From a bacterium (GTDB lineage: Bacteria > Armatimonadota > Fimbriimonadia > Fimbriimonadales > Fimbriimonadaceae): a DNA stretch of 64,000 bases. The stretch lies in assembly GCA_027483535.1 (NCBI GenBank), contig JAIXUN010000003.1:186001-250000 (forward strand), written 5' to 3'. A model generated the notes under the pieces. That model ran no database searches, was not told the DNA's origin, and saw only the letters and a list, made by a program, of their open reading frames with translations. The position numbers and the translations under genes were made by a program. Each line of letters starts with the position of its first letter. Positions within the stretch are counted from its first letter, which is position 1. Shown here piece by piece: positions 1-64,000 of the stretch.

Positions 1-1248
1 GACGTCTGCCACCTGTTTTTCCACCTGTTGAATCACGGCTCGCTGAGTGTCTACGTTGGACTGAGCAACTTGCACGCTTCTTCCCACGTCGCTCAGGATG
101 TCGCCGTAGAACGCCCGGAAGCTCTTGTTTCCAAGCCCTCCAAACTGGCGATCTCGCATCTGCGAAAGGCCAAGGGCAATCGAGCCATCGCCCGGCGCGC
201 CCATACCCGTGACAATCGCTTCGTAGTCTCCGCTGATCGTCGCATCGATGTCGAAGTCCACCGCTCCGGATTGAGGGGTCGAGTCGTTGAAGAATCGGAC
301 TCCAGTGTTTCCAGCCGCGTTGGTACCCGCCATGTGAATCGCGTTCACCTCGGTGCGAAGGGTGTTCGCAAAGGTATCCAACCGAGCTTTCATATCGCTG
401 ATGAAGTTCAGCGAATCAAACACTCCGCGAAGTTCGCCCGCGTCCACCGTGTACGTGCCATTCGCGTCTGAAAGCGAATTGGTGGCGGCGTTATAGCCGC
501 TCGCAATGTCCCGAGCGCCCACTGAGTCGATCAGTGTGAACTGGTTCACGTACACCGAGACCGAACCATCCGGTTGCTCCTGCGCACGGATGTCGATCAT
601 CTTCGACAGTTCAGAGACCGCCGCGTCGCGCTTGTCTCGAACGTCGTTCGGATAACCTCCGGCAGCCAGCGATTGTCGAACTTCGGTGTTCAAAGTCGCA
701 ATCTCGTTGGCGAGGTTTTGAACCTTGGTGATCGCCTCCGACGCCCTCGACATCTGCTGGTTTTCCAGTCCCTGCAAAGAGGCGTAAATGTTGCGAACAT
801 TGCGTGTCAATTGCAGACCCGCTGTTTGCACATTCACCTTATTAGAGGGATCGGTTGGGTTCGAAGAGAGTGCAGACCACGAATTGTAGAATGCGTCGAG
901 CGAACTCACCACACCCTGGCCGCTTGCATCGAGGAAAAGGCTCTCCACCCGGCGTGAGCCGTTGCCCATTGCCGAATGTCGACCCAATTCCGAGAAAGCG
1001 TCTCGCAGACGGGAGTCTAAGAACTGGTCGCGAATGCGGGTGATCCCCGCCATGTTCACGCCCGTTCCCAACGAGTGGGTGTCGCCTAAAACGTACTGAA
1101 TCGGATCCGAAGTCGAGAGATCAACCGTTTGTCGTGAGTAACCCGGCGTGTTGACATTGGCAACGTTATGACCGATCGTATCCAGCGATCGCTGAAACGC
1201 TCGGAGGGCTCGCGAGGCGGTTTCGATACCGTGGAATGGACTTGGCAT
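1..1248 (-). CDS. flgK: Flagellar hook-associated protein 1 (FlgK), C-terminus cut by window edge
   Basis: FlgK forms the first junction layer between hook and filament. The reading frame is open over 416 codons to base 1. It begins MPSPFHGIETASRAL and carries the flagellar rod/hook N-terminal signature HNVANVNTPGYSRQ at about residues 29-42. The last visible residues, SNVDTQRAVIQQVEKQV, look like the helical region just before the FlgK C-terminal domain, so little more than 100 residues are probably missing. The start at 1248 has AAGGAG upstream at the expected distance. It lies 12 bp after flgN, its export chaperone, and is the last visible gene of the flagellar operon. Confidence 0.93.
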   Translation of the reverse strand, partial: MPSPFHGIETASRALRAFQRSLDTIGHNVANVNTPGYSRQTVDLSTSDPIQYVLGDTHSLGTGVNMAGITRIRDQFLDSRLRDAFSELGRHSAMGNGSRRVESLFLDASGQGVVSSLDAFYNSWSALSSNPTDPSNKVNVQTAGLQLTRNVRNIYASLQGLENQQMSRASEAITKVQNLANEIATLNTEVRQSLAAGGYPNDVRDKRDAAVSELSKMIDIRAQEQPDGSVSVYVNQFTLIDSVGARDIASGYNAATNSLSDANGTYTVDAGELRGVFDSLNFISDMKARLDTFANTLRTEVNAIHMAGTNAAGNTGVRFFNDSTPQSGAVDFDIDATISGDYEAIVTGMGAPGDGSIALGLSQMRDRQFGGLGNKSFRAFYGDILSDVGRSVQVAQSNVDTQRAVIQQVEKQVADV

Positions 1249-1260
1249 TTCTCATTCTCC

Positions 1261-1737
1261 TTAGGCAGCGGCGTCCACCAGCACGGCGGCTCGGGCGACT
1301 CGGGGCTTGTACGGTCCGCGCTTACGAGGAACAGATGCTTTGGCAATCAGCGTGAGCGAACCGTTGATGTAGGTCATCTCCGATTCAAACAGCTTCTTGT
1401 TCTTCTTCACCACGTCGCTCACGTTCTGAGCCGATGCGGTGACCTTGTTTGCGATCTGTTGCACCTGTTGGGCCTCGTTCTTATCGAGAACGGCCACAAG
1501 ACCTCGAATGTTGGGTTCGGCACCCAACGCTTCGGCCAGCCTTCGTGCAGAGTCAAGCGCTTGTTCGTCGATGGTTCGCATCTCCGCCATAAGCTCTTCG
1601 AACGAGGGTTGCAGCTTCTCTACGCGAGCAACGTCGCGTAGGGTGACTGCCACCGTTTGCTCATGGAGAACCCGTAGGAGCTTGTCCGACGTGCTCAGCC
1701 ATTGTTGCCAGTGGTTGATCAGTTCTTTCGATTTCAT
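1261..1737 (-). CDS. flgN: FlgN-family flagellar export chaperone
   Basis: This 158-residue protein is predicted to be mostly helical: a short amphipathic N-terminus (MKSKELINHWQQWL), a long central helix, and a basic Pro/Arg-rich tail (PRKRGPYKPR). Size, helical character and position between the rod-binding protein and flgK match FlgN, the cytoplasmic chaperone that keeps FlgK and FlgL export-competent. FlgN sequences are poorly conserved, so context carries much of the call. Its start overlaps the stop of the upstream gene by 4 bp (ATGA), indicating translational coupling. Confidence 0.82.
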   Translation of the reverse strand: MKSKELINHWQQWLSTSDKLLRVLHEQTVAVTLRDVARVEKLQPSFEELMAEMRTIDEQALDSARRLAEALGAEPNIRGLVAVLDKNEAQQVQQIANKVTASAQNVSDVVKKNKKLFESEMTYINGSLTLIAKASVPRKRGPYKPRVARAAVLVDAAA

Positions 1738-2162
1738 AGTTCAGTGACCTTCCCCAGAGTCGTTTCTGAAGGGCCTTGGTTTTCGGTTGATGGGTTGGTT
1801 GATGAAGAAGTCTCTTGCGCCTTTCGGTAAGCCTCCAGCGCATGCTTTTGTCGATTGGTCTCTCGAAGCTGCGCCATCGCCGCCTGGGAGGTCTTTTCGA
1901 ACAAGGTGTTGCTGATTCCGAGCGCGCCACGTTGCGCCATAGAATCGGCGATGCTCTGCTCGAACATGTCGCGATAGATCTCGCCGCCCGGCACCTTGCC
2001 AAACAAAGAGCTCGTTCCGCTGTTCGCCGTGGTCAGCATTTGCTTGAACATGAACGATTCCAGTTGATCGGTGGCTTTTCGTAGCCGGGCAAGCTGCGGA
2101 CCCATTTCTTTGGCGTCCGCCACTGCCTTCATCGCCGGGAACATGTTTGTGCTTAGGCTCAT
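1734..2162 (-). CDS. FlgJ-type rod-binding protein (rod-binding domain only)
   Basis: This 142-residue protein matches the N-terminal rod-binding domain of FlgJ, with the pattern LESFMFKQMLTTA followed by GGEIYRDMFEQSIADSMAQRG. The peptidoglycan-hydrolase half of proteobacterial FlgJ is absent, as in many non-proteobacterial flagellar operons. It probably scaffolds rod assembly in the periplasm, with muralytic activity supplied by another protein. It overlaps flgI and flgN by 4 bp each. The C-terminal 40 residues are Ser/Thr/Glu-rich and probably disordered. Confidence 0.85.
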   Translation of the reverse strand: MSLSTNMFPAMKAVADAKEMGPQLARLRKATDQLESFMFKQMLTTANSGTSSLFGKVPGGEIYRDMFEQSIADSMAQRGALGISNTLFEKTSQAAMAQLRETNRQKHALEAYRKAQETSSSTNPSTENQGPSETTLGKVTEL

Positions 2163-3391
2163 TGAATGATCACTCTCGCTTTCAGCGCGCCTTGCTCTTT
2201 AAGGAGTTGCAGGATGTTGATGATTTCAAACGGTCGAAGTCGAAGCTCTTGGAAGATACGAGCTAGATCCGCAACCGTAGTATTCGGTGCTAATACGGCA
2301 ACGTTCGATTCTCCCTGCTCCACGTCCACCTGCTGGTTTTGCACGGTTTGAGTGGTTCCGGTTTGAGAGAAAGGATTCGGTTGGCTCACGGAAACCTCTT
2401 CCTGGATTCGAACCGTGATGGTGCCCACGCTAATGGCAGCGGGAGCGATTCTCACGTTTCCACCGATGGCGATGGCTCCGGTTTTCTCGTTGATGACGAT
2501 GGTCGCCTTGTTGTCTACCTTCGCAACCACCTGCTCGACTTTCGCCATAGCGGCCGTTGCCGAGATGCCTTCGGGCAGAGTCAACTGAATCGATCCACCG
2601 TTCTGCGCCACCGGGTTCATCTCTGGATACTTGGCACGTATCGCGGCTTCCACTCGTTCGGCAGAGGTGAAGTCGGCATCGTAGAGGTCCAGATACATGA
2701 AGCCGTCGTAGACCAATCTTGTGGGCGCCCCCCGTTCCACGAGCGCTCCTCCGGGGATTCGACCTGCGGTTAGGAACCCAACCGTGTTGGAGTTGCCTCC
2801 GGCCTGAGCGCCGACGCTCCCGATGGAGACGTTGCCCTGAGCAACCGCATAGATGGTTTCGTTATCGCCCGTGGCGTACAGTTCCGTTCGAAGCAGCACA
2901 CCGCCCCGAAGATTGGTGGCGTCGCCAATGGAGCTGACCGTGATATCGATCGGTTGACCATTGGTGGCGAAGGGCGGTAGTTCCGCCGTGATCATCACCA
3001 ACGCACCGTTGCGGGGTTCGATCGTTGCCGCATCCACGTCTTGGCCGATCGATCGCAGATAGTTGCTGATCGCACGCGCCACTTGCGGGTTTCGCCTAGT
3101 GTCGCCCGTGCCCTGCAGACCAAAGACCACGCCCACACCCATGATGGAGTTCGGACGAACGCCTCGGAATCGACCAATGTCTTTGAGTCGAACCTGAACG
3201 CCTTCCAGTTCCTGTTTCTGGATCGAATCCATGCGGCGAATCCGCTCGGCCTCGATCGCCTTCAGGCGCTCTTGCTCTTCTTTAGACTGCGCCGGCTTCT
3301 TTTGGCCACCCTGGCCGCCGCCCTGGGCAAGTCCAATCGGTGCGCCAAGGAGCGAAACCAGACAAAGCAGAGAGATGAGAATACGTTTCAT
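2159..3391 (-). CDS. flgI: Flagellar P-ring protein FlgI
   Basis: FlgI polymerises around the rod in the peptidoglycan layer. The 410-residue protein has a Sec signal peptide (MKRILISLLCLVSLLGA), then an unusual charged insert of about 35 residues (KKPAQSKEEQERLKAIEAER). The conserved FlgI core follows, starting VRLKDIGRFRGVRPNSIMG and continuing GVVFGLQGTGDTR. The C-terminus (LQLLKEQGALKARVIIQ) matches the usual FlgI ending. It is 3 bp downstream of flgH. The insert after the signal peptide is not typical of enterobacterial FlgI and may be a lineage feature. Confidence 0.95.
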   Translation of the reverse strand: MKRILISLLCLVSLLGAPIGLAQGGGQGGQKKPAQSKEEQERLKAIEAERIRRMDSIQKQELEGVQVRLKDIGRFRGVRPNSIMGVGVVFGLQGTGDTRRNPQVARAISNYLRSIGQDVDAATIEPRNGALVMITAELPPFATNGQPIDITVSSIGDATNLRGGVLLRTELYATGDNETIYAVAQGNVSIGSVGAQAGGNSNTVGFLTAGRIPGGALVERGAPTRLVYDGFMYLDLYDADFTSAERVEAAIRAKYPEMNPVAQNGGSIQLTLPEGISATAAMAKVEQVVAKVDNKATIVINEKTGAIAIGGNVRIAPAAISVGTITVRIQEEVSVSQPNPFSQTGTTQTVQNQQVDVEQGESNVAVLAPNTTVADLARIFQELRLRPFEIINILQLLKEQGALKARVIIQ

Positions 3392-3393
3392 GT

Positions 3394-4092
3394 TTAGAAC
3401 AGCCAGTCCAGAAGTCGAGTCAACAAGCCCTTTCGTTGGCGATCGTAGATAAGACCCACGCCTTCGCTCTTGATCTCTGCGTTGGCGATGTTCTCGCTGA
3501 GAACGGTGTTGTCGCCACGAACGTCGTCTTGCCGAATGATTCCGCTAAGGGTAAGAAGCTGCGCCTCTTTGTTGATCTTCACTTGGCGAGTGCCCTCAAC
3601 CAAGAGGGTGCCGTTCGGAAGAACCTGCTTCACCACCGCCGCCATTCGCGCCGAGAATCTGCCCTGGGCCGAAGTTTGACCTTGGGTGTTCATCTGCGAG
3701 TTCACGTTGGTGCTTCCACCGCTCAGCAGGGTGTCCAACAGACCCACTTTCAGCCAGTTGGCCAGCGGGACCGAGTTGGGACCCACGTTGTTCTGCTCTT
3801 GCTTGGTGACCTGAGTGCCACCCTGGAACTGGGCTTGGTTGATCTCGCTGATGATGATGGTGACGATGTCGCCTTGGGTGATCGCGGTTCGGGTTCGAAA
3901 CGCCGGCTTGTACTTCACCGGAGTGAGCGAACCAAAGTTCTCTTCCGAGTTGGTGCGCCCGCCCGCTTGTGAGCCACCGGTTTGTGATCCGCCCGTTTGC
4001 GCAGGAGTGCCTTGGGCTTTAGCAAAAGAGGTCAGCACCAGAAACACGGGCACGATGGCCGCGACTTTGAGAATGGAAGTTCTTAGGTTCAT
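3394..4092 (-). CDS. flgH: Flagellar L-ring protein FlgH
   Basis: FlgH builds the outer-membrane L ring, so its presence supports a diderm envelope. The 232-residue protein has a signal peptide (MNLRTSILKVAAIVPVFLVL) ending near SFAKAQG, a Gly/Gln/Thr linker, then the family core: RTAITQGDIVTIIISE, ARMAAVVKQVLPNGTL, LVEGTRQVKINKEAQLLTLSG, IIRQDDV. Most characterised FlgH proteins are lipoproteins with a lipobox cysteine. This sequence has no cysteine at all, so the signal looks cleaved by signal peptidase I. It overlaps flgA by 4 bp. Confidence 0.93.
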   Translation of the reverse strand: MNLRTSILKVAAIVPVFLVLTSFAKAQGTPAQTGGSQTGGSQAGGRTNSEENFGSLTPVKYKPAFRTRTAITQGDIVTIIISEINQAQFQGGTQVTKQEQNNVGPNSVPLANWLKVGLLDTLLSGGSTNVNSQMNTQGQTSAQGRFSARMAAVVKQVLPNGTLLVEGTRQVKINKEAQLLTLSGIIRQDDVRGDNTVLSENIANAEIKSEGVGLIYDRQRKGLLTRLLDWLF

Positions 4093-5441
4093 AAGATCAC
4101 CTCGACGGTGTTGGAATTGATGAGCTTTCCGGTGTGCATGACGGTCTCGCCGCGTTGCTTGCCGGGTTCAGGAGTGGTTTCACGAGAAACGGTGACCATT
4201 TGACCGACATACGCGATCTTGGTGACCAACTTGCCTTCGCTTTCAACGGTGGCGCCTCGGCACACCATGCGAATGCGGACGCCCGTTCCCGCCTTCAAAG
4301 AAGGCGCGCTGGCATCTGGAGCGACGCGCAAAACCTTCTGCGCGAACTTCTTGCCGTTCAGCATGATCGAGAGATCCACGCTGTAGCCATCGCCAACCTC
4401 TAAAACAGAGGTGGCATGAATTTCGATTTCCCCGTCTGGAATCGGCATGTCTTCCATGGGTTGAAGCACCCGGAAGGGCATTTCCAGACCGGATTTCGAC
4501 TTCGCCGACTCGATGGCCTTCTGGTTCACATCCTCGCCTTTCAACACGGCGGACTTGCGAACCAAAGCGGCGGAAGTGGGAACGTCTAATGAGAACCGAT
4601 CCGCCTCGATTCCGGCCGCTAACAAAGTGGCTTTGAGGGTTGCCTCGTTGAAAATCTTGCGGATTCCAATCGGCGGGGTCTTGCCGAGATCCACTTTCGC
4701 CAGCTCTTCGCACATCACTTCGTCTCCAGAGAGCGTGGCGATATCGCCCAAGGTGAACGTTTCTGTGCTGACCTCGGTGCGCTGCTTCAAGCGAATGTGC
4801 ACCGGCTTGGATGTTTCTGCTGCGATGGGCTTAGGAGCCTGTCGAGAAGCGTTCGAAACGATCTTCTGCGAAGAAGACGCCGAGACTTTCTCGACGCTTT
4901 CGTTGGTGGCGTAAGGGTGCTTCTGAGGCTTAGTAGTAGAAGCTACGAATTCTTGCTCTACTCGCACAACTCCGGCGAGCTCGTCACCCGGATTCACTAG
5001 GCTCGGCTTTTGCACTCCAACCAGATAGGAACCAACCTTCTGCTTGGGCTCCATCCCCTTCGGAAACTGAGCTAAAACAACCTGGCCCACGCGCATTCGA
5101 CCCTTTTCCGTGGTTGCGTAGACTTCACCTTCTAGGTTCACTTCAAACTCTTCGGCACCCTTGGGAAGCACCATTCGAGGCCAAAGAACCGCACCGTCGG
5201 CGGCGGTCATCACGTTTTGCACGGGTCGCAAGGTTGCGCTGCGGGTGTAAACAATCTTCCCGCCTTTGGCAAGTCGCAGATAGCCTTCGCCATCCACCAT
5301 GAGCCTCACCTCCAGAACCGTTCCGCCCTTTGAGGGAACGGCTTGAGGAGAGACTTGACCAAAGGATGCGGAGGAGATCAGCAGCATGGCCGCCGTCGCA
5401 CTCTTTCCTATGTTCGCCATCGATCGCATCATGAGTTTCAC
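4089..5441 (-). CDS. flgA: FlgA-like P-ring assembly chaperone with an extra N-terminal domain
   Basis: FlgA is a periplasmic chaperone for FlgI. The C-terminal 230 or so residues fit FlgA, with an SAF-like region near the end (VRIRMVCRGATVESEGKL, then VGQMVTVSRE). At 450 residues the protein is about twice the usual FlgA length. The added part, roughly residues 35-180, resembles no domain I recognise and contains PKGMEPKQKVGSYLVG. The N-terminus has a signal-like hydrophobic stretch (ATAAMLLISSASFG). Position between flgG and flgH supports the call. The start could be any of several near Met codons (MKLMMRSM). Confidence 0.85.
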   Translation of the reverse strand: MKLMMRSMANIGKSATAAMLLISSASFGQVSPQAVPSKGGTVLEVRLMVDGEGYLRLAKGGKIVYTRSATLRPVQNVMTAADGAVLWPRMVLPKGAEEFEVNLEGEVYATTEKGRMRVGQVVLAQFPKGMEPKQKVGSYLVGVQKPSLVNPGDELAGVVRVEQEFVASTTKPQKHPYATNESVEKVSASSSQKIVSNASRQAPKPIAAETSKPVHIRLKQRTEVSTETFTLGDIATLSGDEVMCEELAKVDLGKTPPIGIRKIFNEATLKATLLAAGIEADRFSLDVPTSAALVRKSAVLKGEDVNQKAIESAKSKSGLEMPFRVLQPMEDMPIPDGEIEIHATSVLEVGDGYSVDLSIMLNGKKFAQKVLRVAPDASAPSLKAGTGVRIRMVCRGATVESEGKLVTKIAYVGQMVTVSRETTPEPGKQRGETVMHTGKLINSNTVEVIL

Positions 5442-5452
5442 AAGATCAAGAA

Positions 5453-6241
5453 TCAGCGTTTGAGCTGGTTGAGCACGCTCAGAAGCTCGTCCGAGGTTTG
5501 GATCGCCTTCGAGTTGATCTCGTACGCTCGTTGAGCGGTGATCATGCGAACCATCTCTTCAACTACCGAAACGTTGGACCCTTCCAGGTAGCCCGCTCGG
5601 ACCTCGCCTGCACCGTTGAGTCCCGGAGGGGTCACCTGCTCGTCGCCGCTCGCCGCGCTGGCCGCGTAAAGGTTCTGACCAATGCGCGAGAGACCGGTTG
5701 GGTTGGGGAAAACCGCAAGCGTGATCTGCTCGATCCGGGTCGGCTGGGTTTGGTTCGGCAGAACCGCTTCCACAAAGCCCTCTGGCGAAATGGAAACCGC
5801 GCTTGCTCCGGGCGGAATGGTGATCGGAGGCTGAATGGGGTAGCCGTCGCCCGTAACCATTTGACCCGCGTTGTTGGTCTTGAACGACCCGTCTCGGGTG
5901 TACGCGGTGGAACCATCCGGCCTCAGAATGCGGAAGAACCCTTGACCCACAATCATCATGTCCAGCGGGTTGTTGGTGTTCTGCGCGCCGCCTTGCGAGA
6001 TGTTGCTGCTCACCGTGGCGTTGCTGGCGCCCAAACCGTACTGCAGACCCGCGGGTCGCAACTGGTTTTGGCTGGAGATGGCACCCGCAGCGGTGATGGT
6101 TTGGTACATCAGGTCCTGAAATTCAGCACGCTGATGCTTAAACGCGGTCGTGTTGACGTTCGCCAAGTTGTTGGCGATAACGTCCAAATTTAACTGTTGA
6201 GCGGCCATTCCTGTAGCCGCGGTATTCATCGATCTCAGCAT
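5453..6241 (-). CDS. flgG: Flagellar distal rod protein FlgG
   Basis: FlgG forms the distal rod. The 262-residue protein starts MLRSMNTAATGMAAQQLNLD and continues VIANNLANVNTTAFKHQR, the near-universal FlgG N-terminus. NPLDMMIVGQGFFRI, YTRDGSFKTNNAGQMVTGDG and the C-terminal VSVVEEMVRMITAQRAYE, SKAIQTSDELL are all standard. Length equals that of typical FlgG. It is separated from flgF by 100 bp and from flgA by 11 bp. Confidence 0.97.
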   Translation of the reverse strand: MLRSMNTAATGMAAQQLNLDVIANNLANVNTTAFKHQRAEFQDLMYQTITAAGAISSQNQLRPAGLQYGLGASNATVSSNISQGGAQNTNNPLDMMIVGQGFFRILRPDGSTAYTRDGSFKTNNAGQMVTGDGYPIQPPITIPPGASAVSISPEGFVEAVLPNQTQPTRIEQITLAVFPNPTGLSRIGQNLYAASAASGDEQVTPPGLNGAGEVRAGYLEGSNVSVVEEMVRMITAQRAYEINSKAIQTSDELLSVLNQLKR

Positions 6242-6306
6242 TGTCCCAAGTTCATTGCCGGTCCGACTTCCTTGTTGTGTTGCGCCGCAAATCCTTTCGC
6301 GACGTT

Positions 6307-6325
6307 GCCTAAAATGCCCTTAGGC
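6307..6325 (-). other. Small hairpin between flgF and flgG
   Basis: GCCTAA and TTAGGC form a 6-bp stem with a 7-nt loop inside the 100-bp flgF-flgG gap. There is no T-run on the minus strand, so it is not a classical terminator; it may be an mRNA processing site. The rest of the gap holds nothing I recognise. Confidence 0.3.
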
Positions 6326-6341
6326 GGGGCTTAAACTTTGC

Positions 6342-7097
6342 TTATGCTTGCCGGAGCGCCTCGAGCAATCGACCGAGTTGTTCGTCCTCGGTTTGGATGG
6401 CTTTTTGGTTGAGCTCGAAGTGGCGACTCACCCGAATGAGATCGACCATGGCCGTAATCGCCTCTGCGTTACTGCCTTCCATCGCCCCTTGCTGTACCGC
6501 CGGATCGGTGGAAAGCGTGGGTGCGGGAAAATTAGGAGCCGGAACCCAAAGGTTCATTCCTTCCTTCAAGAAGGCGCCTTCGTAAACGCCGATGGTGGCA
6601 ACGAACTCGCCGCCTTGAGAAACCGTTCCGTCTTTGGCGATGTCGATTCTGCGGTTATCCGGGAAGACAATCTCTCGCCCCTGGGAGTCCAGCACTGGGT
6701 CGCCAACCTTGGTGACCAGGCGCCGATTCTCATCCATTTGGAACGAGCCGTCCCTGGTGTAGCGAACGTTGTTCACGGGTCCGCCCGTGATGCTCTTCAC
6801 CGCAAACATGCCCTTCGGATTCTTGATAGCAAGGTCCAGAGGGTTGTCGGTGGTTCGAATGGGACCCATTCCGAAGTGGGTGTAAGGCGTTGCCGTGGTT
6901 GGACCCGTTCCTATGGAGCCCAGCTTTTGACCCTTACCGCCGGAGGCATACATTTCCCGCTGCATGGTGTCGGCAAATGACATTCCGTCTGCCTTGTAAC
7001 CATCTGTGGAAACGTTCGACAAGTTGTGCGCAATCGTGTCCATCCACAGTGTGTTGATGGACATGCTTCGCGCCGCAGAATAAATGCCTCGGTTCAT
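6342..7097 (-). CDS. flgF: Flagellar proximal rod protein (FlgF-like)
   Basis: This is a 251-residue basal-body rod protein of the FlgF/FlgG family. The N-terminus reads MNRGIYSAARSMSINTLWMD then IAHNLSNVSTDGYKADG. It also has NPLDLAIKNPKGMFAVKS, YTRDGSFQMDENRRLV, and a C-terminal rod motif (NQKAIQTEDEQLGRLLEALR). Less canonical than the downstream flgG, it fits FlgF and is the first gene of the visible flagellar operon. The start at 7097 is preceded by GCGGG, a weak ribosome-binding site. Confidence 0.85.
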   Translation of the reverse strand: MNRGIYSAARSMSINTLWMDTIAHNLSNVSTDGYKADGMSFADTMQREMYASGGKGQKLGSIGTGPTTATPYTHFGMGPIRTTDNPLDLAIKNPKGMFAVKSITGGPVNNVRYTRDGSFQMDENRRLVTKVGDPVLDSQGREIVFPDNRRIDIAKDGTVSQGGEFVATIGVYEGAFLKEGMNLWVPAPNFPAPTLSTDPAVQQGAMEGSNAEAITAMVDLIRVSRHFELNQKAIQTEDEQLGRLLEALRQA

Positions 7098-7137
7098 CCC
7101 GCGTTACATTTCGGGATTCCCCGCAATTCTTGCAGGG

Positions 7138-7168
7138 GCAAAACCTGACAATCTACTTGAGGTTTTGC
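7138..7168. promoter_or_regulatory. Inverted repeat between divergent flgF and fabH
   Basis: GCAAAACCT (7138-7146) and AGGTTTTGC (7160-7168) form a perfect 9-bp inverted repeat with a 13-nt spacer. It lies in the 192-bp divergent intergenic region, 41 bp before the flgF start. It could be a dimeric-repressor operator or an mRNA hairpin in the flagellar leader. I see no clear sigma-28 or sigma-54 consensus nearby. Confidence 0.4.
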
Positions 7169-7289
7169 ATTTTCTTGGAAATTATCCTAAGGATTGGGGG
7201 ATCGGTTTTCCGAGAATCGCCGATCTGGGCACCCTTCGCCGAGGCTCGCAATAATGCCAAAATGAAAGGGTTCGTCTGTAAAGGCGAAC

Positions 7290-8291
7290 GTGAACTTCTC
7301 CATGAGTCAATTCCGAGCCGTCATTCAGTCCGTTGGACACGCTCTCCCCAAAAAAGTAGTCACCAACGACGATCTGTCCAAGATAGTGGACACGAACGAT
7401 GAGTGGATCGCCCAGCGAACCGGGATTCGTCAGCGACGAGTCTGCGAAGGGGACGAAGGCACGTATAGTCTTGCGGTGGAAGCCGCTCGCCAGGCGTTGA
7501 CCAACTCTGGCCTTTCCGCTGCAGATATCGACATGGTTGTGGTCGGAACGGTCTCGGGCGATTATTTCTGGCCCTCCACCGCTTGCCACGTTCAGGATCA
7601 ACTCGGCATCAAAGACGCGGGCGCATTCGACGTGAGCGCGGCTTGCGCGGGCTTCATCTACTCCCTTGCCAACGCCACCGCCATGATTGAATCGGGCGCG
7701 GCGAAGAACATTATTGTTGTCGGCGTGGACTGTTTGACGAAGCAAGTGGACTGGACGGATCGATCCACGTGCGTTCTGTTTGGCGATGCCGCAGGTGCGG
7801 TGGTGGTTTCGGCGAGAGAGAACACCGATCGCGGAGTTCAAAAGACGGTGATGCTCTCCGACGGTTCGGGATCGGCGTACATCTGCATGGAGATGGGCGG
7901 CACCAAGTTCCGCCCGGGTCGACCGGAGTCGGAAGGGCGAACCTATGGCATTCAAATGGCGGGCGCCGAGGTGTACCGCTTCGCGGTTCACGCCATGGGC
8001 GATGCCTGCGTTCGCGTGCTCGAGCAAGCGGGCGTGAAGCCGGAAGAAGTGGATTTGTTTGTGCCGCACCAAGCCAACCTGCGCATTATCGATTCGGCGG
8101 CTAAGCGATTGGAACTGCCTCCGGAGAAGGTGTTCATCAACGTGGATAAGTACGGCAACACCAGCGGCGGATCGATTCCGCTGGCGCTTTATGAGGCGGT
8201 AGAGTCGGGTCGCTTGAAGCCGGGGATGTTGGTGCTGACGGTCGGTTTCGGCGCGGGCCTTGTCTGGGGCGCCAACCTGATTCGCTGGTAG
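7290..8291 (+). CDS. fabH: 3-oxoacyl-ACP synthase III (FabH)
   Basis: FabH condenses acetyl-CoA with malonyl-ACP to start fatty-acid synthesis. The complete catalytic triad is visible: Cys in DVSAACAGFIYSLA, His in VPHQANLRII and Asn in KYGNTSGGSIPLAL. Length (about 330 residues) is normal, and the substrate-entry region TNDEWIAQRTGIRQRR is conserved. Two starts are possible: GTG at 7290, which has AAAGG at good spacing, or ATG at 7302 (MSQFRAV). It diverges from the flagellar operon and stands alone, away from other fab genes. Confidence 0.95.
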   Translation: MNFSMSQFRAVIQSVGHALPKKVVTNDDLSKIVDTNDEWIAQRTGIRQRRVCEGDEGTYSLAVEAARQALTNSGLSAADIDMVVVGTVSGDYFWPSTACHVQDQLGIKDAGAFDVSAACAGFIYSLANATAMIESGAAKNIIVVGVDCLTKQVDWTDRSTCVLFGDAAGAVVVSARENTDRGVQKTVMLSDGSGSAYICMEMGGTKFRPGRPESEGRTYGIQMAGAEVYRFAVHAMGDACVRVLEQAGVKPEEVDLFVPHQANLRIIDSAAKRLELPPEKVFINVDKYGNTSGGSIPLALYEAVESGRLKPGMLVLTVGFGAGLVWGANLIRW

Positions 8292-8593
8292 GTCGGAAAG
8301 GGGCGAGGGTTCGATTTAGCGATGGTCCCGACGAAATTCCCCTCCGTGGAGGGGTGCCCCGATAGGGGCGGGGTGGTCGGCAATTGTATGTGCCGATGGC
8401 TTCGAAAGTGTAAAGGGTGTCTTGTCCCGCTTTGTAAACAATGTCCTGTCTATTGAGACATAGGGTCGAAGGGATTCCCGGGAGACCACCCCGTCTCCTT
8501 CGGATCCACCCCTCCATAGAGGGGAATGAAACTAAATCCCTTTTACAAAATCTGCCGCATGAGTTCCGATTCCTCCAGGCCCTTGAGACACCA
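8292..8593. repeat. Repeat islet between fabH and the antiporter gene
   Basis: This 302-bp convergent intergenic region has no supportable gene. It contains two family-A palindromic repeats facing each other, at 8334-8380 and 8484-8527, separated by a 103-bp core not found elsewhere in the window. Each arm starts or ends at AATTCCCCTCC or its complement and contains GGGGTGGTC. The inner modules differ: GCCCC-GATA-GGGGC in the left arm, and a GTCTCC/GGATCC-type imperfect stem in the right arm. Confidence 0.8.
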
Positions 8594-10159
8594 CTACGTT
8601 CGCATCGCGCGGACAAGCCGCTCGAGATCGAGCTCCCGCTGAACCTGCCACAGCGTTTGATCGTTGATCACGCCCTCATCGCGAAGATTCACGAGCGCGG
8701 CGGTTTCCGCCTCGATCAACTCCTCGCGCATCCGTTCGAGGGTATCCCGGAACTTTTCGGCGTCGGGGTGTTCGCTCCCTTTCATCCGGTGCTCGTACTG
8801 CAGGTGGATTTGGTCGTACCGCTTGCGGAAGACCTCCACGTGCGCGGGTTCGACCCAATCCTGTTTAGATAGGTCCTCGAGCTTACGCAAGCCCGCCATG
8901 GTGGCCTTCACCCGAGCCGTCGCCTCCTCTTTTCGGTGCGAATGGTCTTCGTGCCGCGGGAGTCGAGGCACCAGATACAGCAACGAAAGCCCCTGGCCCA
9001 GCAGCGTGCCCAGCACGCCCATGACGGTAAGGAACACCAGGAGTTCGCGCTCCGGGAAGTTGTCTGGTAATGCCAGGGCGGCCGCCAGCGAGACAATGCC
9101 CCTCATGCCCGACCATCCGACCAAAAACACATTGGTGACAGGCGGGTACGGATCTCGATCACGAATCTTCTTGAAGACGAACCGGGGGAGATACGCCGCA
9201 GGGAAGAGCCATAAGATCCGCGAAAAGATCATGGCGCCGATCACCGCCAGCGACAACATCGCCAATTCCGCAGGGGGGCGCTTGAGGGCTCCGACGATCA
9301 CGGGGAACTGGAGTCCGATGAGCAGAAACGCGAGTCCGTTGATGAGGAACACCACAATCTGCCACGCGGCCGCCCCTTCCACACGAGTCTGAGGCGACAT
9401 GGCTTGGCTGCTCTTTTGACCGAAGTAAAGGCTGGTGAACACGGTGGCCAGCACTCCAGAAACGTGGAGTTTTTCGGCAATGAGGTAGCTCCCGATCGCG
9501 TTGATGAACGTGAGGACGATGGCGACACCGGGGTCTTTCACCCGGGGAACGACCCAAACGATCAACCATCCCAGCGCAAGACCGATAGCGATGCCTCCAG
9601 CAGAGGCGATGACGAACTGACCGACCGCATTGCTTAGGGAAAAGACGCCCGTTAGAGTGGCGGCGACCGCCATTTTGTAAGCCACCAGCGCGCTGGCATC
9701 GTTCACCAAGCTCTCGCCTTCCAGGATCACCACAACTCGGTGCGGCAAGCCAAGACGCTCGGCGACGGCGGTCGCCGCAATGGCGTCGGGAGGGGCGACG
9801 ATGGCTCCCAGCGTGAAGCAAACCGCCCACGGGAGCGATGGGATGAGCTGGTGCAAGGTCCAACCCACCGCGAGCGTGCTGAACAAAACCAAGCCGACCG
9901 CCAGCAACAGAATCGAGCGGAGGTTCCGCTTGAAGTCGCGCATAGGGGTGAAGAACGCGGCGGAGGCAAGGATGGGGGGGAGGAAGATGAGGAAAACCAG
10001 TTCCGGCTCGACCTCTATATGAGGGACTCCGGGAATGAATCCCATGGCAATTCCGGCGATCACCAGGAGCATGGGGTACGGAATCTTCACCTTCCGCGCA
10101 AGCGCGATCAGGAGCACCATGACCGTCATGAGGGCAAGAATGATCGGGAGGTCTTTCAT
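8594..10159 (-). CDS. CPA1-family Na+/H+ antiporter
   Basis: This 521-residue protein has about 12 hydrophobic segments over residues 1-400, then a hydrophilic helical C-terminus. Family signatures are PPILASAAFFTPMRDF, GAIVAPPDAIAATAVAERLG and the ion-binding EGESLVNDASALVAYK, as in NhaP/NHE-type exchangers. I start it at ATG 10159 (MKDLPIILALMTVM) because the 52 codons upstream are polar and overlap the divergent gene at 10281. It probably exchanges Na+ or K+ for protons; ion specificity cannot be read from sequence. Confidence 0.9.
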   Translation of the reverse strand: MKDLPIILALMTVMVLLIALARKVKIPYPMLLVIAGIAMGFIPGVPHIEVEPELVFLIFLPPILASAAFFTPMRDFKRNLRSILLLAVGLVLFSTLAVGWTLHQLIPSLPWAVCFTLGAIVAPPDAIAATAVAERLGLPHRVVVILEGESLVNDASALVAYKMAVAATLTGVFSLSNAVGQFVIASAGGIAIGLALGWLIVWVVPRVKDPGVAIVLTFINAIGSYLIAEKLHVSGVLATVFTSLYFGQKSSQAMSPQTRVEGAAAWQIVVFLINGLAFLLIGLQFPVIVGALKRPPAELAMLSLAVIGAMIFSRILWLFPAAYLPRFVFKKIRDRDPYPPVTNVFLVGWSGMRGIVSLAAALALPDNFPERELLVFLTVMGVLGTLLGQGLSLLYLVPRLPRHEDHSHRKEEATARVKATMAGLRKLEDLSKQDWVEPAHVEVFRKRYDQIHLQYEHRMKGSEHPDAEKFRDTLERMREELIEAETAALVNLRDEGVINDQTLWQVQRELDLERLVRAMRT

Positions 10160-10280
10160 GAGGTCGTGAGTTCTCCAAAAGTCTACGCCGATGGTGCGAT
10201 CCGCGCTCGGGGGTCTTGGCGGAGAATGGGTGAACCGTTGCAGGTTAAGACACGTCCTGTGATTGGGGATCGGTATTTCA

Positions 10281-12014
10281 ATGGGACTTTTTCTGGCACT
10301 TGCACTCATCGGCACTCCAACGAGCGCGGCGATTTTTCAAGCAGCCGATAAGCCGATCACCATGCGTGAGGAGCTGATCACGATGGAAGAGTTCGGTCAG
10401 AAGCTCCAGACCGCCAGCGGGGTGACCATCGAAATCCCACGTCCCTATCGCGAACGCAAGCTCGACATTTTCGTCGACGATCTGCCCCTGAACCGGGTGC
10501 TTAAGGGAGTCGGCGATGCGCTGCGAGGTTATTGGCAGAAGACCGACACCGGCTACCGATTCGAGATCGAGACTCAGCAGCGGAATCTGGAAGAGCGTCT
10601 GCGGCAGATCGACGAGGTCGAGAGTGCCGAACAGGTGGAGGCTTTCTTTTTGGCGGCAGACGCTTTGAAGGAGATTGGTCCGGACCAGTTCAATATGAAT
10701 CTCGCCATCGAGTGGCGGAATAAGAAGACTCGGGGGATGGATCCCGCCGCGCCGGGGGCTCAGAAGTATTTCAAGGCTTTTGACGTGCTAACCCGAACGA
10801 CTTACCCCGGGCTTGGGTCAATCCCGGGATTGCTTGTTGCCGGGCAAATGAGCACCAAAGAACGGCAGCAGTTCTTGGACGGAGAAGCGTTTTACGTTTC
10901 GAGCAACTCCACTAACCTTGCCTCTAAGCCCAGGCTGGCTGGCTATTTTGAGAAGCAGTATGGTCCCGGCACCTTTCTTAATCTGCTCTCCGTCGACCCT
11001 GGATCTCGATCGGCGACGATCTTGACGATGCGGACTCCCAATTCCGACAAGCTGCAATTACCGCTCATGATGCAGTCGAACAGCCTGTTCAGCGGAAGCT
11101 GGATTTCCTCCAGTCCGACCGGGCTGGAAGGAACGCCATACGGGGAGGCTCTGAAAAAGTGGGAGACTGAAGAAGAGATCAGGAAGACGCTTGATTTCAA
11201 ACTCAAAAATGTTCCGAACCTCAGTCGTGGAGATTATCAGAACGGCTACTTCCGCGCCGCCGACTCCTTAAAATTCCTCAACCTCTACGGCGGGTTGAAC
11301 TGCATTGCCGAAGGCAACCGTCGGTACACAGGAAATCATCCCCTTCGCCCCCTGACCTCAAAGGCTTACGAGGTTTTGACGAGGTCATACGACCCTACCT
11401 TTGCCCATCTTCACTGGGAAAAGACTGCCTCTGGCCCCGGTCTTTTGGTCGTTCGAGACGCGGCTCACTGGCGCAATGTCCGCGAACCATCGGAGAAGGT
11501 TTTGCGCTGGGCTGAATCAAGGGTGGTCGACAAGAAGTTATCGAAAGAAGACTGGGGCACCCTCGCCGCCAACCTTTCGGTTTCGGAGTTTGCTCGCCTG
11601 GGCAACCTTGCCTTAAAGCTGCCTAGCTCGCCAGACGTGAACAAGTGGCTGGCGCTAAGACTTTATGGGAGCCTCACGGCCGAGCAGAAAGCGGCCCCGA
11701 GCGTCTCCCTTGCTTCCCTCTCTCCGGCTCAGCGGTCGATGGCACTCAGCGCATTCTTGCGAATCCTTGGGCAAAACGCGAGCAGTGAAAATGGGATTCA
11801 CCAAGCAGTGATCGATGGTGAATTTGAAGGCGCCGGGGTGGGCAAGTTGAACATCTACTTGGTCCGTACCGAGTCTTGGTTCCAGAAAACGCCGTTCAGT
11901 GCGTACGACAACCCAAACGTCTCGCCTAAGTTCCCAGACGATTACGAGAAACGGTCGGTGGAGGAGTTGCGCCTGGGTACGAGCGCGAAGAACTCCATCG
12001 GAATCGGGCTTTAG
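10281..12014 (+). CDS. Exported protein of unknown function, tandem paralog 1
   Basis: I do not recognise the family. ATG 10281 gives MGLFLALALIGTPTSAAIF, a short signal peptide, and matches exactly where the second paralog starts; TTG 10263 is also in frame. Residues 30-95 (LITMEEFGQKLQTASG, RERKLDIFVDDLPLNRVLKG) resemble the short STN-type domain at the N-terminus of secretins and TonB-dependent receptors, a fold-level guess. The remaining 450 residues have no recognised motif. The C-terminus VEELRLGTSAKNSIGIGL matches the paralog. It is probably periplasmic or surface-exposed. Confidence 0.8.
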   Translation: MGLFLALALIGTPTSAAIFQAADKPITMREELITMEEFGQKLQTASGVTIEIPRPYRERKLDIFVDDLPLNRVLKGVGDALRGYWQKTDTGYRFEIETQQRNLEERLRQIDEVESAEQVEAFFLAADALKEIGPDQFNMNLAIEWRNKKTRGMDPAAPGAQKYFKAFDVLTRTTYPGLGSIPGLLVAGQMSTKERQQFLDGEAFYVSSNSTNLASKPRLAGYFEKQYGPGTFLNLLSVDPGSRSATILTMRTPNSDKLQLPLMMQSNSLFSGSWISSSPTGLEGTPYGEALKKWETEEEIRKTLDFKLKNVPNLSRGDYQNGYFRAADSLKFLNLYGGLNCIAEGNRRYTGNHPLRPLTSKAYEVLTRSYDPTFAHLHWEKTASGPGLLVVRDAAHWRNVREPSEKVLRWAESRVVDKKLSKEDWGTLAANLSVSEFARLGNLALKLPSSPDVNKWLALRLYGSLTAEQKAAPSVSLASLSPAQRSMALSAFLRILGQNASSENGIHQAVIDGEFEGAGVGKLNIYLVRTESWFQKTPFSAYDNPNVSPKFPDDYEKRSVEELRLGTSAKNSIGIGL

Positions 12015-12135
12015 GCTGGGCTGATCAGTTCAGTTCAGATGCTTGCTTGATTCCTGCGAACGAGCTCAAAATCTCTTTGAATTAAGGAAACGGGACGTGT
12101 TCAACGTACGTCTGCCTATCGGTTGAGTTGACTAG

Positions 12136-13836
12136 ATGGGACTTTTTCTTTCTCTCGCGATCACTTCGTTAGTCGCTATTCAAGAACCGGTTAAGAGGTT
12201 CACGATAGGTGAAGGGCTCATTACTCTGGAAGAATTCGGGAAACGAATTCAGAAGGAATCCGGAATCCAGATCGAAGTTCCGAAGCCTTACCGAGAGAGA
12301 AAGCTAGACATCTTCGTCAAGGACCTAGATCTATCCAGCCTATTGAAAGGGGTCGGGGACGCCCTGAGAGGCAAGTGGGTCAAGACCTCGACCGGTTTTC
12401 GATTTGAGATCGAAACCCAACAGCGGAATTTAGAAGACCGACTCCGAGCGGGAGATCGGGCGCGTGAAGAGGCGGAGGTTCAAGGACTCTTCCTTGCGGC
12501 AGACGCCCTGAAAGAGATCGGCGTAGCGAATTTGTCCGAAAAGAGCGCTACCGCGTGGGTCAAAAAGCGATCAAACGGCATATCGGAAAAGGATGCCGCC
12601 TACCAAAAGTTTGACGTCGCTCGGGACCATCTCCTCGGATACCGCAACAACGGAAAACCCCTGCTCACACCGCTCACATTTTTTGGGGCGATGAACCAAG
12701 ATGAGCGTCGCCGATTCTTGGAAGGGGAGGTCTTCTACTCTTCTCGGAACGGTTCGAACCTTCAGGTTCAGCCCAATCTCGACTCGCTTCTTTCAAACCA
12801 CGTCTCTGGAATGCCGTATCTAGTGACCGTTCGCTGTGATCCGGAATCCAACTCGACATCTTACAGCGAAGTCACGACCGCCTCTTTGGATCCTCGTAGC
12901 CGTCCAAATTGGTCTCGTCCAAAAGCGCTCTCGGGTGGAACTTTCGATTCTAGTGAGCCGGAACTCATCAAGGGGACAAGTTACGAAAAGGAGTTGAAGG
13001 CGTGGGAGAACGAAAGCGAGGTGGAGGCCGCGCTGGATGTTAGGTTCAAGAATCTTCCAACCCCGATGAAGGGTGTGTATAAGAACGGTTACTTCCGCAA
13101 CGGGGACATCCTAAGAGTTCTGCACGCCTATGCGGGAGTGAATTGCCTTGCGGAGGGTAACCGGGAAGTTATCAATGGTGAACCGCTAAAATCGCCGCCT
13201 TCCAGTGCATATGAGCTCCTGAGGACTTGCTTCAATCCCCTTTATCACGGGTTTCACCTTGAGAAACCAGGCAAGGGTCAGAACCTGTTAGTCGTTCGTT
13301 ATGCCTCGCACTGGCGAGCCGTGCTCGAACCGAACGAAGCTTTGCTGCGGACTATTGAGGCCAAGGTGATCGATGGGAAGCTTGCAAAAGAGGACTGGGC
13401 CGATCTTGCGGCTCAAACATCGCTGCGGCAATTCACTTCTCTGAATGGTCTGGCGACCAAGCTACCGGCTGCTCCCGATGCGACGAGATGGTTTGCCTAT
13501 CGGCTGTACGGCAGCTTGAATTCTGTGCAGAGGAAGGCCGGAGCCGTCCCCATCGCTCAACTATCTGCTTCCCAGCAGTTCAATGCGAGGCAGTTTCTGC
13601 TGCGATGTCTCCACCAAAGGTCGCCTTTCGAAGACGGTCTTCATGAGCTACTCATGAGCCCCGAGTTTGAAACTCGGGGGTGGGCAAGTTTGTCTTTGTT
13701 CATTGTTCGCAAGCCCCCTACCGCTCCCGGATCAGATCGGCGCACGGGTCCAGACGGTCGAGAAGTGAACGAGACCTTCGTTGACGAACTCCGGATCGGC
13801 ATGAGCATCGAGAAGTCTGTCGGGATCGGGATCTAG
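12136..13836 (+). CDS. Exported protein of unknown function, tandem paralog 2
   Basis: This 566-residue paralog of the preceding gene lies 121 bp downstream on the same strand. Shared blocks include PYRERKLDIFV, GVGDALRG and FEIETQQRNLE near the N-terminus, NGYFR and GVNCLAEGNR in the middle, and a closing VDELRIGMSIEKSVGIGI. The N-terminus is strongly conserved and the centre diverged, so this is an old tandem duplication. A short signal peptide (MGLFLSLAITSLVAIQ) is present. Function unknown; the STN-like N-terminal domain suggests interaction with another envelope protein. Confidence 0.8.
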   Translation: MGLFLSLAITSLVAIQEPVKRFTIGEGLITLEEFGKRIQKESGIQIEVPKPYRERKLDIFVKDLDLSSLLKGVGDALRGKWVKTSTGFRFEIETQQRNLEDRLRAGDRAREEAEVQGLFLAADALKEIGVANLSEKSATAWVKKRSNGISEKDAAYQKFDVARDHLLGYRNNGKPLLTPLTFFGAMNQDERRRFLEGEVFYSSRNGSNLQVQPNLDSLLSNHVSGMPYLVTVRCDPESNSTSYSEVTTASLDPRSRPNWSRPKALSGGTFDSSEPELIKGTSYEKELKAWENESEVEAALDVRFKNLPTPMKGVYKNGYFRNGDILRVLHAYAGVNCLAEGNREVINGEPLKSPPSSAYELLRTCFNPLYHGFHLEKPGKGQNLLVVRYASHWRAVLEPNEALLRTIEAKVIDGKLAKEDWADLAAQTSLRQFTSLNGLATKLPAAPDATRWFAYRLYGSLNSVQRKAGAVPIAQLSASQQFNARQFLLRCLHQRSPFEDGLHELLMSPEFETRGWASLSLFIVRKPPTAPGSDRRTGPDGREVNETFVDELRIGMSIEKSVGIGI

Positions 13837-13872
13837 GTGGAGGTTAGGGTGTAAAAGACGACCCGCTACCCG

Positions 13873-14091
13873 TTTGGTCCTCGCCATTTGGATAGCGAAT
13901 GATCTCGAATCCAACCCTGCTCTGTTCGAATTCATCCAGTGTTTTCGCGTTGCAGGGCATTTGCTTCGCAGTACCCAAATCGGCTCGCGAGCGTCCTCTC
14001 CTCGATCGTGGAGATCACGAGCGAGAACAGACTCATCACAGCGATCCATGTAGGCGAATGCCAAATTATCGTCATACAAATCGCAATGCAT
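13873..14091 (-). pseudogene. Possible frameshifted small gene, divergent from the toxin-antitoxin pair
   Basis: The 272-bp gap before the antitoxin holds two protein-like minus-strand segments in different frames. The first starts at ATG 14091 (MHCDLYDDNLAFAYMDRCDE, through EDAREPIWVL). The second, in another frame, reads KTLDEFEQSRVGFEIIRYPN and ends at a stop near 13847. Both are charged and lack low-complexity bias, as if one short gene suffered a frameshift near 13960. I recognise no family, and chance open frames are possible. Confidence 0.25.
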
Positions 14092-14097
14092 TATGGT

Positions 14098-14110
14098 ATA
14101 CATATTGTAT
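14098..14110. promoter_or_regulatory. Palindrome over the antitoxin start (probable autoregulatory operator)
   Basis: ATACA-TAT-TGTAT is a perfect 5-bp inverted repeat that overlaps the antitoxin start codon at 14109. Ribbon-helix-helix antitoxins commonly repress their own operon from such short palindromes. The overlapping TATACA (14097-14102), 6 nt before the ATG, could also serve as the -10 box of a leaderless transcript. Confidence 0.5.
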
Positions 14111-14360
14111 GTCAAGTACAATTCAGAAAAGCTTCCGTTTGCCAATCGACGTCATTGGAGTCCTTGACCAACAAGTAAACGCAACGGAATTTGTTGTTGA
14201 AGCTATTCGTGAGAAGCAGCGACGCGACGAGGAGGAACTATTCAGGAGCTCTGCGCGGCGAATTGCATCTCTTAGCGATTCATGCGGTGGAGACGCGGAC
14301 ATCGAATGGGCGATGGCAGCCCAGGCAGAAATCCTTGGGGAATCCAGCATTGAGAAGTAA
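14109..14360 (+). CDS. Ribbon-helix-helix antitoxin
   Basis: This 83-residue protein starts MSSTIQKSFRLPIDVIGVLD. The pattern IQKSFRLP followed by a helix and ATEFVVEAIREKQRR fits a ribbon-helix-helix DNA-binding domain in residues 1-45. A flexible acidic C-terminus, which would wrap the toxin, follows. It partly overlaps the downstream MazF/PemK-type toxin, the usual antitoxin-first order. It should repress its own promoter and neutralise the toxin. Longer upstream starts are rejected because residues before this ATG are not protein-like. Confidence 0.8.
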   Translation: MSSTIQKSFRLPIDVIGVLDQQVNATEFVVEAIREKQRRDEEELFRSSARRIASLSDSCGGDADIEWAMAAQAEILGESSIEK

Positions 14361-14724
14361 ACGTCCCATCCAAAGGGGCGACATCTGGTGGGTCGATTTC
14401 AATCCAGCAAGAGGTTCAGAACAGGCTGGTAGAAGACCTGCTCTCGTGCTACAAGCAGATTTATTGACGTCTCAGGGTGTTCGAACTGTTGTGGTCGCGG
14501 CAATGTCCACCGGGTCCCACGGACCGGAAAGTTTGGGGGATGATCTGATTCACATCAACGTCGAGCCAAGTCGACTAAATGGACTTGTTCATTCAGGCGT
14601 TGTGAAGTGCGAGCAACTTTTGACCGTTGCAGTTGATCGGCTGGAAACGTATAGCGGGGTCCTTGAACCCAGATTGCTTCAAAAGGTTGAGCGTGCTCTT
14701 CGGGTTATTCTCAGTCTTGGATAG
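14350..14724 (+). CDS. MazF/PemK-family endoribonuclease toxin
   Basis: The family core begins RGDIWWVDFNPARGSEQAGR then RPALVLQAD, the MazF/PemK signature (RGDIWWV, G.EQ.G.RP.LV). VVVAAMSTGS, the SGVVKCEQLLTV strand and a C-terminal helix (VERALRVILSLG) follow. These toxins cut single-stranded mRNA at short motifs. I start it at TTG 14350, which overlaps the antitoxin stop by 11 bp and has GGGGAA about 8 nt upstream, giving a 124-residue protein of normal length. Earlier in-frame starts would add non-homologous sequence. Confidence 0.88.
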   Translation: MRSKRPIQRGDIWWVDFNPARGSEQAGRRPALVLQADLLTSQGVRTVVVAAMSTGSHGPESLGDDLIHINVEPSRLNGLVHSGVVKCEQLLTVAVDRLETYSGVLEPRLLQKVERALRVILSLG

Positions 14725-14789
14725 CACACCCATCTCGATTTCTCGCACAGCCCTGAATCGCCTTTTCAGGCGAAAACAGCCGCCTCCGG

Positions 14790-14795
14790 TACAAT
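14790..14795 (+). promoter_or_regulatory. -10-like box TACAAT, 7 nt before the accB-like GTG
   Basis: TACAAT is followed by exactly 7 nt and then the GTG start at 14803, with no purine-rich Shine-Dalgarno sequence between them. That spacing puts the transcription start at or next to the start codon, consistent with a leaderless mRNA. No good -35 is visible. Confidence 0.5.
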
Positions 14796-14802
14796 ACAAA
14801 CC

Positions 14803-15213
14803 GTGAGCGGCGTCGACTTGGAACTGATTCGGAACACCCTGCGCCTAGCCGCCGAGCGGGGTTACGCCGAAGTAGAACTGGAAACCGAAACCGATCGGTT
14901 CCACGCCATTCTCCCCAACAAGCCCAAGAAGGCGACCAAGCCTTCCACGAGCGCAGGGGGTTCAGAAGCCGAACCCACCGGACCCGCCACCGCCGACATC
15001 AAGAGTCAATGGGTGGGTTACTACCGAGCCAAAGAGGGCGCTCTTGAACTAGACGCCGAAGTGAAAGCCGGAGACGTGGTCGCCGTTATTGGAGCCCTGG
15101 GACACGGACACGATGTCGAAGCTCCACAGTCTGGCAAAGTTGTGGAAGTGCTGGTTGAAGATGGCGCGCCTGTGCAATTCGGTCAGGTTCTTGCCCGCAT
15201 CGAAATCGGCTAA
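14803..15213 (+). CDS. accB: AccB-like biotin carboxyl carrier domain protein lacking the biotinyl lysine
   Basis: This 136-residue protein has AccB architecture: an N-terminal helical part (LELIRNTLRLAAERGYAEVE), a Pro/Ser/Lys linker (residues 40-62), and a lipoyl/biotinyl beta-sandwich (65-136). It ends in APQSGKVVEVLVEDGAPVQF, matching the strands that follow the biotin site in true BCCP. At the site, where AMKM is expected, it reads A98-L-G100-H: the acceptor lysine is glycine (codon GGA 15100-15102). It therefore should not be biotinylated. It sits 438 bp upstream of accC in the same direction. It may be a structural or regulatory partner, or a decaying gene; a true BCCP should exist elsewhere. 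Confidence 0.85.
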   Translation: MSGVDLELIRNTLRLAAERGYAEVELETETDRFHAILPNKPKKATKPSTSAGGSEAEPTGPATADIKSQWVGYYRAKEGALELDAEVKAGDVVAVIGALGHGHDVEAPQSGKVVEVLVEDGAPVQFGQVLARIEIG

Positions 15214-15232
15214 GACTTTTTAGGAACTTCTT

Positions 15233-15631
15233 ATGGCCAATTCTCCCCTCCGCAAGCTTCAAAGACAGCGCGGAAACACTCTTGCCAACATCATGATCAG
15301 CCTGGTGATCATTGCCATTCTGGCGGGTGGAGTGATGTACGGCACCGGTAGCTTTGGCCCCGGGAAGTCTTCTCGAAAAGACGGCAAAGGCACCACGGTG
15401 CTAGGCGCCACCAAAGCAAAAGCCCAAGACACGGTTTGCCAAAGCAACCTCAGCCAGATTCGGCAGATTGTCGAGGTTCAAAAAACGTTAGACGAGCCTT
15501 TGCCCGCGACCATTGCCGAGCTTCCCAGCGCCGGTTCGCTCACCAACTGCCCCATCGGCAAAGAAGCGTATCAATTTGATTCTGCCTCCGGCGCGGTGCG
15601 ATGCCCGCACCCCGGCCACGAGGCTTACTAA
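15233..15631 (+). CDS. Type IV prepilin-like protein with N-terminal pilin helix
   Basis: This 132-residue protein has a basic leader (MANSPLRKLQRQRG), then NTLANIMISLVIIAILAGG, a pilin-type transmembrane helix directly after the cleavage glycine. The usual glutamate at mature position 5 is Asn. The soluble part has the pattern CQSNLSQIRQIVEVQKTLDE, TNCPIGKEAYQFD and RCPHPGH, common in type II secretion or competence pseudopilins that end with a Cys-Pro loop. AGGA precedes the start. Its placement between accB-like and accC is odd and is probably just shared transcription. Confidence 0.75.
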   Translation: MANSPLRKLQRQRGNTLANIMISLVIIAILAGGVMYGTGSFGPGKSSRKDGKGTTVLGATKAKAQDTVCQSNLSQIRQIVEVQKTLDEPLPATIAELPSAGSLTNCPIGKEAYQFDSASGAVRCPHPGHEAY

Positions 15632-15650
15632 GCCCAACCCGACTACCATC

Positions 15651-17006
15651 ATGTTCTCCAAAGTCTTAATCGCCAACCGTGGAGAGATCGCTTGCCGAGT
15701 GATCCGCGCCTGCCGTGAAATGGGGGTGAAAACCGTTGCCGTCTACAGCGAAGCCGATAGCGAAAGTCTGCACGTGAAGCTCGCCGACGAAGCGGTTTGC
15801 GTGGGTATGGGCACCAACGCCGACTCTTATTTGAACCTAGCGAACATCCTTATGGCGTGCCAAATCTCGGGCGCAGAGGCGGTTCACCCGGGTTACGGAT
15901 ACTTCAGCGAGCGAGCCAACTTTGCGGTTGCGCTGCGATCGCTGGGCATCGCATTCATTGGTCCCCCACCCGAAGCGATTGAAGCCATGGGCGACAAAGC
16001 AAGCGCGAAGGTCGCGGCGATCGCCGCGGGCTGTCCGGTGGTGCCTGGTTCAGATGGATCGGTGCCTTCCGATGTGGAAGCGCTTACGGTTGCGGAAGAG
16101 ATCGGCTACCCGGTGCTTCTGAAGGCAGTAGCAGGTGGCGGCGGTCGAGGCATTCGCCGAGTCGACGCGCCCGAAGAGCTCGCGGGTCTTTGGAAGACGG
16201 CTCAGGCTGAAGCGCAAGCATCGTTCGGATCGGGCGAGATTCTGATTGAGAAGTGCGTGGATCGACCCCGCCACGTCGAGATCCAAATTCTTGCCGACTC
16301 CCATGGCAACGCGGTTTATCTCGGCGAGCGCGAGTGCTCGATTCAGAACCTCCGACACCAGAAGCTGATCGAAGAGGCCCCGTACACCGATCTTCCTGCC
16401 GAGGTTCGAAAAGCGATGGGTGAAGCGGCAGTTCGAGTCGCTCTCTCGGTGGGTTACGTCAACGCGGGAACGGTGGAGTTCCTGGTCGACGACGACTTCA
16501 ACTTCTACTTCCTGGAGATGAACACCCGACTCCAGGTGGAGCACCCGGTGACCGAAGAGATCACGGGGCTCGATATCGTTCACCTCATGCTCAAGATTGC
16601 GGCGGGCGAAAAGCTGCCGATCACTCAGGACGATGTGAACCTTTCCGGTCACTCCATCGAGGCTCGCATCACGGCTCAGGACCCAGATAACGACTTCGCA
16701 CCCAGCACGGGTTGCATCACCGGGTGGCGACCTCCGATGGGTCGCAACATCCGGATGGAGTCTCACTGCTACGCGGGTCTGGTGGTAAGCCCCTATTACG
16801 ATCCCCTTCTCGCGAAGCTGATCGTCAACGGTCGAACCCGAGAAGAGGCGGTTCGCAAGCTGCAGTGCGCGTTGGAAGAGTTTGACGTTGAGGGAATCAA
16901 GACGAACATCCCGTTCCTTCGCCGGATCGTGAACAGCGAAGGCTTCCAAGCCAACAAGTTCGATACGCGATGGGTGGGCCGCTTCATGGCGGGAGAAGGA
17001 CGCTGA
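15651..17006 (+). CDS. accC: Acetyl-CoA carboxylase biotin carboxylase subunit (AccC)
   Basis: AccC carboxylates biotin on BCCP using ATP and bicarbonate. The 451-residue protein starts MFSKVLIANRGEIACRVIRA, the canonical N-terminus. It has the ATP-grasp glycine loop (KAVAGGGGRGIRRV), VEIQILADSHGN, ECSIQNLRHQKLIEEAP, the metal/ATP site EFLVDDDFNFYFLEMNTRLQ and then VEHPVTEEITG. Length and motifs are normal. The start at ATG 15651 is fixed by this homology; the 46 upstream in-frame codons overlap the pilin-like gene. Its neighbouring AccB-like protein cannot carry biotin. Confidence 0.97.
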   Translation: MFSKVLIANRGEIACRVIRACREMGVKTVAVYSEADSESLHVKLADEAVCVGMGTNADSYLNLANILMACQISGAEAVHPGYGYFSERANFAVALRSLGIAFIGPPPEAIEAMGDKASAKVAAIAAGCPVVPGSDGSVPSDVEALTVAEEIGYPVLLKAVAGGGGRGIRRVDAPEELAGLWKTAQAEAQASFGSGEILIEKCVDRPRHVEIQILADSHGNAVYLGERECSIQNLRHQKLIEEAPYTDLPAEVRKAMGEAAVRVALSVGYVNAGTVEFLVDDDFNFYFLEMNTRLQVEHPVTEEITGLDIVHLMLKIAAGEKLPITQDDVNLSGHSIEARITAQDPDNDFAPSTGCITGWRPPMGRNIRMESHCYAGLVVSPYYDPLLAKLIVNGRTREEAVRKLQCALEEFDVEGIKTNIPFLRRIVNSEGFQANKFDTRWVGRFMAGEGR

Positions 17007-17833
17007 TAACCGCCAGTTTTAGACGGGTCTCTCGTGAAGCGGCGCTGCGCGCGCTGTACATGGTAGACACGGGCGAAGCAACCATCAAATCGGCTCTGGA
17101 GGTCTCTATGACGGCCCTAGAAGACGAGGAGTACGGCAAGCAATGGAGCGGTGGCTACAAGTATCTCGACCTCGCTCGCGACCTCATTGAGCAGTACGCC
17201 GAGGACCTGGCACGAGGCGCTTGGCAAGAGCGTCGAGAGCTGGACTATCGCATTGCGGATGTGACGCCGGACTTCGATCTGGATCGACTCTCCATCATCG
17301 ATCTCAACATCCTGCGCATCTCGCTTTACGAACTCGAGTTCATGCCTTACATCGCCCCGGCGGTGACCATCGACCAGGCGCTTGAGATCGCCAAGCGGTA
17401 CTCCACCATCGAGAGTCCGCGATTCATCAACGGCGTTTTGGCAACCCTGGCCTCACGCTCGTTCAAATCGGATTGGGACCCGGAGCGCGCTCCGGAAGAT
17501 CCGGCGAAGGAGCAGATGGAGCGTTTGAACGCGTTGCTCAAGATTCGTAACGCAGAAGATGCGCGTCGAAAGGCTCTTGCCGCAGCGGCAGCGGAAGCTG
17601 AAGCGGCCGATGACTCTGAATTTGAGGAAGAAGAATCAACCGTCGGCGGCTGGAGACTGCGCTCGAACGCCGAAGACGTAGAGGACTCGGACGAGTCGGA
17701 AGAGCTCACCGAAGACTTTGAGGAATTGGACGAACCAGATGAAGCCGATTCGCTGGAACTGGACTCGCCGGAACCAGATTCGCTTGAAGCAGTGGACTCG
17801 CCAACAGACAAAGAGTCTCCCTTAACCCCCTGA
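16970..17833 (+). CDS. nusB: NusB transcription antitermination factor with acidic C-terminal tail
   Basis: NusB binds boxA RNA with NusE and promotes rRNA antitermination. The NusB fold covers about residues 18-165: SREAALRALYMVDTGEA, LSIIDLNILRISLYELEF, APAVTIDQALEIAKRYS, RFINGVLATLA. An unusual tail of about 110 residues follows, dominated by Glu, Asp and Ser. The start is uncertain. ATG 16970 overlaps accC by 37 bp and lacks a ribosome-binding site, whereas GGAGAAGGA at 16992-17000 would serve a rare CTG at 17003. Confidence 0.9.
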   Translation: MGGPLHGGRRTLITASFRRVSREAALRALYMVDTGEATIKSALEVSMTALEDEEYGKQWSGGYKYLDLARDLIEQYAEDLARGAWQERRELDYRIADVTPDFDLDRLSIIDLNILRISLYELEFMPYIAPAVTIDQALEIAKRYSTIESPRFINGVLATLASRSFKSDWDPERAPEDPAKEQMERLNALLKIRNAEDARRKALAAAAAEAEAADDSEFEEEESTVGGWRLRSNAEDVEDSDESEELTEDFEELDEPDEADSLELDSPEPDSLEAVDSPTDKESPLTP

Positions 17834-17851
17834 ACCCGACCCAATACGAAA

Positions 17852-18709
17852 ATGACTGCCACCCTTCTAGACGGACTCGCCCTTTCCAAAATTGTTCGAG
17901 AAGACCTGAAGAAGCGGGTCGATGCGTTGCGCGCCAAGGGAATCGTCCCTCGGCTAGACGTAGTGGTGGCGGCTCAAGACCCCGCTTCGCTGGCGTACGT
18001 GCGCATGAAGCGAAAGTGGGCGGAAGCGGCAGGCATGCTCGGCGAGGCTTACGAGATCACCGAGGCGACCTCGCAGGCGGAACTCCTAGACCTTCTCCAC
18101 AAGCTCAATGCCAACCCATCTGTCCACGGCGTGTTGCTTCAGCACCCGTTGCCGAAGCACTTGGACGAGGATGAGGCCCTGCTTGCTCTGGGACCAGAGA
18201 AGGACGTCGACGGAATCACTCCGCAGTCTTTGGGCCGGCTAGTGGCAGACCTTCCCGGGTTCCGCTGCGCCACGCCGCTAGGTATCACGAAGATCCTGGA
18301 TCATTACAAGATCGACTGCACAGGCAAGCAGGCGGTGGTCATTGGTCGCTCCGTGATTTTGGGCAAGCCCATGGCGCTGATGCTGCTGCAAAAGAATGCA
18401 ACGGTGACGGTGGCTCATTCCAAGACCGTGAATCTTCCCGACCTTTGTCGAACGGCCGATATTTTGGTTGCGGCGGTGGGTCGAGCGGAGATGGTGAAGG
18501 GCGACTGGATCAAGCCGGGCGCGGTTGTGATCGATGCGGGTTACAACAAGGTCGAGGGTCGAAAGTTTGACGTGGGCGACGTGGAGTTCGAATCTGCTGC
18601 ACTGGTCGCTTCGGCGATTACGCCGGTCCCCGGTGGCGTCGGTCCGATGACGGTTGCGAGTCTGCTTGCCAACTGCGTAGAAGCGGCTGAGCTCAAAGTA
18701 GCCGAGTGA
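17852..18709 (+). CDS. folD: Methylenetetrahydrofolate dehydrogenase/cyclohydrolase (FolD)
   Basis: FolD interconverts methylene-, methenyl- and 10-formyl-tetrahydrofolate with NADP. The 285-residue protein has the catalytic YVRMKRK region, GVLLQHPLPKHLDEDEAL, EKDVDGITPQSLGRL, the dinucleotide-binding VVIGRSVILGKPMALMLLQ, and the C-terminal ITPVPGGVGPMTVASLLANC. All are family signatures, and length is normal. It lies 18 bp after nusB and overlaps the aldo/keto reductase start, so it is probably cotranscribed. Confidence 0.97.
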   Translation: MTATLLDGLALSKIVREDLKKRVDALRAKGIVPRLDVVVAAQDPASLAYVRMKRKWAEAAGMLGEAYEITEATSQAELLDLLHKLNANPSVHGVLLQHPLPKHLDEDEALLALGPEKDVDGITPQSLGRLVADLPGFRCATPLGITKILDHYKIDCTGKQAVVIGRSVILGKPMALMLLQKNATVTVAHSKTVNLPDLCRTADILVAAVGRAEMVKGDWIKPGAVVIDAGYNKVEGRKFDVGDVEFESAALVASAITPVPGGVGPMTVASLLANCVEAAELKVAE

Positions 18710-19662
18710 TGATGCGAAAAGTTCAACTTTCCGGCACTAACTTACACGTTTCTACATTGTGCCTCGGCACGGCTGACCTTGGGAGCAAGGTCGATGACGC
18801 CACCGCTCACGCTCTGTTCGACTGGTTTCTGGCGGCAGGAGGCAACTTCATCGACTCCGCACATTGCTACTCGGCTTGGGTTCCGGGCAAGTTGGGCGTT
18901 TCCGACCGTTTGGTCGGAGAGCTGATCGTTCGCGTGGGTCGAGAGAGCCTGGTGATTGCGGGGAAGGGTGGTCACATCGGATACGAGGGTTATCCCCGTC
19001 CCGAGTTTTTCCTGACGCCGGAAACCATTGAGCGCGACCTGATCGAGTCGCTCGATCGGATGAAGACCGACTACGTCGACCTTTACTACCTGCACCGAGA
19101 CGATCCCCGATTGCCTGTTTCTGAATTGATTGCGTCAGCGGGAGAGCAAGTGCTCAAGGGTCGCGCCAAAGCCATTGGAGCGAGTAACTGGAGCGTCACT
19201 CGCCTTGCGGAGGCGAATGCGTTTGCCGACAAGCACGGACTGCCGAGATTTGTCGCCTTACAGAACCAGTGGGCGCTCGCCGAACCCAGTTGGGCGGATC
19301 GAGAGGCTCCGGGTGTGTTGCGCGTCACCCGCCGGAACGAGTTGGAAGCACTGAAAGAAGCGGGCGTGGCGGTGATTCCTTGGGGTCCCAATGCCAACGG
19401 CTTCTTTGCCAGCCATGGCGAAAAGGGCGCCCAGACTTACGACTCCCCTGACTCTCAGGCAAGACTCGCTCGTGTGGAAGCCATGGCGGCCGCAGAGGGT
19501 GTGAAACCGGGGTCGCTGGCGCTTGCTTATCTTCTCGACGATCGCCTTCCGGTGATCCCCATTCTCGGCTCAACCCGAGCGGAGACTCTGCAAGAAGCGA
19601 TTGAAGCCCTTTCAATCTCTCTCACCGAGCAAGAGAAAGCCGCTCTCGAAGCGCCCCTCTAG
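18709..19662 (+). CDS. Aldo/keto reductase
   Basis: This is an NAD(P)H-dependent oxidoreductase of the AKR superfamily, about 317 residues. The catalytic tetrad is visible: Asp and Tyr in FIDSAHCYSAW, Lys in VIAGKGG and His in DLYYLHRDD. C-terminal cofactor-binding residues are in PILGSTRAETLQEAIEAL. The start is one of three adjacent codons (GTG 18706, ATG 18709, ATG 18712) overlapping the folD stop. Substrate unknown. Confidence 0.92.
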   Translation: MMRKVQLSGTNLHVSTLCLGTADLGSKVDDATAHALFDWFLAAGGNFIDSAHCYSAWVPGKLGVSDRLVGELIVRVGRESLVIAGKGGHIGYEGYPRPEFFLTPETIERDLIESLDRMKTDYVDLYYLHRDDPRLPVSELIASAGEQVLKGRAKAIGASNWSVTRLAEANAFADKHGLPRFVALQNQWALAEPSWADREAPGVLRVTRRNELEALKEAGVAVIPWGPNANGFFASHGEKGAQTYDSPDSQARLARVEAMAAAEGVKPGSLALAYLLDDRLPVIPILGSTRAETLQEAIEALSISLTEQEKAALEAPL

Positions 19663-19708
19663 AAACCCAGTTGTTCGTCACCCAGTTGGGAACCCTTTGC
19701 TCGGGCAA

Positions 19709-19748
19709 GAAAAAATGCCCCTGAGCGATGGCTCAGGGGCATCCAATG
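19709..19748 (-). terminator. Rho-independent terminator, strongest on the minus strand
   Basis: TGCCCCTGAGC (19716-19726) and GCTCAGGGGCA (19731-19741) form a perfect 11-bp stem with a 4-nt loop. On the minus strand it is followed by a run of six T, making a classical terminator for the PEP-CTERM gene ending at 19763. It may also end the folD/AKR transcript arriving from the other side. Confidence 0.9.
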
Positions 19749-19762
19749 TGGTTTTTTCTAGC

Positions 19763-20308
19763 TTAGTTCTTGCGTCGTCGTCGCGCTGCAACCATGCCAA
19801 GACCCATTACGAGGGCAGCCATGGAAGCGGGCTCGGGAACAACCGTGAGGTCACCAACGAACGAGGTCGTCGAGAAGTTGGTGTTGGTTCCGGGAAGCGA
19901 GATGTAGGAAGCGCTCCACGTACCCGAACCAGCCGAGACTGCTGCGTAAGCACCAGTTCCGCTGAGGAACGACCACGATCCGGAGATCGAGGACGTGATG
20001 CCGGTGAGGGTGAAGGGTCCACCAAGCACGGAGAACACGAGCTGATCAGCGCCGTTCTTGAAGGTTGCGGTGCTACCCGTGGTGATTCCGTTTGACGGAG
20101 TCGCCAGGTAGATGCCCAAAAAGTCCATCGTGGACGGAGCGGGCAGCGGGGCAAAGTTGCCCGAGATCACGGACTCAGCAGTCGTGTACTGCGTCGCCGA
20201 GGTCAAGGTATAGGTTCCGGTAGAAACCGAAACGAAAGGGTTAGCGGCGGAAAACGCGGCTACGGACGCAAAGGCGGTAAGGCCTGCAATTCGAACTCCC
20301 AACTTCAT
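19763..20308 (-). CDS. PEP-CTERM sorting domain protein
   Basis: This 181-residue exported protein has a signal peptide (MKLGVRIAGLTAFASVAAFS), a Ser/Thr/Gly-rich body and a C-terminal sorting signal: VVPEPAS, a hydrophobic helix (MAALVMGLGMVAA), then RRRRKN. PEP-CTERM proteins are processed by exosortase and delivered to the envelope or matrix. I prefer ATG 20308 with GGTGAT upstream over GTG 20320. The body has no enzymatic motif. A strong terminator follows. Confidence 0.93.
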   Translation of the reverse strand: MKLGVRIAGLTAFASVAAFSAANPFVSVSTGTYTLTSATQYTTAESVISGNFAPLPAPSTMDFLGIYLATPSNGITTGSTATFKNGADQLVFSVLGGPFTLTGITSSISGSWSFLSGTGAYAAVSAGSGTWSASYISLPGTNTNFSTTSFVGDLTVVPEPASMAALVMGLGMVAARRRRKN

Positions 20309-20470
20309 ATTAATCACCAAGTAGAAAAAAGCAACATTGCTCTCTTACAGGCACTAGTGTATCAGCATTCTTTCTGCAACCAAGTTGAACCTGGCGTTTT
20401 GGTAAATTTACCGGTCGAGTTTTGGGCACATTTAACTGTTTCTTGACGTTTTCGAGCCTTTTTCGATCGA

Positions 20471-21637
20471 TTAGCCGATCACCTTGCGCAGCTCGGTGCC
20501 TCCGCCCTTGTTGACTCGCCAAATGAACGCGTCCAATACGTAGTGGGCGGCTTGGGGCATCGAGAGCAGTGGAACAAGAAAGATGAGGAGCAGAGGCGCG
20601 GGGGTGAACCCGGCAAGAGCCTTTCCGAAAACGTCGGCGCGCTCCTGCCAAACCACGGCGTCCCACACCCATTCTTCGGCATAGGCAATGGCGAACAGGG
20701 CGAGCACATACAGCGGAATGAACTTCCACTGGAAGAACCTTAGGAACGGGTTGGTCTTTGGCGTCTCGGCTTGAACGGGCGCCTTGGTCTTGCGATATTG
20801 GTAGATCCAAACCAGCGCCATGTACGGCACCCCGTGCGAGACAATGTTGACGATGGTGAACACGAGGTCGCCGTTGAAAGCCACAATTCCGACGTACCAA
20901 CTGGCGGCAGTGGAGACCAACAGCGCCACTTTGCCAAGATTGAACCCTTGACCCACGAACGGCTTTCTGGCTTCTTTTAGCAAAAAGGCCGCCATCACCA
21001 GGGCGTAAACAACGGCGACACCTTTTTCGACCAAGGGGGTCGGAATGCGAAGCATCTCGGCTTGATCAAACCAGCCGAACGCCTTTGGATAGGTGTGCCA
21101 ATAGATGAGCGGATAGAACGTCGCCAGATAAACGGCGGCTTGATCCAGCCGATACTCCCACTTCACCGCCGTGGAAGGGTCGGAACTTGGCACGGGCTCG
21201 CCCCTTCGGTAGAGCATGAAAAAGCCGTATTGTTGACGTACAAAGTGCCAGATCGCGGCGTAGGCAAGCACCACCCAAAAAAGCATCGGCTGAATGGCGT
21301 AGAGCACCGCCCCAATTCCCCAACAGGCGAGGGGGACGGTTAAGTACAGCGTTCGACGTTTGGCGAACTCTTCTTTGTCGAAATAGGTGCGGAACAGCGA
21401 ACTGTAAACGTGGGCGACATCGATGCCGAGCACGAGGAAAATGAACACCCAAATCGGCACTTCGGGGGTCGCCATGATACGGCTGCCGAAGAGGAGAACG
21501 ATGGTGGTGACGAGCACGGATGGCCCAATGATGAAGACGGCATCGAACCAAGGGGAATAGATCCACTTGGTGGTGGATCGCCACCGCCCTGGGTTTTGGG
21601 CGGGCGATCGCGAGTCGGTAGAACCGAGGGTCGCCAC
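20471..21637 (-). CDS. Polytopic membrane protein with conserved-looking histidines, unknown function
   Basis: This 388-residue protein has roughly eight to ten hydrophobic segments. Histidines sit in or next to membrane segments in blocks that look functional: GIDVAHVYSSLFRTYFD, AAIWHFVRQQYGFFMLYRR, NIVSHGVPYMALVWIYQY and PQAAHYVLDAFIWR. Such spacing resembles membrane metal-dependent oxygenases or Brp/Blh-like proteins, but that is only a suggestion. The start is GTG 21637; TAAATT lies 6 nt upstream (21644-21649, minus) with no Shine-Dalgarno sequence. It stands alone, followed by a PEP-CTERM gene. Confidence 0.82.
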   Translation of the reverse strand: MATLGSTDSRSPAQNPGRWRSTTKWIYSPWFDAVFIIGPSVLVTTIVLLFGSRIMATPEVPIWVFIFLVLGIDVAHVYSSLFRTYFDKEEFAKRRTLYLTVPLACWGIGAVLYAIQPMLFWVVLAYAAIWHFVRQQYGFFMLYRRGEPVPSSDPSTAVKWEYRLDQAAVYLATFYPLIYWHTYPKAFGWFDQAEMLRIPTPLVEKGVAVVYALVMAAFLLKEARKPFVGQGFNLGKVALLVSTAASWYVGIVAFNGDLVFTIVNIVSHGVPYMALVWIYQYRKTKAPVQAETPKTNPFLRFFQWKFIPLYVLALFAIAYAEEWVWDAVVWQERADVFGKALAGFTPAPLLLIFLVPLLSMPQAAHYVLDAFIWRVNKGGGTELRKVIG

Positions 21638-21983
21638 GGTAGGAATTTACCGTTTTCGGCGGGTTGTCGTTGCGAGATTTGTAGTTGGGGTTGGGTGGGT
21701 GATGGGAACTAAGGAAGGTTCCCCGTGACATCGTAGGCCAGGTTCGTTGCCCTCTTCGAGAAGGTCCGGAGGACTGGCAAGATACTCCTTATCCACTCTC
21801 TATTTTAAGACGCTATTGCCAGGGCTCCGCCCTTCTCCCTTACAACAAGAACCCCTTACCCAGGGTTGAAACCCTGGGCTGCGATGATTGTCGCGGCTCC
21901 GCCGCTTTTTCGGACCACCCTCTCCCAAGGCTTATCCGGAGAATCGGGAAGGGGCGAGGGTCTGTTCGGGGACCGACTATCAC

Positions 21984-22177
21984 ATTCCCCTCCCCGATAA
22001 ATCGGGGCAGGCACTGGAGGGGTGGCCTGAAAGGCCGGGGTGGTCTCCGGATGACAATCTCTTTATGGTGACCAATCTCTTCGTTTGAGGTTCTCTTGTG
22101 GCAATTGAACATTGAAGAGTTCTCGAATCTGCCGACCACCCCGTCGCTTCGCGCCACCCCTCCATAGAGGGGAATTT
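21984..22177. repeat. Family-A inverted-pair unit (194 bp)
   Basis: The left arm 21984-22045 carries a GGCCT-GAA-AGGCC inner stem plus a short insertion. The right arm 22134-22177 carries GTCGC-TTC-GCGCC. The arms face each other around an 88-bp core with no match to other cores in the window. Confidence 0.75.
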
Positions 22178-22401
22178 ATGCTGGTCGGTTCCGTACAAAA
22201 GGTCTGGAGGACCGACTAGATTCGTCCACGGAACCAATGAACGGAGACGACCAGAACAAAGGGGCGGAGCCCCGGCAATCATCGCAGCCTAGGGCAACGC
22301 CCTAGGTTTGGGAGCCATCCAGAAAATTCCCCCTCTCCCATCCGTTTTCGGAGGGGAGAGGGCTTCGCATACAGACAACTTGCGATCGAGAGTCCGAACC
22401 C

Positions 22402-22574
22402 AATTCCCCTCTTGGGAGGGGTGGCGCGAAGCGACGGGGTGGTCGGCATTTTCGGCAGCTTCCGGGTTACCTACGAAACGGTAATTGCCTTCAGGGACCA
22501 AATCGGTCGTAATCGCGCGTTGGAATCCGGAACCACCCCGCCCCGTTGGGGCACCCCTCCCAGGAGGGGAATTT
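22402..22574. repeat. Family-A inverted-pair unit (173 bp)
   Basis: Left arm 22402-22444 has inner module GGCGC-GAA-GCGAC; right arm 22531-22574 has GCCCC-GTTG-GGGGC. The 86-bp core is unrelated to other cores. The two arms carry different inner stems, so the unit is not a simple inverted duplication. Confidence 0.75.
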
Positions 22575-22862
22575 GTTTCGCCTGTTTCTTCTTGAGGTCC
22601 GGAGGACCGACCAGATACTCCGGACACCTCGCCAACGAAAGGAAAAACCGTATTGCCAGGGCTCCGCCCTTCTGGCCTTATATGAGAACCCCTGCCCTGA
22701 CCCAGGGTTAAAAACCCTGGGCTGCGATGATGGTCGCGGCTCCGCCGCTTTGCCGGACCCCTCACCCGGCCTTCGGCCACCCTCTCCCCCAGAGGGGCGA
22801 GGGTTCCTCCAGGGACCGCCCAATCACAATCCCTTCCTCAGAGGGGAATAAGGTTCGGACCT

Positions 22863-23873
22863 CTAGCCCAGCACACCATCCGCAGGCTCCGGGCGACCCA
22901 GGTGCCGATACGCCGCCGACGTCACACATCGACCCCGAGGCGTGCGCGTCAACATTCCAATCTGAATCAGGTACGGCTCGTACACATCCTCAATGGTCGT
23001 AGCATCCTCGCCCGTCCCCGCGGCGATGGTATCCAGCCCCACCGGACCGCCCTTGTGGCGATCGATGATCACCGCCAAAAGCGTTCGGTCCACGCGATCC
23101 AGACCGAGCGGGTCGATCTCCAACGCATCCGCCGCCTTGTCCACGATCTTTGCATCGATCGCCTCCAAACCGTCTACCTGCGCGAAGTCTCGCACCCGAC
23201 GAAGGAGTCGGTTTGCGATTCGAGGCGTGCCGCGAGACCGCGAAGCAATCGCCTCCGCGCCGACATCGCTGATGCCGTACCCCAAGATCCCCGCCGAGCG
23301 GCGAACGATTTCGTACAAGGCCTTCTCGTCGTAATACGCAAAGTGGGTGATGATGCCAAACCGATCTCGTAGCGGACCGGTGAGCAGCCCTTGGCGAGTG
23401 GTGGCGCCGATGACGGTGAACGGGGGGACGTCCATTCGCACCGATCTCGCCGCAGGTCCCTGGCCGATCATGATATCGACCTTCCGATCCTCCATCGCCG
23501 GATACAGATACTCCTCGACCGCGCGTGAGAGCCGATGAATTTCATCGATGAACAACACCGCGCCTTCATCTAAGTTGGTGAGAATGCCCACCAGATCGCT
23601 CGGACGTTCGATTGCGGGTCCACTGGTGACGTGGATGGTCGTGCGCATCTCGTTGGCAACAATGTGCGCCAAGGTGGTTTTGCCCAGTCCGGGAGGACCG
23701 TACAGCAAAACGTGATCGAGCGGTTCGCTTCTGCCCCGAGCGGCTTCGATAAAGACGCTGAGATTCTGCTTCAACTTTGCCTGACCGATGAACTCCGAGA
23801 GTCGCCGAGGGCGAAGCGAAAGATCGTCACTTTCGCCAGGCAATGGGTTCGGGTTCAGTTCGTCGGGACGCAT
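22863..23873 (-). CDS. ruvB: Holliday junction branch migration ATPase RuvB
   Basis: RuvB is the hexameric AAA+ motor of the RuvAB complex. The protein has [19 protein letters not shown], Walker [21 protein letters not shown], Walker [21 protein letters not shown], sensor [20 protein letters not shown], and the C-terminal winged helix with [19 protein letters not shown] start it at ATG 23873 ([11 protein letters not shown]). A TTG at 23918 would add 15 residues with no family counterpart. Length of 336 residues is normal. ruvA and ruvC are not adjacent. Its 3' end abuts repeat island 2. Confidence 0.97.
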
Positions 23874-24082
23874 GAGGGATCTCGGGGGTATCGACCAGGG
23901 CGATCCAGGTCGAGGCAAGATAGTAGAGTCTAGTCTACCAATGACCCTTCAAAACTGAAAGTGACGCCATGCCGAAGTTGCACCGAGCCGCATTCTGAAC
24001 CTAGTATTATTAACACCAGCAAAATTACTGGGCTAGAAAGCTGATGGATTGCTCTAGGTTTCCGATATAAAGGGAAAAGCCT

Positions 24083-24811
24083 GTGAAAGTTTTTCGCAAT
24101 ATTGTTTTGGTTTCACTCCTGGCCGCGGGCTCGGGATTGCTCAACCGAGTCGCTTCGGCTCAGATTGTCACCACCTACGACATCCGCAGTTCGGTGACCA
24201 ACTTTGCGACCTCGTTCAACGCACCTTGGTCAGTGGGTTACCGCACGGCGCGGGCGAGCACCGATTTCACCGCCATGTCTCAGTACGGCGCGTTTGCTTA
24301 CGGAAACGGTGTTGCCACGCGGCTCACCTCTTCTGGACTGGGAACGGCAGGGGTTTATCGAAACTTCAACTCGTTCCAACTGAACGCGGGCGATCCGTTT
24401 GGAAGCATCTTGGAGGCAAACGGAATCATGATGCACCCAGACATTTTTGGCATGTCCGTCATTCGATTCACGGCTCCTAAAGGCGGGCTTTACGATATCA
24501 GCTACCGAACCGCGCGATTTACACTGGGCGCGGGTACGGCACGGGTCTCGGTTGTTCGTAACGGAACCATCCTGAGTTCGCAAACGGTGAGCGCCAACAA
24601 CTATGGTTTCCTGCCCGTGACCACTCACTCCTTCTTTGCGGGCGCGGGGGAAGTTTTCGATTTCGTTTCGGACATGGGCGACAACTCCTCTTTCTATGAC
24701 AGCACCGGGATTCGGGCGACGGTGGTGATGACCACCCCGGAACCTGCGACCGCCATCGCTCTGGCGGTGCCCGCTTTGGTGGCGATTCGAAAGCGTCGTA
24801 AGCGTTCTTAA
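24083..24811 (+). CDS. PEP-CTERM sorting domain protein
   Basis: This 242-residue exported protein has a signal peptide (MKVFRNIVLVSLLAAGSGLL) and a C-terminal TTPEPATA, hydrophobic helix and RKRRKRS tail, the PEP-CTERM signal. The middle is predicted beta-rich, with alternating Thr/Ser/Gly and motifs such as GGLYDISYRTARF, resembling a carbohydrate-binding-like sandwich without catalytic residues. Start is GTG 24083 with AAAGGGAAAAG upstream and TATAAA at 24067-24072. The 209-bp gap to ruvB holds only this promoter candidate. Confidence 0.92.
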   Translation: MKVFRNIVLVSLLAAGSGLLNRVASAQIVTTYDIRSSVTNFATSFNAPWSVGYRTARASTDFTAMSQYGAFAYGNGVATRLTSSGLGTAGVYRNFNSFQLNAGDPFGSILEANGIMMHPDIFGMSVIRFTAPKGGLYDISYRTARFTLGAGTARVSVVRNGTILSSQTVSANNYGFLPVTTHSFFAGAGEVFDFVSDMGDNSSFYDSTGIRATVVMTTPEPATAIALAVPALVAIRKRRKRS

Positions 24812-24879
24812 GCGGTTTCGTCCAAACGGTTAAGTCCAAACGATTTAGGCAGGTGGGAAGATAAACTCTTTCCCTACCC

Positions 24880-25911
24880 ATGCTTGCCGCTCATCAATCC
24901 GTTGCTCTGTTCATGGAAGGTGCCTTTGGCGAGGCGCACGGCAAAATGGGCTACGGCGCCATTCGATTCTTGCCGAACCCAATTGCCGCCGTCATCGATT
25001 CCCGGTTTGCGGGTTCCAGTACGGGCGATCACATGAAACTCCCCCGATCCGTGCCCATCGTGGCCTCGGTGGAAGAGGCCCATGCCAACGGGGCAACCGT
25101 GCTGGTACTGGGAATCGCGCCCTCTGGCGGCAGGTTGCCTTTGGAATGGAAGGCGGCGATCGATCAGGCGATCTCGCTCGGCATGAGCTTGGTGAACGGA
25201 CTTCACGAGCCAATGAGCGACCAGTATCCGAACCTTCCCGCAGGTCAGTGGGTTTGGGATATTCGCGTGGAGCCGGAAGGGCTGGGACCAGGTCAGGGCA
25301 AAACCGCGATGCTCTCTAATCGGCGACTGTTGATGGTGGGTACGGATATGGCGATCGGAAAAATGACCGCCGGGCTGGAGATCATGTCCGAGGCTAAGAA
25401 TCGGGGCGTGAAGGCTTCCTTTGTCGCTACCGGGCAGATCGGGATATTGCTCACCGGAGGCGGCATTCCTCTGGACGCGATTCGGGTGGATTACGCGTGC
25501 GGCGCGGTGGAAAACGAGGTTTTGAAGCACGCCGATTCGGACCTGGTGGTGGTGGAGGGTCAGGGCTCTTTGGTGCATCCGGGCAGCACCTCTAACCTGC
25601 CGCTGCTTCGCGGAACCATGCCAACCCACATTGTGCTGTGTCACCGAATGAGCCAAACCCATTTGATGCGGGTGGAGCATGTCGCCATTCCGCCTCTGCC
25701 GGACTTGATTCGCCTTTACGAGGCAGTGGCTACCTGCTGCGGGTCGTTCCCAGCGGCGAAGGTGGTTGGAATCGCGCTGAATTCGTCGGATTGTTTGGAT
25801 GATGTGGCGGCGCTGGCGGAGTGCGAGCGAATATCGGCGGAGACGGGTCTGCCCTGCGTGGACCCGGTTCGGCACGGGTCGGCGAGGTTGGTCGACGCGG
25901 TGATGGCGTAG
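24880..25911 (+). CDS. DUF1611-family protein, probable D-glutamate N-acetyltransferase (DgcN-like)
   Basis: This 343-residue protein has a Rossmann-like N-terminal half and a P-loop domain with VGTDMAIGKMTAGLEIM, typical of DUF1611, followed by GQIGILLTGGGIPLDAI, VVVEGQGSLVHPG and HIVLCHRMSQTHLMR. Characterised members (DgcN) acetylate D-glutamate in a catabolic route that continues with an enolase-superfamily racemase. The next gene downstream, at 27066, belongs to that superfamily, which supports the role. The two are split by a 1.15-kb repeat island. The start has no Shine-Dalgarno; TAAACT lies 12 nt upstream. Confidence 0.85.
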   Translation: MLAAHQSVALFMEGAFGEAHGKMGYGAIRFLPNPIAAVIDSRFAGSSTGDHMKLPRSVPIVASVEEAHANGATVLVLGIAPSGGRLPLEWKAAIDQAISLGMSLVNGLHEPMSDQYPNLPAGQWVWDIRVEPEGLGPGQGKTAMLSNRRLLMVGTDMAIGKMTAGLEIMSEAKNRGVKASFVATGQIGILLTGGGIPLDAIRVDYACGAVENEVLKHADSDLVVVEGQGSLVHPGSTSNLPLLRGTMPTHIVLCHRMSQTHLMRVEHVAIPPLPDLIRLYEAVATCCGSFPAAKVVGIALNSSDCLDDVAALAECERISAETGLPCVDPVRHGSARLVDAVMA

Positions 25912-25927
25912 GTCGGGGGAGGGGTCG

Positions 25928-26259
25928 CCGGAGAAACCCTCGCCCCTCTGGGGGAGAGGGTGCCCCGCCAGGGGCGGGTGAGGGGTCCGAAGAGTTGGTG
26001 ACCGGAGCTTCTGGTCGGTCCTCCGGACCTCTTGCAAATTGCGATCCCATACCCAGACCTATCGGTCTGGGCTAACAGTCTTGCCGGTCCTCCGGACCTT
26101 TAGGACCTCATGGATCTACCGATTCTCCAGCGCCTACGAGTTTTGACCTCCCTGGCCTTTCAGGCCACCTCCTCTAGAAGGGAATACGGTTCGGTCCCCG
26201 GAGAAACCCTCGCCCCTCTGGGGGAGAGGGTGCCCCGATAGGGGCGGGTGAGGGGTCCG
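25928..26259. repeat. Direct pair of family-B repeats, 270 bp apart
   Basis: Positions 25928-25989 and 26198-26259 carry nearly identical copies beginning CCGGAGAAACCCTCGCCCCT. They differ mainly in the loop of the inner stem: GCCCC-GCCA-GGGGC versus GCCCC-GATA-GGGGC. The family-C hairpin and its tail lie between them. Confidence 0.75.
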
Positions 26260-26407
26260 AAAGTTTTCGTCGCGAAGGGTGTAGCCTGACTCTATTGCCA
26301 CGGCTCCGCCGTTCTGGATTTAAAATCGATCTACGATCCCAGGGTTAAAACCCTGGGCTGCGATGATTGCCGGGGCTCCGCCCCTTTTGTCCGGATGGAC
26401 GACTCAA

Positions 26408-26577
26408 AAATTCCCCTCTATGGAGGGGTGCCCCAGAGGGGCGGGGTGGTCGAAATGACCGAATACTTGCCGCTTAGGTCACGCTGGTTAACGCCGGAAC
26501 GCGATAAAGGCTTGGGGTCAAAACAAGACTAAGAACCACCCCGTCGCTTCGCGCCACCCCTCCATAGAGGGGAATTT
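26408..26577. repeat. Family-A inverted-pair unit (170 bp)
   Basis: Left arm 26408-26452 has inner stem GCCCC-AGA-GGGGC; right arm 26533-26577 has GTCGC-TTC-GCGCC. The 80-bp core is unique within the window. Confidence 0.75.
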
Positions 26578-26758
26578 GGTTCGGACCTTCCATTGCAATT
26601 TGTCTAACAACGGCACCCTCGCCCCTTCCCGATTTTTGGGACAGGCTTACCCTCTGGGAAATTTCGATCCCATACCCAGACCTATCGGTCTGGGCTAACA
26701 GTCTTGCCGGACCATTAGGACTTCATCGATCTACCTATTCCCCCGCGCCTACGGGTTT

Positions 26759-26901
26759 CGACCACCCCGCCCCTACAGGGGCACCCCTCCGCGGGGGGGG
26801 GAATTTCGTTGGGTCGGCATGGAAAGAATCGTTCGACCCAAGGCGGTTCTCGGACCCCTCACCCGGCCTTCGGCCACCCTCTCCCCCAGAGGGGCGAGGG
26901 T
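26759..26901. repeat. Composite B-tail-A repeat, minus orientation
   Basis: A family-A copy, a 45-bp tail (GTTGGGTCGGCATGGAAAGA then ATCGTTCGACCC) and a family-B copy occur together. The same three-part element appears in the opposite orientation at 62002-62142, with only a few mismatches in the tail, and in partly diverged form at 61547-61690. Confidence 0.75.
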
Positions 26902-27065
26902 GCGCCAGTGGATGTTTCAGCCCGTTTTTATGAAGGTCCTCCGGACCTTTCGGACCTCATCGATCTACCGATTCCCCAGCGCCTACGGGTTTCGACCACC
27001 CCGCCCCGACCGGGGCACCCCTCCCAGGAGGGGAATTCCTGCAGATCGGCGGTAACCTTAAAAGC

Positions 27066-28130
27066 ATGGCGCTGACCATCGCCTTCCGCACCATCACCAA
27101 CCCAAAGCTGTTCCCGCTTGCGATCAGCCGTGGGGTGACCTCCTCCAGCGACAACCTATACGTCACCCTCTCGGACGGTGAGTTCGAAGGTTACGGTGAA
27201 CTCAGCCCTGCCACCGCCAAAGAGTGGACCGCCGAGCGCGGACAGGCTCAACTTCAATCTTTCTTCAGCGAATACTCCGGGTTCAACAACCCCGTCGCCC
27301 CCGCTCCGCACGACGTGTGGCAAGCCATGCGAGATCGAGAAATCGATCCCCCGGCGATGGCCGCGCTCGATTGTGCCCTTTGGGATCTTCTTGCCAAGCA
27401 GGCCGGGTTGCCTCTTTACAGACTCCTGGGACTCCCCCGCCGAGCCGTTCCCACCAGCGTGACGATCGGTCTCAACCCGCCCGAAGTCACAAAAGAGCGG
27501 GTGCCGCAGATCCTTTCCATGACGGGTGGCAAGAACCTCAAGATCAAACTCGGCTCGCCTGAGGGGCGCGAGTTCGATAAAGCGCATTTTGAGGCGGCAA
27601 GGGAAGCGGCGGCGCCTTTTGGGGTCGGCCTGCGAGTGGACGCGAACGGCGGTTGGACGGTCGAAGAGGCCCTGCAGATGATCCCTTGGCTGGCAGAAAG
27701 GGGCGTGGAATATGTGGAGCAGCCTCTTGTAGAAGGCGGGGAAGACGGCTTGCCGACCCTGTTCAAGAATCGCGCGTTGCCGATCTACGTCGACGAATCT
27801 TGTCGATTTGCGACCGACATCCCCAAGTGGGCTCACGCCGTAGACGGTGTGAACCTGAAGCTGATGAAGTGCGGCGGTATCACCGAGGCCCTTCGAATCG
27901 TTGCCACGGCAAGAGCTTTCGGTCTCGGCACAATGATCGGTTGCATGAGCGAATCGAGCATCGCGATTGCGGCGGGAGCGGCTATGTCTGCCCTGTTCGA
28001 CCACATCGACCTCGACTCTCATTTGAACCTCAACCCCGATCCCGCCACGGGCGCACCCATCACTCAGGGGTGTGTTTTGCCTGAGGATCGACCCGGTCAC
28101 GGCGCGAGATTAGACTACGCAATCTTGTGA
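27066..28130 (+). CDS. Enolase-superfamily dipeptide epimerase / N-acyl-amino-acid racemase (DgcA-like)
   Basis: This 354-residue protein belongs to the muconate-lactonizing subgroup of the enolase superfamily. Catalytic lysine motif LKIKLG, metal ligands in RVDANGGW, VEQPL and YVDES, and the second lysine in NLKLMKCGG are all present, so it should be active. Closest named functions are L-Ala-D/L-Glu epimerase and N-acetyl-D-glutamate racemase. The upstream DgcN-like gene favours the latter. TAACCT sits 7 nt before ATG 27066 with no Shine-Dalgarno sequence. The last repeat of island 3 ends 28 bp before the start. Confidence 0.9.
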   Translation: MALTIAFRTITNPKLFPLAISRGVTSSSDNLYVTLSDGEFEGYGELSPATAKEWTAERGQAQLQSFFSEYSGFNNPVAPAPHDVWQAMRDREIDPPAMAALDCALWDLLAKQAGLPLYRLLGLPRRAVPTSVTIGLNPPEVTKERVPQILSMTGGKNLKIKLGSPEGREFDKAHFEAAREAAAPFGVGLRVDANGGWTVEEALQMIPWLAERGVEYVEQPLVEGGEDGLPTLFKNRALPIYVDESCRFATDIPKWAHAVDGVNLKLMKCGGITEALRIVATARAFGLGTMIGCMSESSIAIAAGAAMSALFDHIDLDSHLNLNPDPATGAPITQGCVLPEDRPGHGARLDYAIL

Positions 28131-28342
28131 ATCAGGTTCAAAAACATATCATGGTTCACTGATATTGAAGAAAGTACGGGAACTTACTAATTTTATCTCT
28201 GTTTATCCTGAGACTTGTCTAGACACATCCAAAGATCAGTAGTGCCGGTTGCGATGGCTCTGTGCCGATCTCTCCCACTCCCGTTGCGTAGTCGCCTGAG
28301 CTTCCGGCATTTTCTGGGTCCGTAGGGCCCTTAGGCAAGACT

Positions 28343-31300
28343 ATGGCGAGTCTCATTACACGACGTGGCAGGGGGTTTTTCAGCAACTCCGGGTTGAAGC
28401 TCGTCCTATTGTTCGCCATTCTCGCCGCCGGGATTGTGTGGTTTGCGGGGTATCGCTTTGAAGCCGACCGCAACCTTGCCACCACCCTAGAGATCAAGCT
28501 TCATTTGCACGAGATTGCGCTCGACGTGACGCGCTTAGAAGATCGGATCGAAGAGATTCTTGAAGGCGAAACGGATTCTGTTCTTGCAAAAGATGGAAGC
28601 CGGGGCATTCTCCCCGCGCACCTCAGTCGAATCGACTCAACCCTCAGCCGAGCAGAGAGAACAGCCGCTCCAAACCCGGTTCTGCGCACCGCGTTACAGA
28701 ATGTGCGAGCCGAGCAATTAGGTGCTTGGAGCGGGATCGGACCGCTTCTGAATGATTCGTCAGAGGATGATCAAAGAGCGTTTCCCGCACTATCCGGACT
28801 GCGCAAGCTTCTGGTCACCGTCGAAAACGCCCGTGCCCAGTGCTTTGACACGATCTCCTTACAGAAGCAGGACGAAGCGATTGTTGCCTTCACCTCGCTT
28901 TTCGGATTGATCGGATGGTTCGCGGTTGCCATTGGTCTCTGGGTTCGCCCAACCCTCAAGTCGCTCCGCATGGCTCTGTCCGAAGTGGAAGCCCACCGGT
29001 CGGAGTTGCAAAAACAAGAGTCGGAACTCGACGCGTATCGAGCGGTCATTGATAGGCACTCCATTGTTGCAACAACGGACAAGAGGGGTCGAATCCTTTC
29101 CGCAAACGATAAGTTCGTCGAGTTGTCTGGGTACTCCATCGAAGAGCTTGTTGGATCGGATCACCGAATCCTAAACTCTGGGCACCATTCTCGAATGTTC
29201 TGGAAGGAGCTGTATCAAACCATCCACCACGGAAAGGTTTGGACGGGCACTATCCGCAACCGAGCAAAGGACGGAACGTTTTATTGGGTCAACACCAGTA
29301 TCGGACCGAAACTGGACGCCAACGGAGACATCTGCGGGTTCATTGCCGTCCGAACCGACGTCACGGCCGAGAAGGTTGCAGAGACTCTGATCAGCGAGGC
29401 CTACCAGCGAATCGAGCGGATCACCGATCACATTCCGGGAGCGGTTTTCCAGTGGAGATTCTCTTTGGACGGAGAGCCGGAAACCGTTTTTGTATCCCCT
29501 CTCGTCACTGATCTGCTGGGCGTAACCCCCCACGAACTTCAAGCCGATTTCTCCCTCTGGACACAAAAACTGGGCGATTTTGGGGATCAGATCGAAAGCC
29601 TTGGCGACGAGTGGGGAGGCGATGCTTTTCATCAGCGAGGGCTCGAGTACGAATTCGAAATACTCCACCCGACGAAGGGCAAACAAAGGCTCTCGGTTCG
29701 CACCTCCTTTGAGCGCGATCCCAACGGCGACTTGTCAGTTTTCGGCTTCTTAAGCGACGTCTCCGAAAAGCGTCGAATCGAAGAACGCATTCGCGAGCTC
29801 GGCGAGCGGTTCTCGCTTGTTCAGCGAACGCTGGATGTGGGCGTGTGGGATTGGAATGTCGTCACTAACCGCCTCGACTGGGATTCGGAAATGTTCCGCA
29901 TCTTCGGTGTCGATCCCAATAACTTCAATCACGGTTACGACGACTGGTCGGCGTGTTGCGCTCTAGGAGAAGGCGAGCGCATTTCGAAACTGCTGAACGA
30001 AGCGATCGCCAACGGAAAGGAAATCCACGATGTCTATCGCATCAACCACCCAACCCTAGGCGAACGACACATCACGGTTGATGCAGTCATCGTTCGAGAT
30101 CGGAAAGGGGCCGCCGAGCGGGTGGTTGGTCTGAACTTCGATATCACCGAGAAAGTTCAAATCCAGCATTCGTTGAATGAAACCGAAGAGCGTTACCGAC
30201 TGGCACTTGCCGGGTCTAACGATGGCGTTTGGGACTGGGATATCGAAAACGGAACCGTGCTCTACTCGCAAAGATGGCGAGAGATCATGTGCCTTCCCGA
30301 GATGTCGGAATCGGCCGGACCGGATGTTTGGCTGGATCGAACTCACCCCGAGGACGCCCCTTCGTTAGTCAAGGAGATCGGTGCGTGCCTTTCGGGAGAT
30401 ATCAGCCTTCTCGATATCGAGCATCGCATTCTCCACGGCAACGGCTTCTATCGGTGGGTGCATGTGCGCGGCATCTGCTTACGCACCGATGGCAAGGCGA
30501 AGCGGTTTGTCGGCTCCATTTCGGATATTCACCCCCGCAAACTGGCCGAAGAAGCGCTTCGGGAAGCGGCCACTACGGACAGACTCACCGGACTGCCCAA
30601 CCGAGATTCGCTCTACCAATCGTTGGAAAGCGTCATTGACAGAAACACGGGCAGCAAGCCGGTTCCGTTTGCCCTCATGTTTCTAGACTTCGACCGGTTT
30701 AAGGTGATCAACGACAGCCTCGGTCACGAGGTCGGCGATGCCTTTCTCATCGCCGTCGGCCGGCGACTGCGCGATCTCGTCGCGGGTTTGGCGAAGACGG
30801 ATGGCGGCTACAACATGGTGTCGCGATTGGCGGGCGACGAGTTCGTCATCTTGGTCGATAACTGTGACCAAGCCAAAGCCCTGGAACTGAGCGAACTCAT
30901 CCTGGAAGTGCTCAGCGCTCCCATCGATGTGCAGGGCAACACGCTTTACGCCACCGCAAGCATTGGCATTGTTACAGACGCGCAGTTGGATTATTCGAAG
31001 GGGACGGAAGGCGCTCTTGCAGATGCCGACCTCGCCATGTACACCGCCAAGTCCAATGGCAAGAACCGAGTTGCGTTGTTCGATGAAAGTCTGCGCACCC
31101 AAGTTCAACATCGTCTGGAACTTGAGCAGGACCTTCGAAGGGCGCTCTACTTCGGCGAGTTCTCCATGAAATACCAGCCGATCATGTCTTTGGCGGAGGG
31201 AACCATTGCCTCCTTCGAAGCCCTTATCCGTTGGAATTCACCCACGCGCGGGTTTGTTTCGCCGGCCGATTTCATCCCGATTGCCGAAGAAAGCGGTTTG

Positions 31301-31903
31301 ATCATCGGAGTCGGCGACTGGGTGATGGAGGAAGTTTGTCGCCAGCTCTTGGAGTGGCAAGCCGTTCAACCCGGAAAGAACATTTCGGTGAGCATCAACG
31401 TCTCCCGTAAGCAATTGATGCTGCCCATGTTCGCCGAAAGGGTTGAGCATCTGGTGCGCGGCATGGGCATTGAACCCAGCTGCATTCACTTGGAAGTCAC
31501 CGAAAGCGCCTTGATGGCAAACACGGAAACGGCGACCAAGACCTTGCAGCAGCTACGAGACGCCGGGTTCCACATTGATCTAGACGACTTTGGCACGGGT
31601 TACACCTCGCTGGCCGATCTGGATCACTTCCCGCTCAACGTCATCAAGATCGATAAGTCGTTTGTAGACGACCTAACGGCAGGCGGTCGAAGCATGGAAG
31701 TTATCCGTGCGGTCCGAACGCTTGGAGACGCGATCGGCGCGAGCATCATTGCCGAAGGGGTCGAGACCGAGGACCAACTGCGCATGCTCTATTACATGGG
31801 CATCGACATGGTTCAGGGCTACCTGATCTCCAGGCCGCTGGATCCAGGCGACGCTATCCTTTTCGAATACGACCTCGGCGCAAAGCTTCGGTCCGCCGCC
31901 TAA
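28343..31903 (+). CDS. Membrane PAS-PAS-PAS-PAS-GGDEF-EAL cyclic-di-GMP protein
   Basis: This 1186-residue protein has two transmembrane helices (about residues 17-38 and 178-200) flanking a helical sensor. About four PAS/PAC domains follow (about 235-735), including SGYSIEELVGSDHRILNS and several WDWD starts. Then come GGDEF (about 745-910) and EAL (about 925-1180). The diguanylate-cyclase signature is AGDEF (830-834) rather than GGDEF; LDFDRFKVINDSLGHEVGD is intact. The phosphodiesterase motif EAL (959-961), VTESALM, DLDDFGTGYTSLADL and IIAEGVETEDQL look functional. It probably degrades and possibly makes c-di-GMP. The 212-bp AT-rich gap upstream shows no clear site. Confidence 0.95.
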   Translation: MASLITRRGRGFFSNSGLKLVLLFAILAAGIVWFAGYRFEADRNLATTLEIKLHLHEIALDVTRLEDRIEEILEGETDSVLAKDGSRGILPAHLSRIDSTLSRAERTAAPNPVLRTALQNVRAEQLGAWSGIGPLLNDSSEDDQRAFPALSGLRKLLVTVENARAQCFDTISLQKQDEAIVAFTSLFGLIGWFAVAIGLWVRPTLKSLRMALSEVEAHRSELQKQESELDAYRAVIDRHSIVATTDKRGRILSANDKFVELSGYSIEELVGSDHRILNSGHHSRMFWKELYQTIHHGKVWTGTIRNRAKDGTFYWVNTSIGPKLDANGDICGFIAVRTDVTAEKVAETLISEAYQRIERITDHIPGAVFQWRFSLDGEPETVFVSPLVTDLLGVTPHELQADFSLWTQKLGDFGDQIESLGDEWGGDAFHQRGLEYEFEILHPTKGKQRLSVRTSFERDPNGDLSVFGFLSDVSEKRRIEERIRELGERFSLVQRTLDVGVWDWNVVTNRLDWDSEMFRIFGVDPNNFNHGYDDWSACCALGEGERISKLLNEAIANGKEIHDVYRINHPTLGERHITVDAVIVRDRKGAAERVVGLNFDITEKVQIQHSLNETEERYRLALAGSNDGVWDWDIENGTVLYSQRWREIMCLPEMSESAGPDVWLDRTHPEDAPSLVKEIGACLSGDISLLDIEHRILHGNGFYRWVHVRGICLRTDGKAKRFVGSISDIHPRKLAEEALREAATTDRLTGLPNRDSLYQSLESVIDRNTGSKPVPFALMFLDFDRFKVINDSLGHEVGDAFLIAVGRRLRDLVAGLAKTDGGYNMVSRLAGDEFVILVDNCDQAKALELSELILEVLSAPIDVQGNTLYATASIGIVTDAQLDYSKGTEGALADADLAMYTAKSNGKNRVALFDESLRTQVQHRLELEQDLRRALYFGEFSMKYQPIMSLAEGTIASFEALIRWNSPTRGFVSPADFIPIAEESGLIIGVGDWVMEEVCRQLLEWQAVQPGKNISVSINVSRKQLMLPMFAERVEHLVRGMGIEPSCIHLEVTESALMANTETATKTLQQLRDAGFHIDLDDFGTGYTSLADLDHFPLNVIKIDKSFVDDLTAGGRSMEVIRAVRTLGDAIGASIIAEGVETEDQLRMLYYMGIDMVQGYLISRPLDPGDAILFEYDLGAKLRSAA

Positions 31904-31925
31904 CCCCTTTCGAGCCACGAACGGA

Positions 31926-32273
31926 CTACTCGTCGATACGGCTGAAGTAGATCACGGTGACGGTGTGGTTGGGCGTGATCAGATCGCCGTAAATGCGACC
32001 CATGAGCGCCAATACGTCGTCGGTGCTGCGAAACTCGGGGTTCTCTCGCTCGATGTCTCGCGGGGAAAGTTCGGAGATGAGCTTCACCTCCACCCGGTCG
32101 ACCAAGGCGGAATACAGCTTTTGCCTTCGACCGAATCGAGGACCCACGGTGACCCACACGACCATGCCCGTCTTGTACTTGTCCGACTTATCGCCGAGCC
32201 GGATGGTGACCGTCTTCCGGTTCGTGAGAAGAATATCGGCGTAGATGTCGGAGTAAAAGTTGAGCGCGTACAT
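31926..32273 (-). CDS. Small ASCH/PUA-like domain protein
   Basis: This 115-residue protein reads MYALNFYSDIYADILLTNRK, TVTIRLGDKSDKYKTGMVVW, then VEVKLISELSPRDIERENPE and a closing HTVTVIYFSRIDE. A conserved Lys-Thr near a strand, a 'G.vvwvtvG' strand and a final V.VIYF strand are typical of the ASCH domain, a PUA-like fold implicated in RNA binding. Enzymatic function cannot be assigned. It is convergent with the GGDEF-EAL gene, 22 bp away. Confidence 0.65.
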   Translation of the reverse strand: MYALNFYSDIYADILLTNRKTVTIRLGDKSDKYKTGMVVWVTVGPRFGRRQKLYSALVDRVEVKLISELSPRDIERENPEFRSTDDVLALMGRIYGDLITPNHTVTVIYFSRIDE

Positions 32274-32419
32274 GGGTTTACCGGGTTGCCAAGATCGTGG
32301 ACCCTATCATTGTTTGTGAAACGGGGTCCTTGAAACAAGCGTTCGCTACCTATACACGACGCTTGAAAACGAGAAAAAAGACTGTTAAGGGGGAGAATCT
32401 ACCATCACTCTTTGCCAAA

Positions 32420-34429
32420 TCAAGCACCAGAATCCAAATTGATCTCCTTGTCCGATTCACCCACCTGATCGCTTGCAGGCTCGACAGACCCAAAGATCAC
32501 AGTTGAATCTGCCGCAGGAAGATCGTTTCCATCATCCCAATCAAAGGAAGTTTCTTTGCTTTCGCCAAGTAGAAACTGCCGAAGTTTGACATCTTCGAAA
32601 GACAATTCTTCAGGCATTGACGCCCAGCCTCGCCACCCATATAGGGTGAAAACCGCCTTGGAAAAATCAGAGCTGCCCGTATCAGCTGGCCTGAAGGGGT
32701 CTCTTCGAAATACCGATTGGGCGAGATACGCTCCGGAGAAGTCGGCACTCAAACACTCCGACGCCACAAAATCTGCGAGGCGTAGGTATGTCATTCGAAA
32801 TGAGGAACCCGACAAAACTGTCTCTCTAAAAATCGTCGAATGCGCAAAAGCCCAATCGAAGTTGCATGTCGCCGAACCAGCAAACTTGAAATCTGCCATG
32901 AACAAGTTCGTCCACGAAAAGATTGATGAGTGAACTTGGGTGTTCTTGAAGGAAGCATTTTCTAGAATCGCGCCAGGAAGTTTTGCCATCGTCACCACTC
33001 CTCCGAGTAGCTTTGCTCGAGATAGGTCAGCGCAATGCAAGTTCGCCCCAATCAGACTTGGTCCAAAAAGTACAATATCCGTAAGTTGCAGGTTCCGTCG
33101 AACGAGTAACCAACCGAGAGCAAAGAACGGTTCTTTTGCATATTTCTTTGCTTTTATTCGAACAGCGAGTCGCGGTACCCACGAAGAACACAATGGCGGA
33201 TTTCTCTCGTCCTCGAAGGGCACCCAGTCTGGAGGTTGCGAAAGTGTTTGGAGTGCAAAACAAAGGATTTCACTCGATAAGCAGAAGCACCGAACATGAA
33301 AAGCAATATTCTCCTCGTTGATTCTGTCTATTTCAAGTATGGTTTCATTAGATACGTCCTCATCTTCGGATATTAGTTCCAACGAAAGTCGAGCGCCTAT
33401 TTCTGCTTCGAACTCGTAGATAGAAATAGGGACATTTACATGCTTTGCGTATTCAATAGATGCAGCTGTTGCAATACGATTCTTTTGACATGAGTTCAAT
33501 TTATGGTGCTGAAGACGCTCGCAGATCAAATTCCAAGCAGTCTTGTTCGCACTAGCCATCAAATTGCATACTTCGTGAAGTAGTAATTCGTCTGTACCTT
33601 CGTCTTTCGCCCAGTAAACTATCTCCTTCATAACGCGCACTGATTCCGCGATTGCGCTTTGACTCTCCCACACTCGCAGGGAAGCAACCAGACGATTAAA
33701 TGCTCTCAAAAAATAAGGATAAACCTGGGGATTCTTTTGGCTCCGGAGATAGTCGGGAAAGTCTGAGATGATTTCTTCGCCGTCATTAATTGTGACCCGA
33801 ACCTGTCGCCGAGCAAGCTCTTTGCCAACCATCCGTGGGTCCGCTTTTTGAGCAATCTCGCCAAACCCGATCGCTGCGTTGATTCTCGCGCCATCGTCGT
33901 CTTTAGCAAAATCTTCTGCTAATGCGGCAAATTCTGCTTCGAGCCTTTGCAACTCGGCCAGATCCCTCTCCCTTCGTTCTTCTTCACGCGCATGCCTCTC
34001 TTTTTGTTCGCGATTAAGGAAAAACGTCCACAGACCTACCACTCCACCGAAGCAAGCAACAATTGGAGTTAATGCTTGAATACTCGACACCCCAGATCCG
34101 TCGGCGGAAGGCTTGTCAGATTTGGGTAAACCCAAGCCAAAAATCAAGCCACCATTTGCAAGATATAGAATCCCATATAAACCAATACATCCAGCAATAA
34201 GCACGGCGAGAAAACCGATTACGCTCTTAAGTGCCTGCTGGAAACTATTCTTTTGAAGAGATGTAGTTAGTGATCTTGAACCTATTTTTATCAAACGCTT
34301 AAATATGAGATAATATGCTTTTACTTTAGAATTAATGGAAGGTTGAAAGTTCTTCATTCGAATTGAAAGCCTCCGTAGAATTCCCAGATGTTCGATCCAC
34401 TTCTTTGCCCGCTCCACGATTGTCTTCAT
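32420..34429 (-). CDS. Two-TM membrane protein with coiled coil and pentapeptide-like repeats
   Basis: This 669-residue protein has a basic N-terminus and two hydrophobic helices (around 70-95 and 117-138: VIGFLAVLIAGCIGLYGILY; ALTPIVACFGGVVGLWTFFL). A highly charged coiled coil follows (REQKERHAREEERRERDLAE, 140-170), then an alpha-helical region to about 430. About 150 residues of degenerate pentapeptide repeats come next (LIGANLHCADLSRAKLLGG, FSWTNLFMADF, LRLADFVASECLSADFSGAY) before an acidic tail. Base composition is clearly AT-richer than its neighbours, suggesting recent acquisition. TATAAT lies at 34439-34444 (minus), 9 nt before the ATG. Function unknown. Confidence 0.8.
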   Translation of the reverse strand: MKTIVERAKKWIEHLGILRRLSIRMKNFQPSINSKVKAYYLIFKRLIKIGSRSLTTSLQKNSFQQALKSVIGFLAVLIAGCIGLYGILYLANGGLIFGLGLPKSDKPSADGSGVSSIQALTPIVACFGGVVGLWTFFLNREQKERHAREEERRERDLAELQRLEAEFAALAEDFAKDDDGARINAAIGFGEIAQKADPRMVGKELARRQVRVTINDGEEIISDFPDYLRSQKNPQVYPYFLRAFNRLVASLRVWESQSAIAESVRVMKEIVYWAKDEGTDELLLHEVCNLMASANKTAWNLICERLQHHKLNSCQKNRIATAASIEYAKHVNVPISIYEFEAEIGARLSLELISEDEDVSNETILEIDRINEENIAFHVRCFCLSSEILCFALQTLSQPPDWVPFEDERNPPLCSSWVPRLAVRIKAKKYAKEPFFALGWLLVRRNLQLTDIVLFGPSLIGANLHCADLSRAKLLGGVVTMAKLPGAILENASFKNTQVHSSIFSWTNLFMADFKFAGSATCNFDWAFAHSTIFRETVLSGSSFRMTYLRLADFVASECLSADFSGAYLAQSVFRRDPFRPADTGSSDFSKAVFTLYGWRGWASMPEELSFEDVKLRQFLLGESKETSFDWDDGNDLPAADSTVIFGSVEPASDQVGESDKEINLDSGA

Positions 34430-34589
34430 TTACTCGATATTATAGAACTTTGGTGGTGAATCGAATTGGATTCAATTACTGCAACCGTTCTGTGCTTGAG
34501 TTCGTATTTTGGTAAATTCCCATCACCCAGTCTCCCCTTGACTTCGCCACTGACATGGCAACTCGCACGCTACAAGTAAGTTTCTGACA

Positions 34590-35570
34590 ATGCAGATTCT
34601 CTTTGCCATCCTCGGATTTCTCGTTCTGTACTTCGGCGCTCTCGCCATCATCGCCCGAATCTTTGTCTTCCCCTACCGCACCCCGGTCTACATCTCCCCG
34701 GCGTACATGAACCTGCCGCAGGAGAATCTGATGCTTACCAACGACAAGGGGCACAAGCTCATGGCGTGGTGGGTGCACCGAGACGACCCCGATCTGGTGG
34801 CGATCTTCGCCCATGGCTACATCATGAACCGCTCCGAACTGGTGCCGACCGCTCGCGCCTTTCACCGGTGGAACTGCGCGGTGCTGATGTTCGACTTCCG
34901 GGCGCATGGACACTCTCAGGGGCGAAAAACGACTCTCGGCTGGGAAGAGCGGTTCGATTTGAGAGCGGCGGTCGAGGAGGCTCGCAAGCGTTATCCGGGC
35001 AAGCGGATCGTTCTTTTGGGATCGAGCATGGGTGGAGCTTGCGGCGCGTATGCGGTTTCAGAGGACCCCGATCTCTTCGATGCGATGATCCTAGATGCCG
35101 CCTACGGCGAGTTGCTCTCGGCGGTCGACGGTTGGTGGGACCTCATTTTCGGGCAGCGATTCAAGTGGATCATGGCCCCCGTGCCGCTGCTTGGCGCGCC
35201 GATGATGGGGGTGAACCCTTACAAGATTTCGGTCACCCGGTCTTTGGCGAACTATCGCAAACCTGTCCTACTGATTCACGGCAAAGACGACCGTTTGGCA
35301 AAACCTTCCGACGCGGAGGCGAACTTCAGATCGTTGCCCGGACCCAAGAAGTTGATCTGGTTCGATCACAGCGGCCACAGCGAACCGCGACTGAAGTATC
35401 CGTTCCAGTACGACGAGAGCATTCACGCGTTTCTGGTGGAGCACGGCCTTTTGCCGCAGACCACGCCGTTCAATCATGAATCGGACTTAGACGCGGTGGA
35501 TTTGGACGTTCATGCTGGACTCGCCCCTTCTCCACGAACGGGTGTATCGGTCGTAAACGGCGATCATTAG
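34590..35570 (+). CDS. Membrane-anchored alpha/beta hydrolase
   Basis: This 326-residue protein has an N-terminal transmembrane helix (MQILFAILGFLVLYFGALAI) and an alpha/beta-hydrolase fold: oxyanion HGYIMNRSE, nucleophile elbow GSSMGG, acid in LLIHGKDDRL, histidine in DHSGHSEP. It resembles the serine-hydrolase group often annotated as BEM46/YqkD-like. Substrate unknown. The start has TAAGTT 7 nt upstream and no ribosome-binding site. Confidence 0.88.
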   Translation: MQILFAILGFLVLYFGALAIIARIFVFPYRTPVYISPAYMNLPQENLMLTNDKGHKLMAWWVHRDDPDLVAIFAHGYIMNRSELVPTARAFHRWNCAVLMFDFRAHGHSQGRKTTLGWEERFDLRAAVEEARKRYPGKRIVLLGSSMGGACGAYAVSEDPDLFDAMILDAAYGELLSAVDGWWDLIFGQRFKWIMAPVPLLGAPMMGVNPYKISVTRSLANYRKPVLLIHGKDDRLAKPSDAEANFRSLPGPKKLIWFDHSGHSEPRLKYPFQYDESIHAFLVEHGLLPQTTPFNHESDLDAVDLDVHAGLAPSPRTGVSVVNGDH

Positions 35571-35656
35571 TCGATAGTCGCTACGATTCGAAGGGTTCTG
35601 CGATTGCTTGCGGGTCAGGTGCGCTAAAATGACCTACCGCGAACCTAACGGCTTGC

Positions 35657-35685
35657 ACCCTACTGGGCTTGTCGTAGGGTCTTTT
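35657..35685 (+). promoter_or_regulatory. Leader hairpin upstream of acetyl-CoA synthetase
   Basis: ACCCTAC (35657-35663) pairs with GTAGGGT (35674-35680) around a 10-nt loop and is followed by CTTTT. It ends 20 nt before the gene start, ahead of AGGAAG. It may be a weak attenuator or 5' mRNA stabiliser. Confidence 0.35.
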
Positions 35686-35704
35686 CGCGCATAGGAAGAC
35701 ACCG

Positions 35705-37687
35705 ATGTCGGAGACCATTGAGAGTTTGCTGCACGAGGCGCGTTCTTACCCGCCCAGCCCCGAATTCGTTGCCCAAGCCAACGCGAACGACCCCAGCATT
35801 TACGATAAAGCCTTTCACGATCCGCAAGGGTTCTGGGAGAGTTGGGCAAAGACTCTGCATTGGTTCCAGCCGTGGAATCGGGTTTGCCACTTTGAGCCTC
35901 CCGTGGTGGAGTGGTTCGTTGGCGGGAAGCTGAACGCTTGCTACAACTGCGTCGATCGCCACGCGGAGGGAGATCGAGCCAACAAGCGCGCCATCGTTTT
36001 TGAAGGCGAACCGGGCGACGTTCGAGAGATCACCTATGCCGAGCTGAAGGTTGAGGTTTCCAAGGTTGCCAACGCGCTGAAAGAACTCGGGGTTCAAAAG
36101 GGCGATCGCGTTTGCATCTACCTGCCGATGGTGCCGGAGCTTCCGATCACCATGCTCGCTTGCGCCCGAATCGGCGCCGCGCACACGGTTGTCTTTGGTG
36201 GGTTCAGCGCCGACTCTCTCGCCGAGCGCGCCAACGACGCCGAGGCGAAAGTGATTGTCACCGCCGATGGCGGATGGCGACGCGGCAGCGTGGTTCCGCT
36301 CAAGAAGATCACCGACGAAGCCTTCGAGAAGCACGGCTGCGAAACGGTTGAAAAGGTGCTCGTCCTGAATCGCGTGGGCGAAGCGGGCGGCGACGTGAAC
36401 ATGGTCGAGGGTCGAGACGTGCACTGGTCCGAGATCGTGACTCGACAATCGGAGGATTGCCCTTGCGAGGTCATGGACTCTGAGGATCTGCTCTTTATCC
36501 TGTACACCTCAGGTTCCACGGGCAAGCCCAAGGGGATCACTCACACCACGGGCGGATACCTCACGGGCGTCACCGCGACCTCGAAGCTGGTCTTCGACCT
36601 GAAGGAAGACGACCTTCATTTCTGCACCGCCGACTGCGGCTGGATCACGGGTCATTCGTACATCACTTACGGGCCGCTCTCTAACGGGGCGACGGTTCTG
36701 ATCTACGAAGGCGCGCCGGACACCCCGGACAAGGACCGCTTCTGGCGGATCATCGAGAAGCACAAGGCGACGATTCTTTACACCGCACCAACCGCGATTC
36801 GAACCTTCATGAAGTGGGGCGCGGAGTACCCGGCTCGATGCGATCTTTCCAGCCTGCGACTCCTTGGCTCGGTTGGCGAACCCATCAACCCCGAGGCGTG
36901 GATTTGGTATCACACCAACATCGGCGCGGGCAAGTGCCCGATTGTTGACACCTGGTGGCAAACCGAAACGGGAGCGATCATGATCACCCCTCTGCCGGGA
37001 ATCACCGCCACCAAGCCCGGATCGGCGACTCACCCGTTCCCCGGAGTCCACATCAAGGTGTTGGACGATCACGGCAACGGTGTCGAAATCTCGGGACCTC
37101 ATGCCACGAACATGACTCGCGGTGGATATCTGGTTATCGAGCAGCCTTGGCCGAGCATGACGCGCGGCATTTACAACGATCCTGATCGGTACAAGAAGAC
37201 CTACTGGAGTCGGTTCCCCAAGAACTACTTTGCGGGAGACGGCGTGAAGCTGGACAACGATGGCTACCTTTGGCTTCTGGGTCGAGTGGACGACATCATG
37301 CTGGTGGCGGGTCACAACATCTCGACCATGGAAGTGGAATCGGCGCTGGTGGATCACCCCGCGATTGCCGAGGCGGCTGTTATTGGAAAAACTCACGACA
37401 TCAAGGGTCAGGCGATTGCCGCGTTCGTGAGCCTGCGAGCCGGATTCACGGGATCAGACGCGCTGATTGCCGAGATCAAAGGGCACGTTGGAAAGAAAAT
37501 CGGTCCCATCGCGCGACCCGATGACGTGTTCATCTCTGCCGACCTCCCCAAGACCCGATCCGGAAAGATCATGCGGCGATTGCTGCGAGACATTGCGGAG
37601 GGTCGAGCGCTGGGAGATACGAGCACCCTTGCCGATCCTACGGTCGTTGCTTCGCTGAAGGATCGTTACGAGACCAGCGAAGGCTAA
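35705..37687 (+). CDS. acs: Acetyl-CoA synthetase, AMP-forming
   Basis: This enzyme activates acetate to acetyl-CoA via acetyl-AMP. The 660-residue protein carries the adenylation motifs YTSGSTGKPKGITHTTGGYL, DCGWITGHSYITYGPL, DTWWQTETGAIMITP, GRVDDIMLVAGHNISTMEVE, and the C-terminal catalytic lysine in PKTRSGKIMRRLLRDIA. That lysine is also the usual acetylation site for regulation. Length fits Acs. AGGAAG precedes the ATG. It is monocistronic by context, with a hairpin before and a terminator-like structure after. Confidence 0.97.
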   Translation: MSETIESLLHEARSYPPSPEFVAQANANDPSIYDKAFHDPQGFWESWAKTLHWFQPWNRVCHFEPPVVEWFVGGKLNACYNCVDRHAEGDRANKRAIVFEGEPGDVREITYAELKVEVSKVANALKELGVQKGDRVCIYLPMVPELPITMLACARIGAAHTVVFGGFSADSLAERANDAEAKVIVTADGGWRRGSVVPLKKITDEAFEKHGCETVEKVLVLNRVGEAGGDVNMVEGRDVHWSEIVTRQSEDCPCEVMDSEDLLFILYTSGSTGKPKGITHTTGGYLTGVTATSKLVFDLKEDDLHFCTADCGWITGHSYITYGPLSNGATVLIYEGAPDTPDKDRFWRIIEKHKATILYTAPTAIRTFMKWGAEYPARCDLSSLRLLGSVGEPINPEAWIWYHTNIGAGKCPIVDTWWQTETGAIMITPLPGITATKPGSATHPFPGVHIKVLDDHGNGVEISGPHATNMTRGGYLVIEQPWPSMTRGIYNDPDRYKKTYWSRFPKNYFAGDGVKLDNDGYLWLLGRVDDIMLVAGHNISTMEVESALVDHPAIAEAAVIGKTHDIKGQAIAAFVSLRAGFTGSDALIAEIKGHVGKKIGPIARPDDVFISADLPKTRSGKIMRRLLRDIAEGRALGDTSTLADPTVVASLKDRYETSEG

Positions 37688-37698
37688 GCAATGCCGGT

Positions 37699-37747
37699 CG
37701 GTTTCCCTTTCTGCGAAGCAGATTGGGGAACCGATACGTCTTTTCTT
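37699..37747 (+). terminator. Terminator-like hairpin after acs
   Basis: A compound stem pairs CGGTT/AACCG, CCC/GGG and TCTGC/GCAGA (loop GAA) between 37699 and 37733. It is followed within 10 nt by TTTTCTTCCTTT. It starts 12 bp after the acs stop. Confidence 0.7.
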
Positions 37748-37846
37748 CCTTTAAAATCAGTGTAGAATCGAATCGGCGAGTCGCTACCTAGTTGGCGTGC
37801 GCGTCCGAATCGTGTAACCTAAAGGTTCAACGGGAAACCATCGGTC

Positions 37847-38236
37847 ATGAACAACAAAGACACTTGGAATCTTGCCCTTTCTATCGCCGCACCAGTGCTG
37901 GCGATCATCGTGGCGCTCACTCTGTTCTTCACGAAGCCGGAGCCGAAGCCGCCTACGCCTGTTGAGCAAGCAAATTTGACCGACGCGAAGCTTCCGGATG
38001 CTCCTGTTTCTTACGCTAACGCCCTTCCTAACGCAGGAGCGGGTGCCTCAGGCGGCTTTGGTGGCGGCGGCGGCGGTGCTTTCGGTCCCGGCGCAGGTGC
38101 ATTCGGCCCTGGCGGTCCCGGTGGCGGAATGCGATCTGGCCCTCCAACCGGCGGTGCTCCGTTCGGTCCCGGTGGCGGCGGCGGTGGCTTCTCGCAAAAG
38201 CGGCCCGGCGGTGCGCTGGGCGGCGGCGGCGCGTAA
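37847..38236 (+). CDS. Glycine-rich single-pass membrane protein, unknown
   Basis: This 129-residue protein has one N-terminal transmembrane helix (LALSIAAPVLAIIVALTLFF), a Pro/Lys stretch (KPEPKPPTPVEQ) and a C-terminal half that is over 50% Gly with Pro, Ala, Phe and Arg. The tail is probably disordered and extracytoplasmic. No family recognised. It precedes remA-mreB in the same direction; a strong terminator-like hairpin lies between it and remA. Confidence 0.65.
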   Translation: MNNKDTWNLALSIAAPVLAIIVALTLFFTKPEPKPPTPVEQANLTDAKLPDAPVSYANALPNAGAGASGGFGGGGGGAFGPGAGAFGPGGPGGGMRSGPPTGGAPFGPGGGGGGFSQKRPGGALGGGGA

Positions 38237-38261
38237 TAGAATTCTGCAACGTACGGTTTCC

Positions 38262-38297
38262 ACTCCTCGGTACACTCTGTGAACCGAGGAGTTTTTT
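38262..38297 (+). terminator. Intrinsic terminator whose 3' arm contains the remA ribosome-binding site
   Basis: ACTCCTCGGT (38262-38271) and ACCGAGGAGT (38283-38292) form a perfect 10-bp stem with an 11-nt loop, directly followed by T (38292-38297). The remA ATG is the next base, 38298. GAGGAG in the 3' arm is the only Shine-Dalgarno candidate, spaced 6 nt by the T-run. The element can therefore end transcription or, when read through, hide the ribosome-binding site. Confidence 0.85.
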
Positions 38298-38579
38298 ATG
38301 CCTGTCCCAACGGTTCTCAATGTCGGCTTTTACAACTATGTGTTGACCGACAAGATCGTGGCCTTGGTTAGCAGCGAATCGGCACCCATGCGGAGACTCG
38401 TCCAAACCTTGCGGAAAGAAGGGACGTTGATCGATGCCACGCAAGGTCGAAAGACCAAGTGCGTGATCTTTACCACCTCTAGCGCCGTGGTGCTCTCGGC
38501 GATTAGTCAGGAAACTCTCTCGAAACGACTCACCGTCGGGGACAACTCGGTTGGCCAGGCGGAAGAGGACGAAAACTAA
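38298..38579 (+). CDS. remA: RemA/DUF370-family DNA-binding regulator
   Basis: This 93-residue protein matches the RemA/DUF370 family, including VLNVGFYNYVLTDKIVALVS, SESAPMRRLVQTLRKEG, TLIDATQGRKTKCVIFT and VVLSAISQETLSKRL. In Bacillus, RemA assembles into DNA-wrapping rings and activates matrix and osmoprotection genes; elsewhere its role is less clear. Here its stop abuts the mreB start (TAA then ATG, no gap), suggesting coupling to cell-shape genes. Its ribosome-binding site lies inside a terminator hairpin. Confidence 0.9.
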   Translation: MPVPTVLNVGFYNYVLTDKIVALVSSESAPMRRLVQTLRKEGTLIDATQGRKTKCVIFTTSSAVVLSAISQETLSKRLTVGDNSVGQAEEDEN

Positions 38580-39635
<1,056 letters not shown>

Positions 39636-39667
39636 ATCGCAAACCCACCCTTGGTTCGACCCTCCTT

Positions 39668-40444
39668 TTGGGCCTTGTTTTGCTGGCCGTGGGCATCGCT
39701 TTGAGCGTTTTTCAAAATCGGGAGCGTTCTCAGAACCGGGTTAGCATCTTCGACACAATCCTTCGAACTGCGGTTTCGCCCATTGCCGGACCCTCTGGCA
39801 GGGTGTACCGAAACCTTTACACGTTCGGCACCATTGCCTGGCAGGGGCAGGCGATCCTGAATGAGAATCGCGCGCTGAAGGCTCAGATGGTGGCGGTTTC
39901 GCAGTATCAGGAGACCGTCGATCGGTTGCAGAAAGAGGTCGATGGGCTTCGAACGCTCAATAGCCTCGCTCCTTCTTACAATCGACCCCGAGTGTTCTCC
40001 GACCTGATCGGACTCTTTCCGAACGAGAACCGAATCACGCTCGGAGCGGGTTCAAAGAAAGGCGTGCGACCTGGTTGTCCGGTGGTGACGGCGGATGGCT
40101 TGCTGGGTATTGTTCAGACAGTTTCTCCGGGCGAATGCCAGGCTCTTCTGCTGAACAGCGTCGGCGTTACCGTTGGCGCGCTCGCTCCAGCGCACAACCC
40201 GCCTCTTGCCGGACTCTGCCGGGGAGACGCTCCGTTTGCCAGCGTGACCTTTGAAGACCCCAACGCACCCGTGGCGATGAACGATCTGGTCGTCACGAGC
40301 GGATTCAGCAGCCGGATTCCCCGCGGGATTCCCATTGGACGAGTCGTTCAGATCATCGATCGGCAAGAAACGGGCGCTCGCAAAGCCTTTATCAACCTGA
40401 GCGCTTCGGTGGGGACTCTGCGAGAGGTGGTGATTCTTCTTTGA
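39668..40444 (+). CDS. mreC: Rod-shape determining protein MreC
   Basis: MreC is the periplasmic elongasome scaffold anchored by one N-terminal helix. The frame has a transmembrane segment (LLLGLVLLAVGIALSVF), a coiled coil (ILNENRALKAQMVAVSQYQE), and the beta domain with ITLGAGSKKGVRPGCPVVTA, DGLLGIVQ and VVTSGFSSRIPRGIPIG. The start is unclear. TTG 39668 falls inside the membrane helix, the open frame extends upstream, and GGAGAA at 39614-39619 suggests initiation near 39620-39630, possibly at a rare codon. The stop overlaps mreD by 4 bp. Confidence 0.92.
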   Translation: MGLVLLAVGIALSVFQNRERSQNRVSIFDTILRTAVSPIAGPSGRVYRNLYTFGTIAWQGQAILNENRALKAQMVAVSQYQETVDRLQKEVDGLRTLNSLAPSYNRPRVFSDLIGLFPNENRITLGAGSKKGVRPGCPVVTADGLLGIVQTVSPGECQALLLNSVGVTVGALAPAHNPPLAGLCRGDAPFASVTFEDPNAPVAMNDLVVTSGFSSRIPRGIPIGRVVQIIDRQETGARKAFINLSASVGTLREVVILL

Positions 40445-40932
40445 CCACTGCCAAGTTCGTTTGGACCTCGGTGATCACCCTCTGGGTTGCGGCGGGTCTT
40501 CAGCAGGGAGTGGGGGCGATGGCAACGATTTTCGGCGTTGCTCCGGACTATTTGGTCACCGCAGTTTCGGTTCTGTCCTTGTACGGCAATTCGCGTTCGG
40601 GGATGGTTTTGGGCTTCTTCGCGGGTCTGCTCACGGGCTCCATTTCCGGGGCGAATCTTTGGCAGTACGTTGTTAGTCGAATGCTCTCCGGATTTGCCAC
40701 CGGAAGCATTCCGGAATTGCGTTTTAAGAACAATGTTGCAGTTGCGGCGAGTTCAACCGTGATCGGGACTTTGATCGCCCAATTCTCACTGATGTTTGTC
40801 GCCCCTCCCCGCTTACTCGGACCCTTCATCGGGGCTACAATTGGATCAGCGATGTACAACGCCGTCATCGCGATGCTTTTGAGCATCGTTTTGAATCGGG
40901 TGTTTGCGGCTCCGCGATACGAGCGCCTTTAG
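40441..40932 (+). CDS. mreD: Rod-shape determining protein MreD
   Basis: This 163-residue polytopic protein has about five hydrophobic segments, including GVAPDYLVTAVSVLSLYGNS and GFFAGLLTGSISGANLWQYV. The D-(Y)LV near the N-terminus and the G-F-xx-GLL-x-D/G pattern are typical of MreD. It starts at TTG 40441 inside the mreC stop. Position after mreC makes the identity secure despite weak family conservation. Confidence 0.9.
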   Translation: MTTAKFVWTSVITLWVAAGLQQGVGAMATIFGVAPDYLVTAVSVLSLYGNSRSGMVLGFFAGLLTGSISGANLWQYVVSRMLSGFATGSIPELRFKNNVAVAASSTVIGTLIAQFSLMFVAPPRLLGPFIGATIGSAMYNAVIAMLLSIVLNRVFAAPRYERL

Positions 40933-40989
40933 GCACCTGCGGACCCGCCGAACCGGCTTCAGAACTCTATCGGCGAATGCAGGAAGCAC

Positions 40990-42243
40990 ATGAGCGAACA
41001 CGTCGACGTTCTGACAATGGCCCGCGAGCAACTCGCGATTGCCGCGCGCTACTTGGATCTGGATGAAGGGCTTCACAGCGTTCTTGCCCACCCGATGCGG
41101 AAGTTGGTGGTCAATTTCCCCGTGGTGCTAGACAACGGAGCGGTTCAGGTCTTTGAAGGGTATCGCGTGCAGCACAACTCCTCACGAGGACCTACGAAGG
41201 GCGGTATTCGGTACCACCCGTCGGTAGACGTGGATGAGACCACCGCACTTGCTATGTGGATGACCTGGAAGTGCGCGGTTGTGGGTCTGCCTTACGGCGG
41301 CGCAAAGGGTGGCGTGAAGATTGATACCAAGCTTTACAGTCGCCGAGAGATTGAGAAGCTCACCCGACGCTTTGTCACTGAGATCAACATGGTGCTGGGC
41401 GAATGGCGAGACATTCCTGCTCCCGACATTGGCACCAACGCTCAGGTGATGGCGTGGATCATGGACACCTTCTCCATGCAGGCGGGCTACACCGTCAATG
41501 GAGTGGTTACCGGTAAGCCCGTGGACCTGGGTGGATCGAAGGGGCGCGTAGAGGCCACGGGTCGGGGTGTCACCGTCATGGCCCAGCAAGCCGCCAAGAC
41601 CATTGGCATGGACCTTTCGAAGTCGAAAGTGATTGTTCAAGGGTTTGGTAACGTGGGCTCGGTTGCGGCTCGTCTTTGCGAAGAGCACGGTGCCACCGTT
41701 GTTGGCCTATCGGATGCGATCGGTGGCATCTACAACGAGAACGGACTTCCAGTGAGCGAACTTGTGCACCGATACAGCGGTCGCGAGGGTGGGATTCGCG
41801 AGTACAAAGACGCGCAGCAGGTGAGCAACAAGGAACTGCTGGAAATGCCGTGCGACGTACTGATTCCGGCCGCCATTTCGGGTCAGGTCACCAAAGAGAA
41901 TGCCGACAAGGTGAAGGCCAAGTTGATTGTCGAAGGCGCCAACGGACCCTGCACCCCCGATGCCGACCGGATCTTCGCCGATAAGGGAACGCTTGTTGTT
42001 CCGGACATTCTTGCCAACGCAGGCGGCGTCATTGTTTCCTACTTCGAGTGGGTGCAAGGACTTCAAAGCTTCTTCTGGGAGGAAAACGAGGTCAACGACA
42101 AGTTGGAGCGGATCATGACCACTGCTTTCCAAGAAGTGGAAGCAACCATGCGGGCGCACAAAACCGACATGCGCAACGCGGCATTGATCATTGGTGTGAA
42201 GCGAGTGGCCGACGCTACCGTTAAGCGCGGAATCTTCCCTTAA
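40990..42243 (+). CDS. gdhA: Glu/Leu/Phe/Val-type dehydrogenase, probably glutamate dehydrogenase
   Basis: This enzyme interconverts glutamate and 2-oxoglutarate plus ammonia. The 417-residue length is that of the hexameric NAD-type GDH. Visible are RVQHNSSRGPTKGGIRYHPS, WMTWKCAVVGLPYGGAKGGV with the catalytic lysine, EWRDIPAPDIGTNAQVMAWI, the Rossmann motif VQGFGNVGSVAARL and VEGANGPCTPDADRI. GCAGGAAG precedes the ATG. It is 57 bp after mreD. Confidence 0.95.
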   Translation: MSEHVDVLTMAREQLAIAARYLDLDEGLHSVLAHPMRKLVVNFPVVLDNGAVQVFEGYRVQHNSSRGPTKGGIRYHPSVDVDETTALAMWMTWKCAVVGLPYGGAKGGVKIDTKLYSRREIEKLTRRFVTEINMVLGEWRDIPAPDIGTNAQVMAWIMDTFSMQAGYTVNGVVTGKPVDLGGSKGRVEATGRGVTVMAQQAAKTIGMDLSKSKVIVQGFGNVGSVAARLCEEHGATVVGLSDAIGGIYNENGLPVSELVHRYSGREGGIREYKDAQQVSNKELLEMPCDVLIPAAISGQVTKENADKVKAKLIVEGANGPCTPDADRIFADKGTLVVPDILANAGGVIVSYFEWVQGLQSFFWEENEVNDKLERIMTTAFQEVEATMRAHKTDMRNAALIIGVKRVADATVKRGIFP

Positions 42244-42554
42244 TTTCCATCTGGAATCTCGATTTCATACGGTCGCCGAGAGCCCTCTTCAACGGGGCCA
42301 TCGGCGACCGATGCTATAAATCGGAAAAGCGTTATTTTCCTCTCCTCGGTACCGATAACCTCGGTTGGACATGTTCAACAAAATTCCCTGAAGTCGAACT
42401 CCGCGCGACTATCCTTCGTCTATAAGGGTGTACGAGGATTTTATTTGTCGCCTTATGGCGTTATGAGCAGTTTATTGCAATTAATCGCACAATTGATAAT
42501 AAGTTGAAATGTCATTGACTCCATTCACCATGCTAACATCTATGTGATTGAACG
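42244..42554. other. Intergenic region between gdhA and the LacI gene
   Basis: This 311-bp stretch holds no gene. GGTCGCCGA (42271-42279) and TCGGCGACC (42301-42309) form a 9-bp stem after gdhA without a T-run, possibly a factor-dependent terminator. The rest becomes AT-rich toward the LacI start, with CAATT-N8-AATTG near 42478-42495, a weak candidate for a self-operator. Confidence 0.45.
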
Positions 42555-43589
42555 ATGAGTGCAGGACGCCGCGCCACCATACGGGAAGTTGCGCGTGAGT
42601 GCGGATTATCGCCGGGCACTGTGTCCAACGTACTCAATTCTAGAAACGACTTAGTTAAACCTGAAACTAGAGAGCGTGTTTTAGAAGCGGTTCGGCGATT
42701 AAATTACAAACCTACTACTCGCACCCGCGGAGATCGACCGACTCTTTCCAAGAACCTCGGACTGGTGATGTACGCCCCACGGGGTCGAATGCTGTTTTCC
42801 CAGTCGTTCACCAGCCTGCTCATGGCAGGTGTCACTGAAGAGGCGATCAATTTGGAGTGGAGTGTCACTCTTTTCATGGAAAAGATGTGGCGAGACCCGG
42901 ATACCGCCATACGACAGTACTGTTATGGCCAGTGCGACGGTTTGATCATTTCTTCAACCAGCTACGGAGCCGCTCTGATCGGTCCGCTTCGTGAGCGAGG
43001 GATTCCGTTTGTCATTCTTGGTGCCGGAAACGGATATAAGAATTGCCATACGATAGACATTAATAATACGGAAGGTACTCGGAAATCGACCGAGTATCTC
43101 ATCAGTATTGGCCATAAGAGAATCTTGCACTTAACGGGTAACACCACGCGACAATCTGCCAAGGAGCGGGCTCAGGGCTACCTTGAGGCCATGTCTGAAG
43201 CGGGCTTGGAACCCCAGATCGTCGAAGGCGAGTTCACCCGTGAGGCGGGCGCGGACTTAGGTGATAACTGGAAATCGTTTACCGCCGGTTATAAGCCAAC
43301 CGCCGTGGTTTGCCCGAACGATGCCTCGGCCGTTGGTTTGCAGACCTCCCTTCTGAAACAGGGGATTCGTTGCCCAGCCGATGTTTCCATCATGGGCTTT
43401 GACGACTTTGAAGAGGGACGAAACGCACCTGTTCCTCTCACCACGGTCCGTTTCCCGCTAGAGCAGGTCGCCGCGCAGGCGGTGAAAACCCTGGTTCAGA
43501 TCTGCGAGCAAGAAGAGGGTCCGCCCAAAGCGCAAAAGTTTGCGGCAGATTTGGTGGTTCGAGACAGCACCGCCCCTCTCATTGGCTAA
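42555..43589 (+). CDS. LacI-family transcriptional regulator
   Basis: This 344-residue protein has an N-terminal helix-turn-helix (TIREVARECGLSPGTVSNVL) and hinge (ETRERVLEAVRRLNYKP), then a periplasmic-binding-protein-like sensor ending SIMGFDDFEEGRNAPVPLTT and VRFPLEQVAAQAVKTLV. It probably responds to a sugar or sugar derivative and may regulate the adjacent TIM-barrel gene, whose start is 9 bp after its stop. Confidence 0.93.
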   Translation: MSAGRRATIREVARECGLSPGTVSNVLNSRNDLVKPETRERVLEAVRRLNYKPTTRTRGDRPTLSKNLGLVMYAPRGRMLFSQSFTSLLMAGVTEEAINLEWSVTLFMEKMWRDPDTAIRQYCYGQCDGLIISSTSYGAALIGPLRERGIPFVILGAGNGYKNCHTIDINNTEGTRKSTEYLISIGHKRILHLTGNTTRQSAKERAQGYLEAMSEAGLEPQIVEGEFTREAGADLGDNWKSFTAGYKPTAVVCPNDASAVGLQTSLLKQGIRCPADVSIMGFDDFEEGRNAPVPLTTVRFPLEQVAAQAVKTLVQICEQEEGPPKAQKFAADLVVRDSTAPLIG

Positions 43590-43592
43590 TCT
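43587..43592 (+). promoter_or_regulatory. -10-like box TAATCT, 6 nt before the TIM-barrel ATG
   Basis: TAATCT overlaps the LacI stop codon and is followed by exactly 6 nt and ATG 43599, with no Shine-Dalgarno sequence. This is the geometry expected for a leaderless transcript starting within the LacI-TIM-barrel junction. Confidence 0.4.
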
Positions 43593-43598
43593 GAGCCT

Positions 43599-44438
43599 AT
43601 GGCTCTTTTGCTCGGCGGTCCCATTTACGCGCGCTACCTTTCGTCCGACGAATGGGTGGAACGCGTTCGCGATGCAGGCTGGAAGTCGACCACTTGTCCC
43701 GTCGACCTCGACAGTTCGGATGCGACCCTCGAAGAGTACGAGCGGGTCTCCAAAGCCGCCGATATCGTGATTGCCGAGGTGGGCGCCTGGAGCAACCCCA
43801 TCAGCCCGATCCCGGAAGAGAGCAAGACGGCGATTGCGAAGTGCAAGCGCGCTCTTTACGTGGCCGACAAGCTCGATGCGGGCTGCGCGGTAACGATCGC
43901 GGGGTCCAGAGGCACCCTCTGGGACGGTCCTCATCCGGACAACCTCAGTGAAGAGACCTTCGACCTGATTGTTGAGGTCACTCGGGAGATCATCGATTCG
44001 GTGCAACCCAGCCGTTCGACCTTTGCCCTGGAAACGATGCCGTGGGTCTGGCCGAACTCGCCGCAGTCTTACCTTCGCCTGGTGGAAGCGATCGATCGCA
44101 AGGCGTTTTCGGTTCACTTAGACCCGGTGAACATGACCTGCAACCCTGAGCGAGCCCTCAACAGCACCGCGTTTTTGAAGGAGTGCTTCGAGGTGTTGGG
44201 CGATCGGATAAAGAACATCCACGCGAAGGACTTCCAACTGGCGCAGAAGCTCACGGTGCATATCTCCGAGGTTCAACCTGGCAAAGGGGCGATGGACTAT
44301 CGCACGTTCTTGCGGCTGGCGAATCAGCTCCCCGGCAAGGTGGGATTCATGCTGGAGCACATGGAGTCGTGGGCGGAGTACGTCGAGGCTCGGGACTACG
44401 TGCGCGGGATCGGCGCGGAGATCGGCGTGCCGATTTAG
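43599..44438 (+). CDS. Sugar phosphate isomerase/epimerase (xylose isomerase-like TIM barrel)
   Basis: This 279-residue TIM-barrel protein has metal ligands at the expected strands: Glu in ALETMPWVW, Asp in VHLDPVNM, His in NIHAKDFQL and Glu in FMLEHM. Members isomerise or epimerise sugars, inositols or sugar phosphates; the substrate is not readable. The upstream LacI regulator suggests an inducible sugar pathway. It converges with the TamB-like gene. Confidence 0.88.
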   Translation: MALLLGGPIYARYLSSDEWVERVRDAGWKSTTCPVDLDSSDATLEEYERVSKAADIVIAEVGAWSNPISPIPEESKTAIAKCKRALYVADKLDAGCAVTIAGSRGTLWDGPHPDNLSEETFDLIVEVTREIIDSVQPSRSTFALETMPWVWPNSPQSYLRLVEAIDRKAFSVHLDPVNMTCNPERALNSTAFLKECFEVLGDRIKNIHAKDFQLAQKLTVHISEVQPGKGAMDYRTFLRLANQLPGKVGFMLEHMESWAEYVEARDYVRGIGAEIGVPI

Positions 44439-44464
44439 AAGCTCCTGTTGATTCAGGTTTAAAT

Positions 44465-44480
44465 CCCTCGAATTCGGGGG
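44465..44480. terminator. Possible bidirectional hairpin between convergent genes
   Basis: CCC-T-CGAATTCG-G-GGG folds around a central palindrome in the 55-bp gap between the TIM-barrel and TamB-like genes. There is no T-run on either side, so termination is only a possibility. Confidence 0.3.
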
Positions 44481-44493
44481 GTTGAGGCTCGGC

Positions 44494-47400
44494 TTACAAG
44501 CCTTTCTTTTCGATAGGCTTCTCGATTTTCGGTGGCTCCGCCATCGGTTCTTGCGGCTTCGGTGAGTCACCCTTCGGCTTCTCTGGAGCAGGCTTCTCGG
44601 GAGCGGGTTTCTCGGGAACGGGCTTCTCAGGAACGGGAACCGGGGGTTTGGTGCCCCGAATGATCAGCGGCTTCGTCATGCGATAAGAACCCGTGCCGAA
44701 TCGGCTGGAGTAGTCCACCGACAACTTGTACGGGCGATCCTGGTCGAAACCGAGTGAGAAGGAGAGCGACTGGATGAAGTTGGAGCCTTGTCGGGGGCGG
44801 TACACAAAGCGGTAGTCGAACTGCTGCGGCTGACCCGGGAGCGGCTCGGAAAGCTGGGTTCGACCAAAGAAGAACCAGCTCGATCCGAACGACTTCGCCG
44901 CCGCCGCCGAGAACTGCTCGACGCCGTTGTAGTCGATAGTCAGGTAATCGAACCCGAGCGACTTGGAGAGCGGGTTGGTGAGCCCACCCGTCAGCGTGGG
45001 CACCGCAAACGCGGTGACCATGTTCTGCAGGTCGCGGTTGAAGTCTCCGCCCGATTGCCCGGTCGCCAACGACTCGATGAGGTCGATCCGGCCCAGACGG
45101 TTGATGATCTCTTGTTGACTGAGTCCGGCCGGTTCACTGATAGCCGTGTATTGCAAGCCGTCCTCCATCATCAAGTTGCCTCGGAAGGTGAGGATCGCTT
45201 CGTACCGCTCGGGGATGGCGTTGTTGCGCAGGGTGGTGATGCGCGTTCGGCCGACCATGTTAGTGTCCAGCCTTGCATCTACAGCCAGTTCGCTCTTGGC
45301 TTCATAGATGAGCGATATGGTGCCACCACGGTCTACCTTTACTTCGCCGCCGGGTAGGTTCACCGAGCCGTCTCTGACGACCAGTTCGGAGCGGACCATG
45401 GGCCGGGTGAGTTGTCCACGGATGGACGCCGATCCTTCCAGTTGAAGCTTCGCAAGCGGAACTCGGATTTCGGCAGGCTCGACGAGCGCGATGACGAGGT
45501 CGAATCGGGGATCGATGGGTGGCGCTTCTCCTCCGCCTTCCGAGGGGACAATCGGTGGAATGGCGGTTTTGACCTTGGACAGCTCGATTCGACCTGTGAT
45601 CGAAGGACTGTCGGCAGTGCCAGAGATGACGACGGGGTTGGGCGTATCCAGTCTCAGTTCACCCGACGATCCATCGGCAAAGGTCTGTCGAACGTCCAGA
45701 ACGTCCATTCTCAGTTCGCCCTTAACGGGTCTGCCCTCAATCGGCGAGCGCGCCCGGGCGTCGACCTTCACCTTCGGGTCGGGGACCTCCAACAAGTCTC
45801 GAATCGGCACTTCTAGGAAGGCGACCAGATTCGGCTTTGTCTGCAATATCGACTGCCTGCTATTGGCGGTGACATCAAGCCGAGCCGTTGGATTGTTAGG
45901 ATCCTCCACCTTCAGCGAAACCAACACGTTACGCAGACTGGGGTCGATCTTTGGAGCAATCGCTCCGCTGCCGACAAACTCCAATTCCTCGGCGTAAAGC
46001 TCAATGCTGCCTTCCACCTTCGGCTTAGAAAGGGTGCCCGAAAGGCGAAGGGGGATCGGCTTGCCGTTCGCTCCGATACCGCTTCGAATCTCGGATTTCG
46101 CGGTGCCGACATTCAAGACCGGGACAAGATCGATCAGGTCGTTGAGCGGTCGGGTTGCCAGAGCGATCTCGGCCGAAACGGGCTCGTCCATCGCCACGCC
46201 CTTTTGACTGGAGATGGGAACCGACGCCTTAAAGTCTCCCTCTAGCAGGTTGACCCGGAAGTGGCCGAGGGGTTGAACCCGGCTGATTCCTTCTTGGTTC
46301 AGCTTAAACGGCGGGAGAATCAACTGCACGCCAAGTGGCTCGTAGACCAACGTTTCCAACGTGGGAGAGGCAAAGTTGGAAGCAAGGGTCACGTCTTCCG
46401 GCTTGGTTCGAGCGGCTCTCACGAGCATCGAGGTAGGCGATTCCACCGCGGTGGCCTCTTGTATCGATGCCATGAGCCCGTCGAAGATGCGGTCCACCGA
46501 AGACTTGGGTCGGCTGGCGATCGTTTCCTTAGGTGCCGCTTCTTGAACCCGACGTCGGAACGCGACCGTTGCCGAGGCTGAACCTTGGATAACCGGCTCC
46601 ACCCGTTTTCCGGTGACCTCTAGAGAAAGCGCGTCCAAACGGGCGTTGAAGTTCTTGACCTGAGGAGCGATTTCGGCAAAGACCTGCGCATCCAGGTTGA
46701 CCAAATCTGCCGAGAGGGAGACGTTTCCACCCGCTTCCAGATCGACTTCTCCCTTCGCCACCAGATTCAGAGGGTCCCCTTCTAAGCTGAGTCCCTTTAG
46801 GAAGAAACGTCTAAGTTTCGATACGGAATCTTGCTCATAGTCGAACGTGGACTTGAGATTGCCAAGGATGTTCTCGCCCAGAGAAAGGTCGTTGATGAAG
46901 AGCGACCCTCCGTAAATGAAGAGTCGATCCTGACGAGTTTGGATGTCGCCACGAGCCGTCTCTGTCGGAACGTCTTCCTCGGTGGGATTTAGGCGAGTGA
47001 GCGGCAGGATTCGGTCGAGTAACTCGTCGTCGGGCGGGACTGGCGGCAGTTTCTTTCGAAGCGGGTCCGAGTTGCCGAGGTCGATTTGCCCTACCAGTGT
47101 CGCCGCACCCGAAACCTCGCCGCCGAGCTTCTTCACAAGCTCCAAAGATTCGTCGCGACCGTTTTCCTTCGGCTGAATGCCCGCCAGCAACAGCTCTCGA
47201 AGCGGCATCTTAAGCAAACCTACGGAAACCTCGAGGTTGCCCGTGTCTTGCTCAAACTTCTTCGCGTTCAACTCCACGAACCGACCGATTTCACCGACGA
47301 TCGCCTGCCCAGACCAGACTCCGTTCTCGGCGCGAATGACGGACCACTCGCCGTCGATCGGGCTGGATTGGTTCAGCTTCACCGAGCTCAGTTGTCCATC

Positions 47401-49827
47401 GGCGGCCACTTCTGCGAGCTGCCTGTTTGCCAACCGAATCGTTGCTCGCCCGGCGAGGGTTCCCTGCAAAGATAGGTAGCTCACGAACGGCGCCAACAAG
47501 GGGCGGATCCCAAGATCCTTCCAGTTCGCGGTGAAAACACCTTGGTTGTTGGTGACGTTGTATCTGCCGGTGACCGTGGCGGCACCCCCGGCAAGACTCA
47601 CTTGCGTCGGCTCAACTTCGGCGATCGAGTTTTCAAACTTCAGTGACCCGGCGACCTTGTCCACGCGAATGTTGGGCCCAAGAAGGTCGGTCACCACGAA
47701 GGATGCGGTGGCTTTCGGCTTCTTCACCGTGCCCTCCACGCGCACATCCGGAATATCCACAATGGCGTTGAAAGGCGGCTCCTCGCCATTGGAGATGAGC
47801 TCGCTGACGTCTGCTATTTGGAGGCCCCTAACGCTGAGTTTCCCAGCGATCTGCTCGCCCTTGAGGACGTAATCGAATGCGCCCTCGACCAATCCGGTGC
47901 CCTTATAGGCCTCAATCTCGGTGACCCTCACCCGGGTGAGCGTGGCGAGGAATCGGGCACGGGCGCTGGGAAGCTTCACGTCTTTGCTACCAATCCGAAA
48001 GGCCTCGATGCGTCCTGAGGCAACCGGCTTCTGCGAGGTGCCCGTGATCTTGCCGAACACGTCAACCGTTCCGGAAACCTCGTTTGTGAACTCTCCAAGG
48101 GGAATCGCGCGGGCGTGGGTGTCGATGGCAAGCCCCCCGTTGAGATCGACCCATCCCTTGGCGCTTACAATGCCCATCGGACCCGTGTAATTCACGCGGT
48201 CGATAGAGAGCCTCTTGCCGTCGAAGAGTCCGGCTGCTTGGACAATTCCTTGTGATCGTTTCTTATCGAGCAGGGGGTCTCCGAGCCCGGTCGCCGTGGC
48301 TCGACCAAGAACCCGGAATTGAGCTTGGGGCTTCTGGGCGGTTCCGCTCAGCGAAACAAACGCGTTCACCCTTCCTCGTGCGCGCTCGGCGACCTCTTCC
48401 ACGGGCAGTCGTGAAAGCACCAGTCCTTCGGCGCGGACAAACCCTTCCACGTCACTCTTTTGAATGCCGTACCGCACGTTTCCAGAGAGCGAGGATCCGG
48501 CGAACTCACCGCCCGTGACCACGGCCGAGACCGCTGTTTCGGTGAGGTCTACTTCTGCGCGAGGGTTGGTGATGGAAAACTCTTGGTACGCAACCTCATC
48601 TGCTTCCACTTTGAGGCGAGCGGTGACGGAGACGGGTCCCGGTTTTGGAGCCACTGGATTGATGGCGCGAACCTCTGCGGCCTGTCCCGCCACGCGCAGA
48701 TTCTTCACGCGAAGCTCTTTCGGAATTTGCGGAGAAAGAGCGGTGAGCTGTTTCCAATCGAAGGCGGAGTTTTGAAGCGTGCCGCTCGCAACGACGTTCT
48801 CGATCTTGCCGGATGCGAGATCGCCCCGAACAAGCGCGTTGAGGTTCACGGGCAGCGTCAGCCCTTGCGACCGGGCGATTCCTTTGCCCGTTGCCGCAAT
48901 CGCCTGACCTCTCATCTCCAGAGTGATGTCCAGGTTTTGGACCGTATCTTTTCCAAAAGCGATCTCGCGGGCGTTGACCTTCGCCTGACCCGAAACCTCG
49001 AGGGGTCGGTTGGGTTTCCACCAGGCGGTGACATCGCCCGCAACATCGGTTTCTTCTAACCGAAGGGGTTTGATGGGGTCGAGGGCCGTTCCGAGGTCAA
49101 TCGAGCGGAGTTCGCCAACAAGCCGGCTGGCATCCACCTTCATGTTGCGGAAGCGCACGATCGCACCATCGATCTCGCGGGTGGAATAGTCTTTGCCGGG
49201 TTTGGGTGGAACCTCTTTCTGGATGGTTCTCAAATCCAGCAGACCCGCGAACGTGTTGTTCACCTTGAGGTCGCCTCGAGCCTGAATCGCTTTATCGGTG
49301 AGCGAGGCGGTCAATCGCCGACTCGAAACGCGAAACACGGTGGGTGTTTGCGATCCCTTTTTAAGGGCGGTTCGATCTTGAAACTCGATGCGAGAGTCTC
49401 TCGCCTCCACGCGAATGGTGACCGGATCTCCCCCTTTCTCTTCTGGCGGGAAGAACTTTTCGTGCTCGAACTTGCCGTCCTCTAGGCGAACCGCGTTGAG
49501 CCGGAGCGATTCGGTGAGAACATTGGGCCGGAGCCCGGTTAGGAAGGTGAGTCCGGTGGCGAAGACCCGCTCAGCCCCGGCCATGAGCTTGCCATCGGGC
49601 TTGGTGATTTTCAGGCCCCTCAGCTCCACGGTTCCTCGGACCACGTTTAGGCTCACGGTTCGAGATTCAACGGTGAGTGTTCCGCCAGGAGTCTCGTGGG
49701 GGATCTTGAGTCCAACACCCGGCGATTGAAGGAGCTCGAAACAGTCGTTTAGGTACGACGCGGAAAGCACACCGATCAAGATCGGCGGCACAAAGAAAAT
49801 TCCGACGCGTGCAATTCGGGAAAGCAT
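44494..49827 (-). CDS. tamB: TamB/DUF490-like outer-membrane biogenesis protein
   Basis: This 1777-residue protein has one N-terminal transmembrane helix (VGIFFVPPILIGVLSASYL) and a very long predicted beta-taco of repeating strands with many V.G..K.P..SG patterns. It ends in a TamB-type C-terminal domain (NKLGRID-like EIINRLGRIDLIESL and SLGFDYLTIDYNGVEQ). Family members bridge inner and outer membranes and carry lipids or assist protein insertion. The last 50 residues are an unusual Pro-Glu-Lys repeat (PEKPVPEKPAPEKPAPEKP) beyond the normal end. Length is larger than E. coli TamB (about 1260). Confidence 0.88.
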   Translation of the reverse strand: MLSRIARVGIFFVPPILIGVLSASYLNDCFELLQSPGVGLKIPHETPGGTLTVESRTVSLNVVRGTVELRGLKITKPDGKLMAGAERVFATGLTFLTGLRPNVLTESLRLNAVRLEDGKFEHEKFFPPEEKGGDPVTIRVEARDSRIEFQDRTALKKGSQTPTVFRVSSRRLTASLTDKAIQARGDLKVNNTFAGLLDLRTIQKEVPPKPGKDYSTREIDGAIVRFRNMKVDASRLVGELRSIDLGTALDPIKPLRLEETDVAGDVTAWWKPNRPLEVSGQAKVNAREIAFGKDTVQNLDITLEMRGQAIAATGKGIARSQGLTLPVNLNALVRGDLASGKIENVVASGTLQNSAFDWKQLTALSPQIPKELRVKNLRVAGQAAEVRAINPVAPKPGPVSVTARLKVEADEVAYQEFSITNPRAEVDLTETAVSAVVTGGEFAGSSLSGNVRYGIQKSDVEGFVRAEGLVLSRLPVEEVAERARGRVNAFVSLSGTAQKPQAQFRVLGRATATGLGDPLLDKKRSQGIVQAAGLFDGKRLSIDRVNYTGPMGIVSAKGWVDLNGGLAIDTHARAIPLGEFTNEVSGTVDVFGKITGTSQKPVASGRIEAFRIGSKDVKLPSARARFLATLTRVRVTEIEAYKGTGLVEGAFDYVLKGEQIAGKLSVRGLQIADVSELISNGEEPPFNAIVDIPDVRVEGTVKKPKATASFVVTDLLGPNIRVDKVAGSLKFENSIAEVEPTQVSLAGGAATVTGRYNVTNNQGVFTANWKDLGIRPLLAPFVSYLSLQGTLAGRATIRLANRQLAEVAADGQLSSVKLNQSSPIDGEWSVIRAENGVWSGQAIVGEIGRFVELNAKKFEQDTGNLEVSVGLLKMPLRELLLAGIQPKENGRDESLELVKKLGGEVSGAATLVGQIDLGNSDPLRKKLPPVPPDDELLDRILPLTRLNPTEEDVPTETARGDIQTRQDRLFIYGGSLFINDLSLGENILGNLKSTFDYEQDSVSKLRRFFLKGLSLEGDPLNLVAKGEVDLEAGGNVSLSADLVNLDAQVFAEIAPQVKNFNARLDALSLEVTGKRVEPVIQGSASATVAFRRRVQEAAPKETIASRPKSSVDRIFDGLMASIQEATAVESPTSMLVRAARTKPEDVTLASNFASPTLETLVYEPLGVQLILPPFKLNQEGISRVQPLGHFRVNLLEGDFKASVPISSQKGVAMDEPVSAEIALATRPLNDLIDLVPVLNVGTAKSEIRSGIGANGKPIPLRLSGTLSKPKVEGSIELYAEELEFVGSGAIAPKIDPSLRNVLVSLKVEDPNNPTARLDVTANSRQSILQTKPNLVAFLEVPIRDLLEVPDPKVKVDARARSPIEGRPVKGELRMDVLDVRQTFADGSSGELRLDTPNPVVISGTADSPSITGRIELSKVKTAIPPIVPSEGGGEAPPIDPRFDLVIALVEPAEIRVPLAKLQLEGSASIRGQLTRPMVRSELVVRDGSVNLPGGEVKVDRGGTISLIYEAKSELAVDARLDTNMVGRTRITTLRNNAIPERYEAILTFRGNLMMEDGLQYTAISEPAGLSQQEIINRLGRIDLIESLATGQSGGDFNRDLQNMVTAFAVPTLTGGLTNPLSKSLGFDYLTIDYNGVEQFSAAAAKSFGSSWFFFGRTQLSEPLPGQPQQFDYRFVYRPRQGSNFIQSLSFSLGFDQDRPYKLSVDYSSRFGTGSYRMTKPLIIRGTKPPVPVPEKPVPEKPAPEKPAPEKPKGDSPKPQEPMAEPPKIEKPIEKKGL

Positions 49828-49919
49828 CCCAGCCTAAACCACTTACCAACCCTCTTCCAAGAGAGTTCGAGAGCCGTTTCGTAGGCGACTCTCGATTTCG
49901 TCTTTTCAGGTTACAAGAG

Positions 49920-50906
49920 TTAGACGCGCGACGGGACCGAGTTTTCGAACTTAACGTTCGATTTGGGTGCTTCCGGCTTTTCTGCTTGCGCTTCCAGATC
50001 GCCCAGCCACTTCGCTCGCTCTTCGTCGTCTAGCTGCGCGAGGCGGTCTCCCATGACCTTTTTGGAGAACTCAATGGCGTTGTAAGAGGAGCGAATGAAC
50101 GGACCACTCGCCACAAAAGCGAAGCCGAGATCCTCGCCGATCTTCTCGTACTCCTTGAACTCGTTGGGATGGATGTACTCCACGACCGGGAGGTGACGCA
50201 TGGTCGGACGCAGGTATTGACCGATCGTGACCGCATCGACGCCAACGGCTCGGAGGTCTTTGAGAACGGAGATGACCTCTTCTTGGGTCTCACCCAATCC
50301 GAGCATCAGTCCCGACTTCGTGTAAATCCCAGGGTCCAGTTCCTTCACCAGCGCTAGAAGGTCCATGGTGCGGTCGTACTTGGCCTGGGGTCGCACGATC
50401 GTGTGCAGCCGCTCAACGGTCTCGATGTTGTGGTTGTAAATCTCAGGCTTCGCGTCGGTGACGTTCTTGATGAGGTCGCGCTTGCCCTTAAAGTCGGGGG
50501 TGAGCACTTCCACGATGCAAAGCGGGTTCATTCGGTGCAGCGCTTCAATGGTTTTAGCGAACTGGATGGACCCCTCGTCGGCAAGGTCGTCGCGAGCAAC
50601 CGAGGTGACCACGATGTGCTTCAGGCCCAGATCGGCGGCAACCTTCGCTACGTCTTCCGGCTCGTGTGGGTTGACGGTAAGTCCTTTACCAACCTTGATC
50701 GCGCAGAATCCGCACGATCGGGTGCAGGTATCGCCAAGGATCATGAAGGTGGCGGTCTTCTTGCTCCAGCACTCGGGAAGGTTGGGGCACCGGGCCGATT
50801 CGCAAACTGTGTGCAGGCTTTTCGCCCGCATCATTTGCTCGACTTCCTTCACGGTGTCGGGTCGCGGCAAGCGAATTGTTAGCCACTCTGGAAGCCGCTG
50901 GTTCAT
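49920..50906 (-). CDS. lipA: Lipoyl synthase LipA
   Basis: LipA is a radical-SAM enzyme inserting two sulfurs into octanoyl chains. Both iron-sulfur motifs are present: auxiliary CESARCPNLPEC and radical-SAM CTRSCGFC. It also has HIVVTSVARDDLADEGS, NHNIETVERLHTIVRP and KSGLMLGLGETQEEV. The 328-residue length is slightly long owing to a C-terminal tail (EAQAEKPEAPKSNVKFENSV). TATAAT is 5 nt before the ATG with no Shine-Dalgarno, suggesting a leaderless transcript. Confidence 0.97.
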   Translation of the reverse strand: MNQRLPEWLTIRLPRPDTVKEVEQMMRAKSLHTVCESARCPNLPECWSKKTATFMILGDTCTRSCGFCAIKVGKGLTVNPHEPEDVAKVAADLGLKHIVVTSVARDDLADEGSIQFAKTIEALHRMNPLCIVEVLTPDFKGKRDLIKNVTDAKPEIYNHNIETVERLHTIVRPQAKYDRTMDLLALVKELDPGIYTKSGLMLGLGETQEEVISVLKDLRAVGVDAVTIGQYLRPTMRHLPVVEYIHPNEFKEYEKIGEDLGFAFVASGPFIRSSYNAIEFSKKVMGDRLAQLDDEERAKWLGDLEAQAEKPEAPKSNVKFENSVPSRV

Positions 50907-50911
50907 GGTTC

Positions 50912-50917
50912 ATTATA
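50912..50917 (-). promoter_or_regulatory. -10 box TATAAT, 5 nt before the lipA ATG
   Basis: A perfect TATAAT on the minus strand is followed by GAACC and ATG 50906. No purine-rich ribosome-binding site fits. No TTGACA-like -35 is visible at 17 nt; instead a 14-bp hairpin (50921-50958) occupies that position. Confidence 0.55.
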
Positions 50918-50920
50918 GTC

Positions 50921-50958
50921 TACGCCCCGGAAGGGCTCCTATCTCCTTCCGAGGCGTA
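50921..50958. terminator. Hairpin between the small exported protein gene and lipA
   Basis: TACGCCCCGGAAGG (50921-50934) pairs with CCTTCCGAGGCGTA (50945-50958) with one mismatch, a strong 14-bp stem. A second small stem (ACCGG/CCGGT) follows near 50978-50992. Together they could end the upstream minus-strand transcript before lipA starts, though T-runs are lacking. Confidence 0.5.
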
Positions 50959-51002
50959 TTGGGTTGGTGGACGCGTTACCGGTTCTTGCCGGTCAGGGTC
51001 CT

Positions 51003-51434
51003 TTACTTGCTATTGGCGGGCGCTTTCACGAATTTCAAGACGGGCTGCGGTCTGCTTCCTAGCCCGTCCTTCTTCGTTGCGCTGGGAAGGATGAAGCCGT
51101 AGTAAACGGTCGACGAGGCGGAGTAGCCATCTTTGGAGATGGTGAAGGTGACGTTCCCAGGATCGCCGCCATTGTAGGTGACGTTCAGATTCGCGGTGTT
51201 CGAACCTTGCGGGACCACGATGGTGGACGGCACGTTCGAGAAGTAGCTCGGCGCGCTGCAAGAGACGTTGTAGGTCGTGTTTGCGGAAACGTTGCCTTCC
51301 GTCTCGAAGACGTAGCCGACGTTGCCCGAAAAGGCGATCCAAGGCGCGGGTTCAGCAAGGATCTTTGGACGAGTGGCGATTTCCGGAAACGCAAGGGCAA
51401 AGGCAGCTAGTGAAAATGTCAGGATGGTTTTCAT
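51003..51434 (-). CDS. Small exported beta-rich protein, unknown
   Basis: This 143-residue protein starts with a signal-like stretch (MKTILTFSLAAFALAFPEIA). A single beta-sandwich-like domain of alternating Thr/Ser/Val/Asn strands follows (GYVFETEGNVSANTTYNVSC, SNVPSTIVVPQGSNTANLNV, DPGNVTFTISKDGYSASSTV). It resembles a short Ig-like or viral-coat-like adhesin module, but no family is recognised. Isolated between the STAND ATPase and lipA genes. Confidence 0.6.
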   Translation of the reverse strand: MKTILTFSLAAFALAFPEIATRPKILAEPAPWIAFSGNVGYVFETEGNVSANTTYNVSCSAPSYFSNVPSTIVVPQGSNTANLNVTYNGGDPGNVTFTISKDGYSASSTVYYGFILPSATKKDGLGSRPQPVLKFVKAPANSK

Positions 51435-51471
51435 CCCGGTAAGTTTTTAACTAATGCAACTTATTTATATA

Positions 51472-53814
51472 TTACTTTTTACTTGTTATTGCGTCATAAG
51501 AGCATTTTAAATACTCTTCGAACGACATCGTCTGCCCAACCATCCAAGCTTCGGAAAATTGCTCCGGAGAAAGGTTTGCCCTCGCAGACTCGAGAAGCCT
51601 GGAACACTCGGCTTGGATGTCTTCCCGATCCACGTACTCCATTTGGGAGACCACGGCATTGCGCCAACTGAGGCTGACAACAACCTGTTCATGCCAACCC
51701 AAGTGGTGAAACAGGAGGGCGGACGTGTGGGCCGTCCGGTAGGTGTTCGTTCGATCCTTCGTTTCTAAGCAAGAAAGGAGCGCTGCTGGAAGCAAATCCA
51801 TTGCGCATGCGTTGTCCCCGGCTATGGTCGCCAGGTAGGCAAAATTGCCACCGGACAGTCCGTCCTCTCTGATTGCTTTGGGGAGGGCGCAAAAGATTTT
51901 TTTTGCTAATTCATACCCTGAATGGTAAAAGGCGGCCTCGAAGGTCACGTTTGCGGCATAAAGCTTCCTTTCCAGTAGGGTCTCGGCATCCAATCCCTCG
52001 TATGCCCGTTTGCCCCAACGAAAGGCTTTTGCCCAGTTCCGCTCTTTATAAAGGCGGCTGAACGCCATCATGGCGGTTGCTATGCGAACCTTGTCTCCGG
52101 ACTCGAACGCAAATTTCAGCGCTTGTCTGGCGTACTTTCGGAGTTTCTCATCGTTTTTGTCGGCGTTGTAATCTGCATGTAGGTAGAAGTTCATCAAGAG
52201 CAGCCGGTCTAAAAATGGCAGCTTCTTTTTGCCGATCCGTTTGAGCAACTCATCCGCATTCTGAATCCCCTCCACAAAGAAGCCCATCGAGTACCAATAC
52301 TCAAAAACACTGAAGGCGATTTCGGACGCTAATGATAAGTTTCCGCGGGCAGCGGCGAGGTTCATTCGGTATCGAATATCGCCGTAGAGAATTTGAATGG
52401 GCCCGTTCTCCCCTTCCTGAGCGATTATCAATGCCCATTCATCGAGCCTCTTTTCGAGGGCGCGATTCTGCTCCGGCTGGAAAATGTATTCGTTTGCAAT
52501 TTGCATCCCGATGGGATCGGGTTGAAAGAACTTGTCCTTTTGATCGCTTTCGAAGGGATGGAACCAACACCATTCGTAAAGACCGTTGAATGCTTGGTAG
52601 ACCTCTTCCTCTTCCAGAGTGTCCTGAACGATGTAGACGAGATCGGAGATACGGAAAGCCCCCCTCAACGAGCCGATCGCGGCGAGAAGGAAGCGCTGGT
52701 TTTCATCCGCATCTTTCCATGCCGGACGCCACCCTTCTCGAAGGTTTGACTTGGAATTGAACTTCCCAAATCGGTCGAGCGCTTCATCCGAAAACTTCGC
52801 AATTTCGGCAAGTGTGAAGCGATCGACAAGCGTTGCCGCCTGCTCAATTCCGGCCGGGTTTCCTCCCAGTTTTTCGATGAGCTCGATGAACGGGGCCCGA
52901 TCTTCTACGCCAATGGTGAAGTTCGGCTGGATGAATTGAGCCCGGTCTAGGAAGAGGTCAACCGAGTCAAACGCGGCGCTGGAAGCGACTTCGTCGAGTA
53001 CGACGGGTCGAGACAATCCTCCAAGAATCATCTGCGCTGCGCCGGGAATCGCCAGCATCCGTCGCGTTGTCACGACAATCGTCAGGTTCGGACACTGGCT
53101 AATGAGAATCTCGATGAAGCTCTGAATCGCGTCGACGTTGTTCTCGGCGTGGTGAAGCGAGAGGATCAGATCGCGATCGCCAATCTGCTCAGACAGACGC
53201 TCTATTTGAGAGGTCGCAAGACCGTCGACCTGGCCCGATATCTCCGCGACCAAGTTGGGGAGAATCCCAGAGAAAGTGGCGGTGACAACCCGTCGAGACC
53301 CCTGCTGAAAAATTTCTGAAAGGACCTCTTGAACAAGCGCCCTTTTGCCAATGCCAGGACCACCGCCCACGACCACGCATCGGTTCAATTCTAGATACCT
53401 AGAGAGGAGTTCTCGCTCGGTAAGTCGACCGTAGAATGGCGCATGTCGATACAGGTTCGCCTGAGCGATTCCCGTGGATTCCAGATCAATTAAGCCAAGC
53501 CAGACCCCGGTTTGAGATAGGTCGAAGAACGATTCCTGCGAAAGAGGACCGGATTCGATGATCTCCCACGCGATCGACTTCTGAATCTTCATTCCATCGA
53601 ACGAGGTATCGAGAAGAAACCACCGCTCATTCAGGCCTGGTCGGAACAGGAAGGCGTTCCACTTCTCCACCCCGTCCAGAAGGACGAGTTTGTTCACCGC
53701 ATCGGGCGGAACCAAAAATGCTCTCGTACCGGCACCCGGTTTCAGTCCTAGCGTCAGCAGGACTTGCACGAGGTCAACCGGGGGCGGTTGAAGGAATTCC
53801 AGAACCAGAAGCAA
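51472..53814 (-). CDS. STAND-type ATPase with TPR-like repeats and atypical P-loop
   Basis: This 780-residue protein has an unrecognised N-terminal region of about 125 residues, then APFYGRLTERELLSRYLELN and Walker A VVVGGGPGIGKRALVQEVL. The residue after the P-loop lysine is Arg instead of Ser/Thr, and the Walker B region (DLILSLHHAENN) lacks a clear acidic pair. After a winged-helix-like part, residues 440-760 form helical repeats, ending ARANLSPEQFSEAWMVGQTM then SFEEYL, as in COG3903-type predicted ATPases. It may sense a ligand but hydrolyse ATP poorly. It starts at TTG 53814 with GGAGG 4 nt upstream. Confidence 0.78.
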   Translation of the reverse strand: MLLVLEFLQPPPVDLVQVLLTLGLKPGAGTRAFLVPPDAVNKLVLLDGVEKWNAFLFRPGLNERWFLLDTSFDGMKIQKSIAWEIIESGPLSQESFFDLSQTGVWLGLIDLESTGIAQANLYRHAPFYGRLTERELLSRYLELNRCVVVGGGPGIGKRALVQEVLSEIFQQGSRRVVTATFSGILPNLVAEISGQVDGLATSQIERLSEQIGDRDLILSLHHAENNVDAIQSFIEILISQCPNLTIVVTTRRMLAIPGAAQMILGGLSRPVVLDEVASSAAFDSVDLFLDRAQFIQPNFTIGVEDRAPFIELIEKLGGNPAGIEQAATLVDRFTLAEIAKFSDEALDRFGKFNSKSNLREGWRPAWKDADENQRFLLAAIGSLRGAFRISDLVYIVQDTLEEEEVYQAFNGLYEWCWFHPFESDQKDKFFQPDPIGMQIANEYIFQPEQNRALEKRLDEWALIIAQEGENGPIQILYGDIRYRMNLAAARGNLSLASEIAFSVFEYWYSMGFFVEGIQNADELLKRIGKKKLPFLDRLLLMNFYLHADYNADKNDEKLRKYARQALKFAFESGDKVRIATAMMAFSRLYKERNWAKAFRWGKRAYEGLDAETLLERKLYAANVTFEAAFYHSGYELAKKIFCALPKAIREDGLSGGNFAYLATIAGDNACAMDLLPAALLSCLETKDRTNTYRTAHTSALLFHHLGWHEQVVVSLSWRNAVVSQMEYVDREDIQAECSRLLESARANLSPEQFSEAWMVGQTMSFEEYLKCSYDAITSKK

Positions 53815-53840
53815 CGGACCTCCAACGCTGGCGAGCGTCT

Positions 53841-53870
53841 CCTTCCGCCGAACAAAAGTCCGGCGGAAGG
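53841..53870. terminator. Hairpin between the SLBB and STAND genes
   Basis: CCTTCCGCCG (53841-53850) and CGGCGGAAGG (53861-53870) form a perfect 10-bp stem with a 10-nt loop, 9 bp after the SLBB gene stop. There is no T-run on the minus strand, so it may work with Rho or only protect the 3' end. It lies in the leader of the STAND gene. Confidence 0.55.
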
Positions 53871-53878
53871 TCCGTAGT

Positions 53879-56863
53879 TTATCTGGTTAGGGATCGAATG
53901 ATGGCGATGAATAGACCCGTGTTGAGGACCGTATTGAAAATTTCCTCAAAGGTCGATTTAGATTCGGTTAATCGCGCAACCATGACCTTAGTGGGAACGA
54001 AGATCGTGTCGCCAAGCTCGATGCGAGTGGACGGCCTACCCTTTATGATCGTGCCCGTTGCTCGGATAACGAGAACCTCACGCTGATCGGCATCTTGCGT
54101 GTAACCACCCGAGCGGTCGGTGTAGTACCGCAGATCACGTCCCGGGACGAACAGAACGTTCGACGGAAGGATGACCGCACCCTTGATGGACACCGTATTT
54201 GGTCTCTCGGGAATGTACAGAATGTCGCCATCTTGGAGTTCGATGTTGTCTCGAACCTTCTCGTTCTTGAGGGCCTGGTCTACTCGAAGAGGAACGTTGC
54301 CGAACGTCTCGAGCTCGTTGGCACTGAGTTCTCGAGCAGGGGTGACCGTTTCTCGCTTGAGAAGCGTGGAATCGGAGAGGTCCGGTCCAGCCGCCGCTCC
54401 GGTTTGCGGCATCATCGCACCCGTGAGACCGATGTTCGGCAGTCCACTTTGCCCCGACTTTTGAAGGACTCGAATCTTATCGATGTCCGACTTCGCGAGT
54501 GCTCGAATATATTCCTGCGACTGAACAGTCTTCAAGATCTCTTGAACCCGTGGCGTCAACCGAATTTGGGCATCGGTCGAGAGCCGATCTGGATCGCGAG
54601 TGAACTGCGCTCCCTCGCTCCACGCATCGGTCATAAGACCACCTGCGCGCTTAACCAGGTCGCTGATCCGTTCGCCCTTGCGTCGAATGGCGTAGACGCC
54701 GGGCTGCTTTACTCGACCGGAGATAGACACCAGAATCGGCTTCAGCAAGATGTCTGAATCGGCCAGCACGCTCACTACGTCGCCATCAGCCAAAACCGGG
54801 TTGTTGCGAGAGGTGATGACATCGGCTATTTCGATCTTTGACGATGCTTCGTTTTCTTTCTTCAGGGGCTTCGCGTATTCCAGCGCGTTCGCCGCGTTGG
54901 GCAACAATCCACCCGCAAGATCGATGAGATCCTTAATGGTGAGGTTGCTCGAACGCGGATAAGTACCGGGGCGTTGGACCGCACCCACGATCGTGACTGA
55001 CTGCTCCGGACGGTATTGAGTCTCATCCGCGCGGAAGACGGTGACGCGATCCCGATCGGTTAGCAGAACGTTGTCTTGGGCGTTGCCCTTGATGGCGCCA
55101 ATAAGACTGACTCGAATGAGTGGACCTTCCGATCCATCGTCGTTTCGACGTCGAATGAACGCGTACTCACCAAAGGCTTCCGGGAGCAGGCCGCCCGCCT
55201 GAAGAACGAGGTCGGCCAGGCGCAGACCATCTACCCGGTTGTACGTTCCGGGTCTTTGCACCGCACCGATAATCTCCACCCGTCGCTCGCCGATGAACTG
55301 GGCAGTTCGTAACGAGTAGACCACCAGTCGATCGCGAGGTTTTAGCGTCAGGTTGGCGTCAGGATCTCGTTCGAGGGCTTTCTTTAGGTCAACGCGAAGA
55401 AGCGTCTCGGTTAGGTCGTCGTTCAGTCGATAAAGGTCGGCGCGCTCGATGTAGGCGTCTTTCATGAGACCGCGCGCCTTGGTGATGAGGTCCGCGACCG
55501 TCATCTTGGACTCGTACGGATACTCACGCGGTTGATCGACACTGCCCGTTACGGAAACCGCGTTCAACAGGGTGTCTCGAACGGGAAAGAAGGTGACGAC
55601 GTCGTTCGATCGGACGAACGGAGAAGACTTCGCCGCCCGAGCGGTGAGATCGACGTTGAGCAGGATCTTCTCCTTGCCTGGATCGTATGATTCCACTTGG
55701 ACTCGGTCCAGAATCGCAGAGGGTTCGGCTCCACCCGCGTAGCCAAGGGCGTCGTCGAGTCGCTCGGTGGGCAATGTTTCGTAAACAGCAGGTCGCCGAA
55801 CTTCACCCTTCATCGCGACTCGGTTGCCCGCAGTGGGAACCAGAATAAGGTCGCCAGGCATGAGTGGAACATCTTGCGAGGAGTCGCCGCGCAGGAGTAG
55901 GCCGTAAAGGTCGATGGTCTTCGGGGCGGCGTTTGCCCTTCGAAGTTCGATGCGTCGCATGGAGCCCAACGGAGTGGGACCACCCGCCAGGTAAAGCGCA
56001 TTGAACAGCGTCATCACCGAAGGAACTTGATAGTTCCCCTGGGCGACCACCTCACCGACCACCGAAATGCTGATCGTTCTCAGTTCGTCGAGGGTGACGA
56101 TGACCTCAGCATCTCGAATGACCCTGCCTAGCTCGCGGGCGATAGCCTTTTCAGCGGCGACCAAGTTTTGTCCGCGAACGAGAATTGGCTTGGAGACACC
56201 GGGCACCACCACGTATCCGCGAGTATCGACCTGGATCACCACGTTCTCGGCGGCGCGGGTTGGGCTGGAAATACGCAGCTTGAGTTTGTCGCCGGGACCG
56301 AGCAGATAGCGATCTGGCGCCGGAGTCTGAACGTTCACAAACCCGGTAACCGCGGGATCGACGACTCCCTGGGTCGCTTCGACCGGGTTGGGTTTCACGG
56401 CAAGCTCTTTGAGCGGCTCCGTCAGCAGTCGGCGTCGATATTCGACCAGGGCTCGAGCGGAGGAGAAGTACGAGTAGCCGAACAACTCCATTCCTTCAAA
56501 CGGTCCAGTGCGGAAGATGTATTTCGGCGTGGGATCAACCGGGGCGTTTGGGCCCACTCGGTTGTCGTTCGGCTTCATCGCCGGCGGAGTGTCTTCGCCC
56601 AGCTTCTTCTGCTCGCCGCCGTTTCCGTTCCCGTTGGATTTCTGAGGAGGAACCTTCTGGTCGCTCCCTTTGGTAGGCGGCTCGGTTTGCTTTTTCGGGT
56701 CTTCCTGCTTCTTCTGGTTCCCAACCTGGGCGGTTACGGCCAGCCAACCAAGCGACTGGGGCCCTAAGCCGGCGGCGTTGACCGAACCGAGTCCAGTGAA
56801 CACAGAAAGCGTTACCCCAACGAGAACTTTGAGGGAACGACGAGTAAGCGAAAAAGCTCGCAT
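53879..56863 (-). CDS. Wza-like polysaccharide export protein with seven SLBB domains
   Basis: This protein of about 994 residues has a signal peptide (MRAFSLTRRSLKVLVGVTLS) and a disordered Lys/Pro/Gly-rich segment. A Poly_export domain follows (DRYLLGPGDKLKLRISSPTR), then seven SLBB domains recognisable by G.V..PG.Y...L.DL...AGG, for example VEIIGAVQRPGTY, VTIVGAVQRPGTYPRSSN and VSISGRVKQPGVYAIRR. The C-terminal amphipathic helix (IFNTVLNTGLFIAIIRSL) may line an outer-membrane pore. No glycosyltransferase or Wzc genes are nearby. GTG 56899 would add 12 residues before the signal peptide; I prefer ATG 56863. Confidence 0.88.
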   Translation of the reverse strand: MRAFSLTRRSLKVLVGVTLSVFTGLGSVNAAGLGPQSLGWLAVTAQVGNQKKQEDPKKQTEPPTKGSDQKVPPQKSNGNGNGGEQKKLGEDTPPAMKPNDNRVGPNAPVDPTPKYIFRTGPFEGMELFGYSYFSSARALVEYRRRLLTEPLKELAVKPNPVEATQGVVDPAVTGFVNVQTPAPDRYLLGPGDKLKLRISSPTRAAENVVIQVDTRGYVVVPGVSKPILVRGQNLVAAEKAIARELGRVIRDAEVIVTLDELRTISISVVGEVVAQGNYQVPSVMTLFNALYLAGGPTPLGSMRRIELRRANAAPKTIDLYGLLLRGDSSQDVPLMPGDLILVPTAGNRVAMKGEVRRPAVYETLPTERLDDALGYAGGAEPSAILDRVQVESYDPGKEKILLNVDLTARAAKSSPFVRSNDVVTFFPVRDTLLNAVSVTGSVDQPREYPYESKMTVADLITKARGLMKDAYIERADLYRLNDDLTETLLRVDLKKALERDPDANLTLKPRDRLVVYSLRTAQFIGERRVEIIGAVQRPGTYNRVDGLRLADLVLQAGGLLPEAFGEYAFIRRRNDDGSEGPLIRVSLIGAIKGNAQDNVLLTDRDRVTVFRADETQYRPEQSVTIVGAVQRPGTYPRSSNLTIKDLIDLAGGLLPNAANALEYAKPLKKENEASSKIEIADVITSRNNPVLADGDVVSVLADSDILLKPILVSISGRVKQPGVYAIRRKGERISDLVKRAGGLMTDAWSEGAQFTRDPDRLSTDAQIRLTPRVQEILKTVQSQEYIRALAKSDIDKIRVLQKSGQSGLPNIGLTGAMMPQTGAAAGPDLSDSTLLKRETVTPARELSANELETFGNVPLRVDQALKNEKVRDNIELQDGDILYIPERPNTVSIKGAVILPSNVLFVPGRDLRYYTDRSGGYTQDADQREVLVIRATGTIIKGRPSTRIELGDTIFVPTKVMVARLTESKSTFEEIFNTVLNTGLFIAIIRSLTR

Positions 56864-56915
56864 CCTGCCCGATAATTTACCAGAGAGTTCCAGATTCACC
56901 TAGGAAGAAATTGAA

Positions 56916-56939
56916 CCTGAAGCCAATTGGCGGTTCAGG
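56916..56939. other. Palindromic hairpin upstream of the SLBB gene
   Basis: CCTGAA and TTCAGG enclose GCCAATTGGC, itself a perfect palindrome. It lies between the tRNA-Leu 3' flank and the SLBB gene start. A role as operator or as end signal for the tRNA transcript is possible; no T-run is present. Confidence 0.35.
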
Positions 56940-57018
56940 CCCACAAAACACCCCGTGAGGTCTGTTTGGGGGTCATTTTGTGTCTTCGGCAGAAGGTTGC
57001 CGAGCACTCCAAAAGGAG

Positions 57019-57104
57019 TGGTGCGCGAGGAGAGACTCGAACTCTCACGACTTGTGATCACTACGACCTCAACGTAGCGCGTCTACCAATTCCGCCACCC
57101 GCGC
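57019..57104 (-). tRNA. tRNA-Leu (anticodon GAG), CCA encoded
   Basis: The minus strand reads GCGCGGG at the 5' end, pairing with CTCGCGC at the 3' end (one G-U), followed by ACCA, so the CCA tail is genomic. D-loop GGTAGAC, anticodon stem CTACG/CGTAG with loop TTGAGGT (anticodon GAG), a long leucine-type variable arm, and T-arm AGAG-TTCGAGT-CTCT are all present. Length is 86 nt with CCA. Confidence 0.96.
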
Positions 57105-57218
57105 GTGGACTGAGAAGTGTACCACAAGGTCTTTCGGTGTCGCAGGCCGGAAAAAGAAACAGGCTGAAAAAAGAAAGACGTGTCAAACAAGCTAAATGCC
57201 GCCTAAAGAGATAAAGGC

Positions 57219-58598
57219 ATGATAAGATTTCGGGTGTCGATGTTGACGCGTGCCACCATTCCCCTGGGTCCCGTTCTTTTGGTGATCGGCATCGCCGTGG
57301 TGGCCCTAGGCGCCTACGGCGAGAAGGTTGTCACCCGGACCGCCCGCAAGGATCGCATCACCGTTGTCTATTGGGAAAAATGGACCGGCGACGAGGGCGA
57401 TGCCATGAAGAAGATCGTTGACATGTTCAACGACTCTCAAGATCGCATTTTCGTGAAGTACCTGAGCATCTCAGGCATCGATCAAAAAACGATCCTTGCC
57501 ACTGCGGGTGGCAATCCGCCCGATGTTGCGGGCTTGTGGCAAAACCAAGTTTGTATGTTCGCCGATATGGGCGCTCTCTCTGACCTTTCCGAGTTGGCAG
57601 CCAAGCAAGGCGTTAAGAAAGAGGATTACATCGAGGCGTACTGGGCGCCTTTGTTCTATCGCAACAAGCTGTGGGCGCTGCCCAGCACTCCGGCTTCGAT
57701 TGCTTTGCACGTGAACCGCGATCTCGTCCCGCCCGAGTACGCCTCGGAAGAGACCTTCCCAAAGACCATTGAAGAGCTCGACGCTCTTTCCGACCGGATT
57801 CGCAAAGAGAAAGCGGGTCCCAACGGGGAGTTGAAGACGGTTGGCTTCCTTCCTTCGTCGCCGGGTTGGTTCAACTGGGCATGGGGCGGATTGTTCGGCG
57901 GCACGCTCATGAAGGGCGACAAGATCACGGTGAACAGCCCGGAAGCGATCCGCGCCTTCACCTGGATTCAGTCTTACGCCAAGCGATACGGCGTCACCGA
58001 AGTGCAATCTTTCCAAAGCGGATTCGGCAACTTTGCCTCCCCAATGGATCCCTTCATGGCGGCCAAAACCGCCACCGAACTGAACGGAACTTGGAAGGCG
58101 AACTTTATTCGCATCTACAACCCCAACATCGATTGGTTTGTGGTTCCGTTCCCGTATCCAAAAGATCAGCCGGAGTTGGAAGGCCATTCCATGACCTCTC
58201 AGGACGTGCTGGTGATCCCGCGTGGCGCCAAGCATAAAGAGGAAGCCTTTGAGTTTGTGAGGTTTGTGCAAAAGCAAGAGAACATGGAGCTTCTGTGCAA
58301 GCTGCACGGCAAGAATTCGCCGCTTGCAAAGGTGAGTGAAGGGTTCAACAAGAGTCACGTGAACAAGGCGATTCGGTTCTTCGACACGCTTGCTCGATCG
58401 AAGAAGACTCTGTTGCAGCCGCAGGTCGGCATCCTCACCCGAATTGAGGCGGAGATCAACGTGGCGTTCCAAGAAGTGAACTCGGGCGTGAAAGAGCCCA
58501 AACCGGCTTTAGACGACGCTCAAAAGCGCATCGACCGTCAGTGGAGCATCTATAAAGAGCAGGTGCTGGACGCACCGAGCGCACCGGAGGCAAAGTGA
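57219..58598 (+). CDS. ABC transporter substrate-binding protein (sugar type)
   Basis: This 459-residue family-1 extracellular solute-binding protein has an N-terminal hydrophobic anchor or signal (IPLGPVLLVIGIAVVALGAY) without a lipobox. Then come ITVVYWEKWTGDEGDAMKKI, PPDVAGLWQNQVCMFADMGA, LWALPSTPASIALHVNRDLV and SQDVLVIPRGAKHKEEAFEF, typical of MalE-like proteins. Start is ATG 57219 or ATG 57240. It overlaps the first permease by 4 bp, forming a three-gene importer operon without an ATPase. Confidence 0.93.
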   Translation: MIRFRVSMLTRATIPLGPVLLVIGIAVVALGAYGEKVVTRTARKDRITVVYWEKWTGDEGDAMKKIVDMFNDSQDRIFVKYLSISGIDQKTILATAGGNPPDVAGLWQNQVCMFADMGALSDLSELAAKQGVKKEDYIEAYWAPLFYRNKLWALPSTPASIALHVNRDLVPPEYASEETFPKTIEELDALSDRIRKEKAGPNGELKTVGFLPSSPGWFNWAWGGLFGGTLMKGDKITVNSPEAIRAFTWIQSYAKRYGVTEVQSFQSGFGNFASPMDPFMAAKTATELNGTWKANFIRIYNPNIDWFVVPFPYPKDQPELEGHSMTSQDVLVIPRGAKHKEEAFEFVRFVQKQENMELLCKLHGKNSPLAKVSEGFNKSHVNKAIRFFDTLARSKKTLLQPQVGILTRIEAEINVAFQEVNSGVKEPKPALDDAQKRIDRQWSIYKEQVLDAPSAPEAK

Positions 58599-59479
58599 AG
58601 AAGAAGAACCCGAACAATGCAGGCGTCGCTTACTTGTTCGCGGCCCCTTGGATCATCGGATTCGTGCTGTTCATGGCCTATCCGCTGATCTCCTCTTTCT
58701 ACTTCTCGTTCACCAACTATTCGGTTTTGAAGCCCGCGAAGTGGGTGGGCATCTCCAACTATCAGGAGCTGTTCACAGACGAAATCTTCTTTACTTGTCT
58801 GGCAAACACCGCCTTCTACGTAGTGGGAGCGGTTCCGCTTGGGACGGTGATGGCGATTGCCCTTGCCTTACTTTTGAATTCGAAGGTGAAGGGTTTGGCG
58901 GTGTATCGCACCCTGTTCTTCTTGCCCTCGCTGGTGCCGATGGTGGCTTTAGGGACCCTTTTCTTGTGGGTTTTCAACGGCGACTACGGACTGATGAACG
59001 CGGGTTTGAAAACGGTTGGGATCACTCCTCCCAACTGGCTCGGCGACCCCGCTTGGGCGAAGTGGACGCTTATCTTGATCGCCATGTGGGGTTGCGGAAA
59101 CGCGATGATCATCTATCTGGCGGGTCTGCAAGATGTTCCGGTATCGCTTTATGAGGCGGCGGATTTGGACGGTGCCAAGGCATGGGCGAAGACGAAGAAT
59201 GTCACGCTGCCGATGCTGTCGCCCGTGATTCTGTTCAACGTGATCATGGGGATGATCGGATCGATTCAGGTGTTCGCGGTGCCGTATGTGATGTTCCCGG
59301 GCGGTGCTCCGGCACGCTCCACTTACTTCTTTGCGGCTTATCTTTACGACAACGCCTTCCAGTTTCAGCGCATGGGTTACGCCAGCGCGATGGGCTGGGT
59401 GATGTTCGTCATCACTCTCACTTTGACCCTCGTGTCCATGAAGCTTTCGGAGAAGCATGTCCACTATGAGGGTGGCTAG
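58595..59479 (+). CDS. ABC sugar transporter permease (MalF type)
   Basis: This 294-residue protein has six membrane segments and the coupling EAA-like motif SLYEAADLDGAKAWAKTKNV followed by TLPMLSPVILFN. AYLFAAPWIIGFVLFMAYPL is the usual start of MalF/UgpA-type permeases. GTG start overlaps the binding-protein stop. It pairs with the next permease. Confidence 0.95.
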   Translation: MKKKNPNNAGVAYLFAAPWIIGFVLFMAYPLISSFYFSFTNYSVLKPAKWVGISNYQELFTDEIFFTCLANTAFYVVGAVPLGTVMAIALALLLNSKVKGLAVYRTLFFLPSLVPMVALGTLFLWVFNGDYGLMNAGLKTVGITPPNWLGDPAWAKWTLILIAMWGCGNAMIIYLAGLQDVPVSLYEAADLDGAKAWAKTKNVTLPMLSPVILFNVIMGMIGSIQVFAVPYVMFPGGAPARSTYFFAAYLYDNAFQFQRMGYASAMGWVMFVITLTLTLVSMKLSEKHVHYEGG

Positions 59480-59505
59480 TATGGGGAAGGCGGCTAGTAT
59501 GGGGA
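59474..59505 (+). repeat. 14-bp tandem-spaced direct repeat between permease genes
   Basis: GGCTAGTATGGGGA occurs at 59474-59487 and 59492-59505, an 18-bp period. The first copy includes the stop of the first permease; the second supplies GGGGAG ahead of the next permease start. It looks like a small local duplication. Confidence 0.7.
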
Positions 59506-59508
59506 GAT

Positions 59509-60396
59509 TTGTATAAGAAAATGGCAGGAAACTTATTAAAATCAAACCGAGCACGGAAGGCGTTGACCATCAGCGCGACCCATGTGGTGCTCATCCTGCT
59601 GGGCATTGTGTTTGCCATCCCGTTGCTTTGGATGGTCTCCACCGCGGTGAAGCCGTTGGAAGAGACCATGAAGGCGCCTCCGGTCTGGATCCCTTCCGAG
59701 TTTCAGTGGGGCAACTTCTGGAAAGCGATTAGTTATAAGAGCGAACAGCTTGGCTACATTCCGTTCTTGGTTTATGCCCGCAACACTATTGTCATCACCT
59801 TGCTGACGGTTTGCGGATCGGTGTTCGCCAACTCTCTGGTGGCGTATGCGTTCGCTCGCCTGAAGTGGTGGGGTCGCGATCAGTTCTTTGCGGTGACTCT
59901 TGCCACCATGATGGTGCCCTTCCCGGTGACCATGGTTCCGACCTTCTCGCTCTTTAGATGGTTAGGCTGGGTGGGCACGTTTAAGCCGCTCTGGGTTCCG
60001 GCGTTCTTCGGAAGCGCGTTCTCTATCTTCTTGCTGCGACAGTTCTTCCGCACGATTCCGATGGAGCTCAGCGAGGCGGCGAAGATCGACGGTGCCAGCG
60101 AGTTCCAGATCTTTCTCAACGTGATCATTCCGCTCTCAAAACCCGCCCTCGCGGTGGTGGCGCTGTTCACCTTCATGGGAGCTTGGAACGACTTCATGGG
60201 TCCGCTGATTTATCTCATCGACCAAGAGTCGTTTACCCTTGCGCTTGGATTGCAGTCGTACCAAACCACGCACGGCGGCACCCCCTGGAACCTGCTGATG
60301 GCGGCCTCCTTCTTGGTGATCCTGCCCATCATCGTGGTGTTCTTCTTCGCTCAGAAGTTGTTCATTCAGGGAATTGCGACCAGCGGTCTGAAATAA
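59509..60396 (+). CDS. ABC sugar transporter permease (MalG type)
   Basis: This permease of about 295 residues has six membrane segments: THVVLILLGIVFAIPLLWMV at the N-terminus, FAVTLATMMVPFPVTMVPTF, and the EAA motif IPMELSEAAKIDGASEFQIF then PLSKPALAVVALF. It completes the importer with the upstream MalF-type permease. The start is TTG 59509, or ATG 59521, which lies 14 nt after GGGGAG. Confidence 0.94.
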   Translation: MYKKMAGNLLKSNRARKALTISATHVVLILLGIVFAIPLLWMVSTAVKPLEETMKAPPVWIPSEFQWGNFWKAISYKSEQLGYIPFLVYARNTIVITLLTVCGSVFANSLVAYAFARLKWWGRDQFFAVTLATMMVPFPVTMVPTFSLFRWLGWVGTFKPLWVPAFFGSAFSIFLLRQFFRTIPMELSEAAKIDGASEFQIFLNVIIPLSKPALAVVALFTFMGAWNDFMGPLIYLIDQESFTLALGLQSYQTTHGGTPWNLLMAASFLVILPIIVVFFFAQKLFIQGIATSGLK

Positions 60397-60470
60397 AAAC
60401 TTCTCCGCCTCAACCCGTTATTGTTGTGCCCTGTCAGAAAGATGGGGCGCATGGGGGTGTTCTCGGGGGA

Positions 60471-60491
60471 TACAATTTAACGGGCCGTTAA
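60471..60491. promoter_or_regulatory. -10-like box plus 15-bp palindrome upstream of udk
   Basis: TACAAT (60471-60476) is directly followed by TTAACGG-G-CCGTTAA (60477-60491), a perfect palindrome with one central base. It would cover the transcription start, 40 bp before the udk ATG, a classical repressor-operator position. The regulator is unknown. Confidence 0.5.
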
Positions 60492-60530
60492 CCGGGCAAA
60501 CGCTTGGACTGGGTCTAGTTTGGGTGACCG

Positions 60531-61154
60531 ATGAACAGAACGGTGATGACCATTGCAGGCGGAACGGGCTCGGGCAAATCGACTCTGACCGACGCATTGG
60601 CCCTTCATTTAGACGCGGCTGTTCTGCGGATCGACGATTACTATCGCCCGCTGGATCACCTCACTTTTGAAGAGCGCGAACGCGTGAACTTCGACGCTCC
60701 GGAGGCGATCGACCACGACCTTCTGGTTCGCCACCTCATTGCCCTTCGTCGCGGCGAAGCCATTGAAAAGCCCGTTTACGATTTCTCTCGCCACACTCGG
60801 CGGGTTTACGGCGAAACGATCGAGGCGAAGGAAGCTATTTTGGTCGAGGGCATTTTCGCCCTGTACTGGCCGGAACTGAACGAGATTGCCGATGTTCGCG
60901 TGTTTGTGGATACCCCTGCGGACCTTCGATTCTCGCGGCGGTTGTATCGGGATGTGCACGAACGGGGTCGGGATGAGGACGAGGTCACGCACCGATTCCG
61001 CGATCATGTGGGTCCCATGCACCGGATTTACGTGGAGCCGACTCGACGCATGGCGTCGGTTTGCGTGAGCGGAAATCAGGATATTCGGGTGTCGGTCGGC
61101 GCGGTTTTGGATGCGATGAAGCCCGTCGCGCTGGTCGGCGCGGAAATTTTGTAG
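60531..61154 (+). CDS. udk: Uridine kinase
   Basis: This 207-residue P-loop kinase phosphorylates uridine or cytidine for pyrimidine salvage. It has Walker A IAGGTGSGKSTLTDAL, RIDDYYRPLDHLTFEERERV, NFDAPEAIDHDLL, PVYDFSRHTRR and ILVEGIFALYWPEL, all uridine-kinase signatures, plus DTPADLRFSRRLYRDVHERGR. Length is normal. It may be regulated through the palindrome upstream. Confidence 0.94.
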   Translation: MNRTVMTIAGGTGSGKSTLTDALALHLDAAVLRIDDYYRPLDHLTFEERERVNFDAPEAIDHDLLVRHLIALRRGEAIEKPVYDFSRHTRRVYGETIEAKEAILVEGIFALYWPELNEIADVRVFVDTPADLRFSRRLYRDVHERGRDEDEVTHRFRDHVGPMHRIYVEPTRRMASVCVSGNQDIRVSVGAVLDAMKPVALVGAEIL

Positions 61155-61170
61155 TCGGGGATCGACTGAT

Positions 61171-61334
61171 ATTCCCCTCCATAGAGGTGCCCGGTAGGGG
61201 CGGGCTGGTCGGCAGGACCGATGGCCGTTCAGCCCTTTTTCGCGTTATAGAAACCCTTCTGAACCCGAATGGGTGGAGGAAGATTATCCGGAGACCACCC
61301 CGCCCCTCTGGGGCACCCCTCCCAGGAGGGGAAT
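61171..61334. repeat. Family-A inverted-pair unit (164 bp)
   Basis: Left arm 61171-61211 is slightly shortened (AGAGGTGCCC). Right arm 61291-61334 has GCCCC-TCT-GGGGC and CCTCCCAGGAGGGG. The 79-bp core is unique in the window. Confidence 0.72.
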
Positions 61335-61546
61335 GAATCTGGTCTGCTCTTACAAACTCTGCGAAAAAGGGGCGGAGCCCCGGCAGTCATCGCAGCCCAG
61401 GGTTTCAACCCTGGGTTCGAGAGTCCCCTTGGGGCCAGAACGGCGGAGCCGTGGCAAGAGTGTGTCCCGCAAGATTGGGTGTGCAAGAGAGTATCTGGCC
61501 GGTCCTCCGGACCTTTTTAGAAAGCAGTTGAAACATCTGATCTCGG

Positions 61547-61690
61547 ACCCTCGCCCCTCTGGGGGAGAGGGTGGCCGAAGGCCGGGTGAGGGGTCCAAGA
61601 ACCGCCTTGGTTCGAGCGATTCTTTCCAAGCCGACCCAACAAATTGCACACTGCGATAAACCGGGGAGGGGTGGCCTGAAAGTCCGGGGT
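61547..61690. repeat. Composite B-tail-A repeat, plus orientation, diverged A part
   Basis: Family B (61547-61596) is followed by the tail AAGAACCGCCTTGGTTCGAG to GCCGACCCAAC, then a degenerate A copy with GGCCTGAAAGTCC. The B part and tail match 62002-62096 almost exactly. Confidence 0.72.
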
Positions 61691-62001
61691 GTTCGAAACT
61701 CGTAGGCGCTGGAGAATCAGGAGATCGATGGGGGCCTAAAGGTCCGGAGGACCGGCAAGACTGTTAGCCCAGACCGATAGGTCTGGGTATGGGATCGCAA
61801 TTTGCCAGAGGTCCGGAGGACCGACCAGATACTCCAGTCACAAACTGCCCGGACCCCTCACCCGCCCCTGTTGGGGCACCCTCTCCCCCAGAGGGGCGAG
61901 GGTTCTCTGGGGACCGAACCATATTCCGCTCCCAAGAGGGAATTTACGCGTCGGCCGCCCCTTTTGACAGGACCTTCCCCGATAGATTTTCAATCACGAG
62001 A

Positions 62002-62142
62002 ACCCTCGCCCATCCGGGGGAGAGGGTGGCCGAAGGCCGGGTGAGGGGTCCAAGAACCGTCTTGGTTCGAGCGATTCTTTCCAAGCCGACCCAACGAAAT
62101 TCCCCTCCTGGGGGGGTGCCCCGGTAGGGGCGGGGTGGTCGA
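62002..62142. repeat. Composite B-tail-A repeat, plus orientation
   Basis: Family B (62002-62051), the 45-bp tail and family A (62097-62142, inner stem GCCCC-GGTA-GGGGC) lie in the same order and spacing as the inverse copy at 26759-26901. Confidence 0.75.
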
Positions 62143-62286
62143 AACTTTCTCATTGAATCAAGTTCGGGGTCGAAAGGAGATCCTCCGGACCTTCGTAAAA
62201 ACGGGTTGAAATATTCAACGGCGGACCCTCCCCCAGAGGGGCGCGGATTTCTCGCGGGACCGCCTAAAATTCCCCTCCCCCAAAAC

Positions 62287-62979
62287 CTACGCGCCGCGGA
62301 CACCCCGTCGACGTCGACGCACCATCGCCGCAAGCCCGACCCCAACCGCTAGCAGCGTCCCGGGCTCCGGGACCGCCTGTACCGCTCGGAACTCGTTCAC
62401 CGGAGTCACCGCGATGTCGTCGAAGTAGTTCCGAGCGTTCACTCCGGTCGTGCCGTAGTTCACCAATCGAATGGTCATAGAGGGGTTGTTTGCCACAAAC
62501 GTGGCGTAGCCGAAGTACCACTTCCCAACCGTTTCAGAGGTCTTTGCCACATTGGTGATGGCGGTGATGCCAAAGAATTGGCCAGCAAAGTTGCCCAAAT
62601 CAAGTCCAACGCCGCCGCCTGCCTCTTCGCCTCTAAAGAATGCGCTCAGCACGTAAGTCTGTCCCGAAACCAAGGGAATCCCATTTTTGTGATACTGATA
62701 GTAGTCGCCCGAGCCACCGGAGGTGAGAAGCCCGGAGAAGCTCCCTTTCACCACAGGATTGGACACCCGAATGACGTTTGCAATGTCCAGGCCAATGGGA
62801 TCGCTCCAAACGTCGATAGGATCGCCCGCCTCAAAGCTGCCCCCTTCGATAACGTCGTAGTTACCCGAATGCGGGTCGAACGGTCCGCTGATCAGGCCGC
62901 TTTGGGCCGAAGCAAGCGTGGCCGAGCCAAGCCACAAAGACGCGAATGTAATGGATGAAACAAAAGATCGATAGTTCAT
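62287..62979 (-). CDS. PEP-CTERM sorting domain protein
   Basis: This 230-residue exported protein starts at ATG 62979 (MNYRSFVSSITFASLWLGSA) with GGAGAAA upstream. The middle (GGSFEAGDPIDVWSDP, KWYFGYATFVANNPSMTIRL) looks like a carbohydrate-binding or jelly-roll module. The C-terminus has VPEPGTLLAVGVGLAAMV and RRRRRGVRGA, the PEP-CTERM signal. It should be sorted by an exosortase. The longer reading from 63021 is rejected. Confidence 0.92.
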   Translation of the reverse strand: MNYRSFVSSITFASLWLGSATLASAQSGLISGPFDPHSGNYDVIEGGSFEAGDPIDVWSDPIGLDIANVIRVSNPVVKGSFSGLLTSGGSGDYYQYHKNGIPLVSGQTYVLSAFFRGEEAGGGVGLDLGNFAGQFFGITAITNVAKTSETVGKWYFGYATFVANNPSMTIRLVNYGTTGVNARNYFDDIAVTPVNEFRAVQAVPEPGTLLAVGVGLAAMVRRRRRGVRGA

Positions 62980-63094
62980 GGTGGATTTCTCCTTTCCGTC
63001 TCCCACCAGTCTAAAAGCCACCCATTACATAGCCATTACAGATCCCAACTCCCCCTAGAACTACCGAGAACTTGTCGCGAACCGCCTCGACCGG

Positions 63095-63100
63095 TACCCT
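63095..63100 (+). promoter_or_regulatory. -10-like box TACCCT, 6 nt before the metalloprotein ATG
   Basis: TACCCT, then 6 nt, then ATG 63107, with no Shine-Dalgarno sequence. Weak on its own, but it has the same geometry as several other starts in the window. Confidence 0.35.
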
Positions 63101-63106
63101 ACAGCC

Positions 63107-63793
63107 ATGATCCTTGCCGGACTTGGCATCGCGCTTGCCTTGCACCAAACCCCCACCTACGATGTTCAAACGGTGCGGGGGTGGCAGCTCAAAATCAATC
63201 GAGAGCTCACCGAAAAGATGCCGAAGGAAACCAAGAAGGCCATCGAACTCTTGGAAAAGCAGCTAAAAGAAGTGGAGCAGGTGGTGCCCAGGGCGGCGGT
63301 GACCAAACTCAAGCAAGTGACGCTATGGTTCTCGCCGGAATACCCTGGATCGGTCGCGGGGGCGGCGTATCACCCGAGCGTGGAATGGCTCAAGCAGAAC
63401 AACCGCAATCCAGACATGGCGAAGAGTGTGGAGTTCACCAACATCCGAATCTTCGAGGCCGAGACTCGGCGAATGCCGAACTTTGCCCTGCACGAACTCG
63501 CCCATGCGTATCACGATCGATTCCTTCCGGACGGGTTCGGTAACAAAGAGATCGCGGCTCGGTACGAGGTTGCCAAGGCGTCCGGCGCGTACGACAAGGT
63601 CGATCGAAGAGATTCAGAAGGCAGAGTCACGAAAGACAAGGCGTACGCCATGAACAACCCCATGGAGTACTTCGCCGAGACCAGCGAAGCGTTCTTCTCC
63701 ACAAACGATTTCTATCCGTTTGTGAAATCGGAGCTGAAGTACCACGACCCGAACATGCACTCGCTACTCGGGAAGTTGTGGGGCAAAAGCTAA
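63107..63793 (+). CDS. HELAH zinc-metallopeptidase-like exported protein
   Basis: This 228-residue protein has a short hydrophobic N-terminus (MILAGLGIALALHQ). The zincin motif HELAHAYHD and a downstream Glu region (NPMEYFAETSEAFF) resemble the lethal-factor (ATLF)-like metallopeptidase fold, with a tyrosine-containing segment (DFYPFVKSELKYHDPNMHSL). It is probably periplasmic or secreted; substrate unknown. It is flanked by two PEP-CTERM genes on the other strand. Confidence 0.82.
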   Translation: MILAGLGIALALHQTPTYDVQTVRGWQLKINRELTEKMPKETKKAIELLEKQLKEVEQVVPRAAVTKLKQVTLWFSPEYPGSVAGAAYHPSVEWLKQNNRNPDMAKSVEFTNIRIFEAETRRMPNFALHELAHAYHDRFLPDGFGNKEIAARYEVAKASGAYDKVDRRDSEGRVTKDKAYAMNNPMEYFAETSEAFFSTNDFYPFVKSELKYHDPNMHSLLGKLWGKS

Positions 63794-63810
63794 GTTCTGC
63801 CCCACAACTT
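63773..63810. terminator. 13-bp hairpin spanning the metalloprotein stop codon
   Basis: AAGTTGTGGGGCA (63773-63785) and TGCCCCACAACTT (63798-63810) pair perfectly around a 12-nt loop that contains the TAA stop. It lies between convergent genes and could terminate both, but has no T-run. The 5' arm is inside the coding region. Confidence 0.6.
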
Positions 63811-63821
63811 CAAATGGGCGA

Positions 63822-64000
63822 TTAGCCCTTTCGGCGACGCTTCAGCAGCGCCAAGGCACCTGCGCCGAGAGCCATGAACGTAGCGGGTTCCGGAACGGCC
63901 TGCACCTGAACTTCGGTGAGAAGAAAATTACCGTTGGAGTAATGTCCTGGGCCGCCGGTTGGTAAAGAGCTATCGTTCATCACTTCAAGCCGAAGACCCG
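63822..64000 (-). CDS. PEP-CTERM sorting domain protein, N-terminus beyond window
   Basis: Only the last 59 codons are visible. They end FLLTEVQVQAVPEPATFMAL, then a hydrophobic stretch (GAGALALL) and KRRRKG stop, a complete PEP-CTERM signal. The body lies beyond base 64000, so nothing else can be said. Confidence 0.88.
   Translation of the reverse strand, partial: GLRLEVMNDSSLPTGGPGHYSNGNFLLTEVQVQAVPEPATFMALGAGALALLKRRRKG

Follow-up and report, generated by a model that had tools for sequence, protein, structure and literature searches.

Acetyl-CoA carboxylase (ACC) catalyzes the first committed step of fatty-acid synthesis. In plants, this enzyme is accompanied by BADC proteins, which are homologs of the biotin carboxyl carrier protein (BCCP) that lack the AMKL motif, bind both biotin carboxylase (BC) and BCCP and promote assembly; they are 25–30% identical to the true carrier and have been called unique to the plant enzyme (PMC11926652). 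They have been described both as inhibitors and as assembly glue (PMC11926652). Bacillus YqhY is likewise a non-catalytic protein encoded in the acc operon and can restrain ACCase (PMC5437119). The arrangement of AccC and its carrier also varies in Chloroflexus aurantiacus, where BC and BCCP are fused and the BCCP hairpin makes the tetramer; that carrier keeps its lysine, and the accessible part of the report describes no lysine-less paralog (PMC11077971). The portion of the open-access literature that was available yielded no bacterial lysine-less BCCP companion, which is weak evidence as subscription papers, including the main BADC ones, mostly fall outside its scope. Non-catalytic BCCP homologs have so far been described as special to plants, and we here report a bacterial set of lysine-less homologs.

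The window, by which we mean the whole 64,000-nucleotide stretch of DNA analysed, encodes a BCCP-like protein, AccB2, close to accC (Table 1). The initial annotation held that the AMKM motif of this protein is replaced, with a glycine in place of the lysine. Inspection of the codon and a gapless alignment to E. coli BCCP, using a sequence that we take to be that of the E. coli protein, confirmed this assignment, as Gly100 falls opposite the biotinyl lysine (VEAMKMMNQIEA in AccB2 versus IGALGHGHDVEA in E. coli BCCP). The site reads IGALGHGHD, and the acceptor lysine of an E-x-M-K-M type motif is absent. AccB2 matches Pfam Biotin_lipoyl at 4e-9 and a profile of the AccB2 family matches the E. 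coli BCCP chain 4hr7_B at 8.9e-15, while the score of AccB2 against the curated AccB family TIGR00531 (36.4 bits) is below the cut-off of 115.2. The profile match between AccB2 and true AccBs is full-length and includes the N-terminal part (columns 6–136, probability 99.9), and AccB2 is 30% identical to the true carrier over 98 residues. On these comparisons, AccB2 is a descendant of a biotin carrier in which the normal biotinylation site is gone.

Table 1. Coordinates of accB2, its parts and its neighbours within the window.
Feature	Position	Strand	Basis
accB2, lysine-less biotin-carboxyl-carrier-like protein, 136 aa, GTG start	14803..15213	+	ORF, Pfam, orthologs, profiles
N-terminal helix (6–19) and two strands (23–27, 32–36), equivalent of the true AccB N-terminal region; putative AccC-binding part	14815..14910	+	AlphaFold2, AccB1 profile alignment
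C-terminal biotinyl-type barrel, predicted intact, pLDDT 94–98	14986..15207	+	AlphaFold2, Foldseek
Shortened thumb loop of 14 residues; 19 residues in each of the 30 measured AccB1 copies and in E. coli BCCP	15013..15057	+	Alignment
Gly100 codon GGA, aligned with the biotinylated lysine; same residue in all 30 family orthologs	15100..15102	+	Codon and alignment
Pilin-like ORF, N-methylation-like N-terminus below cut-off, between accB2 and accC	15233..15631	+	
accC, biotin carboxylase with retained active-site motifs; no other ACC-type copy found in the genome	15654..17006	+	
nusB, conserved neighbour, ORF start uncertain	16970..17833	+	
folD, conserved neighbour	17852..18709	+	

In the AlphaFold2 model, AccB2 has two parts joined by a looser linker: an N-terminal helix and hairpin predicted with confidence, and a barrel of very high confidence. 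When the model was searched with Foldseek, the best solved match was 1bdo, the E. coli BCCP biotinyl domain. The fold had been described as intact apart from the biotinylation motif; this stands for the predicted barrel but not for the thumb loop, which is five residues shorter. Across the AccB2 copies read, the thumb is mostly 14 residues long, the 19-residue form being kept in 19/100. Thus, AccB2 shares with AccB (TIGR00531) the N-terminal helix-hairpin, the linker, the biotinyl barrel and the efp-accB-accC-nusB-folD setting, but differs from it in the missing acceptor lysine, the thumb deletion and the score.

The glycine at the lysine site is invariant among 30 AccB2 orthologs from 18 genera of the window genome's family (30/30), mostly within the motif ALG[LI]xND, and none of these 30 orthologs has a lysine in the hairpin. 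Estimates of dN/dS from close, non-saturated pairs are ~0.06–0.13, values that are rough because synonymous sites are saturated in several pairs, and the reading frames are intact throughout the phylum. By these estimates AccB2 is under purifying selection. The loss is therefore retained in relatives, rather than all close relatives keeping the lysine, and the invariant Gly100 together with purifying selection excludes chance, a sequencing error and a local mutation. The dN/dS values likewise led us to reject the possibility that AccB2 is a pseudogene.

A true BCCP had been expected elsewhere in the genome and was found. AccB1 (C1:1184556-1185029) carries EAMKVYSDI and a full thumb and adjoins a thioesterase-like gene rather than accC; a genome devoid of any other carrier is thereby excluded. 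The AccB1 lysine is kept in all 50 copies read (30 loci and 20 further genomes, mostly from lineages with a lysine-less AccB2), and the first 30 of these have a 19-residue thumb loop. The partner accC, also described as intact at the outset, does retain its active-site motifs, and in the alignment to solved biotin carboxylases, read by eye with reference to the E. coli enzyme, the catalytic residues are apparently in place. Beside its catalytic loop, the window AccC has a one-residue insertion, reading CSIQNLRHQK in place of the CSxQRRHQK found in most biotin carboxylases. The insertion was considered as a trait that might vary with the AccB2 lysine and was dismissed, since it occurs commonly in the phylum both where the lysine is kept and where it is missing. 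A second biotin carboxylase gene (C1:814923), whose product is 49% identical to the window AccC, lies beside an enoyl-CoA hydratase gene, and a further biotinyl protein is encoded next to an HMG-CoA-lyase-like gene. This second accC set, together with the further biotinyl protein, is probably a methylcrotonyl-CoA carboxylase (MCC). Its identity level, its enoyl-CoA hydratase context and its MCC-like appearance led us to discard it as the true ACC partner.

The gene order efp, membrane protein, accB2, pilin-like ORF, accC, nusB and folD recurs in many loci across the phylum, with the identity of efp backed by Pfam in three of them; the window differs in that the gene immediately upstream of accB2 is not efp. 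An accC gene was located within a few kb of AccB2 in 90/100 loci. The corresponding order in Bacillus subtilis is efp-accB-accC-yqhY-nusB-folD. The shared setting indicates that AccB2 occupies the ordinary accB position and that the working carrier is the unlinked copy. An accB gene beside accC is thus often not the functional carrier in Armatimonadota, which is a warning for annotation. In most of the phylum's loci, the pilin-like ORF separates accB2 from accC. Many relatives encode a membrane-type protein (L061:3057-4187 and its equivalents) between efp and accB2; it has no Pfam match.

Two paralogs are the rule in this phylum. An AccB match was obtained in 283/291 Armatimonadota genomes, most of which have two, and with a broader profile all of the 60 genomes searched matched, nearly all with two or more; the AccB1 and AccB2 pair is present in nearly every Armatimonadota genome. 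Among the 100 AccB2 copies read, most of them beside accC, the lysine is present in 31 and replaced in 69 (G 41, R 15, H 4, D 3, N 3, T 2, S 1), and both states occur within families 6, 12, 13 and 21. In the 31 loci with the lysine, AccB2 may still be a carrier. A tree built from the adjacent AccC, a sequence independent of the trait, requires at least 14 changes between presence and absence of the lysine, nine of which are forced by starred branches; the tree is a quick one with SH-aLRT support only, and parsimony does not distinguish loss from gain. As lysine is the ancestral BCCP state, the changes are naturally read as losses, and the many independent losses are natural replicates for the role of a lysine-less carrier in ACC.

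Two reduced genomes of the window's family (G152 and G153, 1.5 Mb, 97% complete) provide a further link to ACC. Neither has an AccB2 match, a clear AccB1 (best 1.8e-6) or an ACC-type accC, and all of their accD matches are below the cut-off. Both keep the MCC-like set, and their sole accC is MCC-like. The joint absence of AccB2, AccB1, the ACC-type AccC and a typical AccD, observed in this single lineage, connects AccB2 with that enzyme.

Chloroflexota also carry lysine-less AccB paralogs, in which the site is occupied by N, G, D, R or Q; they were identified by a scan of the collection and in a sample of 251 genomes (loci L198, L203, L217, L236 and many of L295–L334). In the three neighbourhoods read, these copies lie beside aroQ, pepP or xseA and not accC, and a lysine-bearing AccB is also present in the four genomes that were searched whole. 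In the AccB tree, AccB2 and the lysine-less proteins of Chloroflexota fall on one side of a starred branch, with ordinary BCCPs and the lysine-bearing AccBs from both phyla on the other. Inner support in this tree is weak (67/120 branches are open), and the grouping may partly reflect long branches or shared constraint at the site. By comparison, seven genomes from other phyla contain one AccB each, with one exception, where the second match lies inside a long frame, and 143/146 cyanobacterial genomes matched at E 1e-12, mostly with a single match (counts of matches, with the sequences unread), a pattern that does not point to descent shared with plant BADC through plastids. On balance we favour, with some reserve, the view that Armatimonadota and Chloroflexota possess an ancient second AccB lineage that lost its lysine repeatedly and was kept as a non-catalytic ACC subunit, an independent bacterial counterpart of plant BADC.

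Taken together, the invariant glycine, purifying selection, the lysine-bearing AccB1, synteny with accC, repeated lysine loss, joint absence with ACC, N-terminal homology, the two-part model and the precedent of BADC suggest that AccB2 is likely a non-catalytic acetyl-CoA carboxylase subunit that binds AccC and AccB1 and works like plant BADC. A putative structural or regulatory role on AccC and AccB, along the lines of the initial annotation, is the best explanation. AccB2 would bind AccC through its N-terminal part and stand in for part of the AccB1 complement of the AccC-AccB sub-complex, and it would thereby set either assembly of the sub-complex or the share of active carriers, with CO2 being carried by AccB1 alone. 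Three observations stand against the subunit reading, namely that AccB2 keeps the lysine in 31/100 loci and may still be a carrier there, that the Chloroflexota lysine-less copies are away from accC in the stretches seen and that the AccB tree is weak inside.

The likeness to BADC1-3 of plastid ACC is that of a BCCP homolog that lacks the biotinylation motif, coexists with a true BCCP and has low identity to it; Arabidopsis BADCs also have a glycine at the lysine site. AccB2 differs in being bacterial rather than from a plant, in its accB position beside accC and in its shortened thumb loop. We do not claim BADC membership for AccB2. With YqhY (Asp23 family, from the B. subtilis accBC-yqhY operon), AccB2 shares a predicted non-catalytic nature and a gene location with accBC, but the two belong to different protein families and the comparison is one of working only.

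Among the alternatives, the one that overlaps with the subunit reading is that AccB2 is purely an ACC inhibitor, which would compete with AccB1 for AccC sites and have no part in assembly. We view this as unlikely, although it has precedents, as inhibition by plant BADC was suggested by in vivo studies cited in PMC11926652 and Bacillus YqhY, encoded with accBC, is a proposed ACCase inhibitor (PMC5437119). However, PMC11926652 also cites later work, both in vitro and genetic, that favours assembly, and a dispensable brake would be less expected than a subunit to persist, as AccB2 does, in nearly all genomes that have ACC. We lean toward a net effect of AccB2 as glue rather than brake, a distinction for which this bacterial set provides a simple system. 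AccB2 could also carry a group by other means, or it could serve another enzyme, or the system of its pilin-like neighbour, as carrier or scaffold instead of ACC. The strangely conserved position of the pilin-like ORF between accB2 and accC and the lysine kept in 31/100 relatives would be in keeping with such a function; we nonetheless hold it to be quite improbable, as family members have no hairpin lysine and the reduced genomes lack both AccB2 and the ACC genes but keep the MCC-like carboxylase.

We give little credence to AccB2 as a decoy or sensor of the biotin ligase BirA, that is, a protein that binds the ligase, is not biotinylatable and tunes biotinylation or control of the biotin operon. 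While the barrel recognised by BirA is retained and the acceptor lysine is gone, AccB2 keeps the full N-terminal part, which a ligase substrate does not need, its thumb loop is shortened, and it is linked to accC, with no birA among the neighbours examined. Least credible is a decaying leftover, a resident accB made redundant when a second copy took over and drifting since. Such a history would account for a protein in the conserved accB position with catalysis assigned to an unlinked copy, and for the wide variation of the site residue between families, but it is largely refuted by dN/dS values of 0.06–0.13, frames that are intact across the phylum and the family-wide invariance of the glycine. 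The non-catalytic subunit thus remains our preferred reading of AccB2.

Further ORFs lie upstream of accB2 in the window. The product of the ORF at 14191–14724, just upstream, has a MazF/PemK-type look by eye, with a possible partner within 13899–14360. Two long adjacent ORFs, at 10263–12014 and 12136–13836, encode mutually similar proteins with signal-like N-termini, the second of which has no Pfam match over the cut-off.
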